Source: Streptomyces platensis
Lineage (GTDB): Bacteria; Actinomycetota; Actinomycetes; Streptomycetales; Streptomycetaceae
Reading direction: 5' to 3'
Length of the DNA: 64,000 bases
NCBI RefSeq assembly: GCF_008704855.1
Contig: NZ_CP023691.1
Coordinates: forward strand, 6,944,001 to 7,008,000
This document shows positions 1 to 64,000 of this stretch, in pieces. The notes beneath the pieces were generated by a model that saw only the letters and a list, made by a program, of their open reading frames with translations, had not been told where the DNA came from and did no database searches. A program made the translations under genes and the position numbers. Position 1 is the first letter of the stretch. The number at the start of each line of letters is the position of its first letter.

Positions 1-1
1 G

Positions 2-802
2 GGCCCCGCCGGACTCCTCGGCCGCGCCCTGCTGGTGCGCGCCGACGGCAGCCACACCGGCACCCTCGGCGGCCACCCCGCCCTCGACCACACCGCCATC
101 GAGGAGACCCGCGCCCTGCTGGACGCCGGGCGCACCACCAGCCTGGAGATCGGCACGGGCTTCGCGCCCGGCGAGGAAGCGGAGAGCGAGGACGGCGCGC
201 AACGGAGCGGATCGCGCTGCGGCCAGCCCGTGGTCCTGCTCGTCGAGTCCTCGGTCCCGGCGCCCCGCATGATCGTCTTCGGTGCCATCGACTTCGCCGC
301 CGCGCTGGTCAGGGTCGGCAAGTTCCTCAACTACCACGTCACGGTGTGCGACGCCCGCCCCGTCTTCGCCACCAGGGCGCGCTTCCCGGACGCCGACGAG
401 ATCGTCGTCGACTGGCCGCACCGCTACCTGGACGCCCAGCAGCTCGACTCCCGCACGGTGCTGTGCGTGCTGACCCACGACGCCAAGTTCGACGTACCGC
501 TGCTGGAGCGGGCGCTCCGGCTCCCGGTCGCCTACGTCGGCGCGATGGGCTCGCGCCGCACCCACCTGGACCGCCAGCAGCGGCTGCGGGACGTCGGCCT
601 GACCGAACTCGAACTGAACCGCCTGCGCTCACCCATCGGCCTCGACCTCGGCGCCCGCACGCCGGAGGAAACCGCCCTCTCCATCGCCGCCGAAATCGTC
701 GCCAACCGCCGCGGCGGCACCGGCATCCCGCTGACCGGCGCGCATACGCCCATCCATCACGACACGGGGCGGACGCTGGGCCGGATCGGGTCGGTGGCTT
801 GA
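2..802 (+). CDS. xdhC: XdhC/CoxI family protein, 5' end cut by window edge
   Basis: XdhC proteins bind the molybdenum cofactor, help its sulfuration and insert it into xanthine dehydrogenase. The reading frame is already open at base 2, so the start lies outside the window; about 266 residues are visible. The first visible residues (GLLGRALLVRADGS, then TGTLGG) are the N-terminal XdhC/CoxI domain. The C-terminal half is the Rossmann-like XdhC_C domain: GAIDFAAALVRVGK, then a VCDARPVFATRARFPDAD stretch, YVGAMGSRRTH and a final SPIGLDLGARTPEETALSIAAEI motif. A xanthine dehydrogenase gene would be expected just left of the window. It fits the purine catabolic genes further right and the MocA-like gene at 37631-38308. 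Family assignment is firm; the direct partner is inferred. Confidence 0.9.
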   Translation, partial: GPAGLLGRALLVRADGSHTGTLGGHPALDHTAIEETRALLDAGRTTSLEIGTGFAPGEEAESEDGAQRSGSRCGQPVVLLVESSVPAPRMIVFGAIDFAAALVRVGKFLNYHVTVCDARPVFATRARFPDADEIVVDWPHRYLDAQQLDSRTVLCVLTHDAKFDVPLLERALRLPVAYVGAMGSRRTHLDRQQRLRDVGLTELELNRLRSPIGLDLGARTPEETALSIAAEIVANRRGGTGIPLTGAHTPIHHDTGRTLGRIGSVA

Positions 803-897
803 GGCGGCGGGGACTTGAGCGCGTGCTGCTGGGGGCGGCCCCGCCCCCGCCGCAAAAACAAGGTGAAGCTCCCCGGGTGCCGGGTTAGCGTCCCCGG

Positions 898-2157
898 GTG
901 ACCAGTGACGACGACGCGCGCGCGACCACGGCCATCCGGGACATCCCCGAGGCCGACCTCGACCAGGCCCTGGACCTGGTCCACCTCGCCTTCCATCTCA
1001 AGTCCGCCGAGAAGACCCGCGAGTACTACCGCAGGACCCTGCGCGCCTGCACCCGTATCGGTGCCTACGACGACGGACGGCTGAGCGGGGTGGCCGGCGC
1101 GCACCGCGTCACCCTCACCGTGCCCGGCGGCCAACTCCCCTGCGCTGCACTGGACTTCGTCTCCGTCGCGCCCACGCACCGGCGCCGCGGAATCCTCACC
1201 GGGATGCTGGACGAGCTCTGGCGCCGCTGCGCCGCCGAGGAGCGGCCGGTGTCCTGCCTCTGGGCGTCCGAGAGCGCCATCTACGGCCGCTTCGGCTACG
1301 GCGCCGCCACCGAGTCGTACCGCATCGAGATCGACTCCTCGCGCCCGCTCGCGGTCCGGATCACCCCCGACAGCCGCCCGCTGCGGCTGCTCGACCCGGC
1401 CGACGCGCCCACCGTGCTCGCCCCGCGCTACGACGCGACCCTGCCGCAGCGCGCCGGCCGCTTCCTCCGCGACGCGGCGTGGTGGCGCGAGCATGTGCTG
1501 GACCTGGACGGGTCGCGCGGCGGCGACGACCGGGACGGCTTCGGCGCGGCGCGGGTGGTGGCGCTGGGCGACCCGGGCGAGACACCCGCCGGCTATGCCG
1601 TCTACCGCACCCGCGGCCCGGGCGAGAACCGCCCCGGAGCGGTCCTCGTCGACGAACTGGAAGCGGAGTCCGCCCCCGTGGCCGCCGCCCTGTGGTCGTA
1701 CCTCGCCTCGATCGACCTCACCTCGACGGTACGCATCCCGGCCCGCCCCGCCGATGACCCGCTCCTGCACCTCGCCGCCGACCGCGACCAGGTACGCGTC
1801 ACCGGCCAGGAACCCTCCCTGTGGCTCCGGCTCGTCGACGTCCGCGCCGCGCTGACCGCCCGTTCCTGGGCGGCCCCCGTCGACCTCGTCCTCGACCTGT
1901 GCGACCCCGCCCTCCCGGCCAACGCGGGCCGCTTCCGCCTGACCGCCGGCCCCGACGGCGCCACCTGGCACCCCACCACCGACGCCCCCGACCTCTCCCT
2001 GGACGTAAGGGAGTTGGCCTCCTGCTACCTCGGCGCCACCCCCCTGCGCCACTTCGTCCACGCCGGCCTCGCCACCGAACACACCCCGGACGCGGCCCGC
2101 CACCTGGACGCCGCGTTGGCGACCGAGTGGCTGCCGTTCACCGGGGAGAACTACTGA
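898..2157 (+). CDS. Eis-like GNAT N-acetyltransferase
   Basis: A 419-residue protein of the Eis (enhanced intracellular survival) family, which acetylate amines of aminoglycosides or peptides with acetyl-CoA. The N-terminal GNAT domain has the acetyl-CoA binding loop near residues 90-110 (SVAPTHRRRGILTGML). The tyrosine region IYGRFGYGAATE near residue 125-135 corresponds to the catalytic-tyrosine segment of Eis. A second GNAT-like half and a sterol-carrier-like C-terminal domain follow, giving the normal family length of about 410. The GTG at 898 is the only start that keeps the N-terminal helix; no clear Shine-Dalgarno precedes it. It stands alone on its strand after xdhC. The substrate cannot be read from the sequence. 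Confidence 0.87.
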   Translation: MTSDDDARATTAIRDIPEADLDQALDLVHLAFHLKSAEKTREYYRRTLRACTRIGAYDDGRLSGVAGAHRVTLTVPGGQLPCAALDFVSVAPTHRRRGILTGMLDELWRRCAAEERPVSCLWASESAIYGRFGYGAATESYRIEIDSSRPLAVRITPDSRPLRLLDPADAPTVLAPRYDATLPQRAGRFLRDAAWWREHVLDLDGSRGGDDRDGFGAARVVALGDPGETPAGYAVYRTRGPGENRPGAVLVDELEAESAPVAAALWSYLASIDLTSTVRIPARPADDPLLHLAADRDQVRVTGQEPSLWLRLVDVRAALTARSWAAPVDLVLDLCDPALPANAGRFRLTAGPDGATWHPTTDAPDLSLDVRELASCYLGATPLRHFVHAGLATEHTPDAARHLDAALATEWLPFTGENY

Positions 2158-2241
2158 GCTCGTCGTTGCACCAGGGCGCGCGGGCCGGGGGACCGGCCCG
2201 ACGCAACAAATCGCTTGCCGGTCGGACCACCGCTCAGAATC

Positions 2242-2811
2242 ATGACCACGGTGAGCGACATACCTGAGCGGTGGAGCAAGGCCGGCGTCTACCCCGACAT
2301 GTGGGCGGACCCCGATGAGGACCCTCGCGAGAAAGATGGCGCCAGTCCGGAAGGTGAGCTGGCGACCTTGCAGGACTACCTGTCGGGCTATCGACTGACC
2401 CTGCGGATGAAGTGCGACGGGTTGGACCCGGAGCAACTGGCGCGCCGCTCGGTGCCGCCGTCGACCATGTCCTTGCTGGGGCTGGTCCGCCACCTCGCCG
2501 AGGTGGAGCGGGACTGGCGCAACTGGATCGTGCCGGGAGACCCGGCACCGAAGCTGTACGGCGCGGACGACGGCGACTTCGAGGGAGCCGTAGCGGAGCA
2601 GGAGGTGGTCGAGGGCGCCTTCGCCGACCTCGAACGCGAACAGGCGGCCACCGATGCGGCGTTCGCCGAGCATCGGGATCTGGGCGCGCGGGTGGGGCAC
2701 GACAACAACCCTGTCCGCGCGCTGTGGGTCCACCGGATCGAGGAGTACGCCCGCCACTGCGGTCACGCCGACCTGCTGCGGGAATGCGTGGACGGCCGGG
2801 TCGGGCAGTAG
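2242..2811 (+). CDS. DinB/DUF664-like protein
   Basis: A 189-residue protein of the DinB-like four-helix family, most like the actinobacterial DUF664 branch. Members bind a metal with three histidines and include mycothiol- or bacillithiol-dependent transferases; most are uncharacterised. Visible features are the helix LATLQDYLSGYRLTLRMKCD (first metal-side helix region), the LLGLVRHLAEVERDW segment with a histidine, and the C-terminal WVHRIEEYARHCGHADLLRE motif, which carries the last two histidines. The ATG at 2242 gives a natural N-terminus (MTTVSDIPERW); an upstream in-frame start at 2215 would add an unlikely basic stretch. It converges on the acetyltransferase that follows. Confidence 0.8.
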   Translation: MTTVSDIPERWSKAGVYPDMWADPDEDPREKDGASPEGELATLQDYLSGYRLTLRMKCDGLDPEQLARRSVPPSTMSLLGLVRHLAEVERDWRNWIVPGDPAPKLYGADDGDFEGAVAEQEVVEGAFADLEREQAATDAAFAEHRDLGARVGHDNNPVRALWVHRIEEYARHCGHADLLRECVDGRVGQ

Positions 2812-2899
2812 CGCACTCGGGCGGCGCACGCTAGCGGTAGCAAGGGCACGGCGGGGCCGGGCGGCCTGCGGGCGGCGGTGTGACCGCCGCCGGCCGACT

Positions 2900-3655
2900 T
2901 CAGACAGCGGTCTCACCGGCCAGGACCGGTGAGACCGTCTCACCGAGGCGGACGCTGAGCTGAGCCCCCAACTCCTGAAAGCCCAGGGCAAGCGCCACAC
3001 ACTTCGACGCATTCGCCCGCGCTCGCCATTGCGGGAGCAGCCCCGCAGCAAGCGCATGCGCCACCGCCGCAGACGCCACGACCCGCGCCAGCCCCCGCCC
3101 TCGCTGCCCCGGCGCAACCAGCACACTCAGGTGAGCCACCGACCGCGGCCACGTCTGATACCCGGCGGCGGCCACCACGTCGTCAGACTCGCTGAGGACG
3201 AATGCGGGAGAGGTGATGTCCACCAAGCCACTTTCGTCGGTGTCCTCTTCACCAGCACCGGCCAGGAGCGCGGACAACCCATCGTGGTCGTGCACCGCCT
3301 CCTCCACAACGACGCCCCCTCGCACAGGAAGGAAGTCGGCGCGGTCGAGATAGCAGAGGGACGCAGGACCGAGTACGTCGAGGACGGGCAGCACTGCACG
3401 CAGGCGATCCGGGTCGACGAGCTCCTCAGGGGACAGCGTGCTGGCGCCCGCCATCAGTTCGGCAGCCCGCCTGCTCGGCACGGTGACGACGCCGGCTCGT
3501 CCGAGGACCACGATCCCGGTCCACCACGGCGGACACAGTCGCGAGCCGGGAGAGACCACCACGTTCGCCCCCTCAGAGGAGGGGAATTCCACTGGTTCTG
3601 CCGCCAGTTCGGTCCACGGCTCCCGGGCCCGGGCAAGTAAGAATTCGCTGGTCAC
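2900..3655 (-). CDS. GNAT family N-acetyltransferase
   Basis: A 251-residue acetyltransferase starting at the GTG 3655-3653 (VTSEFLLARAREPW). The C-terminal part carries the GNAT acetyl-CoA motif: SVAHLSVLVAPGQRGRGLARVVASAAVAHAL around residues 175-210, followed by a segment with conserved Asn and Lys (RANASKCVALALGFQELG). The N-terminal 110 residues resemble the lid region found in GCN5-related proteins fused to an unknown N-domain. The start overlaps the stop of the upstream acetyltransferase by four bases (GTGA), so the two are translationally coupled. The 3' end lies inside a perfect inverted repeat (2908-2937). The substrate is not known. Confidence 0.82.
   Translation of the reverse strand: MTSEFLLARAREPWTELAAEPVEFPSSEGANVVVSPGSRLCPPWWTGIVVLGRAGVVTVPSRRAAELMAGASTLSPEELVDPDRLRAVLPVLDVLGPASLCYLDRADFLPVRGGVVVEEAVHDHDGLSALLAGAGEEDTDESGLVDITSPAFVLSESDDVVAAAGYQTWPRSVAHLSVLVAPGQRGRGLARVVASAAVAHALAAGLLPQWRARANASKCVALALGFQELGAQLSVRLGETVSPVLAGETAV
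2908..2945. repeat. Three-arm inverted repeat at the 3' end of the GNAT gene
   Basis: Arm A is CGGTCTCACCGG (2908-2919), arm B is CCGGTGAGACCG (2926-2937), and arm C begins GTCTCACCG (2937-2945). Arm B can pair perfectly with A (12 bp, 6-nt loop) or with C (GGTGAGAC/GTCTCACC around one base). The element sits across the last codons of the minus-strand gene and between two convergent genes. A terminator role is likely; alternative pairing is an inference. Confidence 0.55.
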
Positions 3656-4275
3656 GGCCGTATCGTGCCCGACCTCGTGTCGGTGCCCGAGTCCATGTCC
3701 ACGTCCGTGCCCATGTCCGCGCCCCCGCCCCGCCGCGACCGAAGCGCCGCCATCACCAGTACGTCGTGCCATGCGCCGTCCCAGTAGAGGGCCTCGCGCA
3801 GGCGGCCCTCCACCTCGAAGCCGCACTTTTCGTAGGCGCGCCGAGCGCGCGGGTTGTAGTCGAAGACCTCCAGCTGTACCCGGTGCAGGCCCACCCGGTC
3901 GAAGGCGTAGTCGAGCAGCAGGCGGATCGCCTCGCTGCCGATGCCGCGGTCGGTGGCGTCCGGGACCAGGGCGATCCGGAAGCTGCCGTGGGCGTTCGGC
4001 GGATCGATCTCGTTCAGGGCGAGTTCGCCGAGGAAGTCACCGGTCTCGCGGTCCTCGATGGCGAGGTCCAGACGGTCCGCGCGGTCGGCGCTGCCGGCGC
4101 ACCACCTCTGCAACTCCTCCAGCGTGAAGTCATGGTGGCTGCCGGTCAGCCGGCGCGTCTCCGGGTCCTGGCAGGAGGTGTGGAAGGCGGCCGCATGCCG
4201 TATGGACAGCGGGGCGAGACGGACCCGGGGGCCGGTGAGCACCGGCTTCTCGGAGAGTGCGGTGGCATCGATCAT
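3652..4275 (-). CDS. RimJ/RimL-type GNAT acetyltransferase
   Basis: A 207-residue protein of the RimJ/RimL branch, which acetylates protein N-termini or small amines. The core runs from VLTGPRVRLAPLSIRHAAAF (residues ~12-31) to EVFDYNPRARRAYEKCGFEVEGRLREALYWDG, the classic RimJ ending with N..A...YEK.GF..EG. The CoA motif is LVPDATDRGIGSEAIRLLLDYAF. The last 25 residues are a low-complexity Gly/Asp/Thr tail (GADMGTDVDMDSGTDT) encoded by near-repeats of a tccatgtcc-type hexamer, beyond the usual end of the family. ATG at 4275 chosen because family homology begins right after it. It is the first gene of a two-gene unit with the GNAT at 2900-3655 and is divergent from the LysR gene. Confidence 0.88.
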   Translation of the reverse strand: MIDATALSEKPVLTGPRVRLAPLSIRHAAAFHTSCQDPETRRLTGSHHDFTLEELQRWCAGSADRADRLDLAIEDRETGDFLGELALNEIDPPNAHGSFRIALVPDATDRGIGSEAIRLLLDYAFDRVGLHRVQLEVFDYNPRARRAYEKCGFEVEGRLREALYWDGAWHDVLVMAALRSRRGGGADMGTDVDMDSGTDTRSGTIRP

Positions 4276-4395
4276 GGGGGGATGATGTCCGGGCGGCGGT
4301 ACCGCTGCAAGGCAATTGTGCGGCCGGGGTGTGCCGCCCGGAGTGAGGGGAACGGCCGGGCCCGGGGGGAGTGGGCCGGCCGTGAGGGGAGAGGT

Positions 4396-5325
4396 GTGGA
4401 GCTGCGGCAGGTGCGGTACTTCGTCACGGTGGCGCAGGAGCTGCATTTCGGGCGGGCGGCGGAGCGGCTGCATATCGTCCAGTCGGCGGTGAGCCAGCAG
4501 ATCCGGCGGCTGGAGCGGGAGTTGAAGGCCGAGCTGTTCGACCGGTCGGCCCGCCAGGTGCGGCTGACGGCTGTCGGCGAGCGGTTCCTGCCGGAGGCGC
4601 GGGCGCTGCTCGCCGCCGAGGAGCGGGCCCGTGCCGCCGTCGCCGAGCTGACCGGCGGACGGGGTGCCACCCTGCGCCTGGGGACGAGCACGGGTCTGGG
4701 CGCCCACCTGGACCGGGTGCTGGACACACTGGCCCGGCTCGCCCCGGAGACCCGGGTGGAGCTGGTGGCCGTACGGGCCCGGGACCGGCTCGACCGGGTG
4801 GTGGCCGGGGAGCTGGACGCCGCGTTCCTCCGTGGTGAGCCGGATGACACCGGCCGGGACGGGCTGCGCTTCGTCCCGCTGTGGCAGGACCCGCTGGTGG
4901 CGGTCGTCCCGGCCCGGCATCCCATGGCGGCCGCACCCGGCCCGGTCGCGCTCGCCGACCTCGGGCCCCTCCCGCTGGTGCTGACCGCGCGCCGCAACAA
5001 CCGGGCCCTGGTCGACCTGGTCGTCAACGCTTGCCACGACGCCGGCTTCGTCCCCGTACCGGGCCCCGCCTATGGCTCGTTGGACGACACCCTGACCGCG
5101 ATCGGCGCCCGCGGCCCGGCGGACGGACTGTGGACCGTCGTCTATGCCTCGCACGCCCGCCGGCTGAGCACTCCCCGGGTCGCCTTCCGCCCGTTCCGCG
5201 ACCCGGGCATGGAGCTCACCACCTCCCTCGCGGTGCGGTGGACCGACCCGCCCGCCGGGGTGGATCCGCTGCTGCGGGCCTGTGCGGCGCCGGACGGGAG
5301 CGAGGCGCTCGATCTCGATCGGTGA
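4396..5325 (+). CDS. LysR family transcriptional regulator
   Basis: A 309-residue LysR regulator. Residues 1-62 form the winged helix-turn-helix (MELRQVRYFVTVAQELHFGR, then AERLHIVQSAVSQQIRRLERELKAELFDRS). The rest is the effector domain, with two Rossmann-like subdomains: TLRLGTSTGLGAHLDRVLDTLAR from residue ~95 and DLGPLPLVLTARRNN around 190. GTG at 4396 gives the canonical N-terminus. It is divergent from the acetyltransferase pair (intergenic 4276-4395) and followed on the same strand by a tautomerase gene, so either could be its target. The effector is unknown. Confidence 0.92.
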   Translation: MELRQVRYFVTVAQELHFGRAAERLHIVQSAVSQQIRRLERELKAELFDRSARQVRLTAVGERFLPEARALLAAEERARAAVAELTGGRGATLRLGTSTGLGAHLDRVLDTLARLAPETRVELVAVRARDRLDRVVAGELDAAFLRGEPDDTGRDGLRFVPLWQDPLVAVVPARHPMAAAPGPVALADLGPLPLVLTARRNNRALVDLVVNACHDAGFVPVPGPAYGSLDDTLTAIGARGPADGLWTVVYASHARRLSTPRVAFRPFRDPGMELTTSLAVRWTDPPAGVDPLLRACAAPDGSEALDLDR

Positions 5326-5498
5326 TCGCTGTGTGCACGATCCGCTTCTTGGTCGCACGGGCCGTTCGCGATGGACTGAGGTCACGCCGGTCAACCACCG
5401 GAAACCCGGGGAAAACCCGGGAACCCCAGGCCGGGTAGCGCCGTGAACCTCTGCGTTCTCGCCTACCCAACGGCCTTTCTCCGCAAGGGAGTTCCACC

Positions 5499-5681
5499 AT
5501 GCCCACAGTCACCGTGCAGCAGGGCCCGCGCAGCGTCGAGCTGAAGCGGGAGCTCGTCAAGCAGATCACCGACGCGTTCGTGGACGCGTACCGCATCCCC
5601 GCCGAGACCGTGACGGTCTGGATCCAGGAAGTCCCCACCGACAGCTGGGGCGCGGCGGGCACCCTGACCGCCGACAAGTAG
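5499..5681 (+). CDS. 4-oxalocrotonate tautomerase family protein
   Basis: A 60-residue protein matching the small tautomerase superfamily in length and fold signature. After removal of Met the N-terminus is Pro-1 (MPTVTVQQGPRS), the general base of this family. The following segment SVELKRELVKQITDAFVDAY and the IPAETVTVWIQEVPTDSWG motif are standard; the Arg-11-equivalent falls at the RS of GPRS. These enzymes form hexamers and isomerise unsaturated keto acids or related substrates. AAGGGAG precedes the ATG at good spacing. It lies 173 bases after the LysR gene, probably its own transcript. Confidence 0.88.
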   Translation: MPTVTVQQGPRSVELKRELVKQITDAFVDAYRIPAETVTVWIQEVPTDSWGAAGTLTADK

Positions 5682-5691
5682 CCGCTGGGTG

Positions 5692-5727
5692 GGCGGGCCG
5701 GCCTTCACGGGGGAGGGCCGGACCGCC
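5692..5727 (+). terminator. Hairpin after tautomerase gene
   Basis: Arms GGCGGGCCGGCC (5692-5703) and GGCCGGACCGCC (5716-5727) pair with one mismatch around a 12-nt loop, 11 bases after the tautomerase stop. There is no T-run, as is common in this genus. Confidence 0.55.
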
Positions 5728-5845
5728 TGGACGCTGCGGGACCACCGAAGGTGAGGAGCGGCTGGCGGGATTCACTGTTCCGCCGGCCGCTCTTCCGTAT
5801 GAGACTGCCTCGTCGACATCGCACCTTCAAAGCCCCAAGGAAGAC

Positions 5846-6142
5846 ATGAGCGACAGTTCTCCTCTCGCACGGCCCGAGACCAAAGACTCCGTCCGAGGCG
5901 AAGCCTGGCCGGTGGTCCCGCTCGCTGTCGCCCTGCTGCTGTTGCACACCCTGGGGGACCGGACGTGGGCGTATGTGACCGCGGCAGTGGTCGGCGGCAT
6001 CGGCCTGCTGGCTTCCGTGATCGCTCTGGTCGAGTGCGTAGGCGCCGTTAGAAGAGGGGTGGCGTGGACCAGTGCTGCCTGGGTGATGGCCGTTCTGATG
6101 GTGGCCGGTTGTGCGGTCGTCCACCGGTTGATCGTGGCGTGA
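5846..6142 (+). CDS. Small hydrophobic membrane protein of unknown function
   Basis: A 98-residue protein not recognised. Three membrane segments are visible: WPVVPLAVALLLLHTLG (residues ~22-38), TWAYVTAAVVGGIGLLASVIALVECV (~41-66) and SAAWVMAVLMVAGCAVVHRLIV (~76-97). The first 20 residues are polar (MSDSSPLARPETKDSVRGEA), so the N-terminus is probably cytoplasmic. AAGGAAG lies seven bases before the ATG. Its neighbours give no hint of role. It could be a small stress or envelope protein, but that is a guess. Confidence 0.68.
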   Translation: MSDSSPLARPETKDSVRGEAWPVVPLAVALLLLHTLGDRTWAYVTAAVVGGIGLLASVIALVECVGAVRRGVAWTSAAWVMAVLMVAGCAVVHRLIVA

Positions 6143-6232
6143 CGCCGGACATGAACCTTGGCAAGTTGCTGCCGGCCGCCCGACCATAATGTGATCCGCC
6201 CGCGCCTGCCCATCACGTACCCCCCGCCCGCC

Positions 6233-7102
6233 CTACGGCAGCACCCCCACCCGCCGCGCCGCGATTACCGCCTGGAGGCGGGTGTGGGCGCCCAGCTTCC
6301 GCATGACGGAGCGGAGATAGCTCTTCACGGTTTCCGGGCGGAGGCCCAGGCGCTCCGCCACCTCCGCGTTGGTGGCGCCGGACGCGACGCAGGCCAGTAC
6401 GTCCAGTTCGCGTGGTGCGAGGGCGGGGGCCGGGCCGTCCGTGCCGGGGCGAGGGGAGGAGGCCGTCACGAGGCGTCCGCATGCCGCCAGGAGCTGCTGT
6501 CGCAGCAGGGGGTCGCCGACCTGCTGGGCCAGGCCGCGCAGCTCGCCGTGTGCCTCGCGGACCTCTTCCCAGCGGGCCGGGTCGTCGGCGGTGGGTTGGC
6601 GTGACACGGACAGCAGCCGTGCGGCCTCGTCCTGGAGCAGTAGGGCCTGCTCCAGTTCCCGTGCCACCTCCATGGCCGCCGAGAGCGGGCGGTCGCCGAG
6701 CCGTACCGGGCGGCGCAGCGCCCCGTACAGCACGCCGCGCACCCGGCGCCGGACGATCACCGGTACGGCGAGCACCGAGCGCAGCCCCTCGGCGGCCACC
6801 GCCGCGTCGTACTCATGGCTGATCACCGATGAGGCGCTGTAGTCGGTCACCGCGAGCGGGCGGGACAGTGCCACGGCCTTCCCGCCCAGCCCGTTGCCCC
6901 GCACGATGTCCAGGCCGCGCAGCACCGCGGTCTCCGTACCGGCCAGCTCATTGATGCGATAGCACCCCGCACCGGCCCGCAGACCGCCGAACGCCACCGG
7001 CAGCCCGCTGTCCCGCCGCAGCCGCGACAGCGCCGCCCGTACGTCCACCGTCTCGTTCGCCCCCGGCTCGCGCCGCACGCCGAAACCTCCGCTTCCCCCC
7101 AT
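6233..7102 (-). CDS. GAF-LuxR transcriptional regulator
   Basis: A 289-residue regulator with a GAF-like sensor domain (about residues 20-165; RLRRDSGLPVAFGGL through VPVIVRRRVRGVLYGALRR) and a C-terminal LuxR/NarL helix-turn-helix (about 225-285; LAPRELDVLACVASGATNAE, then AERLGLRPETVKSYLRSVMRKLG). This architecture is common in actinobacterial regulators next to aromatic-acid or fatty-acid CoA-ligase genes. It is divergent from the two acyl-CoA ligase genes with only 69 bases between the starts, so it very probably controls them. The intergenic region shows CATTCGGGGG and no obvious long palindrome. The GTG a few codons downstream is an alternative start. Confidence 0.9.
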   Translation of the reverse strand: MGGSGGFGVRREPGANETVDVRAALSRLRRDSGLPVAFGGLRAGAGCYRINELAGTETAVLRGLDIVRGNGLGGKAVALSRPLAVTDYSASSVISHEYDAAVAAEGLRSVLAVPVIVRRRVRGVLYGALRRPVRLGDRPLSAAMEVARELEQALLLQDEAARLLSVSRQPTADDPARWEEVREAHGELRGLAQQVGDPLLRQQLLAACGRLVTASSPRPGTDGPAPALAPRELDVLACVASGATNAEVAERLGLRPETVKSYLRSVMRKLGAHTRLQAVIAARRVGVLP

Positions 7103-7171
7103 TCGGGGGTGGTGAGACCTGGGCCCCTGATTACACGATGGCAGCTAGCGGTGCGGCAATGAGGAGGACAT

Positions 7172-8875
7172 ATGACGGACACGGAATCCGGTGCGACGGG
7201 TCGCGCACCGGCCGCCACCGAGGAGTTCCGGGCGGCACGGGATCTGCTGCTGCGGCACCGGGAGGACTATGCCGCGGCCCGCGCGGCGTTCCACTGGCCC
7301 CGCCCGGAGCACTTCAACTGGGCGCTGGACTGGTTCGACACCATCGCCCACGGCAATGACCGCACCGCGCTGCACATCGTCGAGGAGGACGGCAGCGAGA
7401 CCCGGCTGAGCTTCGACGCCCTGCGCCGCCGCTCCGACCAGGCAGCGAACTGGCTGTCCGCCCACGGGGTACGGGCCGGCGACCGCATCGTGGTGATGCT
7501 GGGCAACCAGGCGGAGCTGTGGGAGACCGCACTGGCCGCGATGAAGCTGCGTGCCGTCGTGATCCCCGCGACCCCGCTGCTGGGCCGCGCCGACCTCGCG
7601 GACCGGATCGACCGCGGCCGGGCCCGGCATGTACTCGTACGGGCCGCGGACACCGGGAAGTTCGCCGACGTGGCGGGCGACTACACCCGGATCGCGGTCG
7701 GCGGTGCGCCGGACGGCTGGCTGGCGTACGAGGAGGCGTACGACAGCCCCGAGACCTTCGAGCCGGGCGGGCCCACCCGGGCGGACGACGCCCTGATGCT
7801 CTACTTCACCTCCGGCACCACCGCCCGCCCCAAGCTCGTCGAGCACACCCACGCCTCGTACCCCGTCGGGCATCTCGCGACGATGTACTGGATCGGTCTG
7901 CGGCCCGGCGATGTGCATCTCAACATCTCCTCGCCCGGATGGGCCAAGCACGCCTGGTCCAATCTCTTCGCGCCGTGGAACGCCGAGGCCACCGTCTTCA
8001 TCCACAACTACACCCGCTTCGACGCGGCCCGGCTGATGGCGGAGATGGACCGGGCCCGCGTCACCAGCTTCTGCGCCCCGCCGACCGTCTGGCGGATGCT
8101 CATCCAGGCCGATCTGTCCGCGCTCCGCCGGCCGCCGCGGGAGATCGTCGCGGCCGGTGAACCGCTCAACCCGGAGATCATCGAGCAGGTGCGGCAGTCC
8201 TGGGGCGTCACCATCCGGGACGGCTTCGGACAGACCGAGACCGCCGTCCAGGTGGCCAACACCCCTGGTCAGACCGTCAAGCCGGGCTCCATGGGCCGCC
8301 CCACCCCCGGCTTCGACGTCGTCCTCCTCGACCCGGTCAGCGGCGCACCGGGCGACGAGGGGGAGATCGCCCTCGACCTGTCCACCCGGCCGGTCGGCCT
8401 GATGACCGGCTATCACGGGGACCCGGCACGCACCGCGGAGGCGATGGCCGACGGCTACTACCGCACCGGCGACATCGGCAGCCGTGACCGCGACGGCTGG
8501 ATCACCTACATCGGACGCGCCGACGACGTCTTCAAGGCGTCCGACTACAAGATCTCCCCGTTCGAGCTGGAGAGCGCCCTGCTGGAGCACGAGGCGGTCG
8601 CCGAGGCCGCCGTGGTGCCGGCCCCCGACCCGCTGCGGCTGGCGGTCCCCAAGGCGTATGTGGTGCTGGCGGCCGGGTGGTCGCCCGGCCCGGAGACCGC
8701 GAGGCTGATCTTCGAGCACTCCCGCGAGGTGCTGGCCCCCTACAAGCGCATCCGGCGGCTGGAGTTCGCCGACCTGCCGAAGACCGTCTCCGGCAAGATC
8801 CGCCGTATCGAGCTGCGTGAGCGCACCGCGCAGGGCGACGGCGGCGCCGAGTACTGGGAGGAGAACCACCGATGA
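7172..8875 (+). CDS. AMP-dependent acyl-CoA ligase (medium-chain/benzoate type)
   Basis: A 567-residue ANL-superfamily enzyme that activates a carboxylic acid as acyl-AMP and then as the CoA thioester. Visible motifs are the P-loop [17 protein letters not shown] (residues ~210-226), the A5 motif DGFGQTE (~350), [15 protein letters not shown] (~430) and [21 protein letters not shown], and the C-terminal catalytic lysine in KTVSGKIRR (~530). The long N-terminal region ([16 protein letters not shown]) and [17 protein letters not shown] resemble medium-chain acyl-CoA synthetases and benzoate-CoA ligases rather than FadD. An AGGAGG-like site (gaggaggac) precedes the ATG. It overlaps the next ligase gene by four bases, so both are cotranscribed and coupled, probably under the GAF-LuxR regulator. 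Confidence 0.92.
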
Positions 8876-10506
8876 GCCAGCAGCAGGAGCTGTCGTACGC
8901 CTGCGGGACCGCCGACCGGCCGCTGCTCGGCCACACCATCGGCACCGATCTGGCCCGCACCATCGCCCGGTTCGGCGACCGCGAGGCGCTGGTCGAGGTG
9001 GCGAGCGGCCGCCGCTGGACCTACGCCGAACTGGGCCGCGCGGTCGACGAGGTGGCGCTCGGGCTGCTCGCCAAGGGCGTCACCAAGGGCGACCGGGTCG
9101 GCATCTGGGCGCCCAACTGCGCCGAGTGGGTCCTCGTCCAGTTCGCCACCGCCCGGATCGGCGCGATCCTCGTCAATGTCAACCCCGCCTACCGCGTCCA
9201 TGAGTTGGGCTACGTCCTGCGGCAGGCCGGTATCGGCGTCCTGGTGTCCGCGACCCACCACAAGACCAGCGACTACCGCGGGATGATCGAGCAGGTACGC
9301 GCCGAGAGCCCGGCGCTGCGCGAGGTGATCTACCTGGGCGACGACACCTGGGGCGAACTGCTGGCCGCCGGTGCCGGCGTCCCGCCGCAGCGGCTCACCG
9401 CCTGCGAAGCGGAGCTGACCGCCGACGATCCGGTCAACATCCAGTACACCTCGGGCACCACCGGCTTCCCCAAGGGCGCCACCCTCTCCCACCACAACAT
9501 CCTCAACAACGGCTACTGGGTCGGCGAGACCCTCGCCTACACCGAACACGACCGGGTGTGTCTGCCGGTGCCCTTCTACCACTGCTTCGGCATGGTCATG
9601 GGCAACCTCGGCGCCACCTCGCACGGCGCCTGCATCGTCATCCCGGCCCCCGCCTTCGACGCCGCCGCCACCCTCCAGGCCGTGCAGGACGAACGCTGCA
9701 CCTCCCTCTACGGCGTCCCCACCATGTTCATCGCCGAGCTCAACCACCCCGACTTCGCCTCCTACGACCTCAGCTCCCTCCGTACGGGCATCATGGCGGG
9801 CTCCCCGTGCCCCGAGGAGGTGATGAAGCGGGTGGTCGCCGAGATGCATATGACCGAGGTCTCCATCTGCTACGGCATGACCGAGACCTCACCGGTCTCC
9901 ACCCAGACCCGCCGCGACGACGACCTCGCCCACCGCACCGCGACCGTCGGCCGGGTGCTGCCGCACATCGAAGTGAAGGTCGCCGATCCGGCGAGCGGGG
10001 TGACCGTGCCCCGCGGCACCCCCGGCGAACTGCGCACCCGCGGCTACAGCGTGATGCCCGGCTACTGGGCGGAACCCGAGCGCACCGCCGAGGTCATCGA
10101 CCCGGCCCGGTGGATGCACACCGGCGATCTCGCGGTGATGAACGACGACGGCTACGTCCGGATCGTCGGCCGCATCAAGGACATGATCATCAGGGGCGGT
10201 GAGAACGTCTACCCGCGCGAGATCGAGGAGTTCCTCTACTCCCACCCCAAGATCGCCGACGTCCAGGTCGTCGGCGTCCCCGACGAGAAGTACGGCGAGG
10301 AGATCGCCGCCTGCGTCATCCTCCGCGACCCCGAAGACCCGCTCACCCTCGACGAGCTGGCCGCCTATTGCCGATCCCACCTCGCCCACTACAAGGTGCC
10401 CCGCTACCTGGAGATCCTGGACACCTTCCCGATGACCGTCAGCGGCAAGGTCCGCAAGGTGGAGCTGCGCGAGCGGCTGGCGGGGGAGCTGGGGCGGGTA
10501 CGGTGA
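8872..10506 (+). CDS. AMP-dependent acyl-CoA synthetase, FadD/ACSF2-like
   Basis: A 544-residue ANL enzyme of the ACSF2/FadD type for medium to long acyl acids. Motifs: P-loop [18 protein letters not shown] (~residues 188-205), [13 protein letters not shown] (~335-347), [19 protein letters not shown] (~420) with [20 protein letters not shown], and the final [16 protein letters not shown] with the catalytic lysine. The ATG is embedded in the stop of the preceding ligase (ATGA), so the second protein is made by reinitiation in a fixed ratio. Two different CoA ligases in one operon suggests either two steps of one pathway or two chain-length classes; no dehydrogenase or thiolase is adjacent to complete a beta-oxidation set. 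Confidence 0.93.
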
Positions 10507-10644
10507 TGACGCTTGGGCACGTACGGATATGAATCCGCGCCCGGCGACCGGGCGAGGGCGGCGCGCCCGTCGGCGAGCGTAAGGGGCCGGGTATCCGCGT
10601 CCCGCCCGGCTCCCCTCCGCCCCGCCGCGCGTGGCCACCCCGCA

Positions 10645-11166
10645 CTACCGACACTCCCCGCTGGCGCGGCGGAGACCTACCCGGGCGGGACGCGTCCACG
10701 GGATCAGCGCCGGGACGCAAGCGCCGTAGGCAGCGTACGAAGCGCCGAACTTCCCAGCCATCAGACCGTCTTCGACCCGCACCCGGCGCAACAGCCACGG
10801 GACGGCAACCGCCAGATAGGCGATCCAGACACCGAAGCCGCACGCCAGCATGCCACCGACGATCAGGCCGAGGAGACCGGTGTAGATGGGGTGGCGAACC
10901 AGCCCGTAGGGACCGTCGGTACGCAGCTCATGCCGCTCCTGCACCAGCGGAACGCTGGCCCACATCACCCCCAGAGTCCAACGGGCCCGCAGCAACAACG
11001 CCGTGGAGGCGACGGCGAGCAGTGCCCCCAGGACCGCGAGCTCGGGCTGCCAGTACTGGAGATGGCGCCAGAACGACGGCGGAGCGCAGCCGACCCGCAC
11101 CCAGAACGCACCCGCGCCCACCATCACCGGAACCCGTCCGGGCAGCGTGCCCGGCAGCCCACGCAC
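10645..11166 (-). CDS. Isoprenylcysteine carboxyl methyltransferase-like membrane protein, N-terminus displaced by frameshift
   Basis: The visible 173 residues carry the ICMT-family ending: RTDGPYGLVRHPIYTGLLG (residues ~82-100; RHP.Y.G is the SAM-binding signature), preceded and followed by membrane segments (LAVLGALLAVASTALLLRA, LLGLIVGGMLACGFGVWIAYLAV). Members are integral membrane methyltransferases using S-adenosylmethionine; most bacterial ones have unknown substrates. The first membrane segment that the family should have is found upstream in another frame (see 11124-11288), so the GTG at 11166 is probably not the original start. One missing base in the stretch around 11185-11195 would join the two. 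This could be a real mutation or a sequencing error. Confidence 0.68.
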   Translation of the reverse strand: MRGLPGTLPGRVPVMVGAGAFWVRVGCAPPSFWRHLQYWQPELAVLGALLAVASTALLLRARWTLGVMWASVPLVQERHELRTDGPYGLVRHPIYTGLLGLIVGGMLACGFGVWIAYLAVAVPWLLRRVRVEDGLMAGKFGASYAAYGACVPALIPWTRPARVGLRRASGECR

Positions 11167-11288
11167 CCACCCGGCCGGCCCCTTCCGCCCTTCGCACCGA
11201 AGTAGACCGCCCCCACGAGCCAGGCCACGAGAAAGACCACGACGCAGACGTCAGTGACGGCAACGGCCGCCGAATGCAGAAAGCCCAT
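11124..11288 (-). pseudogene. Out-of-frame N-terminal piece of the ICMT-like gene
   Basis: From ATG 11288 the frame encodes MGFLHSAAVAVTDVCVVVFL followed by VAWLVGAVYFGAKGG, a clean amino-terminal membrane segment of ICMT-like proteins, then runs into nonsense and stops at 11124. The neighbouring frame, read from about 11190, continues KGPAGWVRGLPGTLPGRVP into the methyltransferase body. One extra base inside the GGC-GGA-AGG run would restore a single protein of about 214 residues (10645-11288). Confidence 0.6.
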
Positions 11289-11518
11289 ACGCCGAGCCTC
11301 CTCCGCGCGCCCACGGGCGCACCACCACCCACGGGTGGAACCACACTCTCCACCCCCCAGGTTTGACGGGCTCCTCAACAACCGGAGCAATGCTCAAGAC
11401 CTGCGGATCGGTGTCGGGGAGACGCACGAAGGGCGTACCTTCCCGAATGATCCCGTGATGGCCATAGAACGCGACAATTACCCGCTACTGGACTTCCTCA
11501 ACACGGAGATGGCCAACC

Positions 11519-12157
11519 GTGCGTGGATCACACCCGCTCCTGACCTTCTTCATGGACGCCGCCGACAATCGCTTCCCGCCGGTCGACGGCCGGGTGACGG
11601 TGCTGCCGCCCCTGCCCGGGGCGCTCGAATGCTCGGTCGCCTTTACCGGACACGCCGTCGTGGCCACCGCCATGACCGAGCAAGCCGTATACGCCCAGGG
11701 CCCAGACGGTTTCGGCGAGTCGCTCTCTGCGGACTTCCTGCGCCACCTCGCCGGGCCCAAGGGCTGGATCGGCGTCACCGACGCCATCCTCACGGTCCGC
11801 GGCACCGGCGGCCGCCCGCGCCTGGCGGAGCTGACCGACGCAGACGACCATCCACGTGTCCGCCATGCCCGGTGGCTGCGGACAAACGTCCAGGTCTACG
11901 GTGACGAACGTGGCCTCATCACCCTGGCCGACGGCCTTGCTGGGCGGCGTGAGCTGAGTATCGAACTCGACCGCACCCAGGACAGCGGCCGAGGGCATGG
12001 GCGGTCGCTCCTCGCCGATGCCCTCTCCCTGCTCCCGGAAGGCGAACCGGTCTTCGCCGCCGTTTCCCCGGGCAACGCCCGCTCCCTGCGCGCCTTCCTC
12101 GCCTGCGGATTCACGCCCGTCGGCAGCGAGGTTCTGCTGCGGCCCGAGCGGAGGTAA
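11519..12157 (+). CDS. GNAT family N-acetyltransferase
   Basis: A 212-residue protein. The C-terminal third is a clear GNAT core: RRELSIELDRTQDSGRGHGR (acetyl-CoA loop; residues ~142-162) followed by SLLADALSLLPEGEPVFAAV and SPGNARSLRAFLACGFTPVGSEVLL, the standard N-A-R-S-L-R-A-F ending. The N-terminal two thirds (LLTFFMDAADNRFPPVDGRV and TVLPPLPGALECSVAFTGHA) are shared only with actinobacterial homologues of unknown function. The GTG at 11519 includes the conserved HPLLTFF segment; the ATG at 11552 would remove it. A short unexplained coding-like stretch lies directly upstream (11460-11511). Substrate unknown. Confidence 0.78.
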   Translation: MRGSHPLLTFFMDAADNRFPPVDGRVTVLPPLPGALECSVAFTGHAVVATAMTEQAVYAQGPDGFGESLSADFLRHLAGPKGWIGVTDAILTVRGTGGRPRLAELTDADDHPRVRHARWLRTNVQVYGDERGLITLADGLAGRRELSIELDRTQDSGRGHGRSLLADALSLLPEGEPVFAAVSPGNARSLRAFLACGFTPVGSEVLLRPERR

Positions 12158-12395
12158 CCGGCCGGCTGCGGGAACCATGCGGCCACCGCGTTACTACGCG
12201 GTGGCCGCACACGGCGTCCGCAAAGCCAACCGGTCCACAGATATTGCCAATTGCTCCGAGTTGCCTGATCCACAATCACCAAAGCGGGTCGGCTCCCGCT
12301 CAGCCTTGGCGGCCGCCGCGGCTGACGCTCGCGCCCGTGCTACGTCCAAGCGGCGCTGTCTGGACTGCGGCGGCACCGGTAGGGAGTAGGATGGA

Positions 12396-12839
12396 ATGAG
12401 CGACGTCATCGGAGGCCCTGAGGGGTCGGGGGTTGAGTCCGTGTACATCGGCGCCATGACCTTGTACCCGGTGCCCGAGTCCGTGGCGCGGGCTCGGCGT
12501 TGGTTCAGAAAGTTCACAGATCCGCATGAGCTGGCCTGCTCGGTGGACGAATGCGTATTGATGATCTCCGAGCTGGTGACCAACGCTGTTCTCTACGGAG
12601 AGGCGGAGGACTCCTGGCGGGTGCGCGTGGAGTGGTGGCGTGTCGGTGAAGCACTGCGGGTAGATGTGCACAATCCCGGGTTTCCCGCGAAGGTCCGCAT
12701 GCGCGAGGCTGCCGCCGATGAAGCGCATGGCAGGGGCCTGCATCTTGTCGATGCGTTGGCTGACTGCTGGAGTGCCGGGCCCAGTCGCTATGGCGGGACG
12801 ATGGTCTCGTTCTCTGTTGACGGAGCTTGGAAGTCCTGA
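12396..12839 (+). CDS. RsbW/anti-sigma-type HATPase protein
   Basis: A 147-residue GHKL ATPase domain protein like the many streptomycete anti-sigma-factor kinases (RsbW, SpoIIAB type). The N-box DECVLMISELVTNAVLYG (residues ~48-65) has the Mg-binding Asn; the G1 region is reduced to VDVHNPG instead of D.G.G; the G2 box is HGRGLHLVDALADCW (~112-126). It would bind ATP and phosphorylate or sequester an anti-sigma-factor antagonist or sigma factor. No sigma factor or STAS antagonist gene is adjacent, so the partner is elsewhere. ATG at 12396 follows GGATGGA; a shorter start at 12459 (MTLYPVPESVARARRWF) is possible and begins at the domain edge. Confidence 0.85.
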   Translation: MSDVIGGPEGSGVESVYIGAMTLYPVPESVARARRWFRKFTDPHELACSVDECVLMISELVTNAVLYGEAEDSWRVRVEWWRVGEALRVDVHNPGFPAKVRMREAAADEAHGRGLHLVDALADCWSAGPSRYGGTMVSFSVDGAWKS

Positions 12840-12882
12840 TGAGCGGAGGCCCCACGGTGCCCGTGCGCGTCGGCGTTGGCTG

Positions 12883-13263
12883 TCAGGGCCGCCGCTCGCC
12901 CGGCCAGTCGAGCAGCAAGCGCTGAGCGCGGGGAAGCGAAGCGACCACGAGGTCGTAGGAGTCCTCGATCATGTCGAGGATGAGTTGGTCGGGGAGGGCG
13001 CCGGTCAGCGAAACGGTGTTCCAGTGGCGCTTGTTGAGGTGGTAGCCGGGGACCACCTCGGGGTGTGTGGCGCGCAGTCGTTCTGCCAGTTCGGGGTCGC
13101 ATTTGAGGCTCACGGTGAGCGGCGCATCCGTGAGGGTCGTGAGTGCGAAGATCTTTCCGCCGACCTTGAAGGTGGACACGTCCGGGTGCCGGGGGAAGGG
13201 GAACTCCTCGACCGCGCCATTGAAGTCCAGGCAGGCGGCCCGCAGAGCATTCGCGTCGATCAT
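12883..13263 (-). CDS. MmcQ/YjbR family protein
   Basis: A 126-residue protein of the MmcQ/YjbR (CyaY-like fold, double-wing DNA-binding) family. The family hallmarks are present: VEEFPFPRHPDVSTFKVGGK followed by IFALTTL, SLKCDPELAERLRATHPEVV, PGYHLNKRHWNTVSLTG and the ending ILDMIEDSYDLVVASLPRAQ. Length matches the family. Structures suggest nucleic-acid binding, but the function of the group is not established. ATG at 13263; the gene lies between two plus-strand genes and has its own promoter region of about 160 bases. Confidence 0.9.
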   Translation of the reverse strand: MIDANALRAACLDFNGAVEEFPFPRHPDVSTFKVGGKIFALTTLTDAPLTVSLKCDPELAERLRATHPEVVPGYHLNKRHWNTVSLTGALPDQLILDMIEDSYDLVVASLPRAQRLLLDWPGERRP

Positions 13264-13451
13264 TCCGCCAGTATGGCCGGTGGGGCTGTCATGGCTGAGG
13301 GGGCGTTCGCAATACCTGCGGCGAGCGGTCTCGGCCTGCGGCCTGTGGGGAACAGTGACCGGAATGGCCGATTGGGCGCGCCAATCGCGCAGGATGTCAA
13401 CTCGCCGGAATACTTTGGCATTTCGTCGTGATCCTTGAGGGGGGACTCATT

Positions 13452-14213
13452 GTGCTGAGTGGAGTTGACGGAGGGCAGGAGCGACGGCGAGGGGCATATG
13501 GCGTCGACGCCCCGTACGCCTTGTTCGGCCTTGCCTGCGGAGCCGTGGGGTCGTCCCTGGCGGTGATCGGCACGCTTTTGGGGCCTGGGATGGGGTGGGC
13601 CTGGGTGCCGTTTCTGTGCGCGCTGGTGATGGCCGTCGCCTTCGTGCTGTACGCGCATGCCACGCGGCGCGGAAAGTTCACGGTGTGGGAGGGGCTGCTG
13701 GACGAGTTGGAGCTGCGGGGCGATGAGCGGCTGCTGGATCTCGGGTGCGGGCGTGGGGCCGTGTTGCTGGCCGGCGCACGGCGGCTTCCGGAGGGCCGGG
13801 CCGTGGGCGTGGACTTGTGGCGTGGGGTTGACCAGTCGGGCAACGCCCGGAGCGTCACCTCGCGCAATGCGGAGGCTGAGGGGGTCCACGACCGGGTGGA
13901 GCTGCACACCGGTGACCTGCGGGACCTGCCCTTCGGTGACGGCGAGTTCGATGTCGTGCTCTCCAGCCTGGCCATCCACAACATCAAGGATGCGGGAGGG
14001 CGGCGCCGGGCCCTCGCCGAGGCGGTACGCGTACTGCGCCCCGGGGGACGGCTGGTGATCGTGGACATCGGGCGCTCCGTGGTCCTTTACCGGGACGTCC
14101 TGGGAGAGCTGCCGGTCAGTGGGCTCGGTGTCCGCTCGCTGGGCTGGCGCATGTGGTGGGGTGGCCCGTGGATGCGGAGCCGCGTGGTCACGGCGTCCGG
14201 GAGGGTCGCCTGA
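13452..14213 (+). CDS. Class I SAM-dependent methyltransferase with N-terminal membrane segments
   Basis: A 253-residue protein. Residues ~20-70 hold two hydrophobic segments (YALFGLACGAVGSSLAVIGT and WAWVPFLCALVMAVAFVLYA). The methyltransferase domain follows: motif I LLDLGCGRGAVLLAGARRL (~95-113), acidic residue VGVDLW, motif DVVLSSLAIHNIKD (~170) and VLRPGGRLVIVDIG (~198). Membrane-tethered enzymes of this type act on lipids or small hydrophobic molecules, but the substrate here is not known. GTG at 13452 is chosen because GAGGGGGG ends eight bases before it; the GTG at 13428 lacks a ribosome site. Confidence 0.85.
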   Translation: MLSGVDGGQERRRGAYGVDAPYALFGLACGAVGSSLAVIGTLLGPGMGWAWVPFLCALVMAVAFVLYAHATRRGKFTVWEGLLDELELRGDERLLDLGCGRGAVLLAGARRLPEGRAVGVDLWRGVDQSGNARSVTSRNAEAEGVHDRVELHTGDLRDLPFGDGEFDVVLSSLAIHNIKDAGGRRRALAEAVRVLRPGGRLVIVDIGRSVVLYRDVLGELPVSGLGVRSLGWRMWWGGPWMRSRVVTASGRVA

Positions 14214-14249
14214 GCGGCGACGTTGCCCGGGGGCGGGCAGTCGCAGCGC

Positions 14250-14798
14250 TCACGTTCCGCTGCCCGCCCCGCCGGCCTCTCGCCTCATGCACACCCTCGG
14301 CCAGTGGTCGAGTCCCAGTGCCGCCTCGTGGGCGCGGATTGCCCGCAGGCCCGGGGTGAGTTCGGTATCGGTGAGGGTCCGGAATCCGAGCCGGGCGTAG
14401 TACGGCGCGTTCCAGGGAACCTCGGCGAAGGTGGTCAGGGTGAGCGGGGCCGGGCCGCCCGCGCGTTCCGCCCGGTCGATCAGCGCCCGGCCGATGCGGC
14501 GGTGGGCGTGCTGCGGGTGGACCGAGACCTGCTCGATGTGGGTGCAGCCGTCGACCGGCTCCCAGAGCAGAAAGCCGAGTGGCTGTCCGGTGGAGTGGGG
14601 GGCCGCCGCCTCGCCTGGTTCCTCGTACGCCACCAGTGCCCGGCCCGCGCGCTGGAACGCCGTCAGCTGTGCGAGGGACGGTGGTTCGGCGTCCGCGATC
14701 GCCGCCATGCCGAGCCCGCGGAATGCCGTACCGGACGCGAGCTCGATGCTGCGCAGGGTGGGCAGCTCGGCGAGGGAGGGGGCATGGATGAGCAGCAC
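14250..14798 (-). CDS. GNAT family N-acetyltransferase
   Basis: A protein of about 182 residues with a full GNAT core: RAGRALVAYEEPGEA, PLGFLLWEPVDGCTHIEQVS, then VHPQHAHRRIGRALIDRAE (acetyl-CoA loop; residues ~108-126) and TTFAEVPWNAPYYARLGFRT, with the conserved N.P.Y..LGF ending. The GTG at 14798 (VLLIHAPSLAELPTLRSIEL) is a tentative start; the frame stays open upstream over a proline-rich stretch without homology. The gene is followed on the minus strand side by the end of the convergent methyltransferase. Substrate unknown. Confidence 0.78.
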   Translation of the reverse strand: MLLIHAPSLAELPTLRSIELASGTAFRGLGMAAIADAEPPSLAQLTAFQRAGRALVAYEEPGEAAAPHSTGQPLGFLLWEPVDGCTHIEQVSVHPQHAHRRIGRALIDRAERAGGPAPLTLTTFAEVPWNAPYYARLGFRTLTDTELTPGLRAIRAHEAALGLDHWPRVCMRREAGGAGSGT

Positions 14799-14998
14799 GG
14801 GGTCAGTGTCGCCGGTCCGGGCGGGGGAGGCGAGCGAATTTCCGTACTGCTTGCTGTGAGCCGCCCAGTCATCGGTCCCAGCCGCCCAGCCGCCTCGGTC
14901 CTTGCCTGCCCAACTGCCCAGCCGTCGGCCCTCACCTGTCCGGCCGCTCAGTCGGCGGTGGTGAGTCCCGGGCCACCCGGCGCCACCGCGCGACAGCA

Positions 14999-15784
14999 TC
15001 ACCGCCCCGCCGCCCCGTACTTGATCAGTTCGTCGGCCGGGTCGTTGACCGGCTGCGGGGTGCCGGTGAGGTCCATGACGAACAGCGGGATGTGCAGGTC
15101 GTCGGCGCGGGAGCGGGCGTCGCGGGCATAGCCGGCGAGGGAGAAGAAGACCGCGATGGCCGAGGCGTTGAGGCCGTTGAGCCAGACGCATTCGATCTCG
15201 CGCAGCTGGGTGGCGCGGGTGGTCGGGTCGACCTGGGCGACCACGCCCGTACCGCGGAGGTCCACGCCGGAGGCGGTGCGCTCCTGGGTCCGGGCGGCAT
15301 CGGCGTAACCCAGCCACTTCAGATACTGCTGGGCGGCGGTGACACAGTCGCGGGCCGTGCGGATGGTGACCGGGCGGAACGCCGGGCGCAGGGCGGGGCG
15401 CGGCGTCCCGGAAGCGGAAGCAGAAGGGGGAGAGGGGGCAGCAGCGGGATCAGGAGCGGGGGCCGGTCCGCGCCTCGGTGGCGGTGGGCCGGGGGAGGGG
15501 AAATTCGGCGGTGGTGGGACCGGCGCGGGGACGACCGGGACCCGGACGACCGTGCCGCAGGCGCAGCCGGACTCCGGGGCCGGCCACTCGTCCTGTCGGC
15601 CGCAGACCTCGCAGCGCACCTCCACCCAGGAGGCCTGCCAGGTGCGGTGGAGTATCTCGACGGGAATCCCGCCGCGCAGTACGGGCATGGTGAGCGGGGC
15701 CCCGCAGGCGCACGGGAAGGTGGGCGGGGTGAAGGCGTTCTCGCGGCGGCACGTGGGGCACCGCACCGGCACGCTGTCGGCCAT
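14999..15784 (-). CDS. Zinc-ribbon protein with Mrr-like restriction endonuclease fold domain
   Basis: A 261-residue three-part protein. Residues 1-80 hold two zinc-ribbon-like units (CPTCRRENAF..CACG and CEVCGRQDEW..CACG). Residues ~80-140 are a proline/alanine linker. The C-terminal domain (~145-261) resembles the Mrr_cat PD-(D/E)XK fold: RDCVTAAQQYLKWLGYADAA, GVDLRGTGVVAQVDPTTRAT, then a helix and AIAVFFSLAGYARDARSRAD. In active Mrr-like nucleases the motif is D..(E/Q)xK; here the lysine position of QVK reads QVD, so catalysis may be lost. ATG at 15784 gives the first zinc ribbon. Role unknown; a nucleic-acid-binding regulator or inactive nuclease are both possible. Confidence 0.72.
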   Translation of the reverse strand: MADSVPVRCPTCRRENAFTPPTFPCACGAPLTMPVLRGGIPVEILHRTWQASWVEVRCEVCGRQDEWPAPESGCACGTVVRVPVVPAPVPPPPNFPSPGPPPPRRGPAPAPDPAAAPSPPSASASGTPRPALRPAFRPVTIRTARDCVTAAQQYLKWLGYADAARTQERTASGVDLRGTGVVAQVDPTTRATQLREIECVWLNGLNASAIAVFFSLAGYARDARSRADDLHIPLFVMDLTGTPQPVNDPADELIKYGAAGR

Positions 15785-16246
15785 GGTCGGCTCCTGGCAG
15801 GTCGGGCGGCAGACAGGTCGGATCTGCTGCTGCCCCCCATGGTCCCTCCAAAGCCGGGTGCCGGGGGCCGAATTGCGGCGGTGAGTGCGGAGTGGGGGAG
15901 AACGCCGGGGAGTCAGGGCGCACGGAGGGAGCGCGGCGCGGCGTGCATGGCTCGCCGCCGCGCGACAGGGCCCGGCGTCCGTGACCGTACGGAGGCCGGG
16001 CCCTGTGGTGGTTTCCGTCCGGCAGCGCGGGCCATCGGGCGCGACGGGACATCGCACCGCCGGACGGAGTCCGGGGGTGGAGGAGGCGGGCTCCGCGGCG
16101 GGGGAGCGGGCTCGCCCTTCCTGTCGGGCGAGCGCTGCCACCGCACTGCGTGCTCCCGTATGCCGCGGAGCTCGCTCCCCTTCTCCGTACCGGCGACCAC
16201 CCCTCAACGGGCCGCTGGTACGGATGCACGAGGAACTGACCTCCCG
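15785..16246. other. Gene-free stretch between the Mrr-like gene and catalase
   Basis: No credible coding frame was seen on either strand. It contains the 15965-16006 hairpin and, at its right edge, a small hairpin formed by ACTGAC/GTCAGT (around 16236-16252) overlapping the catalase stop. The promoter of the Mrr-like gene must lie near 15785-15880; no clear -10/-35 pair was found. Confidence 0.5.
15965..16006 (-). terminator. Strong hairpin downstream of catalase
   Basis: ACAGGGCCCGGC (15965-15976) pairs with GCCGGGCCCTGT (15995-16006); inside it TCCGT (15978-15982) pairs with ACGGA (15989-15993) around a 6-nt loop. It lies about 240 bases past the catalase stop in the direction of transcription. 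Confidence 0.6.
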
Positions 16247-17719
16247 TCAGTCCTCGCGCAGCTCGTTGACCCTGGCCTCGACGCGCTTGCCGTAGTCCGG
16301 GTCGGCGGCGTGGAAGTGGGCGAGGTTCTTCTCGATCACATCGTCGCGGCTGACCTGGGAGAGACCGCCGGCGATGTTGTCCACCAGGCGCTTCTTCTCG
16401 TCCTCCGACATCAGCCGGTAGAGCTCACCGGCCTGGAAGAAGTCGTCGTCCTTGGTGTGCGCGGGCGCCTCGTGGGTGCCGACGTGGCCGGCGACGGCGA
16501 GCGGGGCGGAGAGCGGCCGGCCGGTCTGCACCGGCCCGCTGTAGGAGTTGGGCTCGTAGTTCTTGGCGTACCGGTCGTAGCCGTTGGTCGCCATGAGGCC
16601 GTCCCGGCCGTAGTTGGCGGCCTCGGTCGCCTTGGGGGCGTTCACCGGCAGCTGGGTGTGGTTGACGCCCAGGCGGTAGCGGTGGGCGTCGGCGTAGGCG
16701 AACAGTCGGCCCTGGAGCATCTTGTCCGGGGACGGGCCGATGCCCGGCACGAAGTTGTTCGGGGAGAACGCGGACTGCTCGACCTCGGCGAAGACGTTGT
16801 CGGGGTTGCGGTCCAGGACCAGGCGGCCCACGCGCTGAAGCGGGTAGTCGCTGTGCGGCCACACCTTGGTCAGGTCGAACGGGTTGAAGCGGTAGTCGGC
16901 CGCCTCGGCCGCCGGCATGATCTGCACATACAGCGTCCAGGAGGGGTACACGCCGCGCTCGATGGACTGGAGCAGATCGGTCTGGTGGCTGTTGGGGTCG
17001 GTGCCGGACAGCTCGGCGCCCTGTTCGGCGTCCAGGCAGCGGATGCCCTGGTTGGTCTTGAAGTGGTACTTGACGAAGAAGGCCTCACCCTCGGCGTTCG
17101 TCCACTGGTAGGTGTGCGAGCCGTAGCCGTTCATGTGGCGGTAGGAGGCCGGGATGCCGCGGTCGCCCATGAGCCAGGTGATCTGGTGGGTCGCCTCGGG
17201 GGAGTGCGCCCAGAAGTCCCAGACGTTGTCCGGCTCCTGCTTGCCCGTGAAGGGGTCGCGCTTCTGGGAGTGGATGAAGTCGGGGAACTTGATCGGGTCC
17301 TTGATGAAGAATACCGGGGTGTTGTTGCCGACGAGGTCGTAGTTGCCCTCCTCGGTGTAGAACTTCAGGGCGAAGCCGCGCGGGTCACGGGCCGCGTCCG
17401 GGCCGCCGAGGCTGTCGGCGACGGTCGAGAAGCGGATGAACGTCTCGGTCCGCTTGCCGACGGTGTCGAGGAAGCCGGCGTGGGTGAAGCCGGTGACGTC
17501 GTCGGTCACCTCGAAGTAGCCGTACGCCCCGGAGCCACGGGCGTGCACCACACGCTCCGGGATGCGCTCGCGGTTGAAGCGGGCGAGCTTCTCCAGCAGA
17601 TGCTGGTCCTGGAGGACGATCGGGCCGCCGACGCCGGCGGTGGCGGAGTTCTGGTTGTCGGCGACGGGGGCGCCAGCCTCCGTAGTGAGAAAGCGCGCCG
17701 TCAGCGTGGGCTTCGACAT
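16247..17719 (-). CDS. Monofunctional haem catalase
   Basis: A 490-residue small-subunit (clade 3) catalase converting 2 H2O2 to O2 and water. The active-site His is near residue 59 ([17 protein letters not shown]), the catalytic Asn is in [15 protein letters not shown] (~132), and the haem-ligand Tyr is in the [14 protein letters not shown] motif (~342). Start ATG 17719 ([11 protein letters not shown]) follows GGAAGGTCACC. The gene lies downstream of glxR and hyi on the same strand but has its own control region, with a 9-bp inverted repeat at 17761-17785 and a purine-regulon-type palindrome at 17791-17807. Uricase in the same region makes peroxide, so a role in urate breakdown is a reasonable inference beside a general antioxidant one. 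Confidence 0.96.
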
Positions 17720-17760
17720 GGTGACCTTCCGTACGAGAGCGCGGAGTTTGGCTTCCGCAT

Positions 17761-17785
17761 GTCGGAGCGTAAGAAGCGCTCCGAC
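17761..17785 (-). promoter_or_regulatory. 9-bp inverted repeat in the catalase leader
   Basis: GTCGGAGCG (17761-17769) and CGCTCCGAC (17777-17785) are perfectly complementary around TAAGAAG. It lies 42 bases upstream of the catalase ATG, between the start codon and the 17791 palindrome. Either an operator (for example of a Fur-type catalase regulator) or a hairpin in the leader mRNA. Confidence 0.5.
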
Positions 17786-17790
17786 CAAAC

Positions 17791-17807
17791 GTCAACAGTT
17801 TGTTGAA
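17791..17807. promoter_or_regulatory. Box A, catalase copy (TCAACA-GTT-TGTTGAA)
   Basis: GTCAACAGTTTGTTGAA, a 17-bp palindrome with one mismatch at the outer base. The same sequence pattern TTCAACA-N3-TGTTGAA occurs before uraD (20646), aceB (37502) and allB (45211) and was not noticed elsewhere in the window. It sits 72 bases upstream of the catalase start. Probable regulator binding site. Confidence 0.65.
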
Positions 17808-17976
17808 ACAACCTGGAAGTGCCCAGGGGTGTTCCGGACGGCGGCCACGCCTGGGCGCGACAGGACAAGTGTCGGCGCGGCCGCCGCCCGGAAGCGGAGG
17901 GGAAGCGTCAGGGAGACCCGGGCCTCCAGGGGCCGGGTAGCCGCGCGGGGACGGCTTCCTTATGGGCCGGCGGGCA

Positions 17977-17997
17977 GGGCCCCCGAGGCGGGGGCCC
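17977..17997 (-). terminator. Hairpin after glxR
   Basis: GGGCCCCC (17977-17984) pairs with GGGGGCCC (17990-17997) around GAGGC, 18 bases past the glxR stop on the minus strand. Confidence 0.6.
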
Positions 17998-18014
17998 GCT
18001 GCGCCGCCGTGGAC

Positions 18015-18911
18015 TCAGTTGCCGGTGGTGTGTCCGGAGAGGCGTTCGACGCCGCGCAGGAGGGCGGAGTGGTCGAGGCCGCCGTCGCCCTGGGCGCGGA
18101 GGGAGGCGATGAGTTGGGCGACGACGCTGCCGACGGGGAGGGCGGCGCCGACCGTGCGGGCGGCGTCGGTGACGATGCCCATGTCCTTGTGGTGGAGGTC
18201 GATGCGGAAGCCGGGGCGGAAGTCGCGGGTGGTGAAGTTGTCCTTCTTGCGGGCCAGGACGGTGGAGCCGGCCAGTCCGCCGCCCAGGACGTCGAGGGCG
18301 GCGCTCAGGTCGACGCCGGACTTCTCCAGGAAGACGACGGCTTCGGCGCAGGCCTGGATGTTGACGGCGACGATGAGCTGGTTGGCGGCCTTGACGGTCT
18401 GTCCGGAGCCGTGCGGGCCGCAGCGCACGATGGTGTTGCCGAGGGCTTCCAGGAGGGGGCGGGCGGCGTCGAAGTCGGTCTGGTCGCCGCCGGCCATGAT
18501 GGACAGGACCGCTTCGATGGCGCCGGCTTCGCCGCCGGAGACGGGGGCGTCCAGGACCCGGATGCCCTTGTCGGCGGCGGCGTGGGCGAGGTCGATGGAG
18601 GTCTGCGGGGTGATCGAGGACATGTCGATCAGCAGGGCCCCGCGCCGGGCGTGGGCCAGGATGCCGTCGGGTCCGTAGGCGATGGCCTCGACCTGGGGGG
18701 AGGCGGGGACCATGGTGATGATGACGTCGGCGTCGGCGACCGCCTCGGCGATCGAGCCGGCCACGCTTCCGCCGTTCTTGGCCAGCCGCTCCAGCTTGTC
18801 GGCCTCCAGGGTGTAGCCGGTCACCGGGTAACCGGCCTTGATCAGGTTCTCGGCCATGGGCGAGCCCATGATGCCCAGACCGATCCACGCGACCTTGGGA
18901 AGATTGCTCAT
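18015..18911 (-). CDS. glxR: 2-hydroxy-3-oxopropionate (tartronate semialdehyde) reductase
   Basis: A 298-residue beta-hydroxyacid dehydrogenase. It would reduce tartronate semialdehyde to D-glycerate with NAD(P)H in the glycerate branch of glyoxylate use. Visible are the dinucleotide fold GLGIMGSPMAENLIKAGYPV (residues ~10-29), the substrate motif DAPVSGGEAGA (~122-132), and the catalytic-lysine segment GSGQTVKAANQLIVA (~170-184). Length is normal for GarR/GlxR. ATG 18911 follows GAGGCAC. It lies 31 bases after hydroxypyruvate isomerase on the same strand, so the two form an operon; glyoxylate carboligase, which usually makes its substrate, is not in the window. Confidence 0.93.
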   Translation of the reverse strand: MSNLPKVAWIGLGIMGSPMAENLIKAGYPVTGYTLEADKLERLAKNGGSVAGSIAEAVADADVIITMVPASPQVEAIAYGPDGILAHARRGALLIDMSSITPQTSIDLAHAAADKGIRVLDAPVSGGEAGAIEAVLSIMAGGDQTDFDAARPLLEALGNTIVRCGPHGSGQTVKAANQLIVAVNIQACAEAVVFLEKSGVDLSAALDVLGGGLAGSTVLARKKDNFTTRDFRPGFRIDLHHKDMGIVTDAARTVGAALPVGSVVAQLIASLRAQGDGGLDHSALLRGVERLSGHTTGN

Positions 18912-18942
18912 GCGGTGCCTCTTTCGGAGCGCTTGCGAGGTG

Positions 18943-19785
18943 TCAGGAGTGCGCCGCGCGCCGGTCGGCCGGGAGCCAGCCGAAGGCCTCGGCGCTCGGG
19001 CCGTCGCCGGGCTTGTACTCCAGGCCGACCCAGCCGTCGTAACCGGCCTTGAGGAGGCGGTCGAGCAGGCCGGCGAGGTCGAGGTCACCGGTGCCGGGCG
19101 CGCCGCGGCCGGGGTTGTCGGCGATCTGCACATGCGCGGTCCGGGCGGTGTAGCGGTCGATGACCTCGTCCAGGTCCTCACCGTTCATCGACAGGTGGTA
19201 GAGGTCCATCAGGAAACGGGCGTTGTCCAGGCCCGTCGCCGCGTTCACCGCGTCCACGACCTCGATCGCCTTCGGCGCCGAGACGATCGGGCAGTTCGGC
19301 GACTCGGGCGCGTTGAGCGCCTCGATCAGCAGTGTCCCGTTCACCTCCGCCACGGCCCGCGCGGCGTACGTGAGGTTCTCCAGCGCCAGCCGGTCCTGCT
19401 CGGCCGCGTCCACACCCTCGACGCGGTTGCCGTACAGGGCGTTGAACGTGGTGCAGCCCAGCGAGCGGGCGAACTCCACCGCCACCGGCACATTCGCCCG
19501 GAACCTCGCCGACTCCTCACCGGGAACGGACAGCGCGCCGCGGTCCGGGCCCGGCAGCTGTCCGGCGTAGAAGTTCAGCCCCACGAGCCGGGTCCCCGCG
19601 TCGTTGAGCGCGTCGCGCAGTGCGTCCAGCTCCGCCCGCTCCGGTACCGGGGCGTCCACCCACGGCCACCACAGCTCCACGGCGGTGAAGCCTGCCGCCC
19701 GCGCGGCCGCCGGCCGCTCCAGCAGCGGAAGCTCGGTGAACAGGATCGACAGATTGACGTTGAAGCGCGTGTCCGGGAAACCCAT
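18943..19785 (-). CDS. hyi: Hydroxypyruvate isomerase family TIM barrel
   Basis: A 280-residue xylose-isomerase-like barrel of the Hyi type, interconverting hydroxypyruvate and tartronate semialdehyde. It has the N-terminal FNVNLSILFTELPLLERPAA, the metal ligands in LLIEALN (~152), FLMDLYHLSMNGEDL (~185-199), HVQIADNPGRGAPGTGDLD (~213-231) and WVGLEYKPGD (~252-261), which are typical of Hyi. First gene of the hyi-glxR operon. It is divergent from a two-gene HTH operon, with a 15-bp palindrome (19820-19834) in between that also occurs near aceB and allR. Linked to purine breakdown because allantoin yields glyoxylate. Confidence 0.92.
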   Translation of the reverse strand: MGFPDTRFNVNLSILFTELPLLERPAAARAAGFTAVELWWPWVDAPVPERAELDALRDALNDAGTRLVGLNFYAGQLPGPDRGALSVPGEESARFRANVPVAVEFARSLGCTTFNALYGNRVEGVDAAEQDRLALENLTYAARAVAEVNGTLLIEALNAPESPNCPIVSAPKAIEVVDAVNAATGLDNARFLMDLYHLSMNGEDLDEVIDRYTARTAHVQIADNPGRGAPGTGDLDLAGLLDRLLKAGYDGWVGLEYKPGDGPSAEAFGWLPADRRAAHS

Positions 19786-19819
19786 AACGGCGGCGCCCTT
19801 CCGGATAGTGGAACTGTTT

Positions 19820-19834
19820 TTCTACTTAATGGAA
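19820..19834. promoter_or_regulatory. Box B, hyi copy (read on the minus strand TTCCATTAAGTAGAA)
   Basis: A 15-bp imperfect palindrome of the pattern TTCC-N7-GGAA, 35 bases upstream of the hyi start and 86 bases upstream of the divergent small operon. Similar words are TTCCTTATCGCGGAA before aceB (37486) and GTCCATTCTGTGGAA before the allR/racemase pair (42759). The TTCC/GGAA arms suit IclR-type regulators such as AllR (inference). Confidence 0.5.
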
Positions 19835-19919
19835 CACTGCCTGGCGGGCTCGGAGGCTGTCAAGGGGGCCCCGCGGCAATTTCTGGTGGCCGGGCCGAAC
19901 CGCGCGTAGGTTGAGCGGC

Positions 19920-20189
19920 GTGCGATTGAGAGTGGAGTTCACAACGGAGCCGTTCGACCTGGACGAGGCGCCGGCGCATGCGGTGGTGGCGCGGGATGTC
20001 GTCACGGGTGCCGAGCTGGACGCCGTGGACGTCGGGCCGTTCGGCAATACGGCCGAGGGGGGCGCCGAGCAGGTGCTCGGTGCGGTGGCCGCGCTGCTGC
20101 GCGAATCCCTGCAAGCGGGTGCCACCCGGGTGTCCCTGCAGGTCAATGTCATCGGCGAGACCGGCCCGGGCGAGGGGGACGCGACATGA
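19920..20189 (+). CDS. Small protein of unknown function cotranscribed with HTH gene
   Basis: An 89-residue protein not recognised. It starts VRLRVEFTTEPFDLDEAPAH and has alternating beta strands and helices: VVARDVVTGAELDAVDVGPF, a helix AEQVLGAVAALLRESLQAGA, and a strand RVSLQVNVIGE. This suggests a compact alpha/beta fold with possible ligand binding, perhaps like thiamine- or small-ligand-binding ferredoxin-like proteins. GTG at 19920 is chosen because the GTAGG upstream is well spaced. Its stop overlaps the start of the HTH gene (ATGA), so they are coupled and probably work together as sensor and DNA binder (inference). Confidence 0.7.
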   Translation: MRLRVEFTTEPFDLDEAPAHAVVARDVVTGAELDAVDVGPFGNTAEGGAEQVLGAVAALLRESLQAGATRVSLQVNVIGETGPGEGDAT

Positions 20190-20566
20190 CCGATCCCGCC
20201 GACCACCCCTTCGTCCAGGCGGTCAAGCCGCTGATCGACGCGATGGGTGGCCAGATGGTCGCGCCGGACCTGGCCGAGGGTGACGACGTCGTCCTGACCT
20301 GGGAGGGGCAGGACCGGGTGGCCGTACGGCTCCCGCATCTGTCGGACTCGCTCGACCACATCCTCGCCGAGCTCCAGCGTCGGCACGGGGTGCCGCTGGC
20401 GGAGCTGGACCGCAAGACCAAGCAGTCCGTCGTGCGCATTCTGGAGTCCCGCGGTGCCTTCTCGGTCCGGCACGGCGTGGAGACGGTCGCCAGCGCGCTC
20501 GGGGTGAGTCGCTTCACCGTGTACAACTACCTGAACAGGGAGAATGCCGCGAAGGGCGCCGACTGA
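20186..20566 (+). CDS. Helix-turn-helix protein, candidate local regulator
   Basis: A 126-residue protein. The C-terminal 45 residues form a Fis/NtrC-like helix-turn-helix (KQSVVRILESRGAFSVRHGV then ETVASALGVSRFTVYNYLNR). The N-terminal 80 residues (HPFVQAVKPLIDAMGGQMVA, DVVLTWEGQDRVAVRLPHLS, DSLDHILAELQRRHG) look like a small regulatory or dimerisation domain shared with actinobacterial homologues of unknown role. It is coupled to the 89-residue gene and divergent from hyi. It is therefore a candidate for the protein that binds one of the two palindromes shared by purine and glyoxylate genes. An intrinsic terminator follows. Confidence 0.8.
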   Translation: MTDPADHPFVQAVKPLIDAMGGQMVAPDLAEGDDVVLTWEGQDRVAVRLPHLSDSLDHILAELQRRHGVPLAELDRKTKQSVVRILESRGAFSVRHGVETVASALGVSRFTVYNYLNRENAAKGAD

Positions 20567-20600
20567 GGGTAGCCGGTCACGGCCCCGCCCGGCCGCCGCA

Positions 20601-20633
20601 GCCGCCGTCCCGCAGCACCGGACGGCGGCTTTT
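20601..20633 (+). terminator. Intrinsic terminator after HTH gene
   Basis: GCCGCCGTCC (20601-20610) pairs with GGACGGCGGC (20620-20629), loop of nine bases, followed by TTTT. One of the few hairpins here with a T-tract. Confidence 0.8.
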
Positions 20634-20645
20634 GTGCGCCAAGTT

Positions 20646-20662
20646 TTCAACAAAGTGTTGAC
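20646..20662. promoter_or_regulatory. Box A, uraD operon copy
   Basis: TTCAACAAAGTGTTGAC matches TTCAACA-N3-TGTTGAA in 13 of the 14 arm positions. It lies 76 bases upstream of the uraD start, in the promoter region of uraD-uraH-uricase. Confidence 0.7.
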
Positions 20663-20737
20663 GTGTTGTTGCCGGGGGTCTTAGCTGTTTCCAGCCAAGC
20701 AGAGCTGTCCAGCACCACCAGGCCACGGAGGCTTCCC

Positions 20738-21289
20738 GTGTCTTCGAGTTCACCACGCTCGACGGGGGACACCCCCGTGCCCCCGGCGGGGCTCACCCGA
20801 TTCAACGCCGCGGATGACGCCACGGCGCGTACCACGCTGCACGAGGTGTGCGCGAGCCGGGCATGGGGCGAGCGGATACTCGCCCGGCGCCCCTACGCCA
20901 CCACCGACGCCCTGTTCGCCGCGAACGACGCCGCCATGGCTGATCTGACCGCGGCGGATCTGGCCGAGGCGATGGCCGGGCACCCGCCCATCGGCCGGCC
21001 GAAGCCCGGCGACCCGACCTCACACCGCGAGCAGAGCGGTATGGCGGGCGCCTCCGACGCGCTCAAGGCGGAGCTGCTCGAACTCAACCTGGCCTACCAG
21101 GAGAAGTTCGGGCATGTCTTCCTGATCTGCGCCTCCGGCCGCACCGGAGAGCAGATGCGGGACGCGGTCCGGCACCGGATCGGCAACACGCCGGAACGGG
21201 AACGAGAGATCGTTCGTGCCGAACTCGGCAAGATCAACCGCATTCGTCTGACCCGTATCGCGGAGCACGCAGAAGGAGACGCAGCATGA
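20738..21289 (+). CDS. uraD: 2-oxo-4-hydroxy-4-carboxy-5-ureidoimidazoline (OHCU) decarboxylase
   Basis: A 183-residue UraD protein, which decarboxylates OHCU to S-allantoin as the last step from urate. Visible signatures are FNAADDATARTTLHEVCASR, the catalytic-histidine region AMAGHPPIGRPKPGD (~82-96), SHREQSGM, LLELNLAYQEKFGHVFLICA with SGRT, and NTPEREREIVRAELGKINRI. GTG at 20738 is preceded by CACGGAGG with seven bases spacing. The N-terminal 18 residues (SSSSPRSTGDTPVPPAG) are an extension without family match. First gene of a tight operon; its stop overlaps the uraH start by four bases. Confidence 0.94.
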   Translation: MSSSSPRSTGDTPVPPAGLTRFNAADDATARTTLHEVCASRAWGERILARRPYATTDALFAANDAAMADLTAADLAEAMAGHPPIGRPKPGDPTSHREQSGMAGASDALKAELLELNLAYQEKFGHVFLICASGRTGEQMRDAVRHRIGNTPEREREIVRAELGKINRIRLTRIAEHAEGDAA

Positions 21290-21738
21290 GCAGCGAGACG
21301 GCCGCACCGACGTCGGTGTCCACCCACATCCTGGACACCAGCGTGGGCCGCCCCGCGGAGGGCGTCGCCCTCACACTCTCGGTGCGCTCCGGCAGCGACG
21401 GCGCCTGGACCGCCCACGGCGCGTCCACCACCGACGCGGACGGACGCTGCAAGGACCTGCCGGACCTGCCGGCCGGCACCACCCATGTACGCCTCGACTT
21501 CGCCGTCGAGGAGTACTTCGTTTCGAACCAGCACCGCGCTTCAGACCAGCACCGCGCTTCAGACCAGCACCGCGCTTCAGACCAGCAAGCCGAGGAACAG
21601 CAGGACGCCCCCCGCGTAAGGGACAGCGGCGCGTTCTTCCCGGAGGTGGCAATCACCTTTGCCGTCCAGCCGGGCGAGCACTATCACGTACCGCTGCTGC
21701 TCAACCCGTTCGGCTACTCCGTATACCGAGGGAGCTAG
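21286..21738 (+). CDS. uraH: 5-hydroxyisourate hydrolase with a repeat-derived insertion
   Basis: A 150-residue transthyretin-like hydrolase that converts 5-hydroxyisourate to OHCU. The active-site His is in the N-terminal STHILDTSVGRPAEGVALTL, and the C-terminal GEHYHVPLLLNPFGYSVYRG plus final Ser is the family signature ending in YRGS. Normal family length is about 110-120; here roughly 30 extra residues follow EEYFVSN, including three perfect copies of QHRASD encoded by an 18-bp repeat (21529-21582), then a Gln/Glu-rich stretch. The insertion falls after the region of strand that precedes FFPEVAITF and probably loops out of the fold. The gene is coupled to uraD and lies 7 bases before uricase. 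Confidence 0.92.
   Translation: MSSETAAPTSVSTHILDTSVGRPAEGVALTLSVRSGSDGAWTAHGASTTDADGRCKDLPDLPAGTTHVRLDFAVEEYFVSNQHRASDQHRASDQHRASDQQAEEQQDAPRVRDSGAFFPEVAITFAVQPGEHYHVPLLLNPFGYSVYRGS
21529..21582 (+). repeat. Three perfect 18-bp tandem repeats inside uraH
   Basis: CAGCACCGCGCTTCAGAC occurs three times head to tail (21529-21546, 21547-21564, 21565-21582), followed by a partial CAGCA. It is in frame and adds a QHRASD hexapeptide per copy, so copy number can change without breaking the gene. Confidence 0.95.
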
Positions 21739-21745
21739 CACCGAC

Positions 21746-22717
21746 ATGACTGCCCATTCCCGCCCGGCCCGCGCTGCCGATTCCCGCCCGGCCCGCCCTG
21801 TGATGCTCGGCCAGAACCAGTACGGCAAAGCAGAAAACCGCGTCGTCAAGATCACCCGGGACGGCGACACCCACCACATCAAGGACCTGAACGTCTCCGT
21901 GTCGCTCTCCGGCGACCTGGAAGAGGTCCACCTCTCCGGCTCCAACGCCCACTGCCTGCCGACGGACACGACCAAGAACACCGTGTACGCCTTCGCCAAG
22001 GAGCACGGGATCGAGTCCGCCGAGCAGTTCGGCATCCACCTGGCCCGGCACTTCGTCACCAGCCAGGAGCCGATCCACCGGGCCCGCATCCGGATCGAGG
22101 AGTACGCCTGGGAGCGGATCGCCGGCTCCGACGCCAACTCCCGCTTCATCGGCGCCGACGAGGTCCGGCACTCCTTCGTCCGCAAGGGCCAGGAGACCCG
22201 GCTGACCGAGATCACCTACGACGGTGAGCAGTGGCAGGTCATCTCCGGGCTCAAGGACCTGGTGGTGATGAACTCCACCAACTCGGAGTTCTGGGGCTAC
22301 ATCAAGGACAAGTACACGACCCTCAAGGAGGCCTACGACCGCATCCTCGCCACCGAGGTGTCCGGCCGCTGGCGGTTCAACTGGACCGACGACGAGCAGC
22401 GGATGCCGAACTGGGAGCGTTCGTACGAGCAGGTCAGGAAGCACATGCTGGAGGCCTTCGCGGAGACCTACAGCCTCTCGCTCCAGCAGACCCTGTACCA
22501 AATGGGGTCGCGCGTCATCAATCACCGTTCCGAGATCGACGAGATCCGCTTCTCGCTCCCGAACAAGCACCACTTCCTGGTGGATCTGGAGCCGTTCGGG
22601 CTCAAGAACGACAATGAGGTCTACTACGCGGCGGACCGCCCGTACGGCCTGATCGAAGCCACTGTTCTGCGCGACGGTGTCGAGCCCAAGATCCCGGTGG
22701 ATCTGACGAACCTCTGA
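21746..22717 (+). CDS. uox: Factor-independent urate hydroxylase (uricase)
   Basis: A 323-residue cofactor-free uricase: urate + O2 + H2O to 5-hydroxyisourate + H2O2. The catalytic Lys is in GQNQYGKAENRVVKI (residues ~24-38) and the partner Thr in LPTDTTKNTVYAFAKEHGI (~72-90). The substrate Arg/Gln region is in the C-terminal third, and the SLPNKHHFLVDLEPFGLKND motif carries the conserved His. ATG 21746 gives an extra ~18-residue tail (RPARAADSRPARP) compared with other uricases; GTG/ATG at VMLGQNQ is an alternative. It is the last gene of the uraD-uraH-uox operon and is closed by a strong terminator. Product peroxide links it to the catalase at 16247-17719. Confidence 0.96.
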   Translation: MTAHSRPARAADSRPARPVMLGQNQYGKAENRVVKITRDGDTHHIKDLNVSVSLSGDLEEVHLSGSNAHCLPTDTTKNTVYAFAKEHGIESAEQFGIHLARHFVTSQEPIHRARIRIEEYAWERIAGSDANSRFIGADEVRHSFVRKGQETRLTEITYDGEQWQVISGLKDLVVMNSTNSEFWGYIKDKYTTLKEAYDRILATEVSGRWRFNWTDDEQRMPNWERSYEQVRKHMLEAFAETYSLSLQQTLYQMGSRVINHRSEIDEIRFSLPNKHHFLVDLEPFGLKNDNEVYYAADRPYGLIEATVLRDGVEPKIPVDLTNL

Positions 22718-22741
22718 GCGGCTCCGACGCAACGCCGTGCC

Positions 22742-22783
22742 GTGCGTTCCCCTCCCCACCCCGCAGCGGGGAGGGGAACGCAC
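22742..22783 (+). terminator. Terminator after the uricase operon
   Basis: GTGCGTTCCCCTCCCC (22742-22757) pairs perfectly with GGGGAGGGGAACGCAC (22768-22783), loop ten bases; 24 bases after the uox stop. 16-bp stem without a T-run. Confidence 0.85.
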
Positions 22784-22802
22784 ATCCTGAGGGGGACGAC
22801 CC

Positions 22803-23096
22803 ATGGCACAGCACTCGCACGACCCGTACCACCCCCCGTCCCCGGTCCCTCCGGTGGACGAGAAGCCGGTGGTCAGACGGCTCGTCCCGACCGCGCTCCA
22901 GCACATCGCGGCCATGTACGCCGGTGGGGCTGCGCCCGGCCCCCGTCGTCGCGCTGCCCACCCCGTTCTGATCAGCGCCGGAGCCCTGACCGCGGTCGTG
23001 CGCAATCTGTTCTTCCACCCTCTCGGCACCCGGAGCAGCCCACGGGCAGCGGTCCTGTCAGCCGCCTCGTCCGGCTCCGGCACTCAAATCCCCTAG
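22803..23096 (+). pseudogene. Internally deleted NCS2 purine permease
   Basis: The frame of 97 residues starts like a uric-acid/xanthine permease (MAQHSHDPYHPP then VRRLVPTALQHIAAMYAGGA, the conserved first membrane helix region) and then jumps, after about 45 residues, to what looks like the last helix of such a permease (VLISAGALTAVVRNLFFHPL then GTRS). About 370 residues of the normal 430-460 are missing, without any stop at the join, so an in-frame deletion is the simplest explanation. The last 20 residues have no match. The start has a good ribosome site (GAGGGGGACGACCC ATG). It cannot transport. The intact relative at 24839-26269 may have taken over, or the deletion is specific to this strain. 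Confidence 0.75.
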
Positions 23097-23141
23097 GGCC
23101 ATGCCGTGCCCACCGCCAGTACCGAAAGAAGGAACCGCACC

Positions 23142-24545
23142 ATGGCTGCACCGGCATCCCCTGACAGCGCGGCGACGCAGCGCCTCGTCATCGAGAACTG
23201 CGCCATCGCGACCGTCGACGCCCACGACACCGAGTACGCCACCGGCCATGTGGTCGTCGCGGACCAGGTCATCGAGTCGCTGGGCGCGGGCAAGGCCCCC
23301 GAGGGGCTGGCGAACGTGGTCCGCCGGATCGACGGCACCGGACATCTGGTCACCCCTGGCCTGATCAACACCCATCACCACTTCTACCAGTGGCTCACCC
23401 GGGGCCTGGCCACCGACCACAACCTGTTCAACTGGCTGGTCGCGCTCTACCCCACCTGGGCCCGGATCGACGCCCCGATGCTCGCCGCGGCCACCCAGGG
23501 CTCGCTCGGCATGATGGTCAGGGGCGGTGTCACCACCGCCTCCGACCACCACTATGTCTTCCCCCGGGGCTCCGGCGACCTCGTCGGCGCGGAGCTCGCC
23601 GCCGCCGCGGAGATCGGCGCCCGGATCACCCTGGCCCGCGGCTCCATGGACCGCAGCGAGAAGGACGGCGGGCTGCCCCCGGACTTCGCCGTCGAGACCA
23701 CCGAGGGTGCCCTGCTGGCGACCGAGGAGGCCATCGACACCCACCACGACGCCTCCTTCGGCTCGATGGTGCAGATCGCCGCCGCGCCCTGCTCGCCGTT
23801 CTCCGTCTCCACCGAACTCATGCGGCAGGGCGCCGAGCTGGCCCGCCGTAAGGGCGTACGGATGCACACCCACGGCTCGGAGACCGTGGAGGAGGAGAAG
23901 TTCTGCCACGAGCTGTTCGGTATGGGCCCGACCGACTACTTCGAGTCGACCGGCTGGCTCGGTGACGACGTGTGGATGGCGCACTGCGTCCACATGAACG
24001 ACTCCGACATCGCCGCCTTCGCCCGCACCGGCACCGGCGTCGCGCACTGTCCGTCCTCCAACGCCCGCCTCGCGGCCGGTATCGCCCGCGTCCCGGACCT
24101 GCTCGCGGCCGGTGTCCCGGTCGGCCTCGGCGTCGACGGCACCGCCTCCAACGAGTCCGGCGAACTCCACACCGAGCTGCGCAACGCGCTGCTGATCAAC
24201 CGCCTCGGCGCCCACAAGGAGGCCGCCCTCAACGCCCGCAAGGCGCTGCGGCTCGGCACCTACGGCGGTGCGCAGGTCCTCGGCCGGACCGCCGAGATCG
24301 GCTCACTGGAAGCCGGCAAGCTCGCCGACCTGGTGCTCTGGAAGCTGGACGGCCTCGGCCACTCCTCCATCGCCGACCCGGTCACCGCGCTGGTCTTCGG
24401 CGCCGCAGCGCCGGTCACCCTCTCCCTCGTCGGCGGCCGGCCGGTCGTCGAGGACAACCACCTCAGCAACGTCGACGAGGACGCCATCGCCCGCACCGCG
24501 CGGGCGGAGGCCCAGCGTCTGGCCCGGATCGCCGCCGAGGGCTGA
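23142..24545 (+). CDS. 8-oxoguanine/guanine deaminase (amidohydrolase)
   Basis: A 467-residue amidohydrolase of the guanine/8-oxoguanine deaminase, atrazine-chlorohydrolase-like branch. Metal ligands: LINTHHHFYQWLTRGL (HxH; residues ~75-90), a later His in RMHTHGSETVEEEKF (~242), WMAHCVHMND (~278) and the Asp of VGLGVDGTASNESGEL (~328). The C-terminal segment GSLEAGKLADLVLW is typical for cyclic amidohydrolases. It would turn guanine to xanthine (or 8-oxoguanine to urate), feeding uricase. ATG 23142 follows AAAGAAGGAA. Lies between two NCS2 permease genes, one deleted, one intact, which supports a nucleobase substrate. The exact base preferred is not visible. Confidence 0.9.
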   Translation: MAAPASPDSAATQRLVIENCAIATVDAHDTEYATGHVVVADQVIESLGAGKAPEGLANVVRRIDGTGHLVTPGLINTHHHFYQWLTRGLATDHNLFNWLVALYPTWARIDAPMLAAATQGSLGMMVRGGVTTASDHHYVFPRGSGDLVGAELAAAAEIGARITLARGSMDRSEKDGGLPPDFAVETTEGALLATEEAIDTHHDASFGSMVQIAAAPCSPFSVSTELMRQGAELARRKGVRMHTHGSETVEEEKFCHELFGMGPTDYFESTGWLGDDVWMAHCVHMNDSDIAAFARTGTGVAHCPSSNARLAAGIARVPDLLAAGVPVGLGVDGTASNESGELHTELRNALLINRLGAHKEAALNARKALRLGTYGGAQVLGRTAEIGSLEAGKLADLVLWKLDGLGHSSIADPVTALVFGAAAPVTLSLVGGRPVVEDNHLSNVDEDAIARTARAEAQRLARIAAEG

Positions 24546-24614
24546 CCCCCACGGCGCGGTCACACGACCGGCGCACACCCCTGACTCGGCCGGGAGGGAC
24601 GGCTCCCGGCCGGG

Positions 24615-24641
24615 CTTGTGGATCCGAGCGGGATCCACAAG
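24615..24641 (+). terminator. Perfect hairpin after the deaminase
   Basis: CTTGTGGATCC (24615-24625) and GGATCCACAAG (24631-24641), 11-bp stem, loop GAGCG. Confidence 0.75.
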
Positions 24642-24643
24642 CG

Positions 24644-24686
24644 CCGGCCCCCGGGGGTACGGGAACTCCCGTACCCCCGGGGCCGG
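24644..24686. terminator. Second, longer hairpin in the same gap
   Basis: CCCCGGGGGTACGGGA (24649-24664) pairs perfectly with TCCCGTACCCCCGGGG (24667-24682); CCGGC/GCCGG flanks extend it with one bulge. Together with the preceding hairpin it separates the deaminase from the permease, so the permease has its own promoter in about 24690-24825, where nothing distinctive was seen. Confidence 0.7.
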
Positions 24687-24838
24687 TTGGCCCGGCCACC
24701 ACCGTCCACGCGTCACAAGCGCGCCCGGCCCACCACGCTCACCAGGCGACTTCCCGCAGTACGCACCACATCGCACGCCCTCCGTGACAGCCTCGCCTCG
24801 CCGGCCCCCGGCGACGCAGAAAACGAAGGAGGCCCGCA

Positions 24839-26269
24839 GTGGCCGCAATGACCGGGCAGCAGTCGGAGGGGGACCGGAAACATCCGGTCGATGAGACCCT
24901 CCCGCCCTTCAAGATGTTCACCAGCGGCCTCCAGCATGTGGCCGCGATGTACGCGGGTGTGGTGGCCCCACCGATGATCGTGGGCCCGGCCTGCGGGCTG
25001 AGCGCCACCGAGACCGCCTTCCTGATGGGCGCCAGCCTCTTCACCGCGGGGATCGCCACCCTCCTCCAGACCCTGGGCTTCTGGAAGGTCGGCGCCAAGC
25101 TCCCGTTCGTCAACGGTGTCTCGTTCGCCGGTGTCACACCGATGGTCGCCATCGGCAAGGCCCAGAGCCCCGGCGACGCCCTCCCGGTCATCTTCGGCGC
25201 GGTGATCGTCGCCGGTGTACTGGGGTTCCTCGTCGCGCCCTACTTCTCCAAGCTCGTGCGGTTCTTCCCGCCGGTGGTCACCGGCACCGTCATCACCCTG
25301 ATCGGCGTCTCGCTGCTGCCGGTGGCCTTCAACTGGTCCCAGGGCGGCAACGACCGGGCCCCGGACTACGGTTCGCTGACGAATATCGGGATGGCCGCGC
25401 TGACCTTCGTGATCGTGCTGGTGCTGCGCCGGGTGCTGCGCGGCTTCCTCCAGCAGATCGCGATCCTGCTCGGGCTGATCGCCGGCACCCTGATCGCGAT
25501 ACCCGTCGGCATCACCCACTTCTCCGCGCTCTCCCAGGCGTCACTGGTCGGCTTCCCGACGCCGTTCCACTTCGGTGCTCCGCAGTTCGACATCGCCGCG
25601 ATCGTCAGTATGTGCATCGTGATGCTGGTCTGTATGACCGAGTCGACCGCCGACATGCTCGCCCTGGGCAGGATCGTCGGCCGCCCGGCGGACGAGCGCA
25701 CCATCGAGGGCGGACTGCGGGCCGACACCCTCGGCACCGCCCTCAGCCCGCTGTTCAACGGCTTCGCCAACAGCGCCTTCGCCCAGAACATCGGCCTGGT
25801 CGCGATGACCAAGGTGCGCAGCCGCTTCGTCGTGGCGACCGGCGGTCTGATCCTGATCGTGCTCGGCCTGTGCCCGGTGGCCGCCTCGGTCATCTCGCTG
25901 GTTCCGCTGCCGGTCCTCGGTGGCGCCGGCATCGTGCTCTTCGGCTCGGTGGCCGCCAGCGGCATCCAGACGCTGGCCTCCGCCGCGATGGAGAAGGGGG
26001 ACAACGCCCTGATCGTCGCGGCGGCCGTCGGCATCGGCCTGATCCCGATCGCCGCCCCGGACTTCTACCACCACCTCCCCAAGGACCTGCTGGTCGTCCT
26101 GGACTCCGGCATCAGCACCGGCTGTCTGGTCGCCATCGCCCTCAACCTCGCCTTCAACCACTTCGGCCGGAAGACGGCGGACGGGGATGCCGGGGACGCG
26201 ACCACGGCGGACGGTCCGGTGGCGGTGGGGCATGGCGACCCGGCGCCCGCGGCGGCGCCCGCCCACTGA
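24839..26269 (+). CDS. NCS2 nucleobase:cation symporter (urate/xanthine type)
   Basis: A 476-residue inner-membrane permease of the NAT/NCS2 family, moving xanthine, urate or related purines with a cation. About 14 hydrophobic segments are visible. Signature pieces: LQHVAAMYAGVVAPPMIVGP (first helix), LPFVNGVSFAGVTPMVAIG, the FSPxxxP-like helix SPLFNGFANSAFAQNIGLVA (residues ~299-318; the Gln and Asn are substrate-side residues), and NLAFNHFGRK at the end. The last 30 residues are a loose Ala/Asp tail. GTG at 24839 follows GAAGGAGG by six bases; ATG at 24848 is also possible. Stands alone between two terminators after guanine deaminase. Confidence 0.95.
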   Translation: MAAMTGQQSEGDRKHPVDETLPPFKMFTSGLQHVAAMYAGVVAPPMIVGPACGLSATETAFLMGASLFTAGIATLLQTLGFWKVGAKLPFVNGVSFAGVTPMVAIGKAQSPGDALPVIFGAVIVAGVLGFLVAPYFSKLVRFFPPVVTGTVITLIGVSLLPVAFNWSQGGNDRAPDYGSLTNIGMAALTFVIVLVLRRVLRGFLQQIAILLGLIAGTLIAIPVGITHFSALSQASLVGFPTPFHFGAPQFDIAAIVSMCIVMLVCMTESTADMLALGRIVGRPADERTIEGGLRADTLGTALSPLFNGFANSAFAQNIGLVAMTKVRSRFVVATGGLILIVLGLCPVAASVISLVPLPVLGGAGIVLFGSVAASGIQTLASAAMEKGDNALIVAAAVGIGLIPIAAPDFYHHLPKDLLVVLDSGISTGCLVAIALNLAFNHFGRKTADGDAGDATTADGPVAVGHGDPAPAAAPAH

Positions 26270-26278
26270 CGCCGGGCG

Positions 26279-26332
26279 GCCCGACGGCCCGTAGGGGAGC
26301 GGCATCCGGCGCTTCCCTACGGGCCGTCGGGC
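26279..26332. terminator. Bidirectional terminator between permease and chitosanase
   Basis: GCCCGACGGCCCGTAGGG (26279-26296) pairs perfectly with CCCTACGGGCCGTCGGGC (26315-26332), an 18-bp stem with an 18-nt loop. The flanking genes converge, so it can serve both. Confidence 0.88.
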
Positions 26333-26396
26333 GCGGTGCACGTGGAGGGCCCGGTGCATGTGGCGGTCCCGGTGGCGGTGCGGGCGGCCCGGGAGG

Positions 26397-27272
26397 TCAG
26401 CCGAGGTGGTAACGCTCCCCGTAGACCTTCCAGTTCAGCGGGGTGTGCAGATCCAGGTTGCCGTCCTTCAGGAACACCCGCTGCGCGGTGTCGATCCGGC
26501 TGGTGTCACTGTGCGCCTCCTCCTGCCGCATCGCCCACACCCGGGCGTCGAGGAAGGCGTTGAGGTAGGTCTTCTCGTCGCCGCCCCGGGACGGCGGCTC
26601 GGCCTTGGCCAGGGCCCGCTTGCGGATGGCGGGGAAGCCGGTCGGGTCGTCGCCCTCGCCGTGCACCACGAGCGCGTCGTAGTACGCGAACTGGCCCAGT
26701 GCCCCGATGCCGTCCGCCTTGCCCCGCTCGACCGCGGGACGGAAGTACAGCCGGTCCCGCTCATCGTTCTGGGCCTTCCGGAACGCGGGGTCCCGGGCGG
26801 CCTTCTTCCACGCCTTGGGGAAGCCGGGGTCCAGGCCCTCGTGCGAGTCGCCGCCGTCCACCGCACGCAGGGCGGGGAGGTACCCGGCCAGGACGTTGTC
26901 CGGCTTGCGGTGGGTGTAGAGCTCGACGAGTTCGAGCATGTCGTGCGTCCCGGACGTGAAGCCGATGATGCCGCCGGTGTAGCCCCGGCCGTCACCGATG
27001 TCCTCGATGTACTGATACTGGGCCCGCCAGTCCAGGGAGGAGTTCTCCGCACTGGAGACCAGCTGCATGGCGATCTCCTTCTTCGCCGGGTCGTCCAGGC
27101 CCGTCGCCGCGCGCGCCGTGTGCCGGACGTGGTGGCCCGGGGCCGTACGGGGCGGGGCATCCGGCGGGACCGTGCAGGCGCCGGCGGTGGCCACGGTGAG
27201 CAGAACGAGGCCCAGGGCGAGGCGGGCGGTGGTGGCTCCGGGCACGGCCCGGCCTTTCAGTCGGGTGCGCAT
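26397..27272 (-). CDS. csn: GH46 chitosanase, secreted
   Basis: A 291-residue endo-chitosanase that cleaves beta-1,4 links in chitosan outside the cell. Residues ~17-40 are a signal sequence (LALGLVLLTVATAGAC); the Cys may be a lipobox cysteine (AGAC is a weak match), so anchoring as a lipoprotein is possible. The mature part holds the GH46 active site: the acid Glu in QLVSSAENSSLDWRAQYQY and the base Asp in IEDIGDGRGYTGGIIGFTSG, and later GHG-like segments ALVVHGEGDDPTGFPAIRKR. Length matches other streptomycete chitosanases plus the longer leader. ATG 27272 chosen since the frame upstream is Arg/Pro-rich non-family sequence. It follows a TetR gene by 32 bases. Confidence 0.93.
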   Translation of the reverse strand: MRTRLKGRAVPGATTARLALGLVLLTVATAGACTVPPDAPPRTAPGHHVRHTARAATGLDDPAKKEIAMQLVSSAENSSLDWRAQYQYIEDIGDGRGYTGGIIGFTSGTHDMLELVELYTHRKPDNVLAGYLPALRAVDGGDSHEGLDPGFPKAWKKAARDPAFRKAQNDERDRLYFRPAVERGKADGIGALGQFAYYDALVVHGEGDDPTGFPAIRKRALAKAEPPSRGGDEKTYLNAFLDARVWAMRQEEAHSDTSRIDTAQRVFLKDGNLDLHTPLNWKVYGERYHLG

Positions 27273-27304
27273 GGCGTCCTCCGGTCGGAGCGGGCGGTGC
27301 GGGT

Positions 27305-27874
27305 TCAGTCCAGCAGCCCGCGCAGCAGTTCGCGGATGCCTGGCCCCGGGTCGAAGTCCTCGGCGGGGAAGGCGAGTTGGTGGAAGGCGGCGCCGTCCAT
27401 GTAGTCGAAGAGGATCTCGCAGTGCCGGTGCGGGTCCGGCGAGCCGAAGTGCTGTAGCCACTCCGCTCCCCAGCCGATGACGGTCTCCCGGCCGCGGGTG
27501 AGCGCCGGGCGGAGTTCGGGCCGGGCGGTGGCCTCCAGGTAGAGCGCGAAGCGGGCGGCGGTCCTGGCCCGCTCGGGTCCGGTCGCGTACTGGAGGAACC
27601 GGGTGACGGTGTCGGCGAGTTCGCCGGCGTCGGCCGGGCGGGCGGCCGCGGCGAAGTCCTCCCAGTCGCGGCGCTCCAGGACCTGGAGGTGGTCGACTAT
27701 GCCGTCGATCAGGGCCGCCCGGTTGCGGAAGTAGTTGGAGGTGGTGCCGGACGGGACGCCTGCCGCGGCATCGACGGCCTGGTACGTCAGCCGCCGCGCC
27801 CCCTCGCTCCCCAGTACCTGGATCCCCGCGTCCAGCACCTGATCCCGCCGTCGTGCCACCCGAACGCCCTTCAT
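27305..27874 (-). CDS. TetR family transcriptional regulator
   Basis: A 189-residue TetR-type regulator. Residues ~8-55 form the helix-turn-helix (RRDQVLDAGIQVLGSEGARR, LTYQAVDAAAGVPSGTTSNY, FRNRAALIDGI). The ligand domain follows (TRFLQYATGPERARTAARFA). It is the first gene of a unit with the chitosanase, which it may control. A dyad ACTA-N6-TAGT (27886-27899) lies just before its start and is a plausible autoregulatory operator. Effector unknown. Confidence 0.9.
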   Translation of the reverse strand: MKGVRVARRRDQVLDAGIQVLGSEGARRLTYQAVDAAAGVPSGTTSNYFRNRAALIDGIVDHLQVLERRDWEDFAAAARPADAGELADTVTRFLQYATGPERARTAARFALYLEATARPELRPALTRGRETVIGWGAEWLQHFGSPDPHRHCEILFDYMDGAAFHQLAFPAEDFDPGPGIRELLRGLLD

Positions 27875-27885
27875 CGTGCGCTTTT

Positions 27886-27899
27886 ACTATGTTTGTAGT
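27886..27899. promoter_or_regulatory. Dyad before the tetR gene
   Basis: ACTATGTTTGTAGT has inverted ACTA/TAGT ends in an unusually AT-rich patch (27880-27915), 12 bases before the TetR start. Probable promoter with operator. The remaining bases to 28068 hold no gene. Confidence 0.5.
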
Positions 27900-28068
27900 G
27901 CCAATCTACTACGGACACAGTACCGTGCCGCCATGACTCGGACACCGCCGTACGGCGCTGTCCGGCCCGCGCCCGCGCCCGGCGGCTGCCCGGCCTGCGG
28001 AACGCCGCGCTGCGGACCGCGGTGACGGTGGGCGGTCGGCTGGGCTGAGCGCCGCCGGGCGGATCGCC

Positions 28069-29316
28069 TCAGGCGCTGGGCGCGGCGAGCACCTCCGCGA
28101 GCTGCTCCGCCATCCAGTCGAGTTCGTCGGCCGCGATGACCAGGGGCGGGGCGAGGCGGATCGTGGAGCCATGGGTGTCCTTGGCGAGGATGCCCCTGGC
28201 CAGGAGCCGTTCGCAGGCCTCGCGCCCGGACATCAGCTGCGGGTCGATGTCGATCCCGCTCCAGAGCCCGCGGCTGCGGACAGCGCGGACACCGTGGCCT
28301 ATGAGTCCTTCGAGCCGCTTGCGGTGCTGTTCGCCGAGCCGGGTGGCCCGCGCCTGGTATTCGCCGGTCCGCAGCAGCTCGACGACGGCGTGTCCGACGG
28401 CGGCGGCCAGCGGATTGCCGCCGAAGGTCGAGCCGTGGTTGCCGGGCCGGATGACACCGAGGGTCTCGCGACGGCCGACCACGGCAGAGACGGGCACGAT
28501 GCCACCGCCGAGGGCCTTGCCCAGGATGTACAGATCCGGGGTGACGCCTTCCGCTTCGCAGGCGAAGGTGGTGCCGGTGCGGCCGAGACCGGACTGGATC
28601 TCGTCGGCCACGAAGAGGACGTTCTCCCGGGTGCACAGCTCGCGCACGGCCGGCAGGTACCCCTGCGGCGGGATCACCACGCCCGCCTCGCCCTGGATCG
28701 GTTCGAGCAGCACCGCCACGGTGTGCTCGTCGACCGCGGCCGCCAGCGCGTCGGCGTCCCCGTAGGGCACGGAGCGGAAGCCGGGCGTGAACGGGCCGAA
28801 GCCGTCCCGCGCGACGGGGTCCGAGGAGAAGCTCACGATCGTGGTGGTACGCCCGTGGAAGTTGCCGTCGGCGACGATGATGTTGGCGCGGTCCGCGGGC
28901 ACGCCCTTGACCTCGTAGCCCCACTTCCTGGCCACCTTCAGGGCGGTCTCCACGGCCTCGGCGCCGGTGTTCATCGGCAGGACCAGGTCCATCCCGGCGA
29001 GTTCGGCGAGGTCCCGGCAGAACGGGCCGAGCCGGTCGTTGTGGAAGGCGCGGCTGGTGAGAGTGAGCCGTTCGAGCTGTTCCCGGGCCGCGGCCAGCAG
29101 CCGGGGGTGGCCGTGGCCGAAGTTGAGCGCCGAGTAGCCGGCCAGGCAGTCCAGGTAGCGGCGGCCGCCGACATCGGTCACCCATGCGCCCTGGCCGGAG
29201 GTGAGAACCACCGGCAGCGGCTGGTAGTTGCGGGCGGTGGCGGTCTCGGCGAGGTCGAGGTGCTGCCGGGCGTCGGGTGCGAGCGGGAGGTCGCCGGTGG
29301 TGCCGGTGGTGGTCAT
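28069..29316 (-). CDS. rocD: Ornithine aminotransferase
   Basis: A 415-residue class-III PLP aminotransferase: ornithine + 2-oxoglutarate to glutamate-5-semialdehyde + glutamate. Family marks: PLPVVLTSGQGAWVTDVGGR, LPMNTGAEAVETALKVARKW (phosphate-binding; ~110-129), NFHGRTTTIVSFSSD, the LEPIQGEAGVVIPPQGYL stretch, VADEIQSGLGRTG with the PLP Asp, and ILGKALGGGIVPVSAV with the Schiff-base Lys (~263). Length is standard for RocD. It lies 80 bases after the M20 hydrolase gene on the same strand, so it may be the last gene of the RpiR-linked operon, or a separate transcript. OAT is firm; a role on another omega-amine in this context is inference. Confidence 0.93.
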   Translation of the reverse strand: MTTTGTTGDLPLAPDARQHLDLAETATARNYQPLPVVLTSGQGAWVTDVGGRRYLDCLAGYSALNFGHGHPRLLAAAREQLERLTLTSRAFHNDRLGPFCRDLAELAGMDLVLPMNTGAEAVETALKVARKWGYEVKGVPADRANIIVADGNFHGRTTTIVSFSSDPVARDGFGPFTPGFRSVPYGDADALAAAVDEHTVAVLLEPIQGEAGVVIPPQGYLPAVRELCTRENVLFVADEIQSGLGRTGTTFACEAEGVTPDLYILGKALGGGIVPVSAVVGRRETLGVIRPGNHGSTFGGNPLAAAVGHAVVELLRTGEYQARATRLGEQHRKRLEGLIGHGVRAVRSRGLWSGIDIDPQLMSGREACERLLARGILAKDTHGSTIRLAPPLVIAADELDWMAEQLAEVLAAPSA

Positions 29317-29396
29317 GGGTGGTGCCTCGTTCCTGAGTGGTGCGGGTGCGGGAGGGGATGTGGAAGGTGCGGGCGGTGCCGCGCTCGTGGCGGGTG

Positions 29397-30572
29397 TCAG
29401 GGCCGTGGGATGAACTGCTCCGCGGCGGCCACATAGCCGGCGAGCAGGGCGTGGGCGACGTCCCGCACTCGTTCGTCGGGCGGCAGGAACGTCGGGGAGT
29501 GCAGCTGTTCGGTGCCGCCGTGCGTCCCCACGAACAGCATCAGCGCGGGCATCCGCGCGGAGAAGTACGAGAAGTCGTCCGCGCCCGCGGACCGCAGATC
29601 GGTGGCGACCTTCAGTCCGAGGGACGCGAGCAGCGGCTGGGTCGCGGCGGTCAGTGCCGCGTCGTTGTCGAGCACCGGCTCGCCCCGGGTGATCCGGACA
29701 TCCGCGGTGCAGCCGTACGCCTTGGCCACCAACTCGGCGGTCTCCACCAGCCGTTGATGGAGGAACTCGCGGTCGGCGGTCCGCATCGCGCGCAGGGTGC
29801 CGCCCGCCTCGGCGGAGCCGGGGACGACATTCGCCGCGGTTCCGGCGGCGAGTGTGGTGACGCTCAGCACCACGGAGGACATCGGATCGGTCTCACGGCT
29901 CACCAGGCTCTGGAGGGCGACCACGACATGGGCGAGGGTGACGACCGGGTCGCGGGTGAGGTGCGGGTAGGCCGCGTGGCCGCCGTCGCCCCGGACGGTC
30001 ACGGTGAACTCGTCCGCCGAGGCGTTGACGCCACCGGGGGTGCAGGCGACGGTGCCCGCCGCGAGCAGCGGCTGGACATGCGCCCCGACGGCCGCCCGGC
30101 ACTGCTCCCGGTCGAGGATCCCGTCCTCGGTGACGTCCTGCGCGCCGGAAGGATAGGTCTCCTCGCGGGGCTGCAATACGGCGAGCAGCGGGGCCGGGCC
30201 GCCGATCCGGTCCACCGCCCGCGCGAGGGCGACCAGCGCGGCCAGGTGCACATCATGACCGCAGGCGTGCATCACCCCCGGGTGCCGGGACTCCCAGGGC
30301 ACCCCGGTCTCCTCGTGCACCGCCAGGGCGTCGAGTTCCCCGCGCACGGCGATGGCCGGACCGCCGCCGCCCACGCGGACCACGGCTCCGGTGCCGGCGA
30401 CCTCCGTGGCCGCGTGCCCGCCGGGCAGCGCGGCGAGCACCAGCTCGCGGGTGGCGGCCTCGTCGCCGGACAGCCCGGGCCGGGCATGGAGTTGATGGCG
30501 CAGCTCGACGGCGCCGTCCAGCTCCAGTTCGAGCTGCGCCGCGAGGGCGGTGAGGGTGGTATCGCTGCTCAT
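29397..30572 (-). CDS. M20 family metal-dependent amidohydrolase/peptidase
   Basis: A 391-residue M20D-type hydrolase (N-acyl-amino-acid amidohydrolase, hippurate hydrolase-like). The metal ligands are in VMHACGHDVHLAALVALA (residues ~94-111) and LQPREETYPSGAQDVTEDG (catalytic Glu and ligand; ~126-144). A dimerisation domain lies between (FTVTVRGDGGHAAYPHLTRD), and the final ligand His is in FVGTHGGTEQLHSPTFLP. It would cleave an amide bond to a free amino or carboxyl group. Its start overlaps the stop of the preceding amidohydrolase gene by four bases. Within this operon it is a candidate for hydrolysing a gamma-glutamyl or N-acyl intermediate. Confidence 0.9.
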   Translation of the reverse strand: MSSDTTLTALAAQLELELDGAVELRHQLHARPGLSGDEAATRELVLAALPGGHAATEVAGTGAVVRVGGGGPAIAVRGELDALAVHEETGVPWESRHPGVMHACGHDVHLAALVALARAVDRIGGPAPLLAVLQPREETYPSGAQDVTEDGILDREQCRAAVGAHVQPLLAAGTVACTPGGVNASADEFTVTVRGDGGHAAYPHLTRDPVVTLAHVVVALQSLVSRETDPMSSVVLSVTTLAAGTAANVVPGSAEAGGTLRAMRTADREFLHQRLVETAELVAKAYGCTADVRITRGEPVLDNDAALTAATQPLLASLGLKVATDLRSAGADDFSYFSARMPALMLFVGTHGGTEQLHSPTFLPPDERVRDVAHALLAGYVAAAEQFIPRP

Positions 30573-31717
30573 GCGCCGCCCTCCAGACCGTAGACCCGGC
30601 GGGCGTTGTCGTGTCCGATCATGCGGGCCACCCGGACCGCCTCATCGAGGTCCCATTCGCCGCTGCCGACCCACGGCGCCATCGCCCGCAGCATGCCGCG
30701 CCGCCACAACAGCGCGCCCAGATGGTGCAGTTCGGGCGGTCCCCAGGCGTCGCTGGAGAAGAGGATCTTGGCGAACGGAGCCAGCTCCAGCGATTCGGCG
30801 ACCACGGCGTCGGAGCGCACCCCGGTGTAGTTCACCCCGAGCCCGACGTCGAAGAAGACATGCGGGAAGACCTGCGCCAGATACCCGGCGTTGCGGTGGA
30901 AGGGGTAGCAGTGCAGCAGCATCAGGTCGACGCCGTGCGGCTGCACATTCCTGATGAACCGGGTGAGCAGCAGCGGGTCGCAGCGGTGCAGTTCCACGTC
31001 CGGATCGCCGTATCCGGCGTGCAGTTGGATGGGCAGCCCCCGGTCGACGCCGGACCACAGCACGAAGCGCAGCAGCACGGGGTCGCTGACCCGGACGGTT
31101 CCGGTGCGCGCGCTATCGGCCAGCCAGGCCCCGGCCGCGGCGGTCACCTCGTCGTCGGACGGCCGCGCGGGGTCGAAGTCGAAGCCGAACCGGTAGGCGA
31201 CGATGCTCTTGAGGCCGACCGCGTCCACGGTCCGTGCGGCGAGGGTCTCGCGGAACCGCTCGGGCAGGTCGGCCGCGGCCACACCGCTGCGGGCCACGTC
31301 CTCCAGCACCGACTCCAGCCGTACGATCTCGTCGACGGGGCGTCCGGAGGCCCGGGCCATCTCGTCGGTGCCGAGGATCTCCGCGCCGCCGTACCCGGTC
31401 TCCAGCAGGTAGTGGTCGATGCCCGAGGCCGCGAGCAGCCGGCGGTTGACCTCGGCCGCGCCCAGTTCGCGGCGCCGGGAGAGATAGGCCTCCGGCGCGG
31501 GGTGCGCGGGGAGGCCGAGGACCGGGGCGCACCAGCGGCGCACCGCGAACCCGATCTGCGAGTCGAACTGGGTCATCCACGGCGGGACCGGGCGGTCGGA
31601 CTCGGTGAGCATCAGCTCCAGTCCGGCGCGGTCGACGTCGTCGCGGAGCGCGCCGTGGACATGGTGGTCCACGAGGGGAAGTTCCGCGAGCGCCGCCGCC
31701 AGGGCATCAGTAGACAT
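30569..31717 (-). CDS. Amidohydrolase family 2 protein, FluG N-domain-like
   Basis: A 382-residue TIM-barrel amidohydrolase. Metal-binding features: LPLVDHHVHGALRDDVDRAG (residues ~14-33), LPIQLHAGYGDPDVELHRCD (~228-247), LMLLHCYPFHRNAGYLAQVF and KILFSSDAWGPPELHHLGAL (Asp ligand; ~325). Fungal FluG and plant nodulin-GS proteins carry this kind of amidohydrolase fused in front of a glutamine-synthetase domain; here the two are separate genes overlapping by 11 bases. ATG 31717 follows GGAAGG with good spacing. The substrate is unknown; hydrolysis of a gamma-glutamyl amide or related amidated acid is an inference from the partner. Confidence 0.85.
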   Translation of the reverse strand: MSTDALAAALAELPLVDHHVHGALRDDVDRAGLELMLTESDRPVPPWMTQFDSQIGFAVRRWCAPVLGLPAHPAPEAYLSRRRELGAAEVNRRLLAASGIDHYLLETGYGGAEILGTDEMARASGRPVDEIVRLESVLEDVARSGVAAADLPERFRETLAARTVDAVGLKSIVAYRFGFDFDPARPSDDEVTAAAGAWLADSARTGTVRVSDPVLLRFVLWSGVDRGLPIQLHAGYGDPDVELHRCDPLLLTRFIRNVQPHGVDLMLLHCYPFHRNAGYLAQVFPHVFFDVGLGVNYTGVRSDAVVAESLELAPFAKILFSSDAWGPPELHHLGALLWRRGMLRAMAPWVGSGEWDLDEAVRVARMIGHDNARRVYGLEGGA

Positions 31718-33002
31718 CGGCAACCTTCCGGATACGTGCGGCCTCGTCCAGCCCGGCCAGCTGCGCGAGCTCGGACCGCTTGACCGACAGATGAGTGGCG
31801 AGCAGCCGCGGGTCGAACCACGACCGCACGACCTCGTCCGCTTCGAGTGCGTGCAGGGCCTCTTCGAGGGAGGAGGGGAGGGCGGGGACCCCGTCGAGCA
31901 CCGCGGCGTCGGTGTCCTCCGGCCACACCGTGGGCTCGTCGTAGTCGCGGACCAGCCCTTCCAGCCCGGCGCGGAGCAGGACCCCCAGGGCGAGCCAGGG
32001 ATTGGCGGTGGCGTCCGCCGCGCGGTACTCCAGGTTGAACTGGGCGGCGGGATCGGACCCGGCGAGCTGGGTCGTGGGGCAGATCCGCAGCAGCGACTCG
32101 CGGTTGTGCTCGGCCAGGAAGATCCCGCCGGCGCTCCAGCGGTGCGGAGTGAGCCGGAGGAAGGAGACCGGGCTCGGCGCCGTCCAGGCGGTCAGCGCCG
32201 GGGTGTGGCGCAGGATGCCGGCGGAGAACCGGGCGCCGAGCGCCGAAAGACGGCCCGGCCGCGCGGCGTCGAAGAGGACCGGACGGCCCTCGGCGTCCCG
32301 CAGGCTCAGATGGAGGTGGACCCCGTTGCCCACTCCGTCGGGTGCGAGGAGGGGCGCGAAGCTGACCGGCAGGCCACGACGGCGGGCGAGGTCGCGCACC
32401 AGCTCCTTGAGGAGGACGGCGCGGTCGGCGGCGGCCATCGCGGTACCGGGGCGCAGGGTGATCTCGAACTGGCCGTCCCCGTATTCCGGGAGCCAGTTCT
32501 CCGGCTGGAGCCCGGCCTGCTCCAGGAGCCGTACGAGGTCCGAGCCGAAGGGCTCCGCCTGGCGGAAGCGCTGGAGCGAGAACGGCGGGCTCGCCGGCAG
32601 TCCGCCGAGCACGAATTCGTGCTCGATGGCGGCGACCACCTCGATCCCGGTGCGCTCGCGCAGCTCCTCGACCGCGTTGCGGAGGAAGGTGCGCGGGCAG
32701 CAGGGCCAGGGTTCCCCGTCGGGCAGGGTCTGGTCGGCGAGGTAGAGCCGTTGCGCGGGCGCGTCCCCGTCCGCCGGGATGTCGACGCCGGTGGCCGGGT
32801 CCGGGATCAGCCGCAGGTCGCCCCGTGAACCGAAGACGTTGTCGGGCGCGATCGGGCCGAACGCGGAGATCGCGAGATCGGCCGGGACCCATCCGGTGCC
32901 GGAGCGCAGTGCGGAGGCCTGGTCCGCGGCGGGCACCGCACGCCCCCGTACCTGCCCGGCCAGATCGCAGGTGGCGACGAAGACGGTGGCGGCGTCGGTC
33001 AT
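31707..33002 (-). CDS. Glutamine-synthetase-like gamma-glutamyl-amine ligase
   Basis: A 431-residue GS-fold enzyme of the GlnA-like group that ligates glutamate gamma-carboxyl to an amine with ATP (as PuuA, GlnA3/GlnA4, FluG C-domain). Visible: EVVAAIEHEFVLGG (metal Glu), LPEYGDGQFEITLRPGTAMA (Glu loop; ~185-205), GVGNGVHLHLSLRDAEG (the NGSGMH.H-type motif), RLTPHRWSAGGIFLAEHNRES (Arg-substrate loop) and AADATANPWLALGVLLRAGL. No adenylylation tyrosine motif NLY is seen, so it is unlikely to be the housekeeping GS. ATG 33002 follows GGGAGTCCTCG-type leader weakly. Middle of a tight operon after the APC permease, 95 bases apart. Confidence 0.88.
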   Translation of the reverse strand: MTDAATVFVATCDLAGQVRGRAVPAADQASALRSGTGWVPADLAISAFGPIAPDNVFGSRGDLRLIPDPATGVDIPADGDAPAQRLYLADQTLPDGEPWPCCPRTFLRNAVEELRERTGIEVVAAIEHEFVLGGLPASPPFSLQRFRQAEPFGSDLVRLLEQAGLQPENWLPEYGDGQFEITLRPGTAMAAADRAVLLKELVRDLARRRGLPVSFAPLLAPDGVGNGVHLHLSLRDAEGRPVLFDAARPGRLSALGARFSAGILRHTPALTAWTAPSPVSFLRLTPHRWSAGGIFLAEHNRESLLRICPTTQLAGSDPAAQFNLEYRAADATANPWLALGVLLRAGLEGLVRDYDEPTVWPEDTDAAVLDGVPALPSSLEEALHALEADEVVRSWFDPRLLATHLSVKRSELAQLAGLDEAARIRKVADVY

Positions 33003-33097
33003 CGGGGAGTCCTCGGGTGCGGTGCGGAGAGCGGGGGAGGGACAAGGGGCGGCGGGACCGAGGAGTCCCGGCCCCGTCCCCTTCGTGCGCACCAGGG

Positions 33098-34546
33098 TCA
33101 TGAGGGCACCTTTCGGTTCGGGGCGGGCAGCTGCGCGTCGGCGACCAGCTCGCCGGCCAGCCGGGCGCCGATGCGCCGGGTGAGAGAGGGGGCGAACAGG
33201 ACGACCGCGACACCGGCCAGGCACCAGGCTGCGGCGATCCAGGGGAAGTAGGTGTAGGGGGCGCGCTGGCCGGTCGACTGCTGGAGGAAGACGAAGCCCA
33301 GATAGCCCAGCCCCGCGACCGGCACCACCAGTTCCCAGCGGGGGATACGGCCCCGGCCGGAGACGGTGAAGACGATCACCCCGACGCCGGCGACCGCGTA
33401 CACCACCAGGACGCACAGCACGCCGAGGGTGGCGTACCAGTAGTACGTGTCGAAGGCGCCGGCCCCGGTCCCGTACATCACCGCGGCCAGCGCCGCCGCG
33501 ACGGCGCCGCACACCCGCAGCGCCGTGGTCGGGGCACCGGTGACGGGGTGGGTGCGGGCGAGGGCGCGCGGCCCGAAGCCGTCCCGGGCCAGTGCCTGGA
33601 CCATACGGGCGGCCGCCGCCGAGGAGGACAGCGCAGCGGCGAAGGCGGAGGCGACCGCGGTGAAGGCGATGACGAGCGCGAACCAGGTGCCGATGTACTG
33701 CCCGGAGAGCGACGACAGGGCCGACTCCGCCGCACCGAACTCGCGCACGCCCCGGGCGTCGGTGCCGAAGCCGATGGTCTGGGCGAACATCATCAGGACG
33801 TAGAGGCCACCGGTCAGCAGCACGCTGCCGGCCAGCGCGCGGGGGATGTTGCGCTTGGGGTCGTCGGTCTCCTCACCCAGCGACGCGCAGGCCTCGAACC
33901 CGGCCCAGGACAGGAAGGCGAAGACGGTGGCCGTCATGACCGCGCCGTACGTGGTGCCGCCGGCGGTGAACACCGACAGGTCCAGGCTCTGGTGCCGGGG
34001 CGCCGACCCCGTGGCGGCCCGCCCCATGACGACGGCGGCGAGCACCAGCATGGCGAGGATGCCGATGCCTTCCACGATCAGCAGGGTGCGGGCGGTGGTG
34101 CGGCCGTCGCGGGAGTTGAGCGCGGTGACGCCGACGGCCGCGAGGAGCGCGACGGCCACCCAGGGGCCGGTGGAGCGGATGCCCAGCGCGTGCAGGAAGG
34201 CCTGCGCGAAGACACCGGTCGCGGCGAGGGTGCAGACGAGAAAGGCGAGATAGGTGCCCAGCAGGGCGAAGCCGCCGAAGAAACCGGCGCGCGGGCCGAT
34301 GGTGGCCCCGGCCAGGGCGTAGACGGAACCGGCCTGGTGGAAGTGCTGGGTCAGCCGCCAGAAGCCGTAGGCGACCAGGCCGACACCGAGGAGACCGAGA
34401 AGGAAGACGAGCGGGACGGCCTTGCCGACCGTGGCTGCCACTCCGGCCCCGTTGAGGCCCATGGCGAGCGTAGGCCCCATCAGACCGACGGAGAGGGTCA
34501 GCGCTTCCCACAAGCGCAGCTTGCGTGTTCGAGGGGGATTCGACAC
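33098..34546 (-). CDS. APC superfamily amino acid/amine permease
   Basis: A 482-residue membrane permease with about 12 hydrophobic helices. The APC start is visible: LRLWEALTLSVGLMGPTLAM with GLNGAGVAATVGK, then TATVFAFLSWAGFEACASLGEET (helix 6-7, typical ETxxPKRNIPRAL follows). It would import an amino acid or amine for the GS-like enzyme downstream. Start GTG 34546 (VSNPPRTRKLRL). It is the first gene of the operon behind two RpiR-type boxes (34601-34655). Specificity cannot be read. Confidence 0.9.
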   Translation of the reverse strand: MSNPPRTRKLRLWEALTLSVGLMGPTLAMGLNGAGVAATVGKAVPLVFLLGLLGVGLVAYGFWRLTQHFHQAGSVYALAGATIGPRAGFFGGFALLGTYLAFLVCTLAATGVFAQAFLHALGIRSTGPWVAVALLAAVGVTALNSRDGRTTARTLLIVEGIGILAMLVLAAVVMGRAATGSAPRHQSLDLSVFTAGGTTYGAVMTATVFAFLSWAGFEACASLGEETDDPKRNIPRALAGSVLLTGGLYVLMMFAQTIGFGTDARGVREFGAAESALSSLSGQYIGTWFALVIAFTAVASAFAAALSSSAAAARMVQALARDGFGPRALARTHPVTGAPTTALRVCGAVAAALAAVMYGTGAGAFDTYYWYATLGVLCVLVVYAVAGVGVIVFTVSGRGRIPRWELVVPVAGLGYLGFVFLQQSTGQRAPYTYFPWIAAAWCLAGVAVVLFAPSLTRRIGARLAGELVADAQLPAPNRKVPS

Positions 34547-34600
34547 AGGGCGCTCCGAGGAGGAGACGGGGCTGCGTCCGCAGCAGCCCGAGTCCCGTCA

Positions 34601-34616
34601 TGAAACATACGTTCCA
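34601..34616. promoter_or_regulatory. Putative RpiR operator 1
   Basis: TGAAACATACGTTCCA, imperfect 16-bp palindrome, 55 bases upstream of the permease start. Its partner 39 bases away has the same pattern TGAAAYATWCRTTYCA. Confidence 0.65.
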
Positions 34617-34639
34617 GGGCGCGCGTCAATGGCTGTGCA

Positions 34640-34655
34640 TGAAATATTCATTTCA
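34640..34655. promoter_or_regulatory. Putative RpiR operator 2
   Basis: TGAAATATTCATTTCA, near-perfect 16-bp palindrome just after the RpiR stop. AT-rich in a GC-rich chromosome. The two boxes start 39 bases apart, near four helical turns, which would suit two dimers or a tetramer on one face. Confidence 0.7.
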
Positions 34656-34660
34656 CGGCC

Positions 34661-35581
34661 TCACTCCATGGTGCGGTCGCCCGACGCCTCCTCCGCGGCC
34701 CGCATCCGCTCCTCCGCCGCCGCGCCCAGGCGCACATGCACCGCGGCCACCAGCGTCTCCACCACCGCCACCGGCGCCACGATGCTGTCGAACGGACTGG
34801 GCGCCTCGACCCGCACCGGCAGCACCACATCCGCGAACTCGGCCACGGGCGACAGCCACGGATCGGTGAACAGCACCACCCGCGCGCCGCGCTCATGCGC
34901 CAAACGGGCGAGCTCCACCGTGTCGCGCTGATAGCGCCGGAAGTCGAAGACCACACACACCTCCCGCCGCCCGAGATCCACCCGGAAGCCGCCGTCCTGG
35001 CCGGGGGCCGGTATGTGCACCTGGGTGCCCGGCCGCAGCAGGCGCAGATGCAGATCCAGGTACTCGGCCAGCAGCCGGGAGAACCGCCCGCCGAAGCTCA
35101 CGATCCGCTTCGCCGGGTCACAGATCAGCTCCACCGCCCGGTCGAACTCCTGCTCCGGCAGCGCGGCGAAGGTCTGGCCCAGCGCCCCCCGGCCGACCTC
35201 CTCCGCCGCCTCGATCAGCTCCGAGGTCGGCGAGCTCTCGCTGACCACCGGCCGCAGGGTCAGCGGCGAGGCACGGCGCGCCTGCACCTCGTCCCGCAGC
35301 GACTGCTGGAACTGCCGGTAGCCGTCGAAGTCGAGCCGGGCGACGAAGCGGACCACGGTCGGCGGGCTCACCCCCGCCCGCGCGGCCAGCCCGGACGTCG
35401 ACTCCAGGCCCGCCGCGGGGTAGTGCGCCATCAGCGCCCGGGCGATCTTGAGCTCCGCGGGCGACAGGGAGCCCTGGACCCGCCGCAGCCGCTCGGCCAC
35501 CGTCGTCCCCGACTCCTGGCCCGCGCCCGCGTCCCCGCGCCCGCCCGACGGCGCACCCTGATCTCCTGGCCGACGATCCAT
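34661..35581 (-). CDS. MurR/RpiR family transcriptional regulator
   Basis: A 306-residue regulator. The N-terminal HTH_6 domain (residues ~30-105: LSPAELKIARALMAHYPAAG, ARAGVSPPTVVRFVARLDFD, GYRQFQQSLRDEV) is followed by a SIS sugar-isomerase-like sensor domain (KRIVSFGGRFSRLLAEYLDL, EVCVVFDFRRYQRDTVELAR, ADVVLPVRVEAPSPFDSIVA). SIS domains usually bind phosphosugars, though homologues near amine catabolism genes are known in actinobacteria. ATG 35581 gives MDRRPGDQGAPSGG; an upstream start would add 13 residues. It lies directly before the permease operon, with the putative operators in between. Confidence 0.92.
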   Translation of the reverse strand: MDRRPGDQGAPSGGRGDAGAGQESGTTVAERLRRVQGSLSPAELKIARALMAHYPAAGLESTSGLAARAGVSPPTVVRFVARLDFDGYRQFQQSLRDEVQARRASPLTLRPVVSESSPTSELIEAAEEVGRGALGQTFAALPEQEFDRAVELICDPAKRIVSFGGRFSRLLAEYLDLHLRLLRPGTQVHIPAPGQDGGFRVDLGRREVCVVFDFRRYQRDTVELARLAHERGARVVLFTDPWLSPVAEFADVVLPVRVEAPSPFDSIVAPVAVVETLVAAVHVRLGAAAEERMRAAEEASGDRTME

Positions 35582-35723
35582 CCGACTGCCTCTCCACTTG
35601 GTGATCACATGACACCACACCGGGCCGGGGCACCCACAGTGCCGCGGGGTGGCGGCGAAAACGCCGCTGTGCCGCGGTTCCGGAGGGGAACCGCGGCACA
35701 GCCGGGACGTGCGCCGAGCCGGA

Positions 35724-37352
35724 TCAGCCCAGCAGCTCGTACGCGGGCAGCGTCAGGAACTCCGCGTAGTCCGCGTCCAGCGCCACCTTCAGCAGCAGGT
35801 CATGGGCCTGCTGCCACTTGCCCGAGGCGAAGGCGTCCGCGCCGATCTCGGCACGGATGGCGGCCAGTTGCTCCGCCGCGATCGTGCGCACCAGGTCCGC
35901 GGTGGCCTTCTCGCCGTTCTCGAAGACGACCCCGGCGTCGACCCACTGCCAGATCTGGGAGCGGGAGATCTCGGCGGTCGCGGCGTCCTCCATGAGGCCG
36001 AAGATGGCGACGGCACCCAGGCCGCGCAGCCAGGCCTCGATGTAACGGGTGCCGACCTGGACCGCGTCGATCAGGCCCTGGTAGGTGGGCTTGGCGTCGA
36101 GGGAGTCGATGGCGATGAGGTCGGCGGCCGAGACCGAGACGTCCTCGCGCAGGCGGTCCTTCTGGTTCGGCCGGTCGCCGAGTACCGCGTCGAAGGAGGC
36201 ACGGGCGACCGGGACCAGGTCGGGGTGGGCGACCCAGGAGCCGTCGAAGCCGTCGCCGGCCTCCCGGTCCTTGTCGTTCCTGACCTTGGTGAGGGCCTGC
36301 TCGTTGGCCTCCGGGTCGCGGCGGTTGGGGATGAAGGCCGCCATCCCGCCGATCGCGTGCGCCCCGCGCTTGTGGCAGGTGCGGACGAGGAGTTCGGTGT
36401 AGGCGCGCATGAACGGCGCCGTCATCGTGACCGCGTTGCGGTCCGGGAGGACGAACTTGGCGCCGCCGTCACGGAAGTTCTTGACGATGGAGAAGAGGTA
36501 GTCCCAGCGGCCGGCGTTCAGGCCCGAGGCGTGGTCGCGCAGCTCGTAGAGGATCTCCTCCATCTCGTACGCGGCCGTGATGGTCTCGATCAGGACGGTG
36601 GCGCGCACCGTGCCCTGGGGGATGCCGACATAGTCCTGGGCGAAGACGAAGATCTCGTTCCAGAGGCGGGCCTCCAGGTACGACTCGGTCTTCGGCAGGT
36701 AGAAGTACGGGCCCTTGCCGAGGTCCAGGAGGCGCCGGGCGTTGTGGAAGAAGTACAGCCCGAAGTCCACCAGGGCGCCGGGCACCGGCCGCCCCTCGAA
36801 CTGAAGGTGACGCTCGTCCAGGTGCCAGCCGCGCGGCCGCATGACGACGGTGGCGAGCTCCTCGGCGGCCTTGAGGGCGTACGACTTGCCGGACGCGGCA
36901 TCGGTGAAGTCGATCCGGCGCTCGTAGGCGTCGATCAGGTTGAGCTGCCCGGAGATGACGTTCTCCCAGGTCGGCGCCGAGGCGTCCTCGAAGTCGGCGA
37001 GCCAGACCTTGGCGCCCGAGTTGAGCGCGTTGATGGTCATCTTGCGGTCGGTGGGACCGGTGATCTCCACCCGGCGGTCATTGAGCGCCGCGGGCGCCTC
37101 GGCGACCTTCCAGCTGTCGTCGGCGCGGACGGCCGCGGTCTCCGGGAGGAAGTCCAGCGTGCTGGTCCGGGCGATCTCGGCGCGGCGCTCGGCACGGCGG
37201 GCCAGCAGCTCGTCGCGGCGCGGGGTGAACCGGCGGTGAAGCTCGGCGACGAAGGTGAGCGCGGCGTCGGTGAGGACCTCTCCCTGGCGATCGGGGGTGT
37301 GCGCGGGATCGACGTCGGCGATGGCCAGCGGGGACGGCGCTGGTGCGGACAT
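35724..37352 (-). CDS. aceB: Malate synthase A
   Basis: A 542-residue malate synthase condensing glyoxylate with acetyl-CoA to malate. Visible: WLADFEDASAPTWENVISGQ (Mg-site Glu/Asp; ~118-137), VVMRPRGWHLDERHLQFEG (catalytic Arg; ~172), VRATVLIETITAAYEMEEIL (Glu), YLFSIVKNFRDG and GDGFDGSWVAHPDLVPVARA (catalytic Asp/acetyl-CoA region). Length is standard for the A isoform. The region upstream has one box B (37486-37500) and one box A (37502-37518), so the gene seems tied to the purine/glyoxylate regulon. No isocitrate lyase gene is present, which suits glyoxylate coming from allantoin. Confidence 0.96.
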   Translation of the reverse strand: MSAPAPSPLAIADVDPAHTPDRQGEVLTDAALTFVAELHRRFTPRRDELLARRAERRAEIARTSTLDFLPETAAVRADDSWKVAEAPAALNDRRVEITGPTDRKMTINALNSGAKVWLADFEDASAPTWENVISGQLNLIDAYERRIDFTDAASGKSYALKAAEELATVVMRPRGWHLDERHLQFEGRPVPGALVDFGLYFFHNARRLLDLGKGPYFYLPKTESYLEARLWNEIFVFAQDYVGIPQGTVRATVLIETITAAYEMEEILYELRDHASGLNAGRWDYLFSIVKNFRDGGAKFVLPDRNAVTMTAPFMRAYTELLVRTCHKRGAHAIGGMAAFIPNRRDPEANEQALTKVRNDKDREAGDGFDGSWVAHPDLVPVARASFDAVLGDRPNQKDRLREDVSVSAADLIAIDSLDAKPTYQGLIDAVQVGTRYIEAWLRGLGAVAIFGLMEDAATAEISRSQIWQWVDAGVVFENGEKATADLVRTIAAEQLAAIRAEIGADAFASGKWQQAHDLLLKVALDADYAEFLTLPAYELLG

Positions 37353-37485
37353 GAGCTGTCACTCCATTCAGCGGCGGTGCCCGGCGGCCGCAGGAACGCC
37401 GGGCGGCACGGGGTGCCGCGGGCTCCCGGATACGGTCGCGGGCGCCGACTGGGGTTCAGGGCGCTTCTGACCAGTGGAGACTAGT

Positions 37486-37500
37486 TTCCTTATCGCGGAA
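37486..37500. promoter_or_regulatory. Box B, aceB copy (TTCCTTATCGCGGAA)
   Basis: 15-bp palindrome with TTCC/GGAA arms, 134 bases upstream of aceB and directly next to box A. Compare 19820-19834 and 42759-42773. Confidence 0.55.
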
Positions 37501-37501
37501 C

Positions 37502-37518
37502 TTCAATGGTTTGTTGAT
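37502..37518. promoter_or_regulatory. Box A, aceB copy (degenerate left arm)
   Basis: TTCAATGGTTTGTTGAT: the right arm TGTTGA is intact, the left arm differs at two bases. 150 bases upstream of aceB. The rest of 37353-37630 holds no gene. Confidence 0.5.
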
Positions 37519-37630
37519 GTCGAGATTCTCCGGCTCGACAGAAGTGGTGATCGAATGGCTCTCGGTGCCACACCGGTCACTCTCCATTACTCCCGCTCCC
37601 GGCCCGCCGAGTGCCCGCCGGCGCCCGCTC

Positions 37631-38308
37631 TCACTCCAGACGGTGAAGGTCCTCCGGCGTGTCGATGTCGTACGGCTCCGCGACATCGGAGCACTCGACG
37701 AGGGTGAGGACGTCCGCATGCCGCTGGAGATAGGCCCGCGCACCGCGGTCGCCCTCCGCGGTCGCCGCGATGTCCGCCCAGCGGTCGGCGCCGAAGAGCA
37801 CCGGGTGCCCCCGCCGGCCGCCGTACGCCGCGGAGACGAGCGAGCCGCGCCCGCGGTACGCCGCCACCACCCGCGCCACCGCCGCGGCGCCGATGCCCGG
37901 CTGATCCACCAGGGACACCACCACCGCGTCCGCCCCGGACTCCGCCAGTGCGGCCAGTCCCGCCCGCAGCGAAGTGCCCATCCCCCGGGCCCAGTCCGGG
38001 TTCTCCGAGTGCTCGTACGCCGCCAGCTCGGCCCGTTCACGCACGGAAGCGGCGGCCGCGCCCAGCACGATGTGTACCGGGTGGCAGCCGCCGTCCCGCA
38101 GGGCCCGCGCGGCGTGCTCGACCAGCGGCCGTCCCCGGTGGTCGAGCAGCGCCTTGGGCCGTCCCCCCAGTCGCCGCCCGCCGCCCGCGGCGAGCAGCAG
38201 ACCGGCCACCCTCCCCTCGGGCCGCCCGGCGCTCCGCGTCCCCTCAGGGGCGTCCGGCCGGGCGTGGTGCGGCAGTTCTCGCGGGTCTTCCGGTGTTGTC
38301 GGTGCCAT
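37631..38308 (-). CDS. MocA/MobA-like nucleotidyltransferase
   Basis: A 225-residue NTP transferase of the kind that makes molybdopterin cytosine dinucleotide or related cofactors. The nucleotide site is VAGLLLAAGGGRRLGGRPKA (residues ~33-52), then HVVLG-like IVLGAAAASVRE and VVSLVDQPGIGAAAVARVVA (Asp-Gln-Pro, metal site; ~143-162). RRGHPVLFGADRW follows. MocA supports Mo-hydroxylases such as xanthine dehydrogenase with XdhC, whose gene is at the left edge. It could equally serve another Mo enzyme. It ends 278 bases from aceB, on the same strand. Confidence 0.85.
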   Translation of the reverse strand: MAPTTPEDPRELPHHARPDAPEGTRSAGRPEGRVAGLLLAAGGGRRLGGRPKALLDHRGRPLVEHAARALRDGGCHPVHIVLGAAAASVRERAELAAYEHSENPDWARGMGTSLRAGLAALAESGADAVVVSLVDQPGIGAAAVARVVAAYRGRGSLVSAAYGGRRGHPVLFGADRWADIAATAEGDRGARAYLQRHADVLTLVECSDVAEPYDIDTPEDLHRLE

Positions 38309-38367
38309 GGGGACTGCTTACCTCATGGCACCCCGCTCCGCGCCCCGTTGGGGCGCGGCCGACCGGG

Positions 38368-38592
38368 TCAGGCCGCGTCACCGGCGGCCCGTGGCCGGGG
38401 GATGTGCGGCCGGAGCCGGTCCCGCAGCTGGTGCGTCCGTTCCTCGGCCTGCCGGCGTTCGGCGACATAGCGGTCTATGTGCTCCATCGTGATTTCCGAG
38501 GCGTCCGACAGGCCGTACGCGCGGCAGATGAGTTGGACGACGCTGACCCGACGGGGGTTCGAGCCGGTGTCGGGGCCGGAGTGGGGCTCCAT
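38368..38592 (-). CDS. Small protein of unknown function
   Basis: A 74-residue protein not recognised. From ATG 38592, preceded by GGAGATTGCC, the sequence is MEPHSGPDTGSNPRRVSVVQ then LICRAYGLSDASEITMEHID and RYVAERRQAEERTHQLRDRL. The middle looks like a helical bundle or helix-turn-helix-like fragment and the C-terminal is strongly charged. Probably cytoplasmic. It is located between mocA and a Ser/Thr kinase of opposite strand and has no obvious operon partner. Longer starts upstream (to 38649) lack a ribosome site. Confidence 0.6.
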   Translation of the reverse strand: MEPHSGPDTGSNPRRVSVVQLICRAYGLSDASEITMEHIDRYVAERRQAEERTHQLRDRLRPHIPRPRAAGDAA

Positions 38593-38941
38593 GGCAATCT
38601 CCGATCCAGTGATATGCCGGATATTTCCTTGAAAGGGAGAATGCTCCATCGTGCCGCGCCATACGCATCAGATCCTGCGTGCCCACACCAAAGGGGGGCC
38701 GGGGGAACGTATGTGCCGACGCATCATCAGGCCATTTTTGGGCATCGTGCGCCAGGGCCGAGTCCGGGCCGCCTCGAACGCCAAAAGCCGTCGCGAAAGC
38801 GGCTCTTCGGACAAGGCGGCCGTTCGCCGACCGGCGATGTGAGGGTGCGGCGCCTGGCCGGATAAGGTTCTGCCCCGTTGCGGATGTTGTGGTCGTCGTG
38901 CCGACGTGGCGGGCCTATTTCTGAGCCGGGGGACGGTAGTA
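38593..38941. other. Gene-free stretch before the kinase
   Basis: No coding frame with family similarity was seen in these 349 bases. It must hold the promoters of the small minus-strand gene and of the kinase. Only short features stand out, for example GGATATTTCCTTGAAAGGGAG near 38628 with TTTCC/GGGAA-like ends, and a G-run CAAAGGGGGGCCGGGGG at about 38690. No convincing -35/-10 pair. Confidence 0.4.
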
Positions 38942-40798
38942 GTGGTGAACAGTTCAGGCGTGTCCGGAATCTTCCATCCGCTGGAAGGTGACGATCCGCG
39001 GGTGATCGCGGGCTATCGCCTCACGGCCAGGCTCGGCTCCGGCGGTATGGGCAAGGTCTATCTCTCCTACACCCCCGGCGGGCGGCCGGTGGCCATCAAG
39101 GTGATCCGCCCCGAGTTCAGCGAGGACGCGGAGTTCCGCCGCCGCTTCAAGCAGGAGGTGCAGTCAGCGCAGCGCGTCCAGGGCCTGTACACCGCGCCCG
39201 TCATCGACAGCGACGCCGAAGGCCACAGCCCCTGGCTCGCCACCGCGTACGTCCCCGGCCCCTCGCTCGCCGCGGCGGTCGCCGAACACGGCAAGCTGCC
39301 CGTGCCGACCGTGCTGCTGCTGGTCGCCGGGATCGCCGAGGCGCTTCAGGTCATCCACGGCGCGGGCATCGTGCACCGCGATCTGAAGCCGTCCAATGTG
39401 CTGCTGGCCGCCGACGGCCCGCGTGTCATCGACTTCGGTATCGCCCGCGCCGCCGACGCCACGTCCCTGACCAGCAGCGGCGTCACCGTCGGCACCCCCA
39501 CCTTCATGGCGCCCGAGCAGGCCGCGGGCAGCACCATCAGCCCCGCCACCGATGTCTTCGCGCTCGGCCAGGTCGCCGCCTACGCGGCCATCGGCACCCC
39601 CGCGTTCGGTGAGGGCACCTCGCACGGTGTGCTCTACCGCATCGTCCACGAAGAGCCGGACCTGACCGGACTCCCCGACGAGCTGCGGGAGTTGGTGACC
39701 CGCTGCCTGTCCAAGGAGGCGTCGGACCGGCCGTCCGTCGCCGAGGTGATCGAGCTGTGCGGCGCCGCCTCCGGGCAGACGCAGCTGCGCCGCCCCGAGG
39801 AATGGCTGCCCACCGCCGTCGCCGCCGACATCACCACGCGCGCCGCCGCGCCCGCGCCCGCACAGACGCCGCCGCCCCCGCTGGAGGCGCCCACCGCGGG
39901 TGCCCCGGCCCAGCCGGCCCCGCCTGCTCAGGCCCCGGTTCCGCCGCAGCCGCCGACGCAGCCCGCGGCGCCGGTCGCGCCGGTGCCGACCGCGCTGAAC
40001 CACCCGCAGACCCCGCCGCCCGGGTTCGGCCCGGCGGCCTACGCGCCGACCGCCGCCGGAGCCGGTGCGCCGACGGCCACGGGCCCGACGGCCACCGGGC
40101 CCACGGTCACCGGCCCGGCGATGACCGGCCCGACCGCCCCGGTGCCCGCCGCACAGCCGCCGAAGAAGAAGCGCAAGGGGCTGATCGCGGCCCTGGTGGT
40201 GGTCTGTCTGCTGGCCTTCGCGGGCGCCGGCGGCGCCGCCGTCTACACCGTCATGAAGAGCGACGGTCAGAAGAAGGGCAACCAGGCCACCGGCGACAGC
40301 AAGACGGCGAACAAGGGCGACTCGCCGACGCCCGCCGCGGACCCGACCGCGAGCCCCGGTGACGGCGACGACGACGCCCCGGCGCAGGACCCGACCCCGG
40401 TCGACTACAAGACCATCAACCTGCCCGCCGACTACCACATTTCGCTGGCCGACGAGCCGGTCCGTCCGGCCAACTCGGACAACGACACGGACATCGACTT
40501 CTCGTACACGGACAACTCCTACACGGACGACGAGGTCGACACCGAGACCGGCAAACTGGTGCTGCTCAACGCCGGCCAGGAGGGCACGCTCGCCACCTGC
40601 CGCAACGAGACCCGGTTCACCGACAAGATCCTGACCAAGCAGCTCTCCAAGGGCGCCCAGATGTGCCTCACCACCAAGTACGGCCATGTCGCCCTGATCA
40701 CCTTCAAGGGCTACGCCCCGAAGTCCGACCCCAGCAGCTACATGACCATCGGCGTCCGGGTATGGCGCAACGCGGTGGAGCCGGAGCAGGACTCCTGA
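38942..40798 (+). CDS. Membrane-bound Ser/Thr protein kinase (Pkn type)
   Basis: A 618-residue Hanks-type kinase. The catalytic domain has the Gly loop LGSGGMGKVYLSYTPGG (~residue 31), VAIKVIRPE, HRD loop IVHRDLKPSNVLLAADG (~145), VIDFGIARA (DFG) and TFMAPEQ. A long Pro/Ala linker (~280-410) has TATGP-type repeats. One membrane helix (LIAALVVVCLLAFAGAGGAA, ~430-450) is followed by a C-terminal outside domain of about 170 residues (Asp/Thr-rich, then DTETGKLVLLNAGQEGTLAT and CRNETRFTDKILTKQ, two Cys). The outside domain is not PASTA and its ligand is unknown. GTG 38942 follows a GGGGGAC site; GTG 38945 is the alternative. Followed by a strong terminator. Confidence 0.92.
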   Translation: MVNSSGVSGIFHPLEGDDPRVIAGYRLTARLGSGGMGKVYLSYTPGGRPVAIKVIRPEFSEDAEFRRRFKQEVQSAQRVQGLYTAPVIDSDAEGHSPWLATAYVPGPSLAAAVAEHGKLPVPTVLLLVAGIAEALQVIHGAGIVHRDLKPSNVLLAADGPRVIDFGIARAADATSLTSSGVTVGTPTFMAPEQAAGSTISPATDVFALGQVAAYAAIGTPAFGEGTSHGVLYRIVHEEPDLTGLPDELRELVTRCLSKEASDRPSVAEVIELCGAASGQTQLRRPEEWLPTAVAADITTRAAAPAPAQTPPPPLEAPTAGAPAQPAPPAQAPVPPQPPTQPAAPVAPVPTALNHPQTPPPGFGPAAYAPTAAGAGAPTATGPTATGPTVTGPAMTGPTAPVPAAQPPKKKRKGLIAALVVVCLLAFAGAGGAAVYTVMKSDGQKKGNQATGDSKTANKGDSPTPAADPTASPGDGDDDAPAQDPTPVDYKTINLPADYHISLADEPVRPANSDNDTDIDFSYTDNSYTDDEVDTETGKLVLLNAGQEGTLATCRNETRFTDKILTKQLSKGAQMCLTTKYGHVALITFKGYAPKSDPSSYMTIGVRVWRNAVEPEQDS

Positions 40799-40927
40799 GG
40801 GGGTAGGGCGGCATCCGGTGGGGGAGGGGTGCGCTTCGCGGCCTGTGGCCGCTGGTTCCTGAGCCTTGCCGCTGGCTCCCCGCCCCCTCCCCCACCCCAT
40901 CAGGGGTGGGCACCCTCGTCACTACAC

Positions 40928-40956
40928 CCGCCCACCCCCCGAAGGGGGGTGGGCGG
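40928..40956 (+). terminator. Terminator after the kinase gene
   Basis: CCGCCCACCCCCC (40928-40940) pairs with GGGGGGTGGGCGG (40944-40956), loop GAA, 13-bp stem, 130 bases after the stop. Confidence 0.8.
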
Positions 40957-40981
40957 CGGGGAAAACTACGGCCCCGTCACG

Positions 40982-41041
40982 CCAAGGCCAGGCCAAGGCT
41001 GCCCAAGGCCAGGCCAAGGCTGCCCAAGGCCAGGCCAAGGC
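40982..41041 (+). repeat. 21-bp tandem repeat downstream of the kinase
   Basis: A 21-bp unit beginning CCAAGGCCAGGCCAAGG is present 2.9 times (40982-41002, 41003-41023, 41024-41041), each unit itself built of CCAAGGCCAGG words. Degenerate copies (CAGCCAAGGCC, CAGCCAAGCCC) follow to about 41125. The whole non-coding gap to 41267 shows no gene. Confidence 0.85.
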
Positions 41042-41267
41042 GTGGTCAGCCAAGGCCGCGTCAGCCAGGGCCACCTCAGCCAAGCCCGCGTGACAAAGCC
41101 CGCCTCAGCCAAGCCCCCATCAGGCCCCCGCCACGCCCACCCGATTCACCCACCCGATTCCCCCAGTGATCCGGTTTTTTCGCTCTCCGTATGGCGCGAT
41201 CAGCACAGAGTGGCGTTAACTGTCCGGCATTGCGGAACGGGCAACGGCTTTGGAGGACGCCGTCGTT

Positions 41268-41585
41268 GTGGAACAGCTTCAGAAGGACCGACGAGTGACC
41301 GGGGCCGAGGGCGACCCACGGGTCCAGGAACTGCGCGGGGCAGTGGCCCGGCTGCGCCGCCAACTGGCCGTACTTCCGGGGGAGTTACCGGATCGGGTGG
41401 CCGCCGATGACGAGCTGGCCGCCTTGGACGCGATGGTGAGTCACGGGATGCCCGAGGTGCCCCGGCTGCGCCGTTCGCTCCTGCTGATCGCCGGGGCCGT
41501 CGGCTCCGTGAGTGCGCTGTCGCTCGCGCTGGCAGAGGTGCGCGAGGGTATCGACCGCTTCGGCCAGCTGCCGCGCGCCCGGTGA
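41268..41585 (+). CDS. DUF5955-like small protein
   Basis: A 105-residue protein, by memory of the family most like streptomycete DUF5955. It is rich in helices: DPRVQELRGAVARLRRQLAV, LPDRVAADDELAALDAMVSH, then VPRLRRSLLLIAGAVGSVSA with LSLALAEVREGIDRFGQL. The LLLIAGAVGSVSALS stretch is hydrophobic but short. Function not established; proteins of this kind are found near spore and conservon-type genes. GTG 41268 with GGAGGA 10 bases earlier is preferred; TTG 41250 and GTG 41295 are alternatives. Confidence 0.65.
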   Translation: MEQLQKDRRVTGAEGDPRVQELRGAVARLRRQLAVLPGELPDRVAADDELAALDAMVSHGMPEVPRLRRSLLLIAGAVGSVSALSLALAEVREGIDRFGQLPRAR

Positions 41586-41727
41586 CCACCACCGCGCAGC
41601 CCGGACCTGAGTCCGGCGCGCCGGTGTGCCGCACGGGCTCGCGGACGGGGAGTGCGCGCCGCGGCAGTGGTGGGCGGACCGGCGCCGTACGCCGCCTGCC
41701 GGCCCGCGAAGGGTGTGCCCGGTCCCG

Positions 41728-42528
41728 CTACGCCGGCGTCTGATTCGCGAGCGCCACCGACAGCTGCGCCGCGACGTCCTGAAGCACCGGCACGATCTTG
41801 TCCGTCGACGCCTCGGTCACGCGGCCGGTCGGGCCGGAGATGGAGATCGCCGCCGAGGTGGGGGAGTTGGGCACCGGCACCGCCAGGCAGCGGACGCCGA
41901 TCTCCTGCTCGTTGTCGTCGACCGCGTAGCCGAGGCGGCGGACATCGTCGAGCGCTTCCAGGAAGCGGTCCGGGTCGGTGATCGTCTTGTCGGTCGCGGC
42001 GGGCATGCCGGTGCGGGCGAGCAGTGCGCGGACCTCCTCCGCCGGGTGGTGGGCCAGCAGGGCCTTGCCGACGCCGGTGGAGTGCGGCAATACCCGGCGG
42101 CCGACCTCGGTGAACATCCGTACCGCGTGCCGGGACGGGACCTGGGCGACATAGACGATCTCGTCGCCGTCGAGCAGCGCCATATTGGCGGTCTCGCCGG
42201 TCTCCTCGACCAGACGGGCCAGGAACGGCCGGGCCCAGGTGCCCAGCAGCCGTGAGGAGCTCTCGCCGAGCCGGATCAGCCGGGGGCCCAGCGCGTAGCG
42301 GCGGTTGGGCTGCTGGCGGACGTAGCCGCAGGCGACGAGCGTGCGCATCAGGCGGTGGATGGTGGGGAGCGGCAGCCCGCTGCTGGTGGAGAGCTCGCTC
42401 AGGCCGACCTCGCCGCCGGCGTCGGCCATCCGCTCCAGCAGGTCGAAGGCGCGCTCGAGGGACTGGACGCCGCCGCTGGCGCCTGGCTTGGCTTCGGCGG
42501 CGGAGGGGCTGGCGCTGGACGACGGCAC
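41728..42528 (-). CDS. allR: IclR family regulator, AllR-like
   Basis: A 266-residue IclR regulator. N-terminal winged HTH (residues ~20-85: GVQSLERAFDLLERMADAGG, SELSTSSGLPLPTIHRLMRT, YVRQQPNRRYALGPRLIRLG). C-terminal effector domain with GETANMALLDGDEIVYVAQV, STGVGKALLAHHPAEEVRAL and the ending DNEQEIGVRCLAVPVPNS. It is divergent from the allantoin-type racemase and precedes the allantoin permease and allantoinase genes, the setting of AllR, the allantoin-pathway repressor that responds to glyoxylate-type ligands in other bacteria. Box B (42759-42773) lies in the shared promoter. The specific name is from context. Confidence 0.87.
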   Translation of the reverse strand: MPSSSASPSAAEAKPGASGGVQSLERAFDLLERMADAGGEVGLSELSTSSGLPLPTIHRLMRTLVACGYVRQQPNRRYALGPRLIRLGESSSRLLGTWARPFLARLVEETGETANMALLDGDEIVYVAQVPSRHAVRMFTEVGRRVLPHSTGVGKALLAHHPAEEVRALLARTGMPAATDKTITDPDRFLEALDDVRRLGYAVDDNEQEIGVRCLAVPVPNSPTSAAISISGPTGRVTEASTDKIVPVLQDVAAQLSVALANQTPA

Positions 42529-42758
42529 GGAGCGTTCCTTTCGGGCGGGTCAGACCGGTCTCGGCTGGGGCGTACGGGCGCCGGGCCCGACCGGAGAAGC
42601 CTACCGGTCCCCTTACGTTGACACATGGACTCTCGCACACCCGTTCCCGCCGGTCAGGCCCGCTTTGTCCCATGAGGGTCACGGGCGGGCGCAGACCTGG
42701 CCCCGATCCCTTGACGGTGCCAGTGGCCATAGCTACGTTCTGCTGCGCGAAACATACT

Positions 42759-42773
42759 GTCCATTCTGTGGAA
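42759..42773. promoter_or_regulatory. Box B, allR/racemase copy (GTCCATTCTGTGGAA)
   Basis: 15-bp word like those before hyi and aceB, ending 22 bases before the racemase ATG and 231 bases from the allR start. An inner TCCA-TTCTG-TGGA palindrome is perfect. No -35/-10 pair is obvious. Confidence 0.5.
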
Positions 42774-42795
42774 TCCTCCAAATCGCTGGAGCGTC

Positions 42796-43584
42796 ATGCG
42801 CATTCTCGTCATGAACCCGAACACCACGGCTTCCATGACCGCTTCGATCCGCGCCACCGCCACCACAGCCGCCGCCCAGGGCACCGAGATCATCGCCACC
42901 GAACCCCTCTGGGGGCCGGAGTCCATCGAGGGCCACTTCGAGGGGTATCTCAGCGCCGCGGCCGTCCTGGACCGGCTCGCCACCCTCGACCTGTCCTTCG
43001 ACGCGCTGGTCATGGCCGGTTTCGGCGAACCGGGCCGGGAGGGCGCCCAGGAGCTGCTGGACGTACCCGTCCTGGACATCACCGAGAGCGCCGCCCAGAT
43101 GGCGATGATGCTCGGCCACGCCTACGGCATCGTCACCACCCTCGACCGTGCCGTACCGCAGATCCGGGACCGGCTGCTGACCGCGGGACTCCTCCAGCGC
43201 TGCGCCGCGGTCCGGGGCACCGGGCTCGGCGTCCTGGAGCTGGAGGAGGACGCGGAGCGGACCGTCGAAGTGATCATCGAGACCGCCCGGGAGGTCGTCC
43301 GGGACGGCGCCGAGGTGATCTGTCTGGGCTGCGGCGGGATGGCCGGGCTCCAGGAGAAGGTCGCCGCGGCGCTGGGTGTGCCGGTGGTGGACGGTGTCGC
43401 CGCGGCGGTGAAGTTCGCGGAGGCGGTCGTCGGCCTCGGGCTGACCACCAGTACGGGACGGAGTTTCGCGCCGCCCCGCCCGAAAGTCATCGGCTCCTGG
43501 CCGCTGAGCGCCCATCTGTCTCCGGGGCGCGCTCAGGTCTCCCCACGGCACACCGCATTTTCGGCACAGACATCAGGCATCTGA
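42796..43584 (+). CDS. Asp/Glu/hydantoin racemase, allantoin racemase-like
   Basis: A 262-residue Asp/Glu/hydantoin racemase family protein. The start RILVMNPNTTASMTASIRAT and the central MAGFGEPGREGAQELLDVPV are typical. VICLGCGGMAGLQEKVAAAL carries the second catalytic Cys (residue ~177); the first is usually near residue 75-80, and the FDALVMAGFGEPG position holds Gly here instead of Cys, a two-base-mechanism oddity. It would racemise S- and R-allantoin or a hydantoin. First of a row with the permease (51 bases gap). The last 40 residues are a loose tail beyond the family. Confidence 0.83.
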   Translation: MRILVMNPNTTASMTASIRATATTAAAQGTEIIATEPLWGPESIEGHFEGYLSAAAVLDRLATLDLSFDALVMAGFGEPGREGAQELLDVPVLDITESAAQMAMMLGHAYGIVTTLDRAVPQIRDRLLTAGLLQRCAAVRGTGLGVLELEEDAERTVEVIIETAREVVRDGAEVICLGCGGMAGLQEKVAAALGVPVVDGVAAAVKFAEAVVGLGLTTSTGRSFAPPRPKVIGSWPLSAHLSPGRAQVSPRHTAFSAQTSGI

Positions 43585-43635
43585 CAAATAATTCTCGTAA
43601 TTCCCGAGCTCCACCCCATCTGCCTGGGAGGACAC

Positions 43636-45183
43636 GTGACCACCACCCCGAAGCCCCCACCGCCGGACCCGCGCCTCTTCAACGAGGACCTCGCGCCGGC
43701 CCCCGAGCGCAAATGGGGCACGTACAGCATCTTCGCGCTGTGGATGTCCGACACCCACGCGATCAGCAATTACGCCTTCGCCGCCAGCCTGTTCGTGCTC
43801 GGCCTGCCGGCCTGGGAGGTGTTCGTCGCGCTGCTGGCCGGCATCTCGATCGTCTACTGGCTGATGAACCGCATGGGCCACGCCGGACACCGGACCGGCG
43901 TCCCCTACCCGGTGCTCGCCCGGGCGAGCTGGGGCGTGTACGGCGCCAATATCCCCGCGCTGCTGCGCGCGATCATGGCCGTGGCCTGGTACGGCATCCA
44001 GACCTGGCTGGCCTCGACCGCCGTGGTCCTGCTGACCCTTCAGCTCGCGCCGGGCCTGGAGGTCTATCACCACAACTCCGTGCTGGGGCTGTCCACCCTG
44101 GGCTGGATCGCGTTCATGGTGATGTGGGGGCTTCAGGCCGTGCTGCTGACCCGCGGCATGGAGTTCATCCGCAAGGTGCAGGACTTCGCGACCGGCCCGG
44201 TGGTCTGGCTCGTGGTGCTGGCGCTCGCCGTGTATCTCGTCGTCAAGGCCGGTGGTGACATCTCGCTGACCCGCAGCCTCACCGGGCTCAGCGGCTCCGC
44301 GCAGCTCGAACAGAGCCTCATCGCGGTCAGCCTGACCGTGGCCACCTTTCTGACCCTGGTCCTCAATTACGCGGACTTCGCCCGCTTCACGCCCGATCAC
44401 CGCTCCTACCGGCGCGGCAATCTGATCGGGCTGCCGGTGAACTTCACCGCCTTCGCGGTGGTCGCCGTGCTGGTCACCGCGGGCACCATCTCGGTCTTCG
44501 GGGAGGCGATCTACGACCCGGTGAAGGTGATCCAGAAGATCGACAACCCGGTGGTCACCGTCATCGGCGCGCTGGCCTTCATCGTCGCCACCATCGGCAT
44601 CAATGTCGTCGCCAACTTCGTCTCGCCCGCCTACGACTTCGCCAATCTCGCGCCGAAGTATCTGAACTTCCGGCGCGGCGGCATGATCACCGCGGTGCTG
44701 GCCGTCGTCGTCATGCCCTGGAAGCTGTACTCCTCGGCACTGGTGATCCAGTACTTCCTGGGGGCGCTGGGCGCCTTCCTCGGTCCGTTGGTGGCGATTC
44801 TGCTCGTTGACTACTACCTGCTGCGCCGGGGCCGGATCGATGTCGATGCACTGTTCTCGGCCGATGCACGAGGGGCTTATTTCTACCGGCGGGGCTACAA
44901 CCCGCGGGCCGTGCTCGCCTTCCTGCCGGCCGCCGCGGTCTCGGCCGCGCTCGCGCTGGTCCCGGTCTTCGAGGTGGTCGCGCCGTTCTCCTGGGTCTTC
45001 GGAATGGGACTCGCCGGCGGGCTCTACGCCCTGCTCCCGGGCCGTGACCGGTCCACCGCGGGTGCCGGACCGATCCCGGACGGGATCATCCCGTCGCAGG
45101 TCAGCGCCGCTGTGGTGGGGGAGCCGGTGGCGTCGGAGGGAGCCGGGGCGGTCGTCGTGCCGGTGCCGGCCGAGGGGTCTTGA
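43636..45183 (+). CDS. NCS1 family allantoin permease
   Basis: A 515-residue nucleobase:cation symporter-1 (Mhp1/PucI type). Twelve hydrophobic segments; start region FNEDLAPAPERKWGTYSIFA and LWMSDTHAISNYAFAASLF (helix 1 with the substrate Trp/Asn side), RTGVPYPVLARASWGVYGAN (helix 3 region), AWYGIQTWLAS, LVLNYADFARFTPDHRSYRR and NFVSPAYDFANLAPKYLNFR (helix 8, ion site). The C-terminal 50 residues are loose. It would import allantoin or a hydantoin. GTG 43636 has GGGAGGACAC before it. Coupled in order racemase-permease, followed by a box A and allantoinase. Confidence 0.93.
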   Translation: MTTTPKPPPPDPRLFNEDLAPAPERKWGTYSIFALWMSDTHAISNYAFAASLFVLGLPAWEVFVALLAGISIVYWLMNRMGHAGHRTGVPYPVLARASWGVYGANIPALLRAIMAVAWYGIQTWLASTAVVLLTLQLAPGLEVYHHNSVLGLSTLGWIAFMVMWGLQAVLLTRGMEFIRKVQDFATGPVVWLVVLALAVYLVVKAGGDISLTRSLTGLSGSAQLEQSLIAVSLTVATFLTLVLNYADFARFTPDHRSYRRGNLIGLPVNFTAFAVVAVLVTAGTISVFGEAIYDPVKVIQKIDNPVVTVIGALAFIVATIGINVVANFVSPAYDFANLAPKYLNFRRGGMITAVLAVVVMPWKLYSSALVIQYFLGALGAFLGPLVAILLVDYYLLRRGRIDVDALFSADARGAYFYRRGYNPRAVLAFLPAAAVSAALALVPVFEVVAPFSWVFGMGLAGGLYALLPGRDRSTAGAGPIPDGIIPSQVSAAVVGEPVASEGAGAVVVPVPAEGS

Positions 45184-45210
45184 CGGGCCGGGGTCCGGAG
45201 TGAAGACTCG

Positions 45211-45227
45211 TTCAACAGATTGTTGAA
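45211..45227. promoter_or_regulatory. Box A, allB copy (perfect palindrome)
   Basis: TTCAACAGATTGTTGAA, perfect 7-bp arms around GAT, 115 bases upstream of allB. The clearest of the four copies. The gap 45184-45341 has no gene. Confidence 0.75.
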
Positions 45228-45341
45228 TGGGTGGGGCGTCCGAGTGTGCAGGGCACGCTCCGGAGGGCACGGCCACCCCGGCGGCCGTGCACCCCACCCG
45301 CCCACACGCCACGATGAGAACAGCTACGAGGAGGGGACCGG

Positions 45342-46685
45342 GTGTCCGAAACAGAGCTGGTGCTGCGCTCCCGGCGCGTCGTCACCCCAGAGGGCACGCG
45401 CGCCGCGTCCGTCGTCGTCAAGGACGGCAGGATCGCCGCGGTGCTGCCGTACGACGACCGGGCTCCGGCCGGGGCGCGGGTCGAGGACTTCGGTGACGAC
45501 GTCCTGCTGCCCGGCCTCGTCGACACCCACGTCCACGTCAACGACCCCGGCCGCACCGAGTGGGAGGGCTTCTGGACCGCCACCCGCGCGGCCGCGGCCG
45601 GCGGGATCACCACCCTCGTGGACATGCCGCTCAACAGCCTCCCGCCCACCACCACGGCCGCCCACCTCGACACCAAGCGCGCGGTCGCCCGCAGCAAGGC
45701 CCATATCGACGTCGGCTTCTGGGGCGGCGCGATCCCCGGCAACGTCAAGGACCTGCGCCCGCTGCACGACGCCGGGGTCTTCGGCTTCAAATGCTTTCTG
45801 TCGCCGTCCGGCGTGGACGAGTTCCCCGAGGTCGACCAGCGGCAACTGGCCGCCGCCCTCGGCGAGATCGCGGGCTTCGACGGCCTGCTGATCGTGCACG
45901 CCGAGGACCCGGGCCACCTGGACGCGGCCCCCCAACCGCACGGCCCCAAGTACGCCGACTTCCTCGCCTCCCGCCCGCGGATCTCCGAGAACGACGCCAT
46001 CGCCGGGCTGATCGTGCTCGCCCAGCGGCTCGACGCACGGGTCCATGTCCTGCATCTGTCCTCCAGCGACGCGCTGCCGCTGATCGCCGCCGCCAAGCGC
46101 GAGGGCGTCCGGATCACCGTCGAGTCGTGCCCGCACTTCCTGACCCTGACCGCCGAGGAAATCCCGGACGGCGCAACGGAGTTCAAGTGCTGCCCGCCGA
46201 TCCGGGAGGCCGCCAACCAGGACGCCCTGTGGGAGGGCCTGGCCGACGGCACCATCGACTGCATCGTCTCCGACCACTCGCCGTCCACCGCCGACCTCAA
46301 GACCGCCGATTTCGGCGCGGCCTGGGGCGGCATCTCCTCCCTCCAGCTCGGGCTGCCCGCCATCTGGACCGACGCCCGCGAGCGCGGCCACACCCTCGAC
46401 GACGTGGTGCGCTGGATGGCCACCGCACCGGCGGCGCTGGTCGGCCTCGACCGGAAGGGCGCCATCGAGCCCGGCCGGGACGCGGACTTCACCGTCCTCG
46501 CCCCCGAGGAGACCTTCACCGTCGACCCGCAGGCCCTCCAGCACCGCAACAAGATCACCGCCTACGCCGGAAAGACCCTGTACGGCGTCGTACGGTCCAC
46601 CTGGCTGCGCGGCCGCCGGATCAACGACGGCGCCACCCTCACCGAACCCACCGGCGAACTGCTCGAACGGCCGCACCGCCCATGA
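45342..46685 (+). CDS. allB: Allantoinase
   Basis: A 447-residue cyclic amidohydrolase that opens allantoin to allantoate. Family motifs: [19 protein letters not shown] (HxH; residues ~58-76), the carbamylated Lys in [16 protein letters not shown] (~145-160), [10 protein letters not shown] (His; ~185), [17 protein letters not shown] (His), and [20 protein letters not shown] (Asp; ~310). C-terminal [19 protein letters not shown] is typical. Length matches AllB. GTG 45342 follows GAGGAGGGGACCGG. No allantoicase or allantoate amidohydrolase follows, unlike many relatives. Confidence 0.96.
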
Positions 46686-46780
46686 CCGCGGACAGTATGC
46701 GGCGGGTGGTCGCGCGGCATGACGAGCTGAGCGGCTGACGGTTCCGGGGGCCGGGTCCGGCGCCCCGGCGCCCGGCCGGT

Positions 46781-47461
46781 TCACTCGGCTACGGAGTGCC
46801 AGAACATGAGCTCGTACGCCTGGAGGAGACGGCCGTAGCGATGTGCTGTGGCCGGCTGCGCCTGACCGGTGTCGAGGCCGTGCTGGACCGCCTCGCGCGC
46901 CTTCTCCTCGACGGCCGGGGCCGGCTCGGCGAAGAGGGCGAAGAAGCCGCGGGCCGCCTCGGGGAAGCCGTAGTGGTCGCGCATCGCCGCCGCCACGGTC
47001 GCGCAATAGCCGCCCCAGGCAGCGAAGTTGGCGGTCAGCGCGATCGCCACATCGGCCGGCTCGCCGCCCAGTGCGAGCCGTGCCGCGTAGGACGGATAGG
47101 CCTGGCAGCCGGGCCGCGGCTGGTAGGCCGCGATCTGCCGCTCGGTCAGCTCACAGGCGTCCGCCAGCCCGGCCAGCTGCTTCAGCGCCCGCGTCTCGCC
47201 CTGGGCGAGCAGATCGAAGAAGTCGGCGACGGGCGGGTCGCCGTCCGCCCGCCGCGCCAGATGCTGGAAGCTGAGCCGGTCGGCGGCGATCACCTGGTGC
47301 TGTTCGAGGGCGAAGGTGGCGAACACGGAGCGCGGCGCCGCACCCGCCTCGATCTGTGCGACCAGCCGGTTGGCGGCGGAGTCCGGGGCGAGCGCGCGGA
47401 CCGCGTCGTCCAGCACGACGGCCGCGGTCGGACGAGGGGCATCGGGGGCGGTTCGGGCCAT
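46781..47461 (-). CDS. TenA/PqqC-like family protein
   Basis: A 226-residue all-helical protein like thiaminase-II/TenA, without clear catalytic assignment. HHxx residues: FATFALEQHQVIAADRLSFQ, HLARRADGDPPVADFFDLLA, AYQPRPGCQAYPSYAARLAL (a Cys at TenA-like position, residue ~117), ALTANFAAWGGYCATVAAAM and a C-terminal YELMFWHSVAE. TenA cleaves or salvages thiamine pyrimidine; homologues elsewhere are regulators or haem/PQQ-type proteins. ATG 47461 follows GGAGGAGAC. Stands alone, convergent with allB across a short gap. Links to allantoin are not shown. Confidence 0.77.
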   Translation of the reverse strand: MARTAPDAPRPTAAVVLDDAVRALAPDSAANRLVAQIEAGAAPRSVFATFALEQHQVIAADRLSFQHLARRADGDPPVADFFDLLAQGETRALKQLAGLADACELTERQIAAYQPRPGCQAYPSYAARLALGGEPADVAIALTANFAAWGGYCATVAAAMRDHYGFPEAARGFFALFAEPAPAVEEKAREAVQHGLDTGQAQPATAHRYGRLLQAYELMFWHSVAE

Positions 47462-47667
47462 GAGTCGGTCTCCTCCGGGGCGAGGGCGGTGGCCAGCACC
47501 TCAGATTAGGGCGCGGGGCCGCCGCCGCGGGGGAGATGACGCGACGCCGACGGGCGAACCGCCGTCGTCCGCGGAAGGGGAACGCGGCACACCGCCGGGC
47601 GTGCCGCGTCCGCCCCGCACCGGGCGCTACGGGACGCACCACGCGGCCCGTCCCCATCGGTCGCCCC

Positions 47668-50355
47668 TCAGTGCACCACCACCTCATTGACCTCGGGCGC
47701 CGCGGTCCCGGCCCGCCACACCAGCCGGACCCCTTCGACCGCGCCGTCACCGACCGGAAGGCGCGTATAGGCGCCGGACAGGGTGCCGAGGGTGCGCCAG
47801 GCGCCGCCCGTGCGGACCTCGACCCTCGCCGCCCCGGATGGCGCGCCCTGCGGCCGCAGTACGACCACGGACCGCGCCGCGCGGGGTGCGTCGGGCGTGA
47901 ACTCCAGGGCCTCGCCGGGCTGCGCCGCCCGTGCCGCGCGATAGCCGGTCGCCGGATCGCCGTCCGCCGCCGACCGCAGCGCGCTGCCCTCCGCCGCGGG
48001 CGGGCCTCCGGCCACCGTGCCCGCGTCGGCCCCGGCCACCGCGAACTCCCGCACCACCAGCCAGTTGTCCTGCGCCTGGGTGGCCCGGGCACGGACGTAC
48101 CGGGCCCGGACACCGGCCGGCGGCTCGACGCGCACCTCGGCCTTCCCGTCGAACGCGGCCAGCCGCTGCCAGCTCTTCCCGTCCGACGAGTACTCCAGGA
48201 CGCCGTGCCGCAGATAGTCGTCCGGGCTGCCGCTCTTGCCCATCGCCAGAGTGACGGCCCCCAACGGACGCTCGGCGTGCAGATCCAGCGCCACGAAGGA
48301 ACCGGCCTTGGGCCCCGCGCCGCTCCAGAAGTACGTGGCGTCATCGCCGTCAGTCATACGGGAGACCGCGTTGTCCTGGTAGACGGAGAGATCCGTCGAG
48401 CCCTCGGGGCGGCCGGTGACGCCCAGCGCCCGGTCGTGCGCGGCCACCGCGCCCTCGACGAAGGTGTCCAGCACCCCGTCGGCCACCAGCACCGGAATCC
48501 GCTTCCCGGTCATGTCCACATACACGAACGACCTTGCCGTCCGCACCAACTCCGGGATCTGCTGCCGTAGTTTCCAGGCCCGCGCGCCGTCGTCCGCCTT
48601 GATCGCCTCGATCAGCCGCAGTGCCGTACGGGCCGCGACGCCCCAGGCCCGGGTCGCGTCCAGCCACGGCGCACTGTCCTGCACAAAGCCCCGGTCGGTG
48701 AGCCGTTCGCGCAGCACCGCCGGTGCCTCCTGAAGGTTCCGCAGTACCGCATCGAGTCGCCGCGCCTCGCCGTCCTTCCCGAACTTCTCGATGGCGGCGG
48801 CCAGTTCGGGCGCCTGCCGCGGGTTGAGCGACGAGGCGTAATGGGCATCCGCGAAGGCCCGCAGCGCCCGTGCCGTACGGGCGTCACCGCCGGCCAGCTC
48901 CTCGATCGCCCCGCCCCAGGAGGTCCGGGCGTCATACGCCGAGTCGTTCCACGCGTAGTCCGCCACGGTGTACAGCGCGAGCTTGGACGCCGCGGGCTGG
49001 ATCATCGGGTTCGCGGTGATCCCCGCCAGCTGCTCCGGCAGCCCCTTCTCCCGGCCGTTGAACGGCCCGAGCAGCAGCCGGTTGGTCACATAGTCGTTGA
49101 CCGGGTAGTTGTCCCAGGTCAGGATCGGATGCCCGAAGACCTCCCGGGCCTGCCGGGCCTGGGCGACGGTCATCGTCGGCGCGATCACCCCCACCCCCGT
49201 CCACTCCACCAGCACATCCTTGTCCAGTTGAGTGGCCAGCGCCTTCTTGTACGGCGACGGCTTCACGTCGTAGTACTCGGTCGGCACCATCTGGAGCGGC
49301 TCGGCGCCCGGATGCCGGGCGATGAACTCCTGGTTGACGCGGTTGAGCAGATGCGCCTGCGCGGCACCGGCCGCCCCGCCACCGGTCCCGAACCGGTCCT
49401 TGTCCGCCGCACAGTTCCAGTCCGTGTAACTGATGTCGTCCAACGGCACCGCGAAGGTCCGCACGCCGATGTCCCACAACGTCGCGAACTTGGCGGTCAG
49501 CGCCCGGAGATCCGCGTCGGAGCTGTAGCAGACGGACAACCCCGGGGAGAGCGCATAGGTGAACTCCACATGCCGCGTCCGCGCCCGGTCCACCAGCTCC
49601 TTGATCTGCGCCAACTGGTCCGCGGGGTACGGATCGCGCCACTTCTCCCGTAGATAGGCATCGTCCTTCGGCGAGTACACATAGAGGTTCATCTTGTGCG
49701 CACCGTAGAAGTCCAGCTGGTCGAGGCGGGCCCGGTGCGACCACGGGGTGCCGTAGAACCCCTCGATGACGCCGCGCAGCGGGGTGGCCGGCCAGTCCCG
49801 TACGACGGTGCCCGGCACCCGGGCGCCCCACCGCTCCGCATGCGGCAGCAGTTGCCGCAGCGACTGCGCCGCGTAATAGGTCCCGGCGGCGTCCTTGCCC
49901 GCCAGCGCGATCCGCCCCGCGCCGACGGCCAGCGCATACCCCTCGGCGGGCAACCCGTCGGTGCCCCGCGCGCCCAGCTCCGCCAGCGCCCGCGCCGCGC
50001 CCGCGCCGTCCACATACACCGACAACTGCCCGCCGCCCGGCGCCTGTTCGGCCCGCACGACCCGCTGCGCACCGGCATCCTTCAGCGATGTCTCGACGAC
50101 GGCCAACGCCGCCGCGTCGGCGCGCGGCCCGGCGACGACGGTCACGGCCGGGGTGACGGCGACCTGGTCGGACCGGCTCCGGACGGACCGGGGCGTGGGC
50201 GAAATGGCCCGGGACGCGGCGGCTCCGGGGTGGTCCCGGGCGCCGTCCCGCCCCGCTTTCCCGCCGGAGCCCGGCGGCCCCGCCATGCCCGTCAGCGGGA
50301 TCAGGGCCAGGGCCATGGCCAGCGCGGTGGCCGCCGCGGTGCGCGTACGGTGCAT
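47668..50355 (-). CDS. GH84 beta-N-acetylglucosaminidase (hyaluronidase family), secreted
   Basis: An 895-residue exported GH84 enzyme cleaving O- or N-linked GlcNAc. Signal sequence at 1-25 (ATALAMALALIPLTGMAG). Domains: an N-terminal GH20/GH84 b-domain (residues ~60-170: ALAVVETSLKDAGAQRVVRA), the catalytic barrel from LRGVIEGFYGTPWSHRARLD (~185) with the paired acids in FAVPLDDISYTDWNC (~292), then a helical domain, and C-terminal F5/8-type discoidin modules (~640-790 and ~800-895: YQDNAVSRMTDGDDATYFWS, WQRLAAFDGKAEVRVEPPAG). ATG 50355 follows GAGGAGG. Upstream sits a 21-bp duplication (50468-50509), probably in the promoter. Substrate probably chitin-like or host/soil glycans. Confidence 0.94.
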   Translation of the reverse strand: MHRTRTAAATALAMALALIPLTGMAGPPGSGGKAGRDGARDHPGAAASRAISPTPRSVRSRSDQVAVTPAVTVVAGPRADAAALAVVETSLKDAGAQRVVRAEQAPGGGQLSVYVDGAGAARALAELGARGTDGLPAEGYALAVGAGRIALAGKDAAGTYYAAQSLRQLLPHAERWGARVPGTVVRDWPATPLRGVIEGFYGTPWSHRARLDQLDFYGAHKMNLYVYSPKDDAYLREKWRDPYPADQLAQIKELVDRARTRHVEFTYALSPGLSVCYSSDADLRALTAKFATLWDIGVRTFAVPLDDISYTDWNCAADKDRFGTGGGAAGAAQAHLLNRVNQEFIARHPGAEPLQMVPTEYYDVKPSPYKKALATQLDKDVLVEWTGVGVIAPTMTVAQARQAREVFGHPILTWDNYPVNDYVTNRLLLGPFNGREKGLPEQLAGITANPMIQPAASKLALYTVADYAWNDSAYDARTSWGGAIEELAGGDARTARALRAFADAHYASSLNPRQAPELAAAIEKFGKDGEARRLDAVLRNLQEAPAVLRERLTDRGFVQDSAPWLDATRAWGVAARTALRLIEAIKADDGARAWKLRQQIPELVRTARSFVYVDMTGKRIPVLVADGVLDTFVEGAVAAHDRALGVTGRPEGSTDLSVYQDNAVSRMTDGDDATYFWSGAGPKAGSFVALDLHAERPLGAVTLAMGKSGSPDDYLRHGVLEYSSDGKSWQRLAAFDGKAEVRVEPPAGVRARYVRARATQAQDNWLVVREFAVAGADAGTVAGGPPAAEGSALRSAADGDPATGYRAARAAQPGEALEFTPDAPRAARSVVVLRPQGAPSGAARVEVRTGGAWRTLGTLSGAYTRLPVGDGAVEGVRLVWRAGTAAPEVNEVVVH

Positions 50356-50467
50356 CCTTCGGTCCTCCTCGGTGCGGCGAGGTTCAGGGACGGAGTCGTG
50401 CGACCTCTTCGCGCCAGCAGGCTTCACCTGGCCACCCCATCGGGGCAATGGACTTTCGGACCGAAGT

Positions 50468-50509
50468 GATGGACGTTGCCACCGTTCCGATGGACGTTGC
50501 CACCGTTCC
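50468..50509 (-). repeat. Perfect 21-bp tandem duplication upstream of GH84 gene
   Basis: Two identical adjacent copies (50468-50488, 50489-50509) of a 21-bp unit starting GATGGACGTTGCCACC. On the minus strand it lies 113-154 bases before the GH84 ATG, and on the other side 27 bases from the stop of the small membrane gene. Two helical turns apart, so it could be a double operator (as DasR/GlcNAc type sites would be) or just a slip duplication. Confidence 0.8.
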
Positions 50510-50535
50510 GCGCAGCGCCCGCCAAGGGGCGCCCC

Positions 50536-50727
50536 TTACTGGTTGTTCGCGGCGATCACCACAAGGCTCATCATCGCCAGCAGCACATGCGTCGCGATGA
50601 CATAGATGAACACCCGCACATACAGCCCGCGCGGTGGCTTGTTCTCGACGTACTTCCGGTCAGGCGCCGCCTCGGCGAGCGGCTCCGACGACGGGGGAGT
50701 GGCAGGAACGGTCTGATCGGGCACCAC
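50536..50727 (-). CDS. Small single-span membrane protein (DUF6126-like)
   Basis: A 63-residue protein with one membrane helix at the C-terminus (RVFIYVIATHVLLAMMSLVV with IAANNQ) and a conserved-looking KYVENKPPRGLYVRVFIYVI lead. By memory it matches streptomycete DUF6126 proteins, which are regularly encoded next to an XRE-cupin regulator as here. GTG 50727 follows GGGAAGGACC; a longer frame upstream (to 50787) overlaps the regulator gene and lacks a site. It lies 34 bases after the regulator stop and is probably cotranscribed. Function unknown. Confidence 0.7.
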   Translation of the reverse strand: MVPDQTVPATPPSSEPLAEAAPDRKYVENKPPRGLYVRVFIYVIATHVLLAMMSLVVIAANNQ

Positions 50728-50761
50728 GGTGGGTCCTTCCCTCAAAAACGGTGCCTGGGGC

Positions 50762-51388
50762 TCACAGCCCGCGGCGCCTGGTGTCATCGCCGAGGCACAG
50801 CTCGGCTGCCCCGCTCTGGAGGAGCGTGTGGACGAACAGCAGCTCCGCCCCGCCCGGAGAGGCGGCGGCGATCCGGTGCGGCGTCAGCGAGTCGAAGTGC
50901 GCCGCGTCCCCCGGCTCCAGCACATGCACGGCCGCGCCAAGCGTGAGCCGCAGCCGCCCGTTGAGGACGTACAGCCACTCCTCGCCCGGATGGACCCGCA
51001 CCAGATCGCCCTGCGCCCGCTGCGGCACCAGCACCCGCAGCGCCTGCATCGCCCGCCCGGCGCCGCCGGCGGTCCAGTACGTCCAGCCCCCGGCCTCCGA
51101 CGGCTCCGCCCACCCGGCCCGCACGATGGGATCCCGCTCCGGAGCGGTCTCGCCGAGCAGGTCGGATACCGTGGTGCCATAGGTACGGGCCAGCGCCAGC
51201 AGCATCGGCAGCGAAGGCTGGCGCTGATTGGTCTCCAGCCGCGACAGATGCGCAGGCGAAAGCCCCACCAGCCGGGCCGCGGTCTCCAGCGTGAGACCAC
51301 TGCGTCGCCGCAGGTCACGCAGGCGCGGCGCAACGGTGGACAGCTCATCCGGCGAAGCGCCGGCGGGCTCGTCGGGGAGCTCGGTCAT
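50762..51388 (-). CDS. XRE-cupin transcriptional regulator
   Basis: A 208-residue regulator with an XRE helix-turn-helix (residues ~22-76: RLRDLRRRSGLTLETAARLV, LSPAHLSRLETNQRQPSLPM) and a C-terminal cupin (115-185: LVRVHPGEEWLYVLNGRLRL, VHVLEPGDAAHFDSLTPHRI) with E and H metal or ligand residues. This type often regulates amine or amino acid genes and its own promoter. Two copies of a TTTGCCTC-type palindrome lie 18-56 bases upstream. Downstream is the small membrane gene. ATG 51388 gives the family N-terminus. Confidence 0.92.
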   Translation of the reverse strand: MTELPDEPAGASPDELSTVAPRLRDLRRRSGLTLETAARLVGLSPAHLSRLETNQRQPSLPMLLALARTYGTTVSDLLGETAPERDPIVRAGWAEPSEAGGWTYWTAGGAGRAMQALRVLVPQRAQGDLVRVHPGEEWLYVLNGRLRLTLGAAVHVLEPGDAAHFDSLTPHRIAAASPGGAELLFVHTLLQSGAAELCLGDDTRRRGL

Positions 51389-51406
51389 ATCCCCGGTATA
51401 GCGACC

Positions 51407-51424
51407 TTTCGCCTCACGGGCAAA
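51407..51424. promoter_or_regulatory. XRE-cupin operator, weak copy
   Basis: TTTCGCCTCACGGGCAAA: same arms as the stronger copy next to it, with one extra base. Confidence 0.6.
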
Positions 51425-51427
51425 AGA

Positions 51428-51444
51428 TTTGCCTCAGAGGCAAA
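51428..51444. promoter_or_regulatory. XRE-cupin operator, perfect copy
   Basis: TTTGCCTCAGAGGCAAA, perfect palindrome, 40 bases before the regulator ATG. Together with the weak copy at 51407 it is a probable autoregulatory site. Otherwise 51389-51728 holds no gene; TTGACA at 51691 may be the -35 of the RNase gene. Confidence 0.75.
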
Positions 51445-51728
51445 GTGCCGCGGGGCCTCCCGTCGCGGCCGGCCCGCGGCCTTCACCGGTCGACGTCCAC
51501 GATCGTGGTGCGGCTGATCCGCACCGACGGGAACGGTCCACCCCGGCCCGCCACTCCCCCCCCGCACCGGCTCCATCCCGAGCGGTCCGCAGCAAGGCGA
51601 CCCGCGTGAGCGTGGTCCCTGATATGCGGAAATTTGCGGGAGTTGGTGGGGCGGGCTTGTGAACTCGCGGGAAACTTCCGCCTGTTGGGATTGACAGGAT
51701 CACGTCTACGCGCGTCATTCTGGAAGGC

Positions 51729-52178
51729 ATGAGAATCCCCCCACGGATCACCAGGTTCGGCGCCGTAGGCGCCCTCGCTTCGGCCCTTCTCATTGGCGGG
51801 ACCGCGGTCACCGCCACCCCCGCCGTCGCCACGACGCACGCGGCCACCTCGTACGCCACGACGGCGCACGTCGCGTCCGTGCACGTCCAGGACGTCGGCA
51901 AGGCCTGCTACTCCAAGCTGCCTTCGCAGGCCCACGAAACCCTCGATCTGATCGAGAAGGGTGGGCCCTACCCGTACCCGAAGGACGGCACGGTCTTCGA
52001 CAACCGGGAGGGCATCCTGCCGTCCCAGAGCACCGGCTACTACCACGAGTTCACCGTCGTCACTCCGGGCTCGCCCGACCGCGGTGCGCGGCGCATCGTG
52101 GCCGGCGAGAAGAAGAACGAGGACTACTACACCGCCGACCACTACAAGACGTTCGATCTCGTCGACCGCGGCTGCTGA
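51729..52178 (+). CDS. Secreted guanyl-specific ribonuclease (RNase Sa family)
   Basis: A 149-residue exported RNase that cleaves RNA after guanosine. Signal sequence 1-~35 (GAVGALASALLIGGTAVTAT then PAVA). The mature domain carries the RNase Sa hallmarks: CYSKLPSQAHETLDLIEKGG, YPYPKDGTVFDNREGILPSQ, catalytic Glu in TGYYHEFTVVTPG, Arg in GARRIVAGEKK, and catalytic His in YYTADHYKTFDLVDRGC. The two Cys (KACY and DRGC) form the known disulfide. No barstar-type inhibitor gene is adjacent. ATG 51729 follows GGAAGGC. A terminator hairpin follows. Confidence 0.94.
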   Translation: MRIPPRITRFGAVGALASALLIGGTAVTATPAVATTHAATSYATTAHVASVHVQDVGKACYSKLPSQAHETLDLIEKGGPYPYPKDGTVFDNREGILPSQSTGYYHEFTVVTPGSPDRGARRIVAGEKKNEDYYTADHYKTFDLVDRGC

Positions 52179-52278
52179 GGCCGACGGACCGGCGGGCCGA
52201 GCGGCCGGCCGGCGCGCGACAACAGGACAACAGAACACCAGGGGTGACGGGCCGGCTGTGCCCGTGACCCGGAACCCG

Positions 52279-52312
52279 CGGCGGCCGGGGTGCACACGCA
52301 CCCCGGCCGCCG
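52279..52312 (+). terminator. Terminator after RNase gene
   Basis: CGGCGGCCGGGGTGC (52279-52293) pairs perfectly with GCACCCCGGCCGCCG (52298-52312), loop ACAC. The remaining gap to 52605 shows no gene; a short TTTC-GGT-GAAA dyad (CGTTTCGGTGAAAACG, 52456-52471) may be part of the aldolase promoter. Confidence 0.82.
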
Positions 52313-52605
52313 TCGTGCTGCGCGCCCGTGCTGTGCGGCCCTGCTGCACGCCTGCGCCGTGCGCCCCCTCCGACCTCCCTCTTCTCCCCATTCTCGGCAG
52401 AAGGGGCGCACGGGGCGCACCCCCGAGAGAGGATTGTCAGTGGCTCCCGGTAGCGTTTCGGTGAAAACGAGGAGCGGGCGGGCATCGGCGGCATAAGGCC
52501 ATGTGTGGTCAGCTGCTGCGGCACGCCCCGGAAAATGCCGTATCCGCTGTAGGCCAAGGCGCGGCGGCATGGAGCGTCGGAGACAAGGAAGGACGGCGAA
52601 CTGCC

Positions 52606-53265
52606 GTGTATCGCTGGGAAATCACCCGGGCCGCACTGGCGCAGCGTGTTTTCGCCATCGTCCGTAGCCGGACCTATGACGAGGCCAGCGCCACCGCCGA
52701 TACTCTGCTGTCCGCGGGCATCACCAGCCTGGAGATATCCCTCACCACCCCCTTCGCCCTGGAAGCGGTCACCACGCTCACCCGGGAGCTGGGGGACGAC
52801 GCGGTCATCGGCGCCGGCACGGTCCTTGACGCGGTCTCGGCCCGGATGGCGGTCGACGCGGGTGCCCGTTTCCTGGTCTCGCCCAGCCTGGACGCCGAGG
52901 TCATCCGTACCGCCCACCGCTATGGCATCCCGGTTTTCTCCGGGGTGTCGACGCCGTCCGAGATGGTCCGCGGGCTGGAGCTCGGAGCGGACGCGCTCAA
53001 GCTGTTCCCCGCCTCGGGGCACGACCCGGCCTGGCTGACGGAGGTCCGTGCCGCGCTGCCGCAGGTGCCGCTGCTGCCGACGGGTGGGGTGACGGTCGAC
53101 AGCGCGCCGGAGTGGATCGCCGCGGGCGCCGTCGCCGTCGGCATGGGCGCGGCGCTCTCCGACGGCGATCGTGAGACCGTTGCCAAGCGCGCCGCCGATC
53201 TCCTGACCCGCCTGGAGGAGGCGGCCCCGGACCGCCCGACGATCCGGGGCACCGCGGACTTCTGA
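52606..53265 (+). CDS. eda: KDPG/KHG-type aldolase (Eda-like)
   Basis: A 219-residue class-I aldolase splitting 2-keto-3-deoxy-6-phosphogluconate or 4-hydroxy-2-oxoglutarate to pyruvate plus an aldehyde. Visible: RVFAIVRSRTYDEASATADT, ITSLEISLTTPFALEAVTTL (Glu; ~41), VIGAGTVLDAVSARMAVDAG (~62), FLVSPSLDAEV, the Schiff-base Lys in GADALKLFPASGHDPAW (~134) and LPTGGVTVDSAPEWIAAGAV. GTG 52606 (VYRWEITR) is chosen; upstream in-frame starts precede non-family sequence. No dehydratase or sugar kinase is adjacent, so the pathway is open. Confidence 0.9.
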   Translation: MYRWEITRAALAQRVFAIVRSRTYDEASATADTLLSAGITSLEISLTTPFALEAVTTLTRELGDDAVIGAGTVLDAVSARMAVDAGARFLVSPSLDAEVIRTAHRYGIPVFSGVSTPSEMVRGLELGADALKLFPASGHDPAWLTEVRAALPQVPLLPTGGVTVDSAPEWIAAGAVAVGMGAALSDGDRETVAKRAADLLTRLEEAAPDRPTIRGTADF

Positions 53266-53399
53266 GCGGACCGGCGGCGCGCGTGCGGCAGGAGGGCTGA
53301 CGGCGTGTCGGCGCGCCGCCTTCCCGGCCCCTGGGCGGACCGACAGCGCGCGTGCCGTACGAGGACTGACGGCGCGTCGATGGATCGCCGCCCCGGCCC
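53266..53399. repeat. Imperfect tandem duplication of about 65 bp
   Basis: 53266-53330 and 53335-53399 begin GCGGACCG, share AGCGCGCGTGC, GGACTGACGGCG-type blocks and end CCCGGCCC. About three quarters of the bases agree. It begins right after the aldolase stop. No gene in it. Confidence 0.5.
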
Positions 53400-53512
53400 T
53401 CCCGGCCATCCCACGGGCCGGTCGGGGGGTTCTCCCTGCCCCCGGGCTCTGCCACTCTGAGCGCTTCGATCAGGCGACCGAGTCGCCGCGTACCGGAGTC
53501 ACAGGAGTCCCC

Positions 53513-54337
53513 ATGAAGCGCGCCGCCACGCTCTCCGCCCTCGCCTGTCTGCTCGCCGTCACCGCCGCCGCCCCGGCGGCCTCGGACGCCCCCGCCGCCG
53601 TACGAGGAGCCGCCACCGCCGCCGGAAAGCCCTCGGCCCTCGATGCCGTCCCCCGGCGCGGGGTGTTGCGCGTCTGCACCACGGGCGACTACCGCCCCTT
53701 CACGCACCGCGACCCCGCGACCGGCACATACAGCGGCGTGGACATCAAGATGGCCGGGGATCTGGCCAAGAGCCTCGACGCCACCCCGCGTTACGTGGCC
53801 ACGACCTGGGCCCGGCTCGTCGGCGATCTGTCGGCCGGCCGCTGTGACATCGCCATGGGCGGTGTCTCCGTCACCCTCCCGCGTGCCCGCTCCGTGTACT
53901 TCAGCGAACCCACCCGCACCGACGGCAAGACGCCTCTCGTGCGCTGCGCGGACCAGGACAAGTACCGGACGCTGGCGCAGATCGACCGGCCCGGCACGCG
54001 CGTCATCGTCAACCCGGGCGGCACCAACGAGGAGTTCGCCCGCGCCCATATCCACCGGGCCACCCTCACGGTCCATCCGGACAACACCACGATCTTCGAC
54101 GAGATCATCGCGGGCCGCGCCGATGTGATGATGACGGACGCCGGTGAGACCCGCTACCAAGCCAAGATCCACCCCGAACTCTGCGCGCTCCACCCGGACA
54201 AGCCCTTCACCTTCTCCGAGAAGGCCTACGCCCTGCCCCGCGGCGACGACGAGTTCAAGGCGTATGTGGACCAGTGGGTTCACCTCGCCACGCACGACGG
54301 GACGTACCGGAAGTACGAGAACGCCTGGATGAAGTAG
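53513..54337 (+). CDS. Secreted cyclohexadienyl (prephenate/arogenate) dehydratase-like protein
   Basis: A 274-residue exported protein built on the SBP_bac_3 binding-protein fold. Signal sequence ~1-25 (RAATLSALACLLAVTAAAPA). The mature part closely follows PheC-type enzymes: RRGVLRVCTTGDYRPFTHRD, GVDIKMAGDLAKSLDATPRY, LSAGRCDIAMGGVSVTLPRA, YFSEPTRTDGKTPLVRC, LAQIDRPGTRVIVNPGGTNE, EFARAHIHRATLTVHPDNTT and FTFSEKAYALPRGDD. PheC turns prephenate or arogenate into phenylpyruvate or phenylalanine in the periplasm; a plain amino acid binding role is the alternative. No ABC partners are adjacent, which supports an enzyme. ATG 53513. Confidence 0.85.
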   Translation: MKRAATLSALACLLAVTAAAPAASDAPAAVRGAATAAGKPSALDAVPRRGVLRVCTTGDYRPFTHRDPATGTYSGVDIKMAGDLAKSLDATPRYVATTWARLVGDLSAGRCDIAMGGVSVTLPRARSVYFSEPTRTDGKTPLVRCADQDKYRTLAQIDRPGTRVIVNPGGTNEEFARAHIHRATLTVHPDNTTIFDEIIAGRADVMMTDAGETRYQAKIHPELCALHPDKPFTFSEKAYALPRGDDEFKAYVDQWVHLATHDGTYRKYENAWMK

Positions 54338-54362
54338 CGGGCCGGGCGTCGGTGGCGCCGGC

Positions 54363-54737
54363 TCAGTCGCTGCCGGTGCCGCCCGCCGGCGGCCGGTGGC
54401 CGAGGACATTGACGACCCGGCCGTTCGGGTCCTGGACGAAGAAGCGGCGGACGCCCCACTCCTCGTCCTGGAGCGAGCGGACGATCGGGGCGCCGGCGGC
54501 CAGGACGGCGGCGTAGGCCGCGTCCACGTCGTCGACCTCGATGCTCATGTCCGGGGTGACCGGGGCGGTCTTGTCGTGGGTCATGAAGATGAGCTGGGCG
54601 GTGGGGTTGGCGGGGGAGGCGAGGGTCATGACCCAGCCCAGGTTCATGACCTCCTCGAACCCCAGCAGGCCGTAGAACGTACGGCTCCCGTCCAGGTCGT
54701 CGGAGTGGATGTCGGGGACGACGCGGCGAATGGGCAC
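54363..54737 (-). CDS. VOC family protein (glyoxalase/dioxygenase fold)
   Basis: A 124-residue vicinal-oxygen-chelate protein: VVPDIHSDDLDGSRTFYGLL, GFEEVMNLGWVMTLASPANP, LIFMTHDKTAPVTPDMSIEV, DDVDAAYAAVLAAGAPIVRS, WGVRRFFVQDPNGRVVNVLG. His and Glu ligand positions are partly kept (PDIHSDD; the last strand has NVLG in place of a Glu). Convergent with the PheC-like gene, tail to tail over 25 bases. Function of such stand-alone VOC proteins is often resistance or lyase activity; none can be assigned. Confidence 0.85.
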   Translation of the reverse strand: MPIRRVVPDIHSDDLDGSRTFYGLLGFEEVMNLGWVMTLASPANPTAQLIFMTHDKTAPVTPDMSIEVDDVDAAYAAVLAAGAPIVRSLQDEEWGVRRFFVQDPNGRVVNVLGHRPPAGGTGSD

Positions 54738-54929
54738 GGTGCTCCTCCGGGACGTGCGGCTGGTCGGGGCGCGGGCGGGGCCGCCCGGCCCGGTGTGCGG
54801 TCACGGCTGTGCTCGGCCCAGTATTCCGGCGTAGGGGACGGTCTGTACGGGATGGCGTACGGCGCGACCGGCCGCGCCGCGCCCCGGTTTCCCGGCCGGG
54901 CGGGCCGACGGGAGCCCGCGTGGTCCGTC

Positions 54930-54941
54930 TTGTCCGGACAA
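54930..54941. promoter_or_regulatory. Palindrome upstream of the gntR gene
   Basis: TTGTCCGGACAA, perfect 12-bp palindrome, 50 bases before the GntR start. Likely operator for the GntR protein or another regulator. Confidence 0.6.
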
Positions 54942-54990
54942 TGTGACCTCCGGACTTCCCGTCATCTGCCGGGGCGGATACGCTCGCGAG

Positions 54991-55767
54991 GTGGGGAAAC
55001 GCGATACGGAACAAGCCCTGGGCGCCGACGGCCCTGTCCAGTTCAGCGTGGACCGGAGCAGTCCGGTCCCGTTGTATTTCCAGCTGTCCCAGCAGCTGGA
55101 GGCGGCGATCGAGCACGGGAAGCTGGCGCCCGGCAGCTTGCTCGGCAATGAGATCGAGCTGGCCGGCCGGCTCGGCCTGTCCCGGCCGACGGTGCGGCAG
55201 GCGATCCAGTCGCTGGTCGACAAGGGCCTGCTGGTGCGCCGCCGCGGTATCGGCACCCAGGTCGTCCACAGTCAGGTCAAGCGCCCCCTGGAGCTGAGCA
55301 GCCTCTACGACGACCTGGAGGCGGCCGGGCAGAAGCCGGCCACCCGGGTGCTGCTCAACACCACCACCGAGGCCGATGCCGAGGTCGCCGCCGCGCTGGG
55401 GATCGCCGAGGGGGCGGAGGTCGCGCTGGTCGAGCGGCTGCGGCTGGCCCATGGCGAGCCCGTGGCGCATCTGCGCAACCACCTCCCCGCCGGACTGATC
55501 GAGCTGAGGACCGCCGAGCTGGAGGAGACCGGTCTGTACCGCCTGATGCGGTCGGCCGGGATCACCCTGCACAGCGCCCGGCAGGCCGTCGGGGCCCGTG
55601 CCGCGACCGTGGAGGAGGGCGTACGGCTCGAGGAGCCCGAGGGCGCCCCGCTGCTCACGATGCAGCGGACCACCTTCGACGACACCGGGCGCGCGGTCGA
55701 ATTCGGCTCGCACGTCTACCGCGCCTCCCGTTACGCCTTCGAGTTCCAGCTGCTGGTACGGCCCTGA
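54991..55767 (+). CDS. GntR/HutC family regulator
   Basis: A 258-residue GntR regulator with UTRA sensor domain. HTH at residues ~20-85 (SVDRSSPVPLYFQLSQQLEA, LAPGSLLGNEIELAGRLGLS, RPTVRQAIQSLVDKGLLVRR). UTRA from ~95 (SLYDDLEAAGQKPATRVLLN to RAVEFGSHVYRASRYAFEFQ). GTG 54991 is chosen. It precedes the sugar ABC transporter by 218 bases on the same strand, and a palindrome sits before each. It probably represses the transporter in absence of its sugar. Confidence 0.92.
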   Translation: MGKRDTEQALGADGPVQFSVDRSSPVPLYFQLSQQLEAAIEHGKLAPGSLLGNEIELAGRLGLSRPTVRQAIQSLVDKGLLVRRRGIGTQVVHSQVKRPLELSSLYDDLEAAGQKPATRVLLNTTTEADAEVAAALGIAEGAEVALVERLRLAHGEPVAHLRNHLPAGLIELRTAELEETGLYRLMRSAGITLHSARQAVGARAATVEEGVRLEEPEGAPLLTMQRTTFDDTGRAVEFGSHVYRASRYAFEFQLLVRP

Positions 55768-55887
55768 GCGGAGCGGGCACTGCCCCCCGACGACTGCCGG
55801 ACCGGTCATTCCGTCCGCCTGAGCACGTCCGGGCGCGCCGTATTGCCTGAAATGTCCCGTTCTGTAGCCCCCTCGCGACCTGCATTC

Positions 55888-55903
55888 GTCAGAATGTTCT
55901 GAC
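55888..55903. promoter_or_regulatory. Perfect 16-bp palindrome upstream of the sugar ABC operon
   Basis: GTCAGAATGTTCTGAC, perfect. It lies 83 bases before the first SBP start. It differs from the TTGTCCGGACAA site at the gntR gene. Confidence 0.7.
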
Positions 55904-55985
55904 AAACCATTGACGTGGCTCCGCGCGCGCCGTTACAAACTCCTCCAGCCGCATTCCCGCGGCCGGGAGAAAAGGCGGTCCCACG

Positions 55986-56972
55986 ATGAACGGCGTGCGT
56001 ACGACTGGCCCCCTCACTGTCCGCAGCGTCGCTGTGCGCAGCGCAGCCGCTTTACTGGCGACCGCCGCGCTCGCCACCGGGTGCGGCTCCGCCGGCAAGG
56101 ACGCCGGCACCCCGCGCATGACCATCGGCATGGTCAGCCACTCCGGCGACGGCGACACCTTCTGGGACATCGTGCAGAACGGCGCCCAGCAGGCCGCCGC
56201 CAAGGACAAGGTGAAGTTCCTCTACGCGCACGACAAGGAAGGCGCCCAGCAGGCCGCGCTGATCCAGTCGTACATCGATCAGAAGGTGGACGGGCTGATC
56301 GTCACCCTCGCCAAGCCGCACGCCGTCAAGGCGGCCGTCCGCAAGGCCGTGGCGCGCGGTATCCCCGTCATCACCGTCAATTCCGGTGGCGAGTTCTCCG
56401 CGGCGTACGGGGCGCTCACCCACATCGGGCAGGACGAGTCGGTGGCCGGCCGCGCGGTCGGCGACGAGCTGAACGAGCGGAAGGCGAAGAAGGTGCTCTG
56501 TGTCATCCACGAGCAGGGCAATGTGTCGCTGGAGGACCGCTGCGCCGGCGTCCGCAAGGGCTTTCGCGGATCGGTCGAGAACCTCGACGTGGACGGCACC
56601 AACGCGCCGAACTCGCAGTCGTCGATCGAGGCCAAGCTCCAGTCCGACACGTCCATCGACGCGATCGTCACGCTCGGTGCGCCGATGGCGGCGATCTCGC
56701 TCAAGGCCAAGGAGGAGGCCGGCAGCCGGGCGCAGATCGCGACCTTCGACCTGAACTCCGCCGTCGTCAAGCTGCTCAAGGCCAAGGACCTCACCTTCGC
56801 CGTCGACCAGCAGCCCTACCTCCAGGGCTACGAGGCGGTGGATCTGCTCTGGCTCCACAGGATCAACGCCGATGTGCTCGGCGGCGGCAAGCCGGTGCTC
56901 ACCGGGCCCGCCCTGGTCACCGAGAAGGACGTACCCAAGCTCACCGAGTACACCGGGCGAGGCACCCGGTGA
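55986..56972 (+). CDS. CUT2 sugar ABC transporter substrate-binding lipoprotein 1
   Basis: A 328-residue RbsB-like binding protein with an N-terminal lipobox region (SAAALLATAALATGCGS; Cys ~33). Peripla_BP_4 fold: TIGMVSHSGDGDTFWDIVQN, GAQQAAAKDKVKFLYAHDKE, IPVITVNSGGEFSAAYGALT and LQGYEAVDLLWLHRINADVL. Its sugar is unknown; similarity to FrcB-type (fructose/ribose) proteins is from memory. ATG 55986 follows GGGAGAAAAGGCGGTCCC. Second SBP of the same subfamily follows. No ATPase or permease domain fused. First gene of a five-gene run. Confidence 0.93.
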   Translation: MNGVRTTGPLTVRSVAVRSAAALLATAALATGCGSAGKDAGTPRMTIGMVSHSGDGDTFWDIVQNGAQQAAAKDKVKFLYAHDKEGAQQAALIQSYIDQKVDGLIVTLAKPHAVKAAVRKAVARGIPVITVNSGGEFSAAYGALTHIGQDESVAGRAVGDELNERKAKKVLCVIHEQGNVSLEDRCAGVRKGFRGSVENLDVDGTNAPNSQSSIEAKLQSDTSIDAIVTLGAPMAAISLKAKEEAGSRAQIATFDLNSAVVKLLKAKDLTFAVDQQPYLQGYEAVDLLWLHRINADVLGGGKPVLTGPALVTEKDVPKLTEYTGRGTR

Positions 56973-57154
56973 CGCCCCAGGGAAGACGGGACCCCATGAA
57001 CCGGGACAGATCACCGGTCACGGATACTTGGCCGGTCGGTCCCGGCCGGCCGGTACCGGTGGACCACACCACACAGCGGCCGGCCGGACCGGCCGGACAG
57101 CGAATACAACCAACGCAGCCGACACGGCAAGATCAGCGGGAAGGGCGAGTCCTC

Positions 57155-58168
57155 GTGGCACGGGTTCGGAGAAGGGGACGCGTCATCGGCGCCGTGCTGG
57201 CGGCGGCGCTGGGCGCCTCCCTGGCGGGATGCAGCAGCACCGGAGGTCTGCGCGCCGAGCAGGAGCGGGCCGCCAAGGCGGCCGGCGGCAAGGCCGCGGT
57301 GAACACCCCCAGGTGGACATTTGCGATGGTCACCCACTCGGGAGACGGCGACACCTTCTGGGACATCGTGCAGAACGGCGCCCAGCAGGCCGCCGTCAAG
57401 GACAACATCAAGTTCGTCTACGGGCACGACAAGGAGGCCCAGCGGCAGAGCCAGCTGGTGCAGTCCTACATCGACCAGAAGGTCGACGGGCTGATCGTCT
57501 CGCTGGCCAAGCCCAATGCCATGAAGGATGTCGTCGCCAAGGCCGAGAAGGCCGGCATCCCGGTGATCACGGTGAACTCCGGCGCCGAGGAGTCCAAGGC
57601 GTTCGGGGCGCTCAGCCACATCGGGCAGGACGAGACGGTGGCCGGCGAGGCGGTCGGCGAGGAGCTGAACAAGCGCGGCCGCAAGAAGGCCCTGTGTGTC
57701 CTGCACGAGCAGGGCAATGTCGGCCATGAGCAGCGCTGCGACGGCGCCAAGAAGACCTTCAAGGGCGATCTTCAGAAGCTGTATGTCGAGGGCACCAACA
57801 TGCCCGATGTGCAGTCCTCGATCGAGTCCAAGCTCCAGTCGGACAGCGCCCTCGACGCCGTCGTCACGCTCGGCGCCCCCTTCGCCGCCACGGCCGTCAA
57901 GGCCAAGGAGCAGGCCGGCAGCAAGGCCGAGATCGACACCTTCGACCTCAACGCCCAGGTCGCGACCGGCCTGAAGGACGGCTCCCTCGGCTTCGCCGTC
58001 GACCAGCAGCCCTACCTCCAGGGCTACCAGGCCGTCGACCTGCTGTGGCTCTACAAGTACAACTCCGACGTCCTCGGCGGGGGCAAGCCGGTGCTCACCG
58101 GGCCCCAGGTGATCACCAAGAAGGACGCCGCCGCACTGGAGGACTACACGAAGCGGGGGACCCGATGA
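57155..58168 (+). CDS. CUT2 sugar ABC transporter substrate-binding lipoprotein 2
   Basis: A 337-residue paralogue of the preceding protein (long identical blocks such as SGDGDTFWDIVQNGAQQAA, IPVITVNSG, IEAKLQSD versus IESKLQSD, and LGGGKPVLTGP). Lipobox: GAVLAAALGASLAGCSS, Cys ~25. GTG 57155 is chosen because it puts the signal sequence at the N-terminus; an in-frame ATG at 56996 would put 53 odd Pro/Arg-rich residues before it. Its stop overlaps the permease start by four bases. So two binding proteins feed one channel, or one is a later duplication with changed specificity. Confidence 0.9.
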   Translation: MARVRRRGRVIGAVLAAALGASLAGCSSTGGLRAEQERAAKAAGGKAAVNTPRWTFAMVTHSGDGDTFWDIVQNGAQQAAVKDNIKFVYGHDKEAQRQSQLVQSYIDQKVDGLIVSLAKPNAMKDVVAKAEKAGIPVITVNSGAEESKAFGALSHIGQDETVAGEAVGEELNKRGRKKALCVLHEQGNVGHEQRCDGAKKTFKGDLQKLYVEGTNMPDVQSSIESKLQSDSALDAVVTLGAPFAATAVKAKEQAGSKAEIDTFDLNAQVATGLKDGSLGFAVDQQPYLQGYQAVDLLWLYKYNSDVLGGGKPVLTGPQVITKKDAAALEDYTKRGTR

Positions 58169-59235
58169 GCCACGCGGACGCACCACCTCTGCAACCGGCC
58201 GGTCCGGCCAAGAGCGGCGGCGACGAACGGCTGCTGCACCGCTCCCTCGCCCGACGGCTGATGGGCCGCCCCGAACTGGGCTCCGTCGTCGGTGCCGCCG
58301 CGGTCTTCCTCTTCTTCTCGATCGTCGCCGAGCCGTTCCTGCGGGCCGCCAGCCTCTCCACCGTGCTCTACGCGTCCTCGACGATCGGCATCATGGCGGT
58401 GCCGGTGGCGCTGCTGATGATCGGCGGGGAATTCGATCTGTCGGCCGGTGTCATGGTCGTCAGCTCGGCGCTGATCTCGTCGATGGTCAGCTACCAGATG
58501 ACCGCCAACACCTGGGTGGGCGTGGGGGTGTCGCTGCTGGTCACCCTCGCCATCGGGGCGTTCAACGGCCTGCTGCTGACCCGTACGAAACTGCCCAGCT
58601 TCATCATCACGCTCGGCACGTTCTTCATGCTGACCGGCCTCAACCTCGGCTTCACCAAGCTGATCAGCGGCACGGTCTCGACGAAGACCATCGCCGACAT
58701 GGAGGGCTTCGACTCGGCCCGTACGCTCTTCGCCTCGCATCTGACCCTGGGCAGCGTGGACATCCAGGTCACCATCCTGTGGTGGCTGGCGCTGGTCGCG
58801 GTCGCCACCTGGATCCTGCTGCGCACCCGCGTCGGCAACTGGATCTTCGCGGTGGGAGGTAACGCCGACGCCGCACGGGCCGTGGGTGTCCCGGTCACCA
58901 AGACCAAGATCGGCCTCTACATGGGCGTCGCCTTCGCCGCCTGGGTCTCCGGCCAGCATCTGCTGTTCTCGTACGACGCGATCCAGTCCGGCGACGGCGT
59001 GGGCAACGAATTCCTCTACATCATCGCCGCGGCGGTCGGCGGCTGTCTGATGACCGGCGGCTTCGGCTCGGCGATCGGTGCCGCCGTCGGCGCCTTCATC
59101 TTCGGCATGGCCAGCAAGGGCATCGTCTACGCGCAGTGGAATCCGGACTGGTACAAGTTCTTCCTCGGCGCGATGCTGCTGCTCGCCACGCTCCTGAACG
59201 CATGGGTCCGCAAGCGGGCGGAGGAAAAGGCATGA
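58165..59235 (+). CDS. CUT2 sugar ABC transporter permease
   Basis: A 356-residue RbsC-like permease (BPD_transp_2) with about ten hydrophobic helices, for example [97 protein letters not shown]. The motif GGEFDLSAG at helix 2 and [19 protein letters not shown] are family typical. Coupled to SBP2 and to the ATPase start (ATGA at 59232). Confidence 0.95.
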
Positions 59236-60041
59236 CAGCGCTGGTCGAGCTGACCGACGTCAGCAAGTACTACGGGAACGTCCGGGCCCTGGAAGGCGTC
59301 TCGCTGGAGGTGCACGCGGGGGAGATCTCCTGTGTGCTCGGCGACAACGGCGCCGGCAAGTCCACCCTCATCAAGATCATCGCAGGGCTGCACCGGCACG
59401 ACGCCGGCTCCTTCACCATCGACGGGGAGGAGACCACCCTCGCCTCCCCGCGCGAGGCCCTGGACCGCGGTATCGCCACTGTCTACCAGGACCTCGCGGT
59501 GGTCCCCCTCATGCCGGTGTGGCGGAACTTCTTCCTCGGCTCGGAGCCGACCACCGGCGTCGGCCCCTTCAAGCGGCTCGACGTCACGACGATGCGCGAG
59601 ACCACCCGCAGTGAGCTGCTGCGGATGGGCATCGACCTGCGCGATGTCGACCAGCCCATCGGCACCCTCTCGGGCGGCGAACGGCAGTGCGTCGCCATCG
59701 CCCGCGCCGTCTACTTCGGCGCCAAGGTCCTCGTCCTGGACGAGCCGACCGCGGCGCTCGGCGTCAAGCAGTCCGGCGTCGTCCTCAAGTACGTCGCGGC
59801 CGCCCGGGACGCCGGACTCGGCGTGGTGTTGATCACCCACAATCCGCATCACGCCTATCTCGTCGGCGACCGCTTCGTGCTGCTCAAGCGGGGCACGATG
59901 GCCGGCAGCCACGCCAAATCGGAGATCGCCCTGGAGGAGCTGACCCGCCAAATGGCAGGCGGCAGCGAGCTGGAACAGCTCAGTCATGAGCTGGCCCGCA
60001 CCGCGACACCGGAATTCCCCGGCGGTCACCGGCCCGAGTGA
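59232..60041 (+). CDS. CUT2 sugar ABC transporter ATPase, single-domain
   Basis: A 269-residue ABC ATPase. Walker [19 protein letters not shown] (~33-50), Q-loop [16 protein letters not shown], signature [14 protein letters not shown] (~146), Walker [21 protein letters not shown]. Only one nucleotide-binding half is present, where most RbsA-like proteins have two; FrcA-type transporters also use single-domain ATPases. ATG 59232 overlaps the permease stop (4 bases). Last gene of the transporter operon, followed by a hairpin. Confidence 0.95.
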
Positions 60042-60048
60042 TCTTCAC

Positions 60049-60084
60049 CGCGCCCCGCGCAGGCCCCGGGCCGCGCGGGGCGCG
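60049..60084 (+). terminator. Hairpin after the ABC ATPase
   Basis: CGCGCCCCGCGC (60049-60060) pairs with GCGCGGGGCGCG (60073-60084), 12-nt loop. It starts eight bases past the ATPase stop. The kinase downstream has its own promoter in 60085-60269, where nothing sharp was seen. Confidence 0.7.
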
Positions 60085-60269
60085 TCACTCTCCGTCGCGG
60101 TGCGCGGAACGGTGCGGGTGATGCACAATCGCAGCGAACCAGCACATCGAGGCCCCGGCCTCCCGAGACCCGCAGGGACGAGACGACTCTTGCGAGCACG
60201 CAGCAGCCGCATGGGGGCACCACCCACGCCCTTCGGGCAGTGGGGGAGTACCGGCGAAGAGGTGGGTCG

Positions 60270-61391
60270 ATGAGCATGTACCGGGACCGGGTGCACCGAG
60301 GATCCGCCAGAGCCACCGTGCTGCGCACGGTCGGCACCCGCGAGCGGCGCTCGCTGCTGACCGCCCCCAGGGTGCCCACCGTCGGCATCGACATCGGCGG
60401 CACCAAGGTCATGGCGGGGGTGGTCGACGCCGACGGCGCCATCCTGGAGAAGGTCCGCACGGAGACGCCGGACAAGTCCAAGAGCCCGAAGGTCGTCGAG
60501 GACACCATCACCGAGCTGGTGCTCGACCTCTCCGACCGGCACGACGTCCACGCGGTCGGCATCGGCGCGGCCGGCTGGGTCGACGCGGACCGCTCCAAGG
60601 TCCTCTTCGCCCCGCATCTGAACTGGCGCAACGAACCGCTGCGCGACCGTCTCGCCGGCCGACTGGCCGTCCCCGTCATGGTCGACAACGACGCCAACAC
60701 CGCCGCCTGGGCGGAGTGGCGCTTCGGCGCCGGCCGCGGCCAGGACCACCTCGTCATGATCACGCTCGGTACGGGCATCGGCGGCGCGATCCTGGAGGAC
60801 GGCGCGGTCAAGCGCGGCAAGTACGGCGTGGCCGGTGAATTCGGCCATATGCAGGTCGTCCCCGGTGGCCACCGCTGCCCGTGCGGCAACCGCGGCTGCT
60901 GGGAGCAGTACAGCTCCGGCAACGCCCTGGTACGCGAGGCCCGCGAGCTGGCCGCCGCCGACTCCCCGGTCGCGTACAACATCATCGAGCGGGTCGGCGG
61001 CCGCGTCGGCGACATCACCGGGCCGCTGATCACCGAGCTGGCCCGGGAGGGCGACGCGATGTGCGTCGAGCTCCTCCAGGAGATCGGCCAGTGGCTCGGC
61101 GTCGGCATCGCCAACCTCGCCGCCGCCCTCGACCCGTCCTGCTTCGTCATCGGCGGCGGCGTCAGCGCCGCCGATGACCTGCTGATCGGCCCGGCCAGGG
61201 ACGCCTTCCGGCGCCAGCTCACCGGCCGCGGCTACCGCCCCGAAGCCACCATCGCCAAGGCCCAGTTGGGCCCCGAGGCCGGCATGGTCGGGGCTGCCGA
61301 TCTGGCCCGCCTGGTGGCCCGCCGCTTCCGGCGCGCCAACCGGCGCCGCGTCGAGCGCCATGAACGCTATGAACGGGCCGGCCGCCGATGA
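60270..61391 (+). CDS. ROK family sugar kinase (glucokinase-like)
   Basis: A 373-residue ROK kinase. ATP site VGIDIGGTKVMAGVVDADGA (~44-63), VMVDNDANTAAWAEWRFGAG, GTGIGGAILEDGAVKRG, and the ROK Zn motif HRCPCGNRGCWEQYSSG (Cys triplet; ~208-224). It phosphorylates glucose or another hexose. The first 35 residues (MSMYRDRVHRGSARATVLRT) are an extension not in GlkA, with no HTH, so this is a kinase and not a repressor. ATG 60270 has GAAGAGGTGGG before it. Downstream of the sugar transporter; coupled (ATGA) to a small membrane gene. Confidence 0.92.
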   Translation: MSMYRDRVHRGSARATVLRTVGTRERRSLLTAPRVPTVGIDIGGTKVMAGVVDADGAILEKVRTETPDKSKSPKVVEDTITELVLDLSDRHDVHAVGIGAAGWVDADRSKVLFAPHLNWRNEPLRDRLAGRLAVPVMVDNDANTAAWAEWRFGAGRGQDHLVMITLGTGIGGAILEDGAVKRGKYGVAGEFGHMQVVPGGHRCPCGNRGCWEQYSSGNALVREARELAAADSPVAYNIIERVGGRVGDITGPLITELAREGDAMCVELLQEIGQWLGVGIANLAAALDPSCFVIGGGVSAADDLLIGPARDAFRRQLTGRGYRPEATIAKAQLGPEAGMVGAADLARLVARRFRRANRRRVERHERYERAGRR

Positions 61392-61960
61392 CCGACACCG
61401 ACCTGCACTCCGTGCACGACGACCACCAGCCGCCCGCGCCGCCGCGCGCCAAGCGCCGCCGTCCGCTGCTGATGGCGCTGATCGTCTTCCTGCTGATCGC
61501 GATCCCGGCCGGATATATCGTCATCTCCGCTGAGCAGAGCCGCGACAGCGGCGAGGGCAAGGAGCTGGAGGCCGCCGCCACCGGCCTGACCAACGCCTTC
61601 CCCTCCAAGGTCCAGCAGCGGATCTACAACGTCCCGGTCCCGGTCGGCTCCACCCCCGTCTACTACTACGAGACCAACTCCTGGCAGACCAGCGCCCTGT
61701 TCGTGCAGTTCCGCACCAACGAGTGGGGCCTGGACCACTACCTCGCGGCCGTCGGCACCAGCACCGAAGCCCTCAAGAAGGACCGGACGACCATCCCGCC
61801 CGGCCAGGCGGCCAAGGTCGGCTGGAACCTGGGCGGCGACGGCCCCTGGGCCGGCACGTCCACCACGGACCGGGCACCACACCCCTCCCAGCGGATCATG
61901 GTCAGCTATGACGAGCCGGGGCATCCGGTGGTTTACACGGTCTCCACCGTGAAGTTCTGA
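61388..61960 (+). CDS. Single-span membrane protein of unknown function
   Basis: A 190-residue protein not recognised. Residues 1-25 are polar and basic (PPRAKRRRP), then one helix RPLLMALIVFLLIAIPAGYI (~25-44), then an outside domain (EQSRDSGEGKELEAAATGLT, FPSKVQQRIYNVPVPVGSTP, VQFRTNEWGLDHYLAAVGTS). Starts on the ROK stop (ATGA). Cytoplasm-in/C-out topology by positive-inside rule. Coupling to ROK suggests a sugar-related or envelope role, not shown. Confidence 0.72.
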   Translation: MTDTDLHSVHDDHQPPAPPRAKRRRPLLMALIVFLLIAIPAGYIVISAEQSRDSGEGKELEAAATGLTNAFPSKVQQRIYNVPVPVGSTPVYYYETNSWQTSALFVQFRTNEWGLDHYLAAVGTSTEALKKDRTTIPPGQAAKVGWNLGGDGPWAGTSTTDRAPHPSQRIMVSYDEPGHPVVYTVSTVKF

Positions 61961-62077
61961 GGCGGAGGATCCCGTCGCCCGCGTGGTGGTAGCTCGCGGG
62001 GGTGAAGCCCTTCAGGAACCGGATGCCGGCGGCGAGCGAGAAGGGCCCGGCGGGGGTGAGGGAGACGGCGGCCCCGG

Positions 62078-62449
62078 TCAGCCTCCGTGTGCGGTGAGGG
62101 TGTAGCCCTCGGGGCCCTCGAAGGAGAACATCGGCCCGAAGGGGCTGTTCGCCATGGGGGTGAGGATCTTGATCCCGGCGGCGGCGAGCTGGTCGTGGAG
62201 CTGGTGAGCGTCGGCGGTCCGGAACCAGATCACCACGCCGAGGCCGGGCCGTGCGGTATCGGCGAGGTCGATGCCCGGGAGCAGCGCGCGGACGGCGAAC
62301 GGGGTCGGCTTGGTGTCGAACACGACCGCGTGGGGCGGCGAGACCGCGGCCCGGCGCAGGCCGAGGTGCTGCTCGCAGAAGGTCGCCGCTGCGTCCACGT
62401 CGCGGACTTGCAGGGCGACGAAGTCGGGGCCGTCGATGGTGACAGGCAT
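62078..62449 (-). CDS. VOC family protein
   Basis: A 123-residue glyoxalase-fold protein: DFVALQVRDVDAAATFCEQH, LGLRRAAVSPPHAVVFDTKP, LGVVIWFRTADAHQLHDQLA, MANSPFGPMFSFEGPEGYTL. Its divergent neighbour is a MarR regulator, and two MarR-type boxes lie between. Such pairs often protect against electrophiles, antibiotics or reactive metabolites; the target is unknown. ATG 62449 follows GAGGAAGACC. Confidence 0.88.
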   Translation of the reverse strand: MPVTIDGPDFVALQVRDVDAAATFCEQHLGLRRAAVSPPHAVVFDTKPTPFAVRALLPGIDLADTARPGLGVVIWFRTADAHQLHDQLAAAGIKILTPMANSPFGPMFSFEGPEGYTLTAHGG

Positions 62450-62469
62450 GGGTCTTCCTCACTCGTCGA

Positions 62470-62487
62470 ATGTCAGAACTTTGACAT
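62470..62487. promoter_or_regulatory. MarR-type operator 1
   Basis: ATGTCAGAACTTTGACAT: inverted ATGTCA/TGACAT, 20 bases from the VOC start. Confidence 0.75.
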
Positions 62488-62515
62488 CCCTGACGCTAAG
62501 ACCACGCGTCCACGT

Positions 62516-62533
62516 ATGTCAAAATGCTGACAT
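62516..62533. promoter_or_regulatory. MarR-type operator 2, overlapping the marR start
   Basis: ATGTCAAAATGCTGACAT: same arms; the last two bases are the A and T of the marR ATG (62532-62534). Confidence 0.75.
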
Positions 62534-62993
62534 GAAGGAGTCCGCGCCACCCGAGTCGCCCCATCCCGCGAAGGACGTCACCCAGCACGTGGGATACCTG
62601 CTCAAACGCGCCCAGGCCGCCCTGCGCGGCGCCATGGACAAGGTCCTGCGCGAGCACGGACTGACCGTGCCGCAGTACGCCACTCTCGAACTCCTGGCCC
62701 TGCACCCCGGCATGTCCAACGCCGACCTCGCCCGCGCGACCTTCGTCACCCGGCAGTCGGGGAACGTCGTCCTGCGGGGCCTTCAGGAAGCGGGACTGAT
62801 CACCCGCCCCGCCACCGCCGACCACGGCCGCGCCCGGCCCGCCCACCTCACCGGGGAAGGCCAGGCACGCCTGGCCGTGGTCCAGGCCGCCGTCTACGCC
62901 GTCGAACAGCGCATGGTGGAGGCGATCCCGCCCCAGCGCATGGCAGCGCTCCTCACCGACCTCGACCGCATCGCGGCAGCCCTGGAGGAATGA
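62532..62993 (+). CDS. MarR family regulator
   Basis: A 153-residue MarR protein with the winged HTH: GYLLKRAQAALRGAMDKVLR, LTVPQYATLELLALHPGMSN, ADLARATFVTRQSGNVVLRG, LQEAGLITRPATADHGRARP (wing). Divergent from a VOC gene over 82 bases with two identical-armed palindromes. One overlaps its own start codon, so it probably represses both genes and itself. The overlap leaves no normal Shine-Dalgarno, so a leaderless mRNA is likely. Confidence 0.93.
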   Translation: MKESAPPESPHPAKDVTQHVGYLLKRAQAALRGAMDKVLREHGLTVPQYATLELLALHPGMSNADLARATFVTRQSGNVVLRGLQEAGLITRPATADHGRARPAHLTGEGQARLAVVQAAVYAVEQRMVEAIPPQRMAALLTDLDRIAAALEE

Positions 62994-63024
62994 CGCGGCA
63001 ACGGGGCGGGCGGCGCTCGGGATG

Positions 63025-63990
63025 TCAGTGTGCGCGGCTGTCGGCTCCCGCGAGCCTTCGCGACGGCGTCAGATTGAGCTGACCGATGGCTTCTTTCACG
63101 TCCTGCGGCCAGAGCCACAGCCGGTAGATCGGCGGGACGCGGAAGTAGTCCTCCGGTCCGTGCAGTTCACGATTGCGCATATCCACGCAGTACCTCGTCC
63201 GCCAGGAGAATGCCTCGCCAGGCTCCCACTCGTGCCCCTCGGCCTTCTTCTTCGTGACGTCGTGAAGCTTTTCGAGGGCCCGGTACTCGTAGGCGAGCAG
63301 GGTTTTGGAGTCCTTCCAGATGGCCTTCTTGTCCTTGACTGCCTTGTCGGCGGCCCGGAGGAGGAGGGGAAGGTCGAGTTCGCCGGGGATGGAGGGATAG
63401 ATGATGAAGGGCGCCGCCCATCCTTCGGCAATGAGATCGAGATTGAAGGTCGGCCTCTTCTCCCGTGGCAGGTCGGCCAGTTCCTTCTTCGAGTAGTTCG
63501 GCGCGATGTAGGCGAGCAGGCGGTTGTTGTCGTCGAAGTGGTCGTCGGCGGTGCGGATGAAGATGCTGCGCTCCTTGCCGGGCTTCCTGCCCTCGGCCAG
63601 CCTCTTCTTGATGTTCTCCGTGTTGAACGCGGCTGCCGCCGTGCCCTGGGCGAATTGCAGGCTGCCCGCGTGCCCCGTCTCAATCTTCGGCAACAGGAAC
63701 TCGGCGAGATCATCGGAGATAGGCGCGATACCCTCCCGCATCCAGGCGGCCAGTTGCTTGAATTCCTTGTCGACCCGCTCGGCCTGCTCAGCCGTATCCG
63801 CCGTCGTTTCCGGAGTGTCGACGGACAGCATGCGGACCGGCATCTTGACGTACGGCGTATCCCCGTCGTGTACGTCGACCAGCGCGCGCGAGCCCAGCGA
63901 CGGCATGGCCATCCCGGCAGGTGTCCACATGATCTGTACAGGGTCGGTCACGGCTACTGTCCTTCCGGTGTACGCCTCCGGCGTCTTCAC
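63025..63990 (-). CDS. Staphylococcal-nuclease-like domain protein
   Basis: A protein of 321 visible residues. A thermonuclease-like (SNase, OB-fold) core is recognisable: VDVHDGDTPYVKMPVRMLSV, DTPET (Asp21-, Arg35-, Asp40- and Glu43-equivalents all present: DGDT, VR, VDTPET), a 100-residue insertion, FDDNNRLLAYIAPNYSKKEL (Arg87 equivalent) and FNLDLIAEGWAAPFIIYPSI. No signal sequence, unlike secreted nucleases. The C-terminal 90 residues have no match. The GTG at 63990 is near the window edge, and its N-terminus may extend beyond. The large insertion sets it apart from simple thermonucleases. Confidence 0.77.
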   Translation of the reverse strand: MKTPEAYTGRTVAVTDPVQIMWTPAGMAMPSLGSRALVDVHDGDTPYVKMPVRMLSVDTPETTADTAEQAERVDKEFKQLAAWMREGIAPISDDLAEFLLPKIETGHAGSLQFAQGTAAAAFNTENIKKRLAEGRKPGKERSIFIRTADDHFDDNNRLLAYIAPNYSKKELADLPREKRPTFNLDLIAEGWAAPFIIYPSIPGELDLPLLLRAADKAVKDKKAIWKDSKTLLAYEYRALEKLHDVTKKKAEGHEWEPGEAFSWRTRYCVDMRNRELHGPEDYFRVPPIYRLWLWPQDVKEAIGQLNLTPSRRLAGADSRAH

Positions 63991-64000
63991 CCTCCGGCCT

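Follow-up and report, generated by a model that had tools for sequence, protein, structure and literature searches.

What does a small enzyme gain or lose when a perfect tandem repeat grows inside one of its loops, and is the repeat the part of that loop that selection keeps? The question is raised by the 5-hydroxyisourate hydrolase (HIUase) gene found in a 64,000-nucleotide stretch of Streptomyces platensis DNA (hereafter the window), in a genome consisting of one contig of 8.50 Mb. The reading frame is intact and lies in the order OHCU decarboxylase–HIUase–uricase (see the table), the true start codon of the first gene being probably downstream of position 20663. The HIUase product scores above the cut-offs of two family models, PF00576 (107.5 bits, E 7e-31; cut-off 25.3) and TIGR02962 (101.4 bits; curated cut-off 87.45). 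The Klebsiella enzyme, as described in PMC8272043, has a catalytic His, Arg and His and a C-terminal Tyr-Arg-Gly-Ser; read from position and context, H14, R54 and H134 of the window protein would correspond to Klebsiella His7, Arg41 and His92, and these three residues are, together with YRGS 147–150, invariant in an alignment of 56 sequences (A1). Like the bacterial HIUases (TIGR02962/PF00576; PDB 2h1x, 3qva, 2g2n), the protein fits the family models, has the same predicted fold (Z 13.7–14.2), ends in YRGS and is encoded in an operon with OHCU decarboxylase and uricase. Unlike the solved HIUases, it has a 38-residue loop between the helix and strand F that contains a tandem array and a codon-frozen segment, whereas the best three solved matches with alignments shown have about three residues there. 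A HIUase protein is present in 377 of the 392 Streptomyces genomes searched; in S. coelicolor, SCO6209–6211 are the same three genes, and their down-regulation under oxidative stress via HbpS-SenS-SenR is reported in PMC4991794.

Table. Features of the HIUase locus (window coordinates).
Feature	Position	Strand	Basis or remark
OHCU decarboxylase ORF	20663..21289	+	PF09349; overlaps HIUase start by 4 nt
HIUase (uraH/hpxT) CDS, 150 aa	21286..21738	+	PF00576, TIGR02962
Length-variable hydrophilic loop spacer (codons VSN...DQ)	21520..21585	+	comparison with relatives
Perfect 18-bp tandem array, 3.4 copies, 100%	21527..21587	+	TRF
Block E1 QAEEQQDAPRVRDSG, 45 nt, codons nearly frozen genus-wide	21586..21630	+	codon comparison
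E1 core CAGCAGGACGCCCCC-N7-GGGACAGC, 30 nt	21598..21627	+	pattern search
Block E2, last 54 nt of the gene, nucleotide-frozen	21685..21738	+	codon comparison
Uricase Shine-Dalgarno-like GAGGGAG within E2	21728..21734	+	can pair with CUCC just upstream
Uricase	21746..22717	+	TIGR03383, 365 bits; start 7 nt past the HIUase stop
Uricase N-terminal tail 24-bp in-frame tandem repeat	21750..21800	+	TRF; two copies

The initial annotation described three perfect in-frame 18-bp copies encoding QHRASD units, and positions 21529–21582 are indeed three identical copies of CAG CAC CGC GCT TCA GAC. This identity exceeds what shuffling or codon usage yields by chance: the run of period-18 matches is 43 nt long, the longest of any period from 9 to 30 in the window, versus 14 for the longest such run in 100 dinucleotide-preserving shuffles, and if codons were drawn for this peptide according to usage in nine window genes, all three units would agree at every codon with a probability of about 3.5e-4. 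The units use rare codons, GCT accounting for 15 of 345 Ala codons and TCA for 7 of 151 Ser codons (the array's own three counted in each). Note that the next longest runs in the window belong to two further perfect tandem repeats, each with a 21-bp unit, at 40982–41041 (run 39) and 50468–50510 (run 22).

The array is real and it is recent. Besides the perfection of its copies, the recent slippage initially proposed is borne out by the relatives: among 319 loci, the only two adjacent exact 18-bp units are the window's own, an absence to be read at the species level since the genome collections hold one genome per species, and the nearest genes of the same length are 95–96% identical to the window gene, loop excluded. 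In a tree of uricases (which omits the 12 of 254 loci without a recognised uricase), the neighbours L042 and L047 have no unit and L003, L005 and L006 have one QHRA-like unit, the node beside the window having a support of 0.48. An older shared array is possible because L002, slightly further out in the same part of the tree, carries a decayed 18-bp array (2.2 copies, 80%). Relatives show CAGCAC ... CAGCAA, with the two elements 15 nt apart in L013 and 27 nt apart in L005; in the window, the array ends with a partial copy (ACCAGCA) that extends over the first nucleotides of block E1 and continues into the conserved CAGCAAGCC. A single-copy ancestor with a short direct repeat CAGCA...CAGCA 18 nt apart would thus be seeded for in-frame duplication, and the conserved segment would fix the right end of the array. 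The array would then be an in-frame gain of about two 18-bp units, presumably via replication slippage.

The repeat sits in a part of the protein whose length is, as the initial annotation supposed, variable. In relatives, the loop consists of (i) a spacer, running from after the Tyr-Phe of the helix to the conserved segment, that varies in length and sequence between species, and (ii) the conserved QAExQQDAPxxRDSG. Loop length ranges from 3 to 65 residues in the 95 parsed genes of an even draw, with a median of 20 in 96 genes; these lengths leave out L209. L120, L238 and L242, which did not parse, were read by eye, and L171, which the pattern used on the relatives missed, was read separately. 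On its C-terminal side, the HIUase part measures 34 residues in all 98 genes considered. The wide range of loop lengths next to a C-terminal part of constant length favours tolerance of the loop, whose length between helix and strand F would be almost free, so that growth of the spacer would be tolerated. Note that L240 (G045), a Streptomyces gene without the usual conserved segment, has a 65-residue loop with a 27-bp repeat (PGTADTADA-like). Note also that the HIUase of L209 (G081) reads in two frames, with the break near E1 and E1 otherwise kept, which may be an assembly error.

Other arrays occupy the same site, with units EKF, KPES/KPEN, NTSE, KSERD, GRSES, DKH, AGQHSL and QHS. Of 234 distinct genes, 16 carry a TRF array scoring at least 45 in the loop, versus 4 with one in the N-terminal tail and 2 with one in the folded core (loop borders being approximate in six genes), i.e. 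9.9, 6.1 and 0.28 array-bearing genes per 10 kb, respectively; these numbers lean upward because 20 loci (L138–L157) were chosen for long matches. In the even draw (G001–G100, 99 genes), five genes have such an array in the loop, four in the N-terminal tail and none in the core. All loop arrays have TRF periods that are multiples of three, and 17 loop arrays (that of L037 added by eye) need 16 changes on the uricase tree (FastTree). The uricase N-terminal tail has arrays too (5 of the 52 distinct tails), as do the 480 nt preceding HIUase (33 of 232); by eye, many of the latter lie close to where the OHCU decarboxylase gene ends. Array birth thus seems to be a general feature of the operon's loose parts, the loop being one tolerant place among them. 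Examples near that gene end are L244, L112, L014 and L254, the largest being the 9.2 copies of a 24-bp unit in L244. As for the uricase-tail 24-bp repeat, the window has two copies and L003 three, with one in L005 and L006 by eye. TRF matches within uricase (59 of 222 distinct sequences) were considered as further expansions and discarded, as they are mostly one 24-bp pattern at a fixed place.

The location of the insertion between the helix and strand F, surmised as a loop position from the start, agrees with the AlphaFold2 model built from 56 aligned proteins. Most of the core has a pLDDT above 90 and the loop lies at about 46–64 in blocks of ten; the helix is predicted to extend to residue 93, through the first two repeat units, with falling confidence, and residues 99–106 and 108–114 are below 50. 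The model of the L146 protein (166 residues, long loop) shares these core elements, has a short helix and, here too, gives the loop low confidence. The best solved fold matches are HIUases and transthyretins (Z about 14; 14.2 for a HIUase). On these models the spacer is probably disordered. In the Klebsiella enzyme, protomers pair via their helices and the active sites lie at the β-sheet interface (PMC8272043), and in transthyretin the EF loop (residues 81–91) adjoins the strong dimer interface, the F87E variant being monomeric at 100 µM (PMC9293765). By analogy, the insertion would lie near a dimer contact and away from the active site.

One may ask, then, whether the repeat has been selected as a longer tether that alters tetramer stability. 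Mostly polar units do expand recurrently at one site, and the loop leads to a strand whose transthyretin counterpart would, if the two are equivalent, start near the dimer-interface Phe87 described in PMC9293765. The arrays share, however, no common unit or length, and their presence in the uricase tail and upstream of HIUase points to a general mutational process; we consider selection for a tether very improbable. Arrays in neighbouring protein tails, together with some 16 origins in the loop, make slippage tolerated in a loose spacer the simplest reading, and the array is probably near-neutral for the enzyme. Short tandem repeats born by slippage in disordered parts of bacterial proteins are a known category. 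The present array resembles them in its perfect in-frame copies, in the varied units and copy numbers of its counterparts and in its loose surroundings, and differs from them in that independent births recur at one homologous loop, which is bounded by a frozen coding block. The repeat itself is thus ordinary, a neat illustration of how in-frame slippage can add loose inserts to a small enzyme where a loop tolerates them, and can do so repeatedly within one family.

The frozen block next to the repeat would be the more important of the two. The initial annotation had taken the Gln-rich part that follows the repeat as part of the same insertion; this part is in fact the E1 peptide, QAExQQDAPxxRDSG, an older segment conserved in relatives. 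Its two Ala and its Pro are found in 210 of 210 sequences and its second Gln in 209 of 210. Of 101 Streptomyces genomes, 80 contain the pattern CAGCAGGACGCCCCC-N6-8-GGGACAGC, each of them a single time, and none contains its reversed control; a class-wide draw of 148 genomes finds it in all 11 Streptomyces and in none of the 137 others. In the sister genera of the Streptomycetaceae, the E1 segment is unchanged, slightly changed or absent, and it is absent from 10 of the 95 parsed genes of the even draw, plus L238 and L242 by eye. Judged by this distribution, E1 is dispensable, and the comparison of relatives indicates that it is older than the array and separate from the repeat expansion.

The conservation of E1 extends to its codons. 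In 187 genes, both Ala are GCC (187 of 187 each), Pro is CCC (187 of 187) and Ser is AGC (181 of 181). Rare codons are kept as well: the Gln preceding the motif is CAA in 165 of 170 cases, although CAA makes up 1.8% of background Gln codons, and the Val is GTA in 95 of 95 (4.9% in the background). We scored columns in which at least 90% of sequences have one residue and at least four codons are available, in the 187 of 190 genes with a uricase and a 67-residue core (157 of the 187 for OHCU decarboxylase). Codon homozygosity reaches at least 0.95 in 4 of 6 columns of E1, 10 of 18 of the C-terminal part and 2 of 29 of the HIUase N-terminal core, versus 2 of 108 in uricase and 0 of 47 in OHCU decarboxylase. 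With uricase columns matched by residue as the null, E1 gives P=2.5e-4, columns being treated as independent, as related sequences are throughout the tests. The synonymous rate is flat (pS 0.205 in the segment versus 0.216 and 0.199 in two core parts) and the mean pN/pS of the segment shows no constraint, which we attribute to the existence of two E1 haplotypes.

These haplotypes bear on whether QAExQQDAPxxRDSG is kept for the protein, as a docking motif for OHCU decarboxylase, uricase or a regulator, with the frozen codons as a by-product of translation. Consistent with docking, the amino acids of E1 are conserved too, and the model has low confidence in the segment, a frequent trait of disordered docking motifs. 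However, the freezing makes no distinction between rare and common codons, and it reaches E2. Moreover, residues 9–10 change together, from CGC-GTA to GCG-AAT and others, along with a linked synonymous AGG/CGG change, so that codons 9–11 read CGC..AGG in 122 of 212 genes and GCG..CGG in 86, a linkage that may reflect shared ancestry. Altogether, docking seems to us an unlikely reason for the conservation. Note that the two haplotypes look like the outcome of two single-base indels shifting the middle of E1 by one base.

The second frozen stretch, E2, includes the last 17 codons of HIUase (CACGTACCGCTGCTGCTCAACCCGTTCGGCTACTCCGTWTACCGAGGGAGC), which are nearly invariant: 0 of 100,000 draws of residue-matched uricase columns, treated as independent, equal its first 12 codons. 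The Shine-Dalgarno-like sequence of uricase accounts for the end of E2 but not for its first 36 nt. In 212 genes (L209 left out), fixation reaches at least 90% in 34 of the 48 columns of E1 and in 52 of the 54 of E2, and the codons between the two blocks vary; this variation speaks against the idea that the codons were frozen by a recent sweep affecting the whole gene. The two blocks tend to occur together. E1 is present in 216 of 275 distinct genes and absent from 59, a ratio that is no frequency since genes without E1 were partly sought on purpose, and codon diversity over the first 12 E2 codons is 0.033 with E1 and 0.331 in the 59 genes without it. When 59 divergent E1-bearing genes are compared with these 59, E2 diversity is 0.048 versus 0.331, at gene-core diversities of 0.379 and 0.426 versus 0.401 and 0.425. 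Within Streptomyces (28 genes each), the values are 0.066 with E1 and 0.200 without, the first core value being 0.439 in both sets; the 31 genes of other genera without E1 reach 0.417. E2 is therefore not dependent on E1 alone, being fairly conserved within the genus without it: its strands TCGGCT and CTGCTG are kept in 22 and 26, respectively, of the 28 Streptomyces genes that lack E1. The blocks also deviate together, with a mean of 1.2 E2 deviations in the 15 genes having at least three E1 deviations versus 0.14 in the other 197 (phylogeny uncorrected). As far as comparative data reach, E1 and E2 are conserved at the nucleotide level, presumably by selection, which the initial annotation could not have seen from a single sequence, and this conservation suggests a two-part nucleic-acid signal inside the coding sequence.

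We rank an RNA signal as its most likely form, a DNA site or protein docking being less so. Specifically, an RNA structure joining E1 and E2 in the HIUase–uricase mRNA may tune uricase translation or mRNA processing, a reading that we hold tentatively. It would comprise the helices AGCCGA/UCGGCU and CAGCAG/CUGCUG, the local hairpin CGC-CCC-N7-GGG-ACA-GCG inside E1 and a small CUCC/GGAG hairpin over the uricase Shine-Dalgarno. RNAalifold proposes all these helices, the first two between E1 and E2, and leaves the variable N4 and N7 stretches of E1 in loops. Leaving CUCC/GGAG aside, 98.9% of cells pair, versus 14–58% when the strands are slid, and deviations are half as frequent in helix columns as in other fixed ones (0.0041 versus 0.0083); alignment A2 comprises 35 of the 36 genes picked for divergence from the 212, L236 being left out. 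CUCC and GGAG are both kept in 214 of the 216 E1-bearing genes and in 33 of the 59 others, and E2 is most frozen where E1 is present. The E1–E2 pairs number 19.6, although genes with resampled codons already average 14.5. Other data weaken the case for such a structure. Paired positions hardly vary and no predicted pair is changed on both sides; folding is no better than in codon-resampled controls (mean z 0.03; 44 of 212 genes), the window fold has a z of −0.30 against shuffles and the E1–E2 duplex a mean z of −0.57 over 43 genes; the predicted helices leave out some of the frozen third positions (CCG, CTC, GCC); and no Rfam family reaches its gathering score over 21200–21800, the best hit (15.8 bits versus 49.8) being on the opposite strand.

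Strict conservation of sequence more than of structure would also suit a regulator that binds the DNA, or a promoter, either internal or antisense, and the response of the S. coelicolor operon to HbpS-SenS-SenR (PMC4991794) fits a regulator. The spacing between E1 and E2, however, goes from 56 to 77 nt in steps of three and not of helical turns, and this range disfavours a rigid DNA loop. A search for intrinsic terminators and for promoters of the sigma-70-like type, as distinct from other Streptomyces promoters, found neither in the region, and the sole predicted SenR site noted for the operon in PMC4991794 is upstream of SCO6209. A DNA site thus appears decidedly unlikely. Dual coding was considered as well: frames are open over E1–E2 in 87 of 212 genes for +1, 193 of 212 for +2 and 199 of 212 for one antisense frame, and the variation of the stretch between E1 and E2 disfavours it.

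Coming back to the RNA signal, E1 and E2 would exert a cis effect on the uricase gene that follows, the likeliest form being an RNA element surrounding the ribosome-binding site of that gene. Taken together, we find it likely that the array is a recent, near-neutral slippage gain in a loose, lineage-specific loop spacer and that E1 and E2 are selected for their nucleotides. A stronger proposal is that the loop carries one half of a bipartite cis RNA element, the other half being the 3' end of HIUase with the uricase ribosome-binding site; that this element arose within the Streptomycetaceae and controls uricase output; and that the loop exists mainly as its carrier, the spacer being slack that lets the enzyme tolerate it. 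We regard this full scenario as doubtful. E1 and E2, beside the repeat, are nevertheless a candidate cis-acting element in coding sequence and, if true, a regulatory signal would have entered an enzyme gene by an unusual route, as a protein insertion that is retained for its nucleotides. The regions of excess synonymous constraint with embedded RNA elements that FRESCo detects in viruses, as described in PMC4376164, are similar in that synonymous sites are frozen in a defined stretch of a coding gene; here, unlike in these viruses, the frozen sites form two separated blocks in a chromosomal bacterial operon. Titles and abstract beginnings in the open-licence literature yielded nothing on this loop, repeat or nucleotide conservation; PMC3765725, on Streptomyces non-coding RNAs, does not contain SCO6209–6211, uricase, urate or purine, and PMC4324301 does not contain 'loop', 'insertion' or 'Streptomyces'.

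The possibility that E1 is a mobile or repeated element was rejected, as it has one full match in its own genome (next best E 0.47) and its pattern occurs at most once per genome elsewhere. Phage records contain no match to the HIUase gene. Plasmid records contain four matches, of which two, from Streptomyces, cover all of E1–E2 and two, from Arthrobacter and Nonomuraea, cover only the part past E1. Note that the 27-kb plasmid p3 of S. angustmyceticus (NZ_CP104320.1, L318) carries uraD-uraH-pucL along with a nucleobase transporter and an 8-oxoguanine deaminase.
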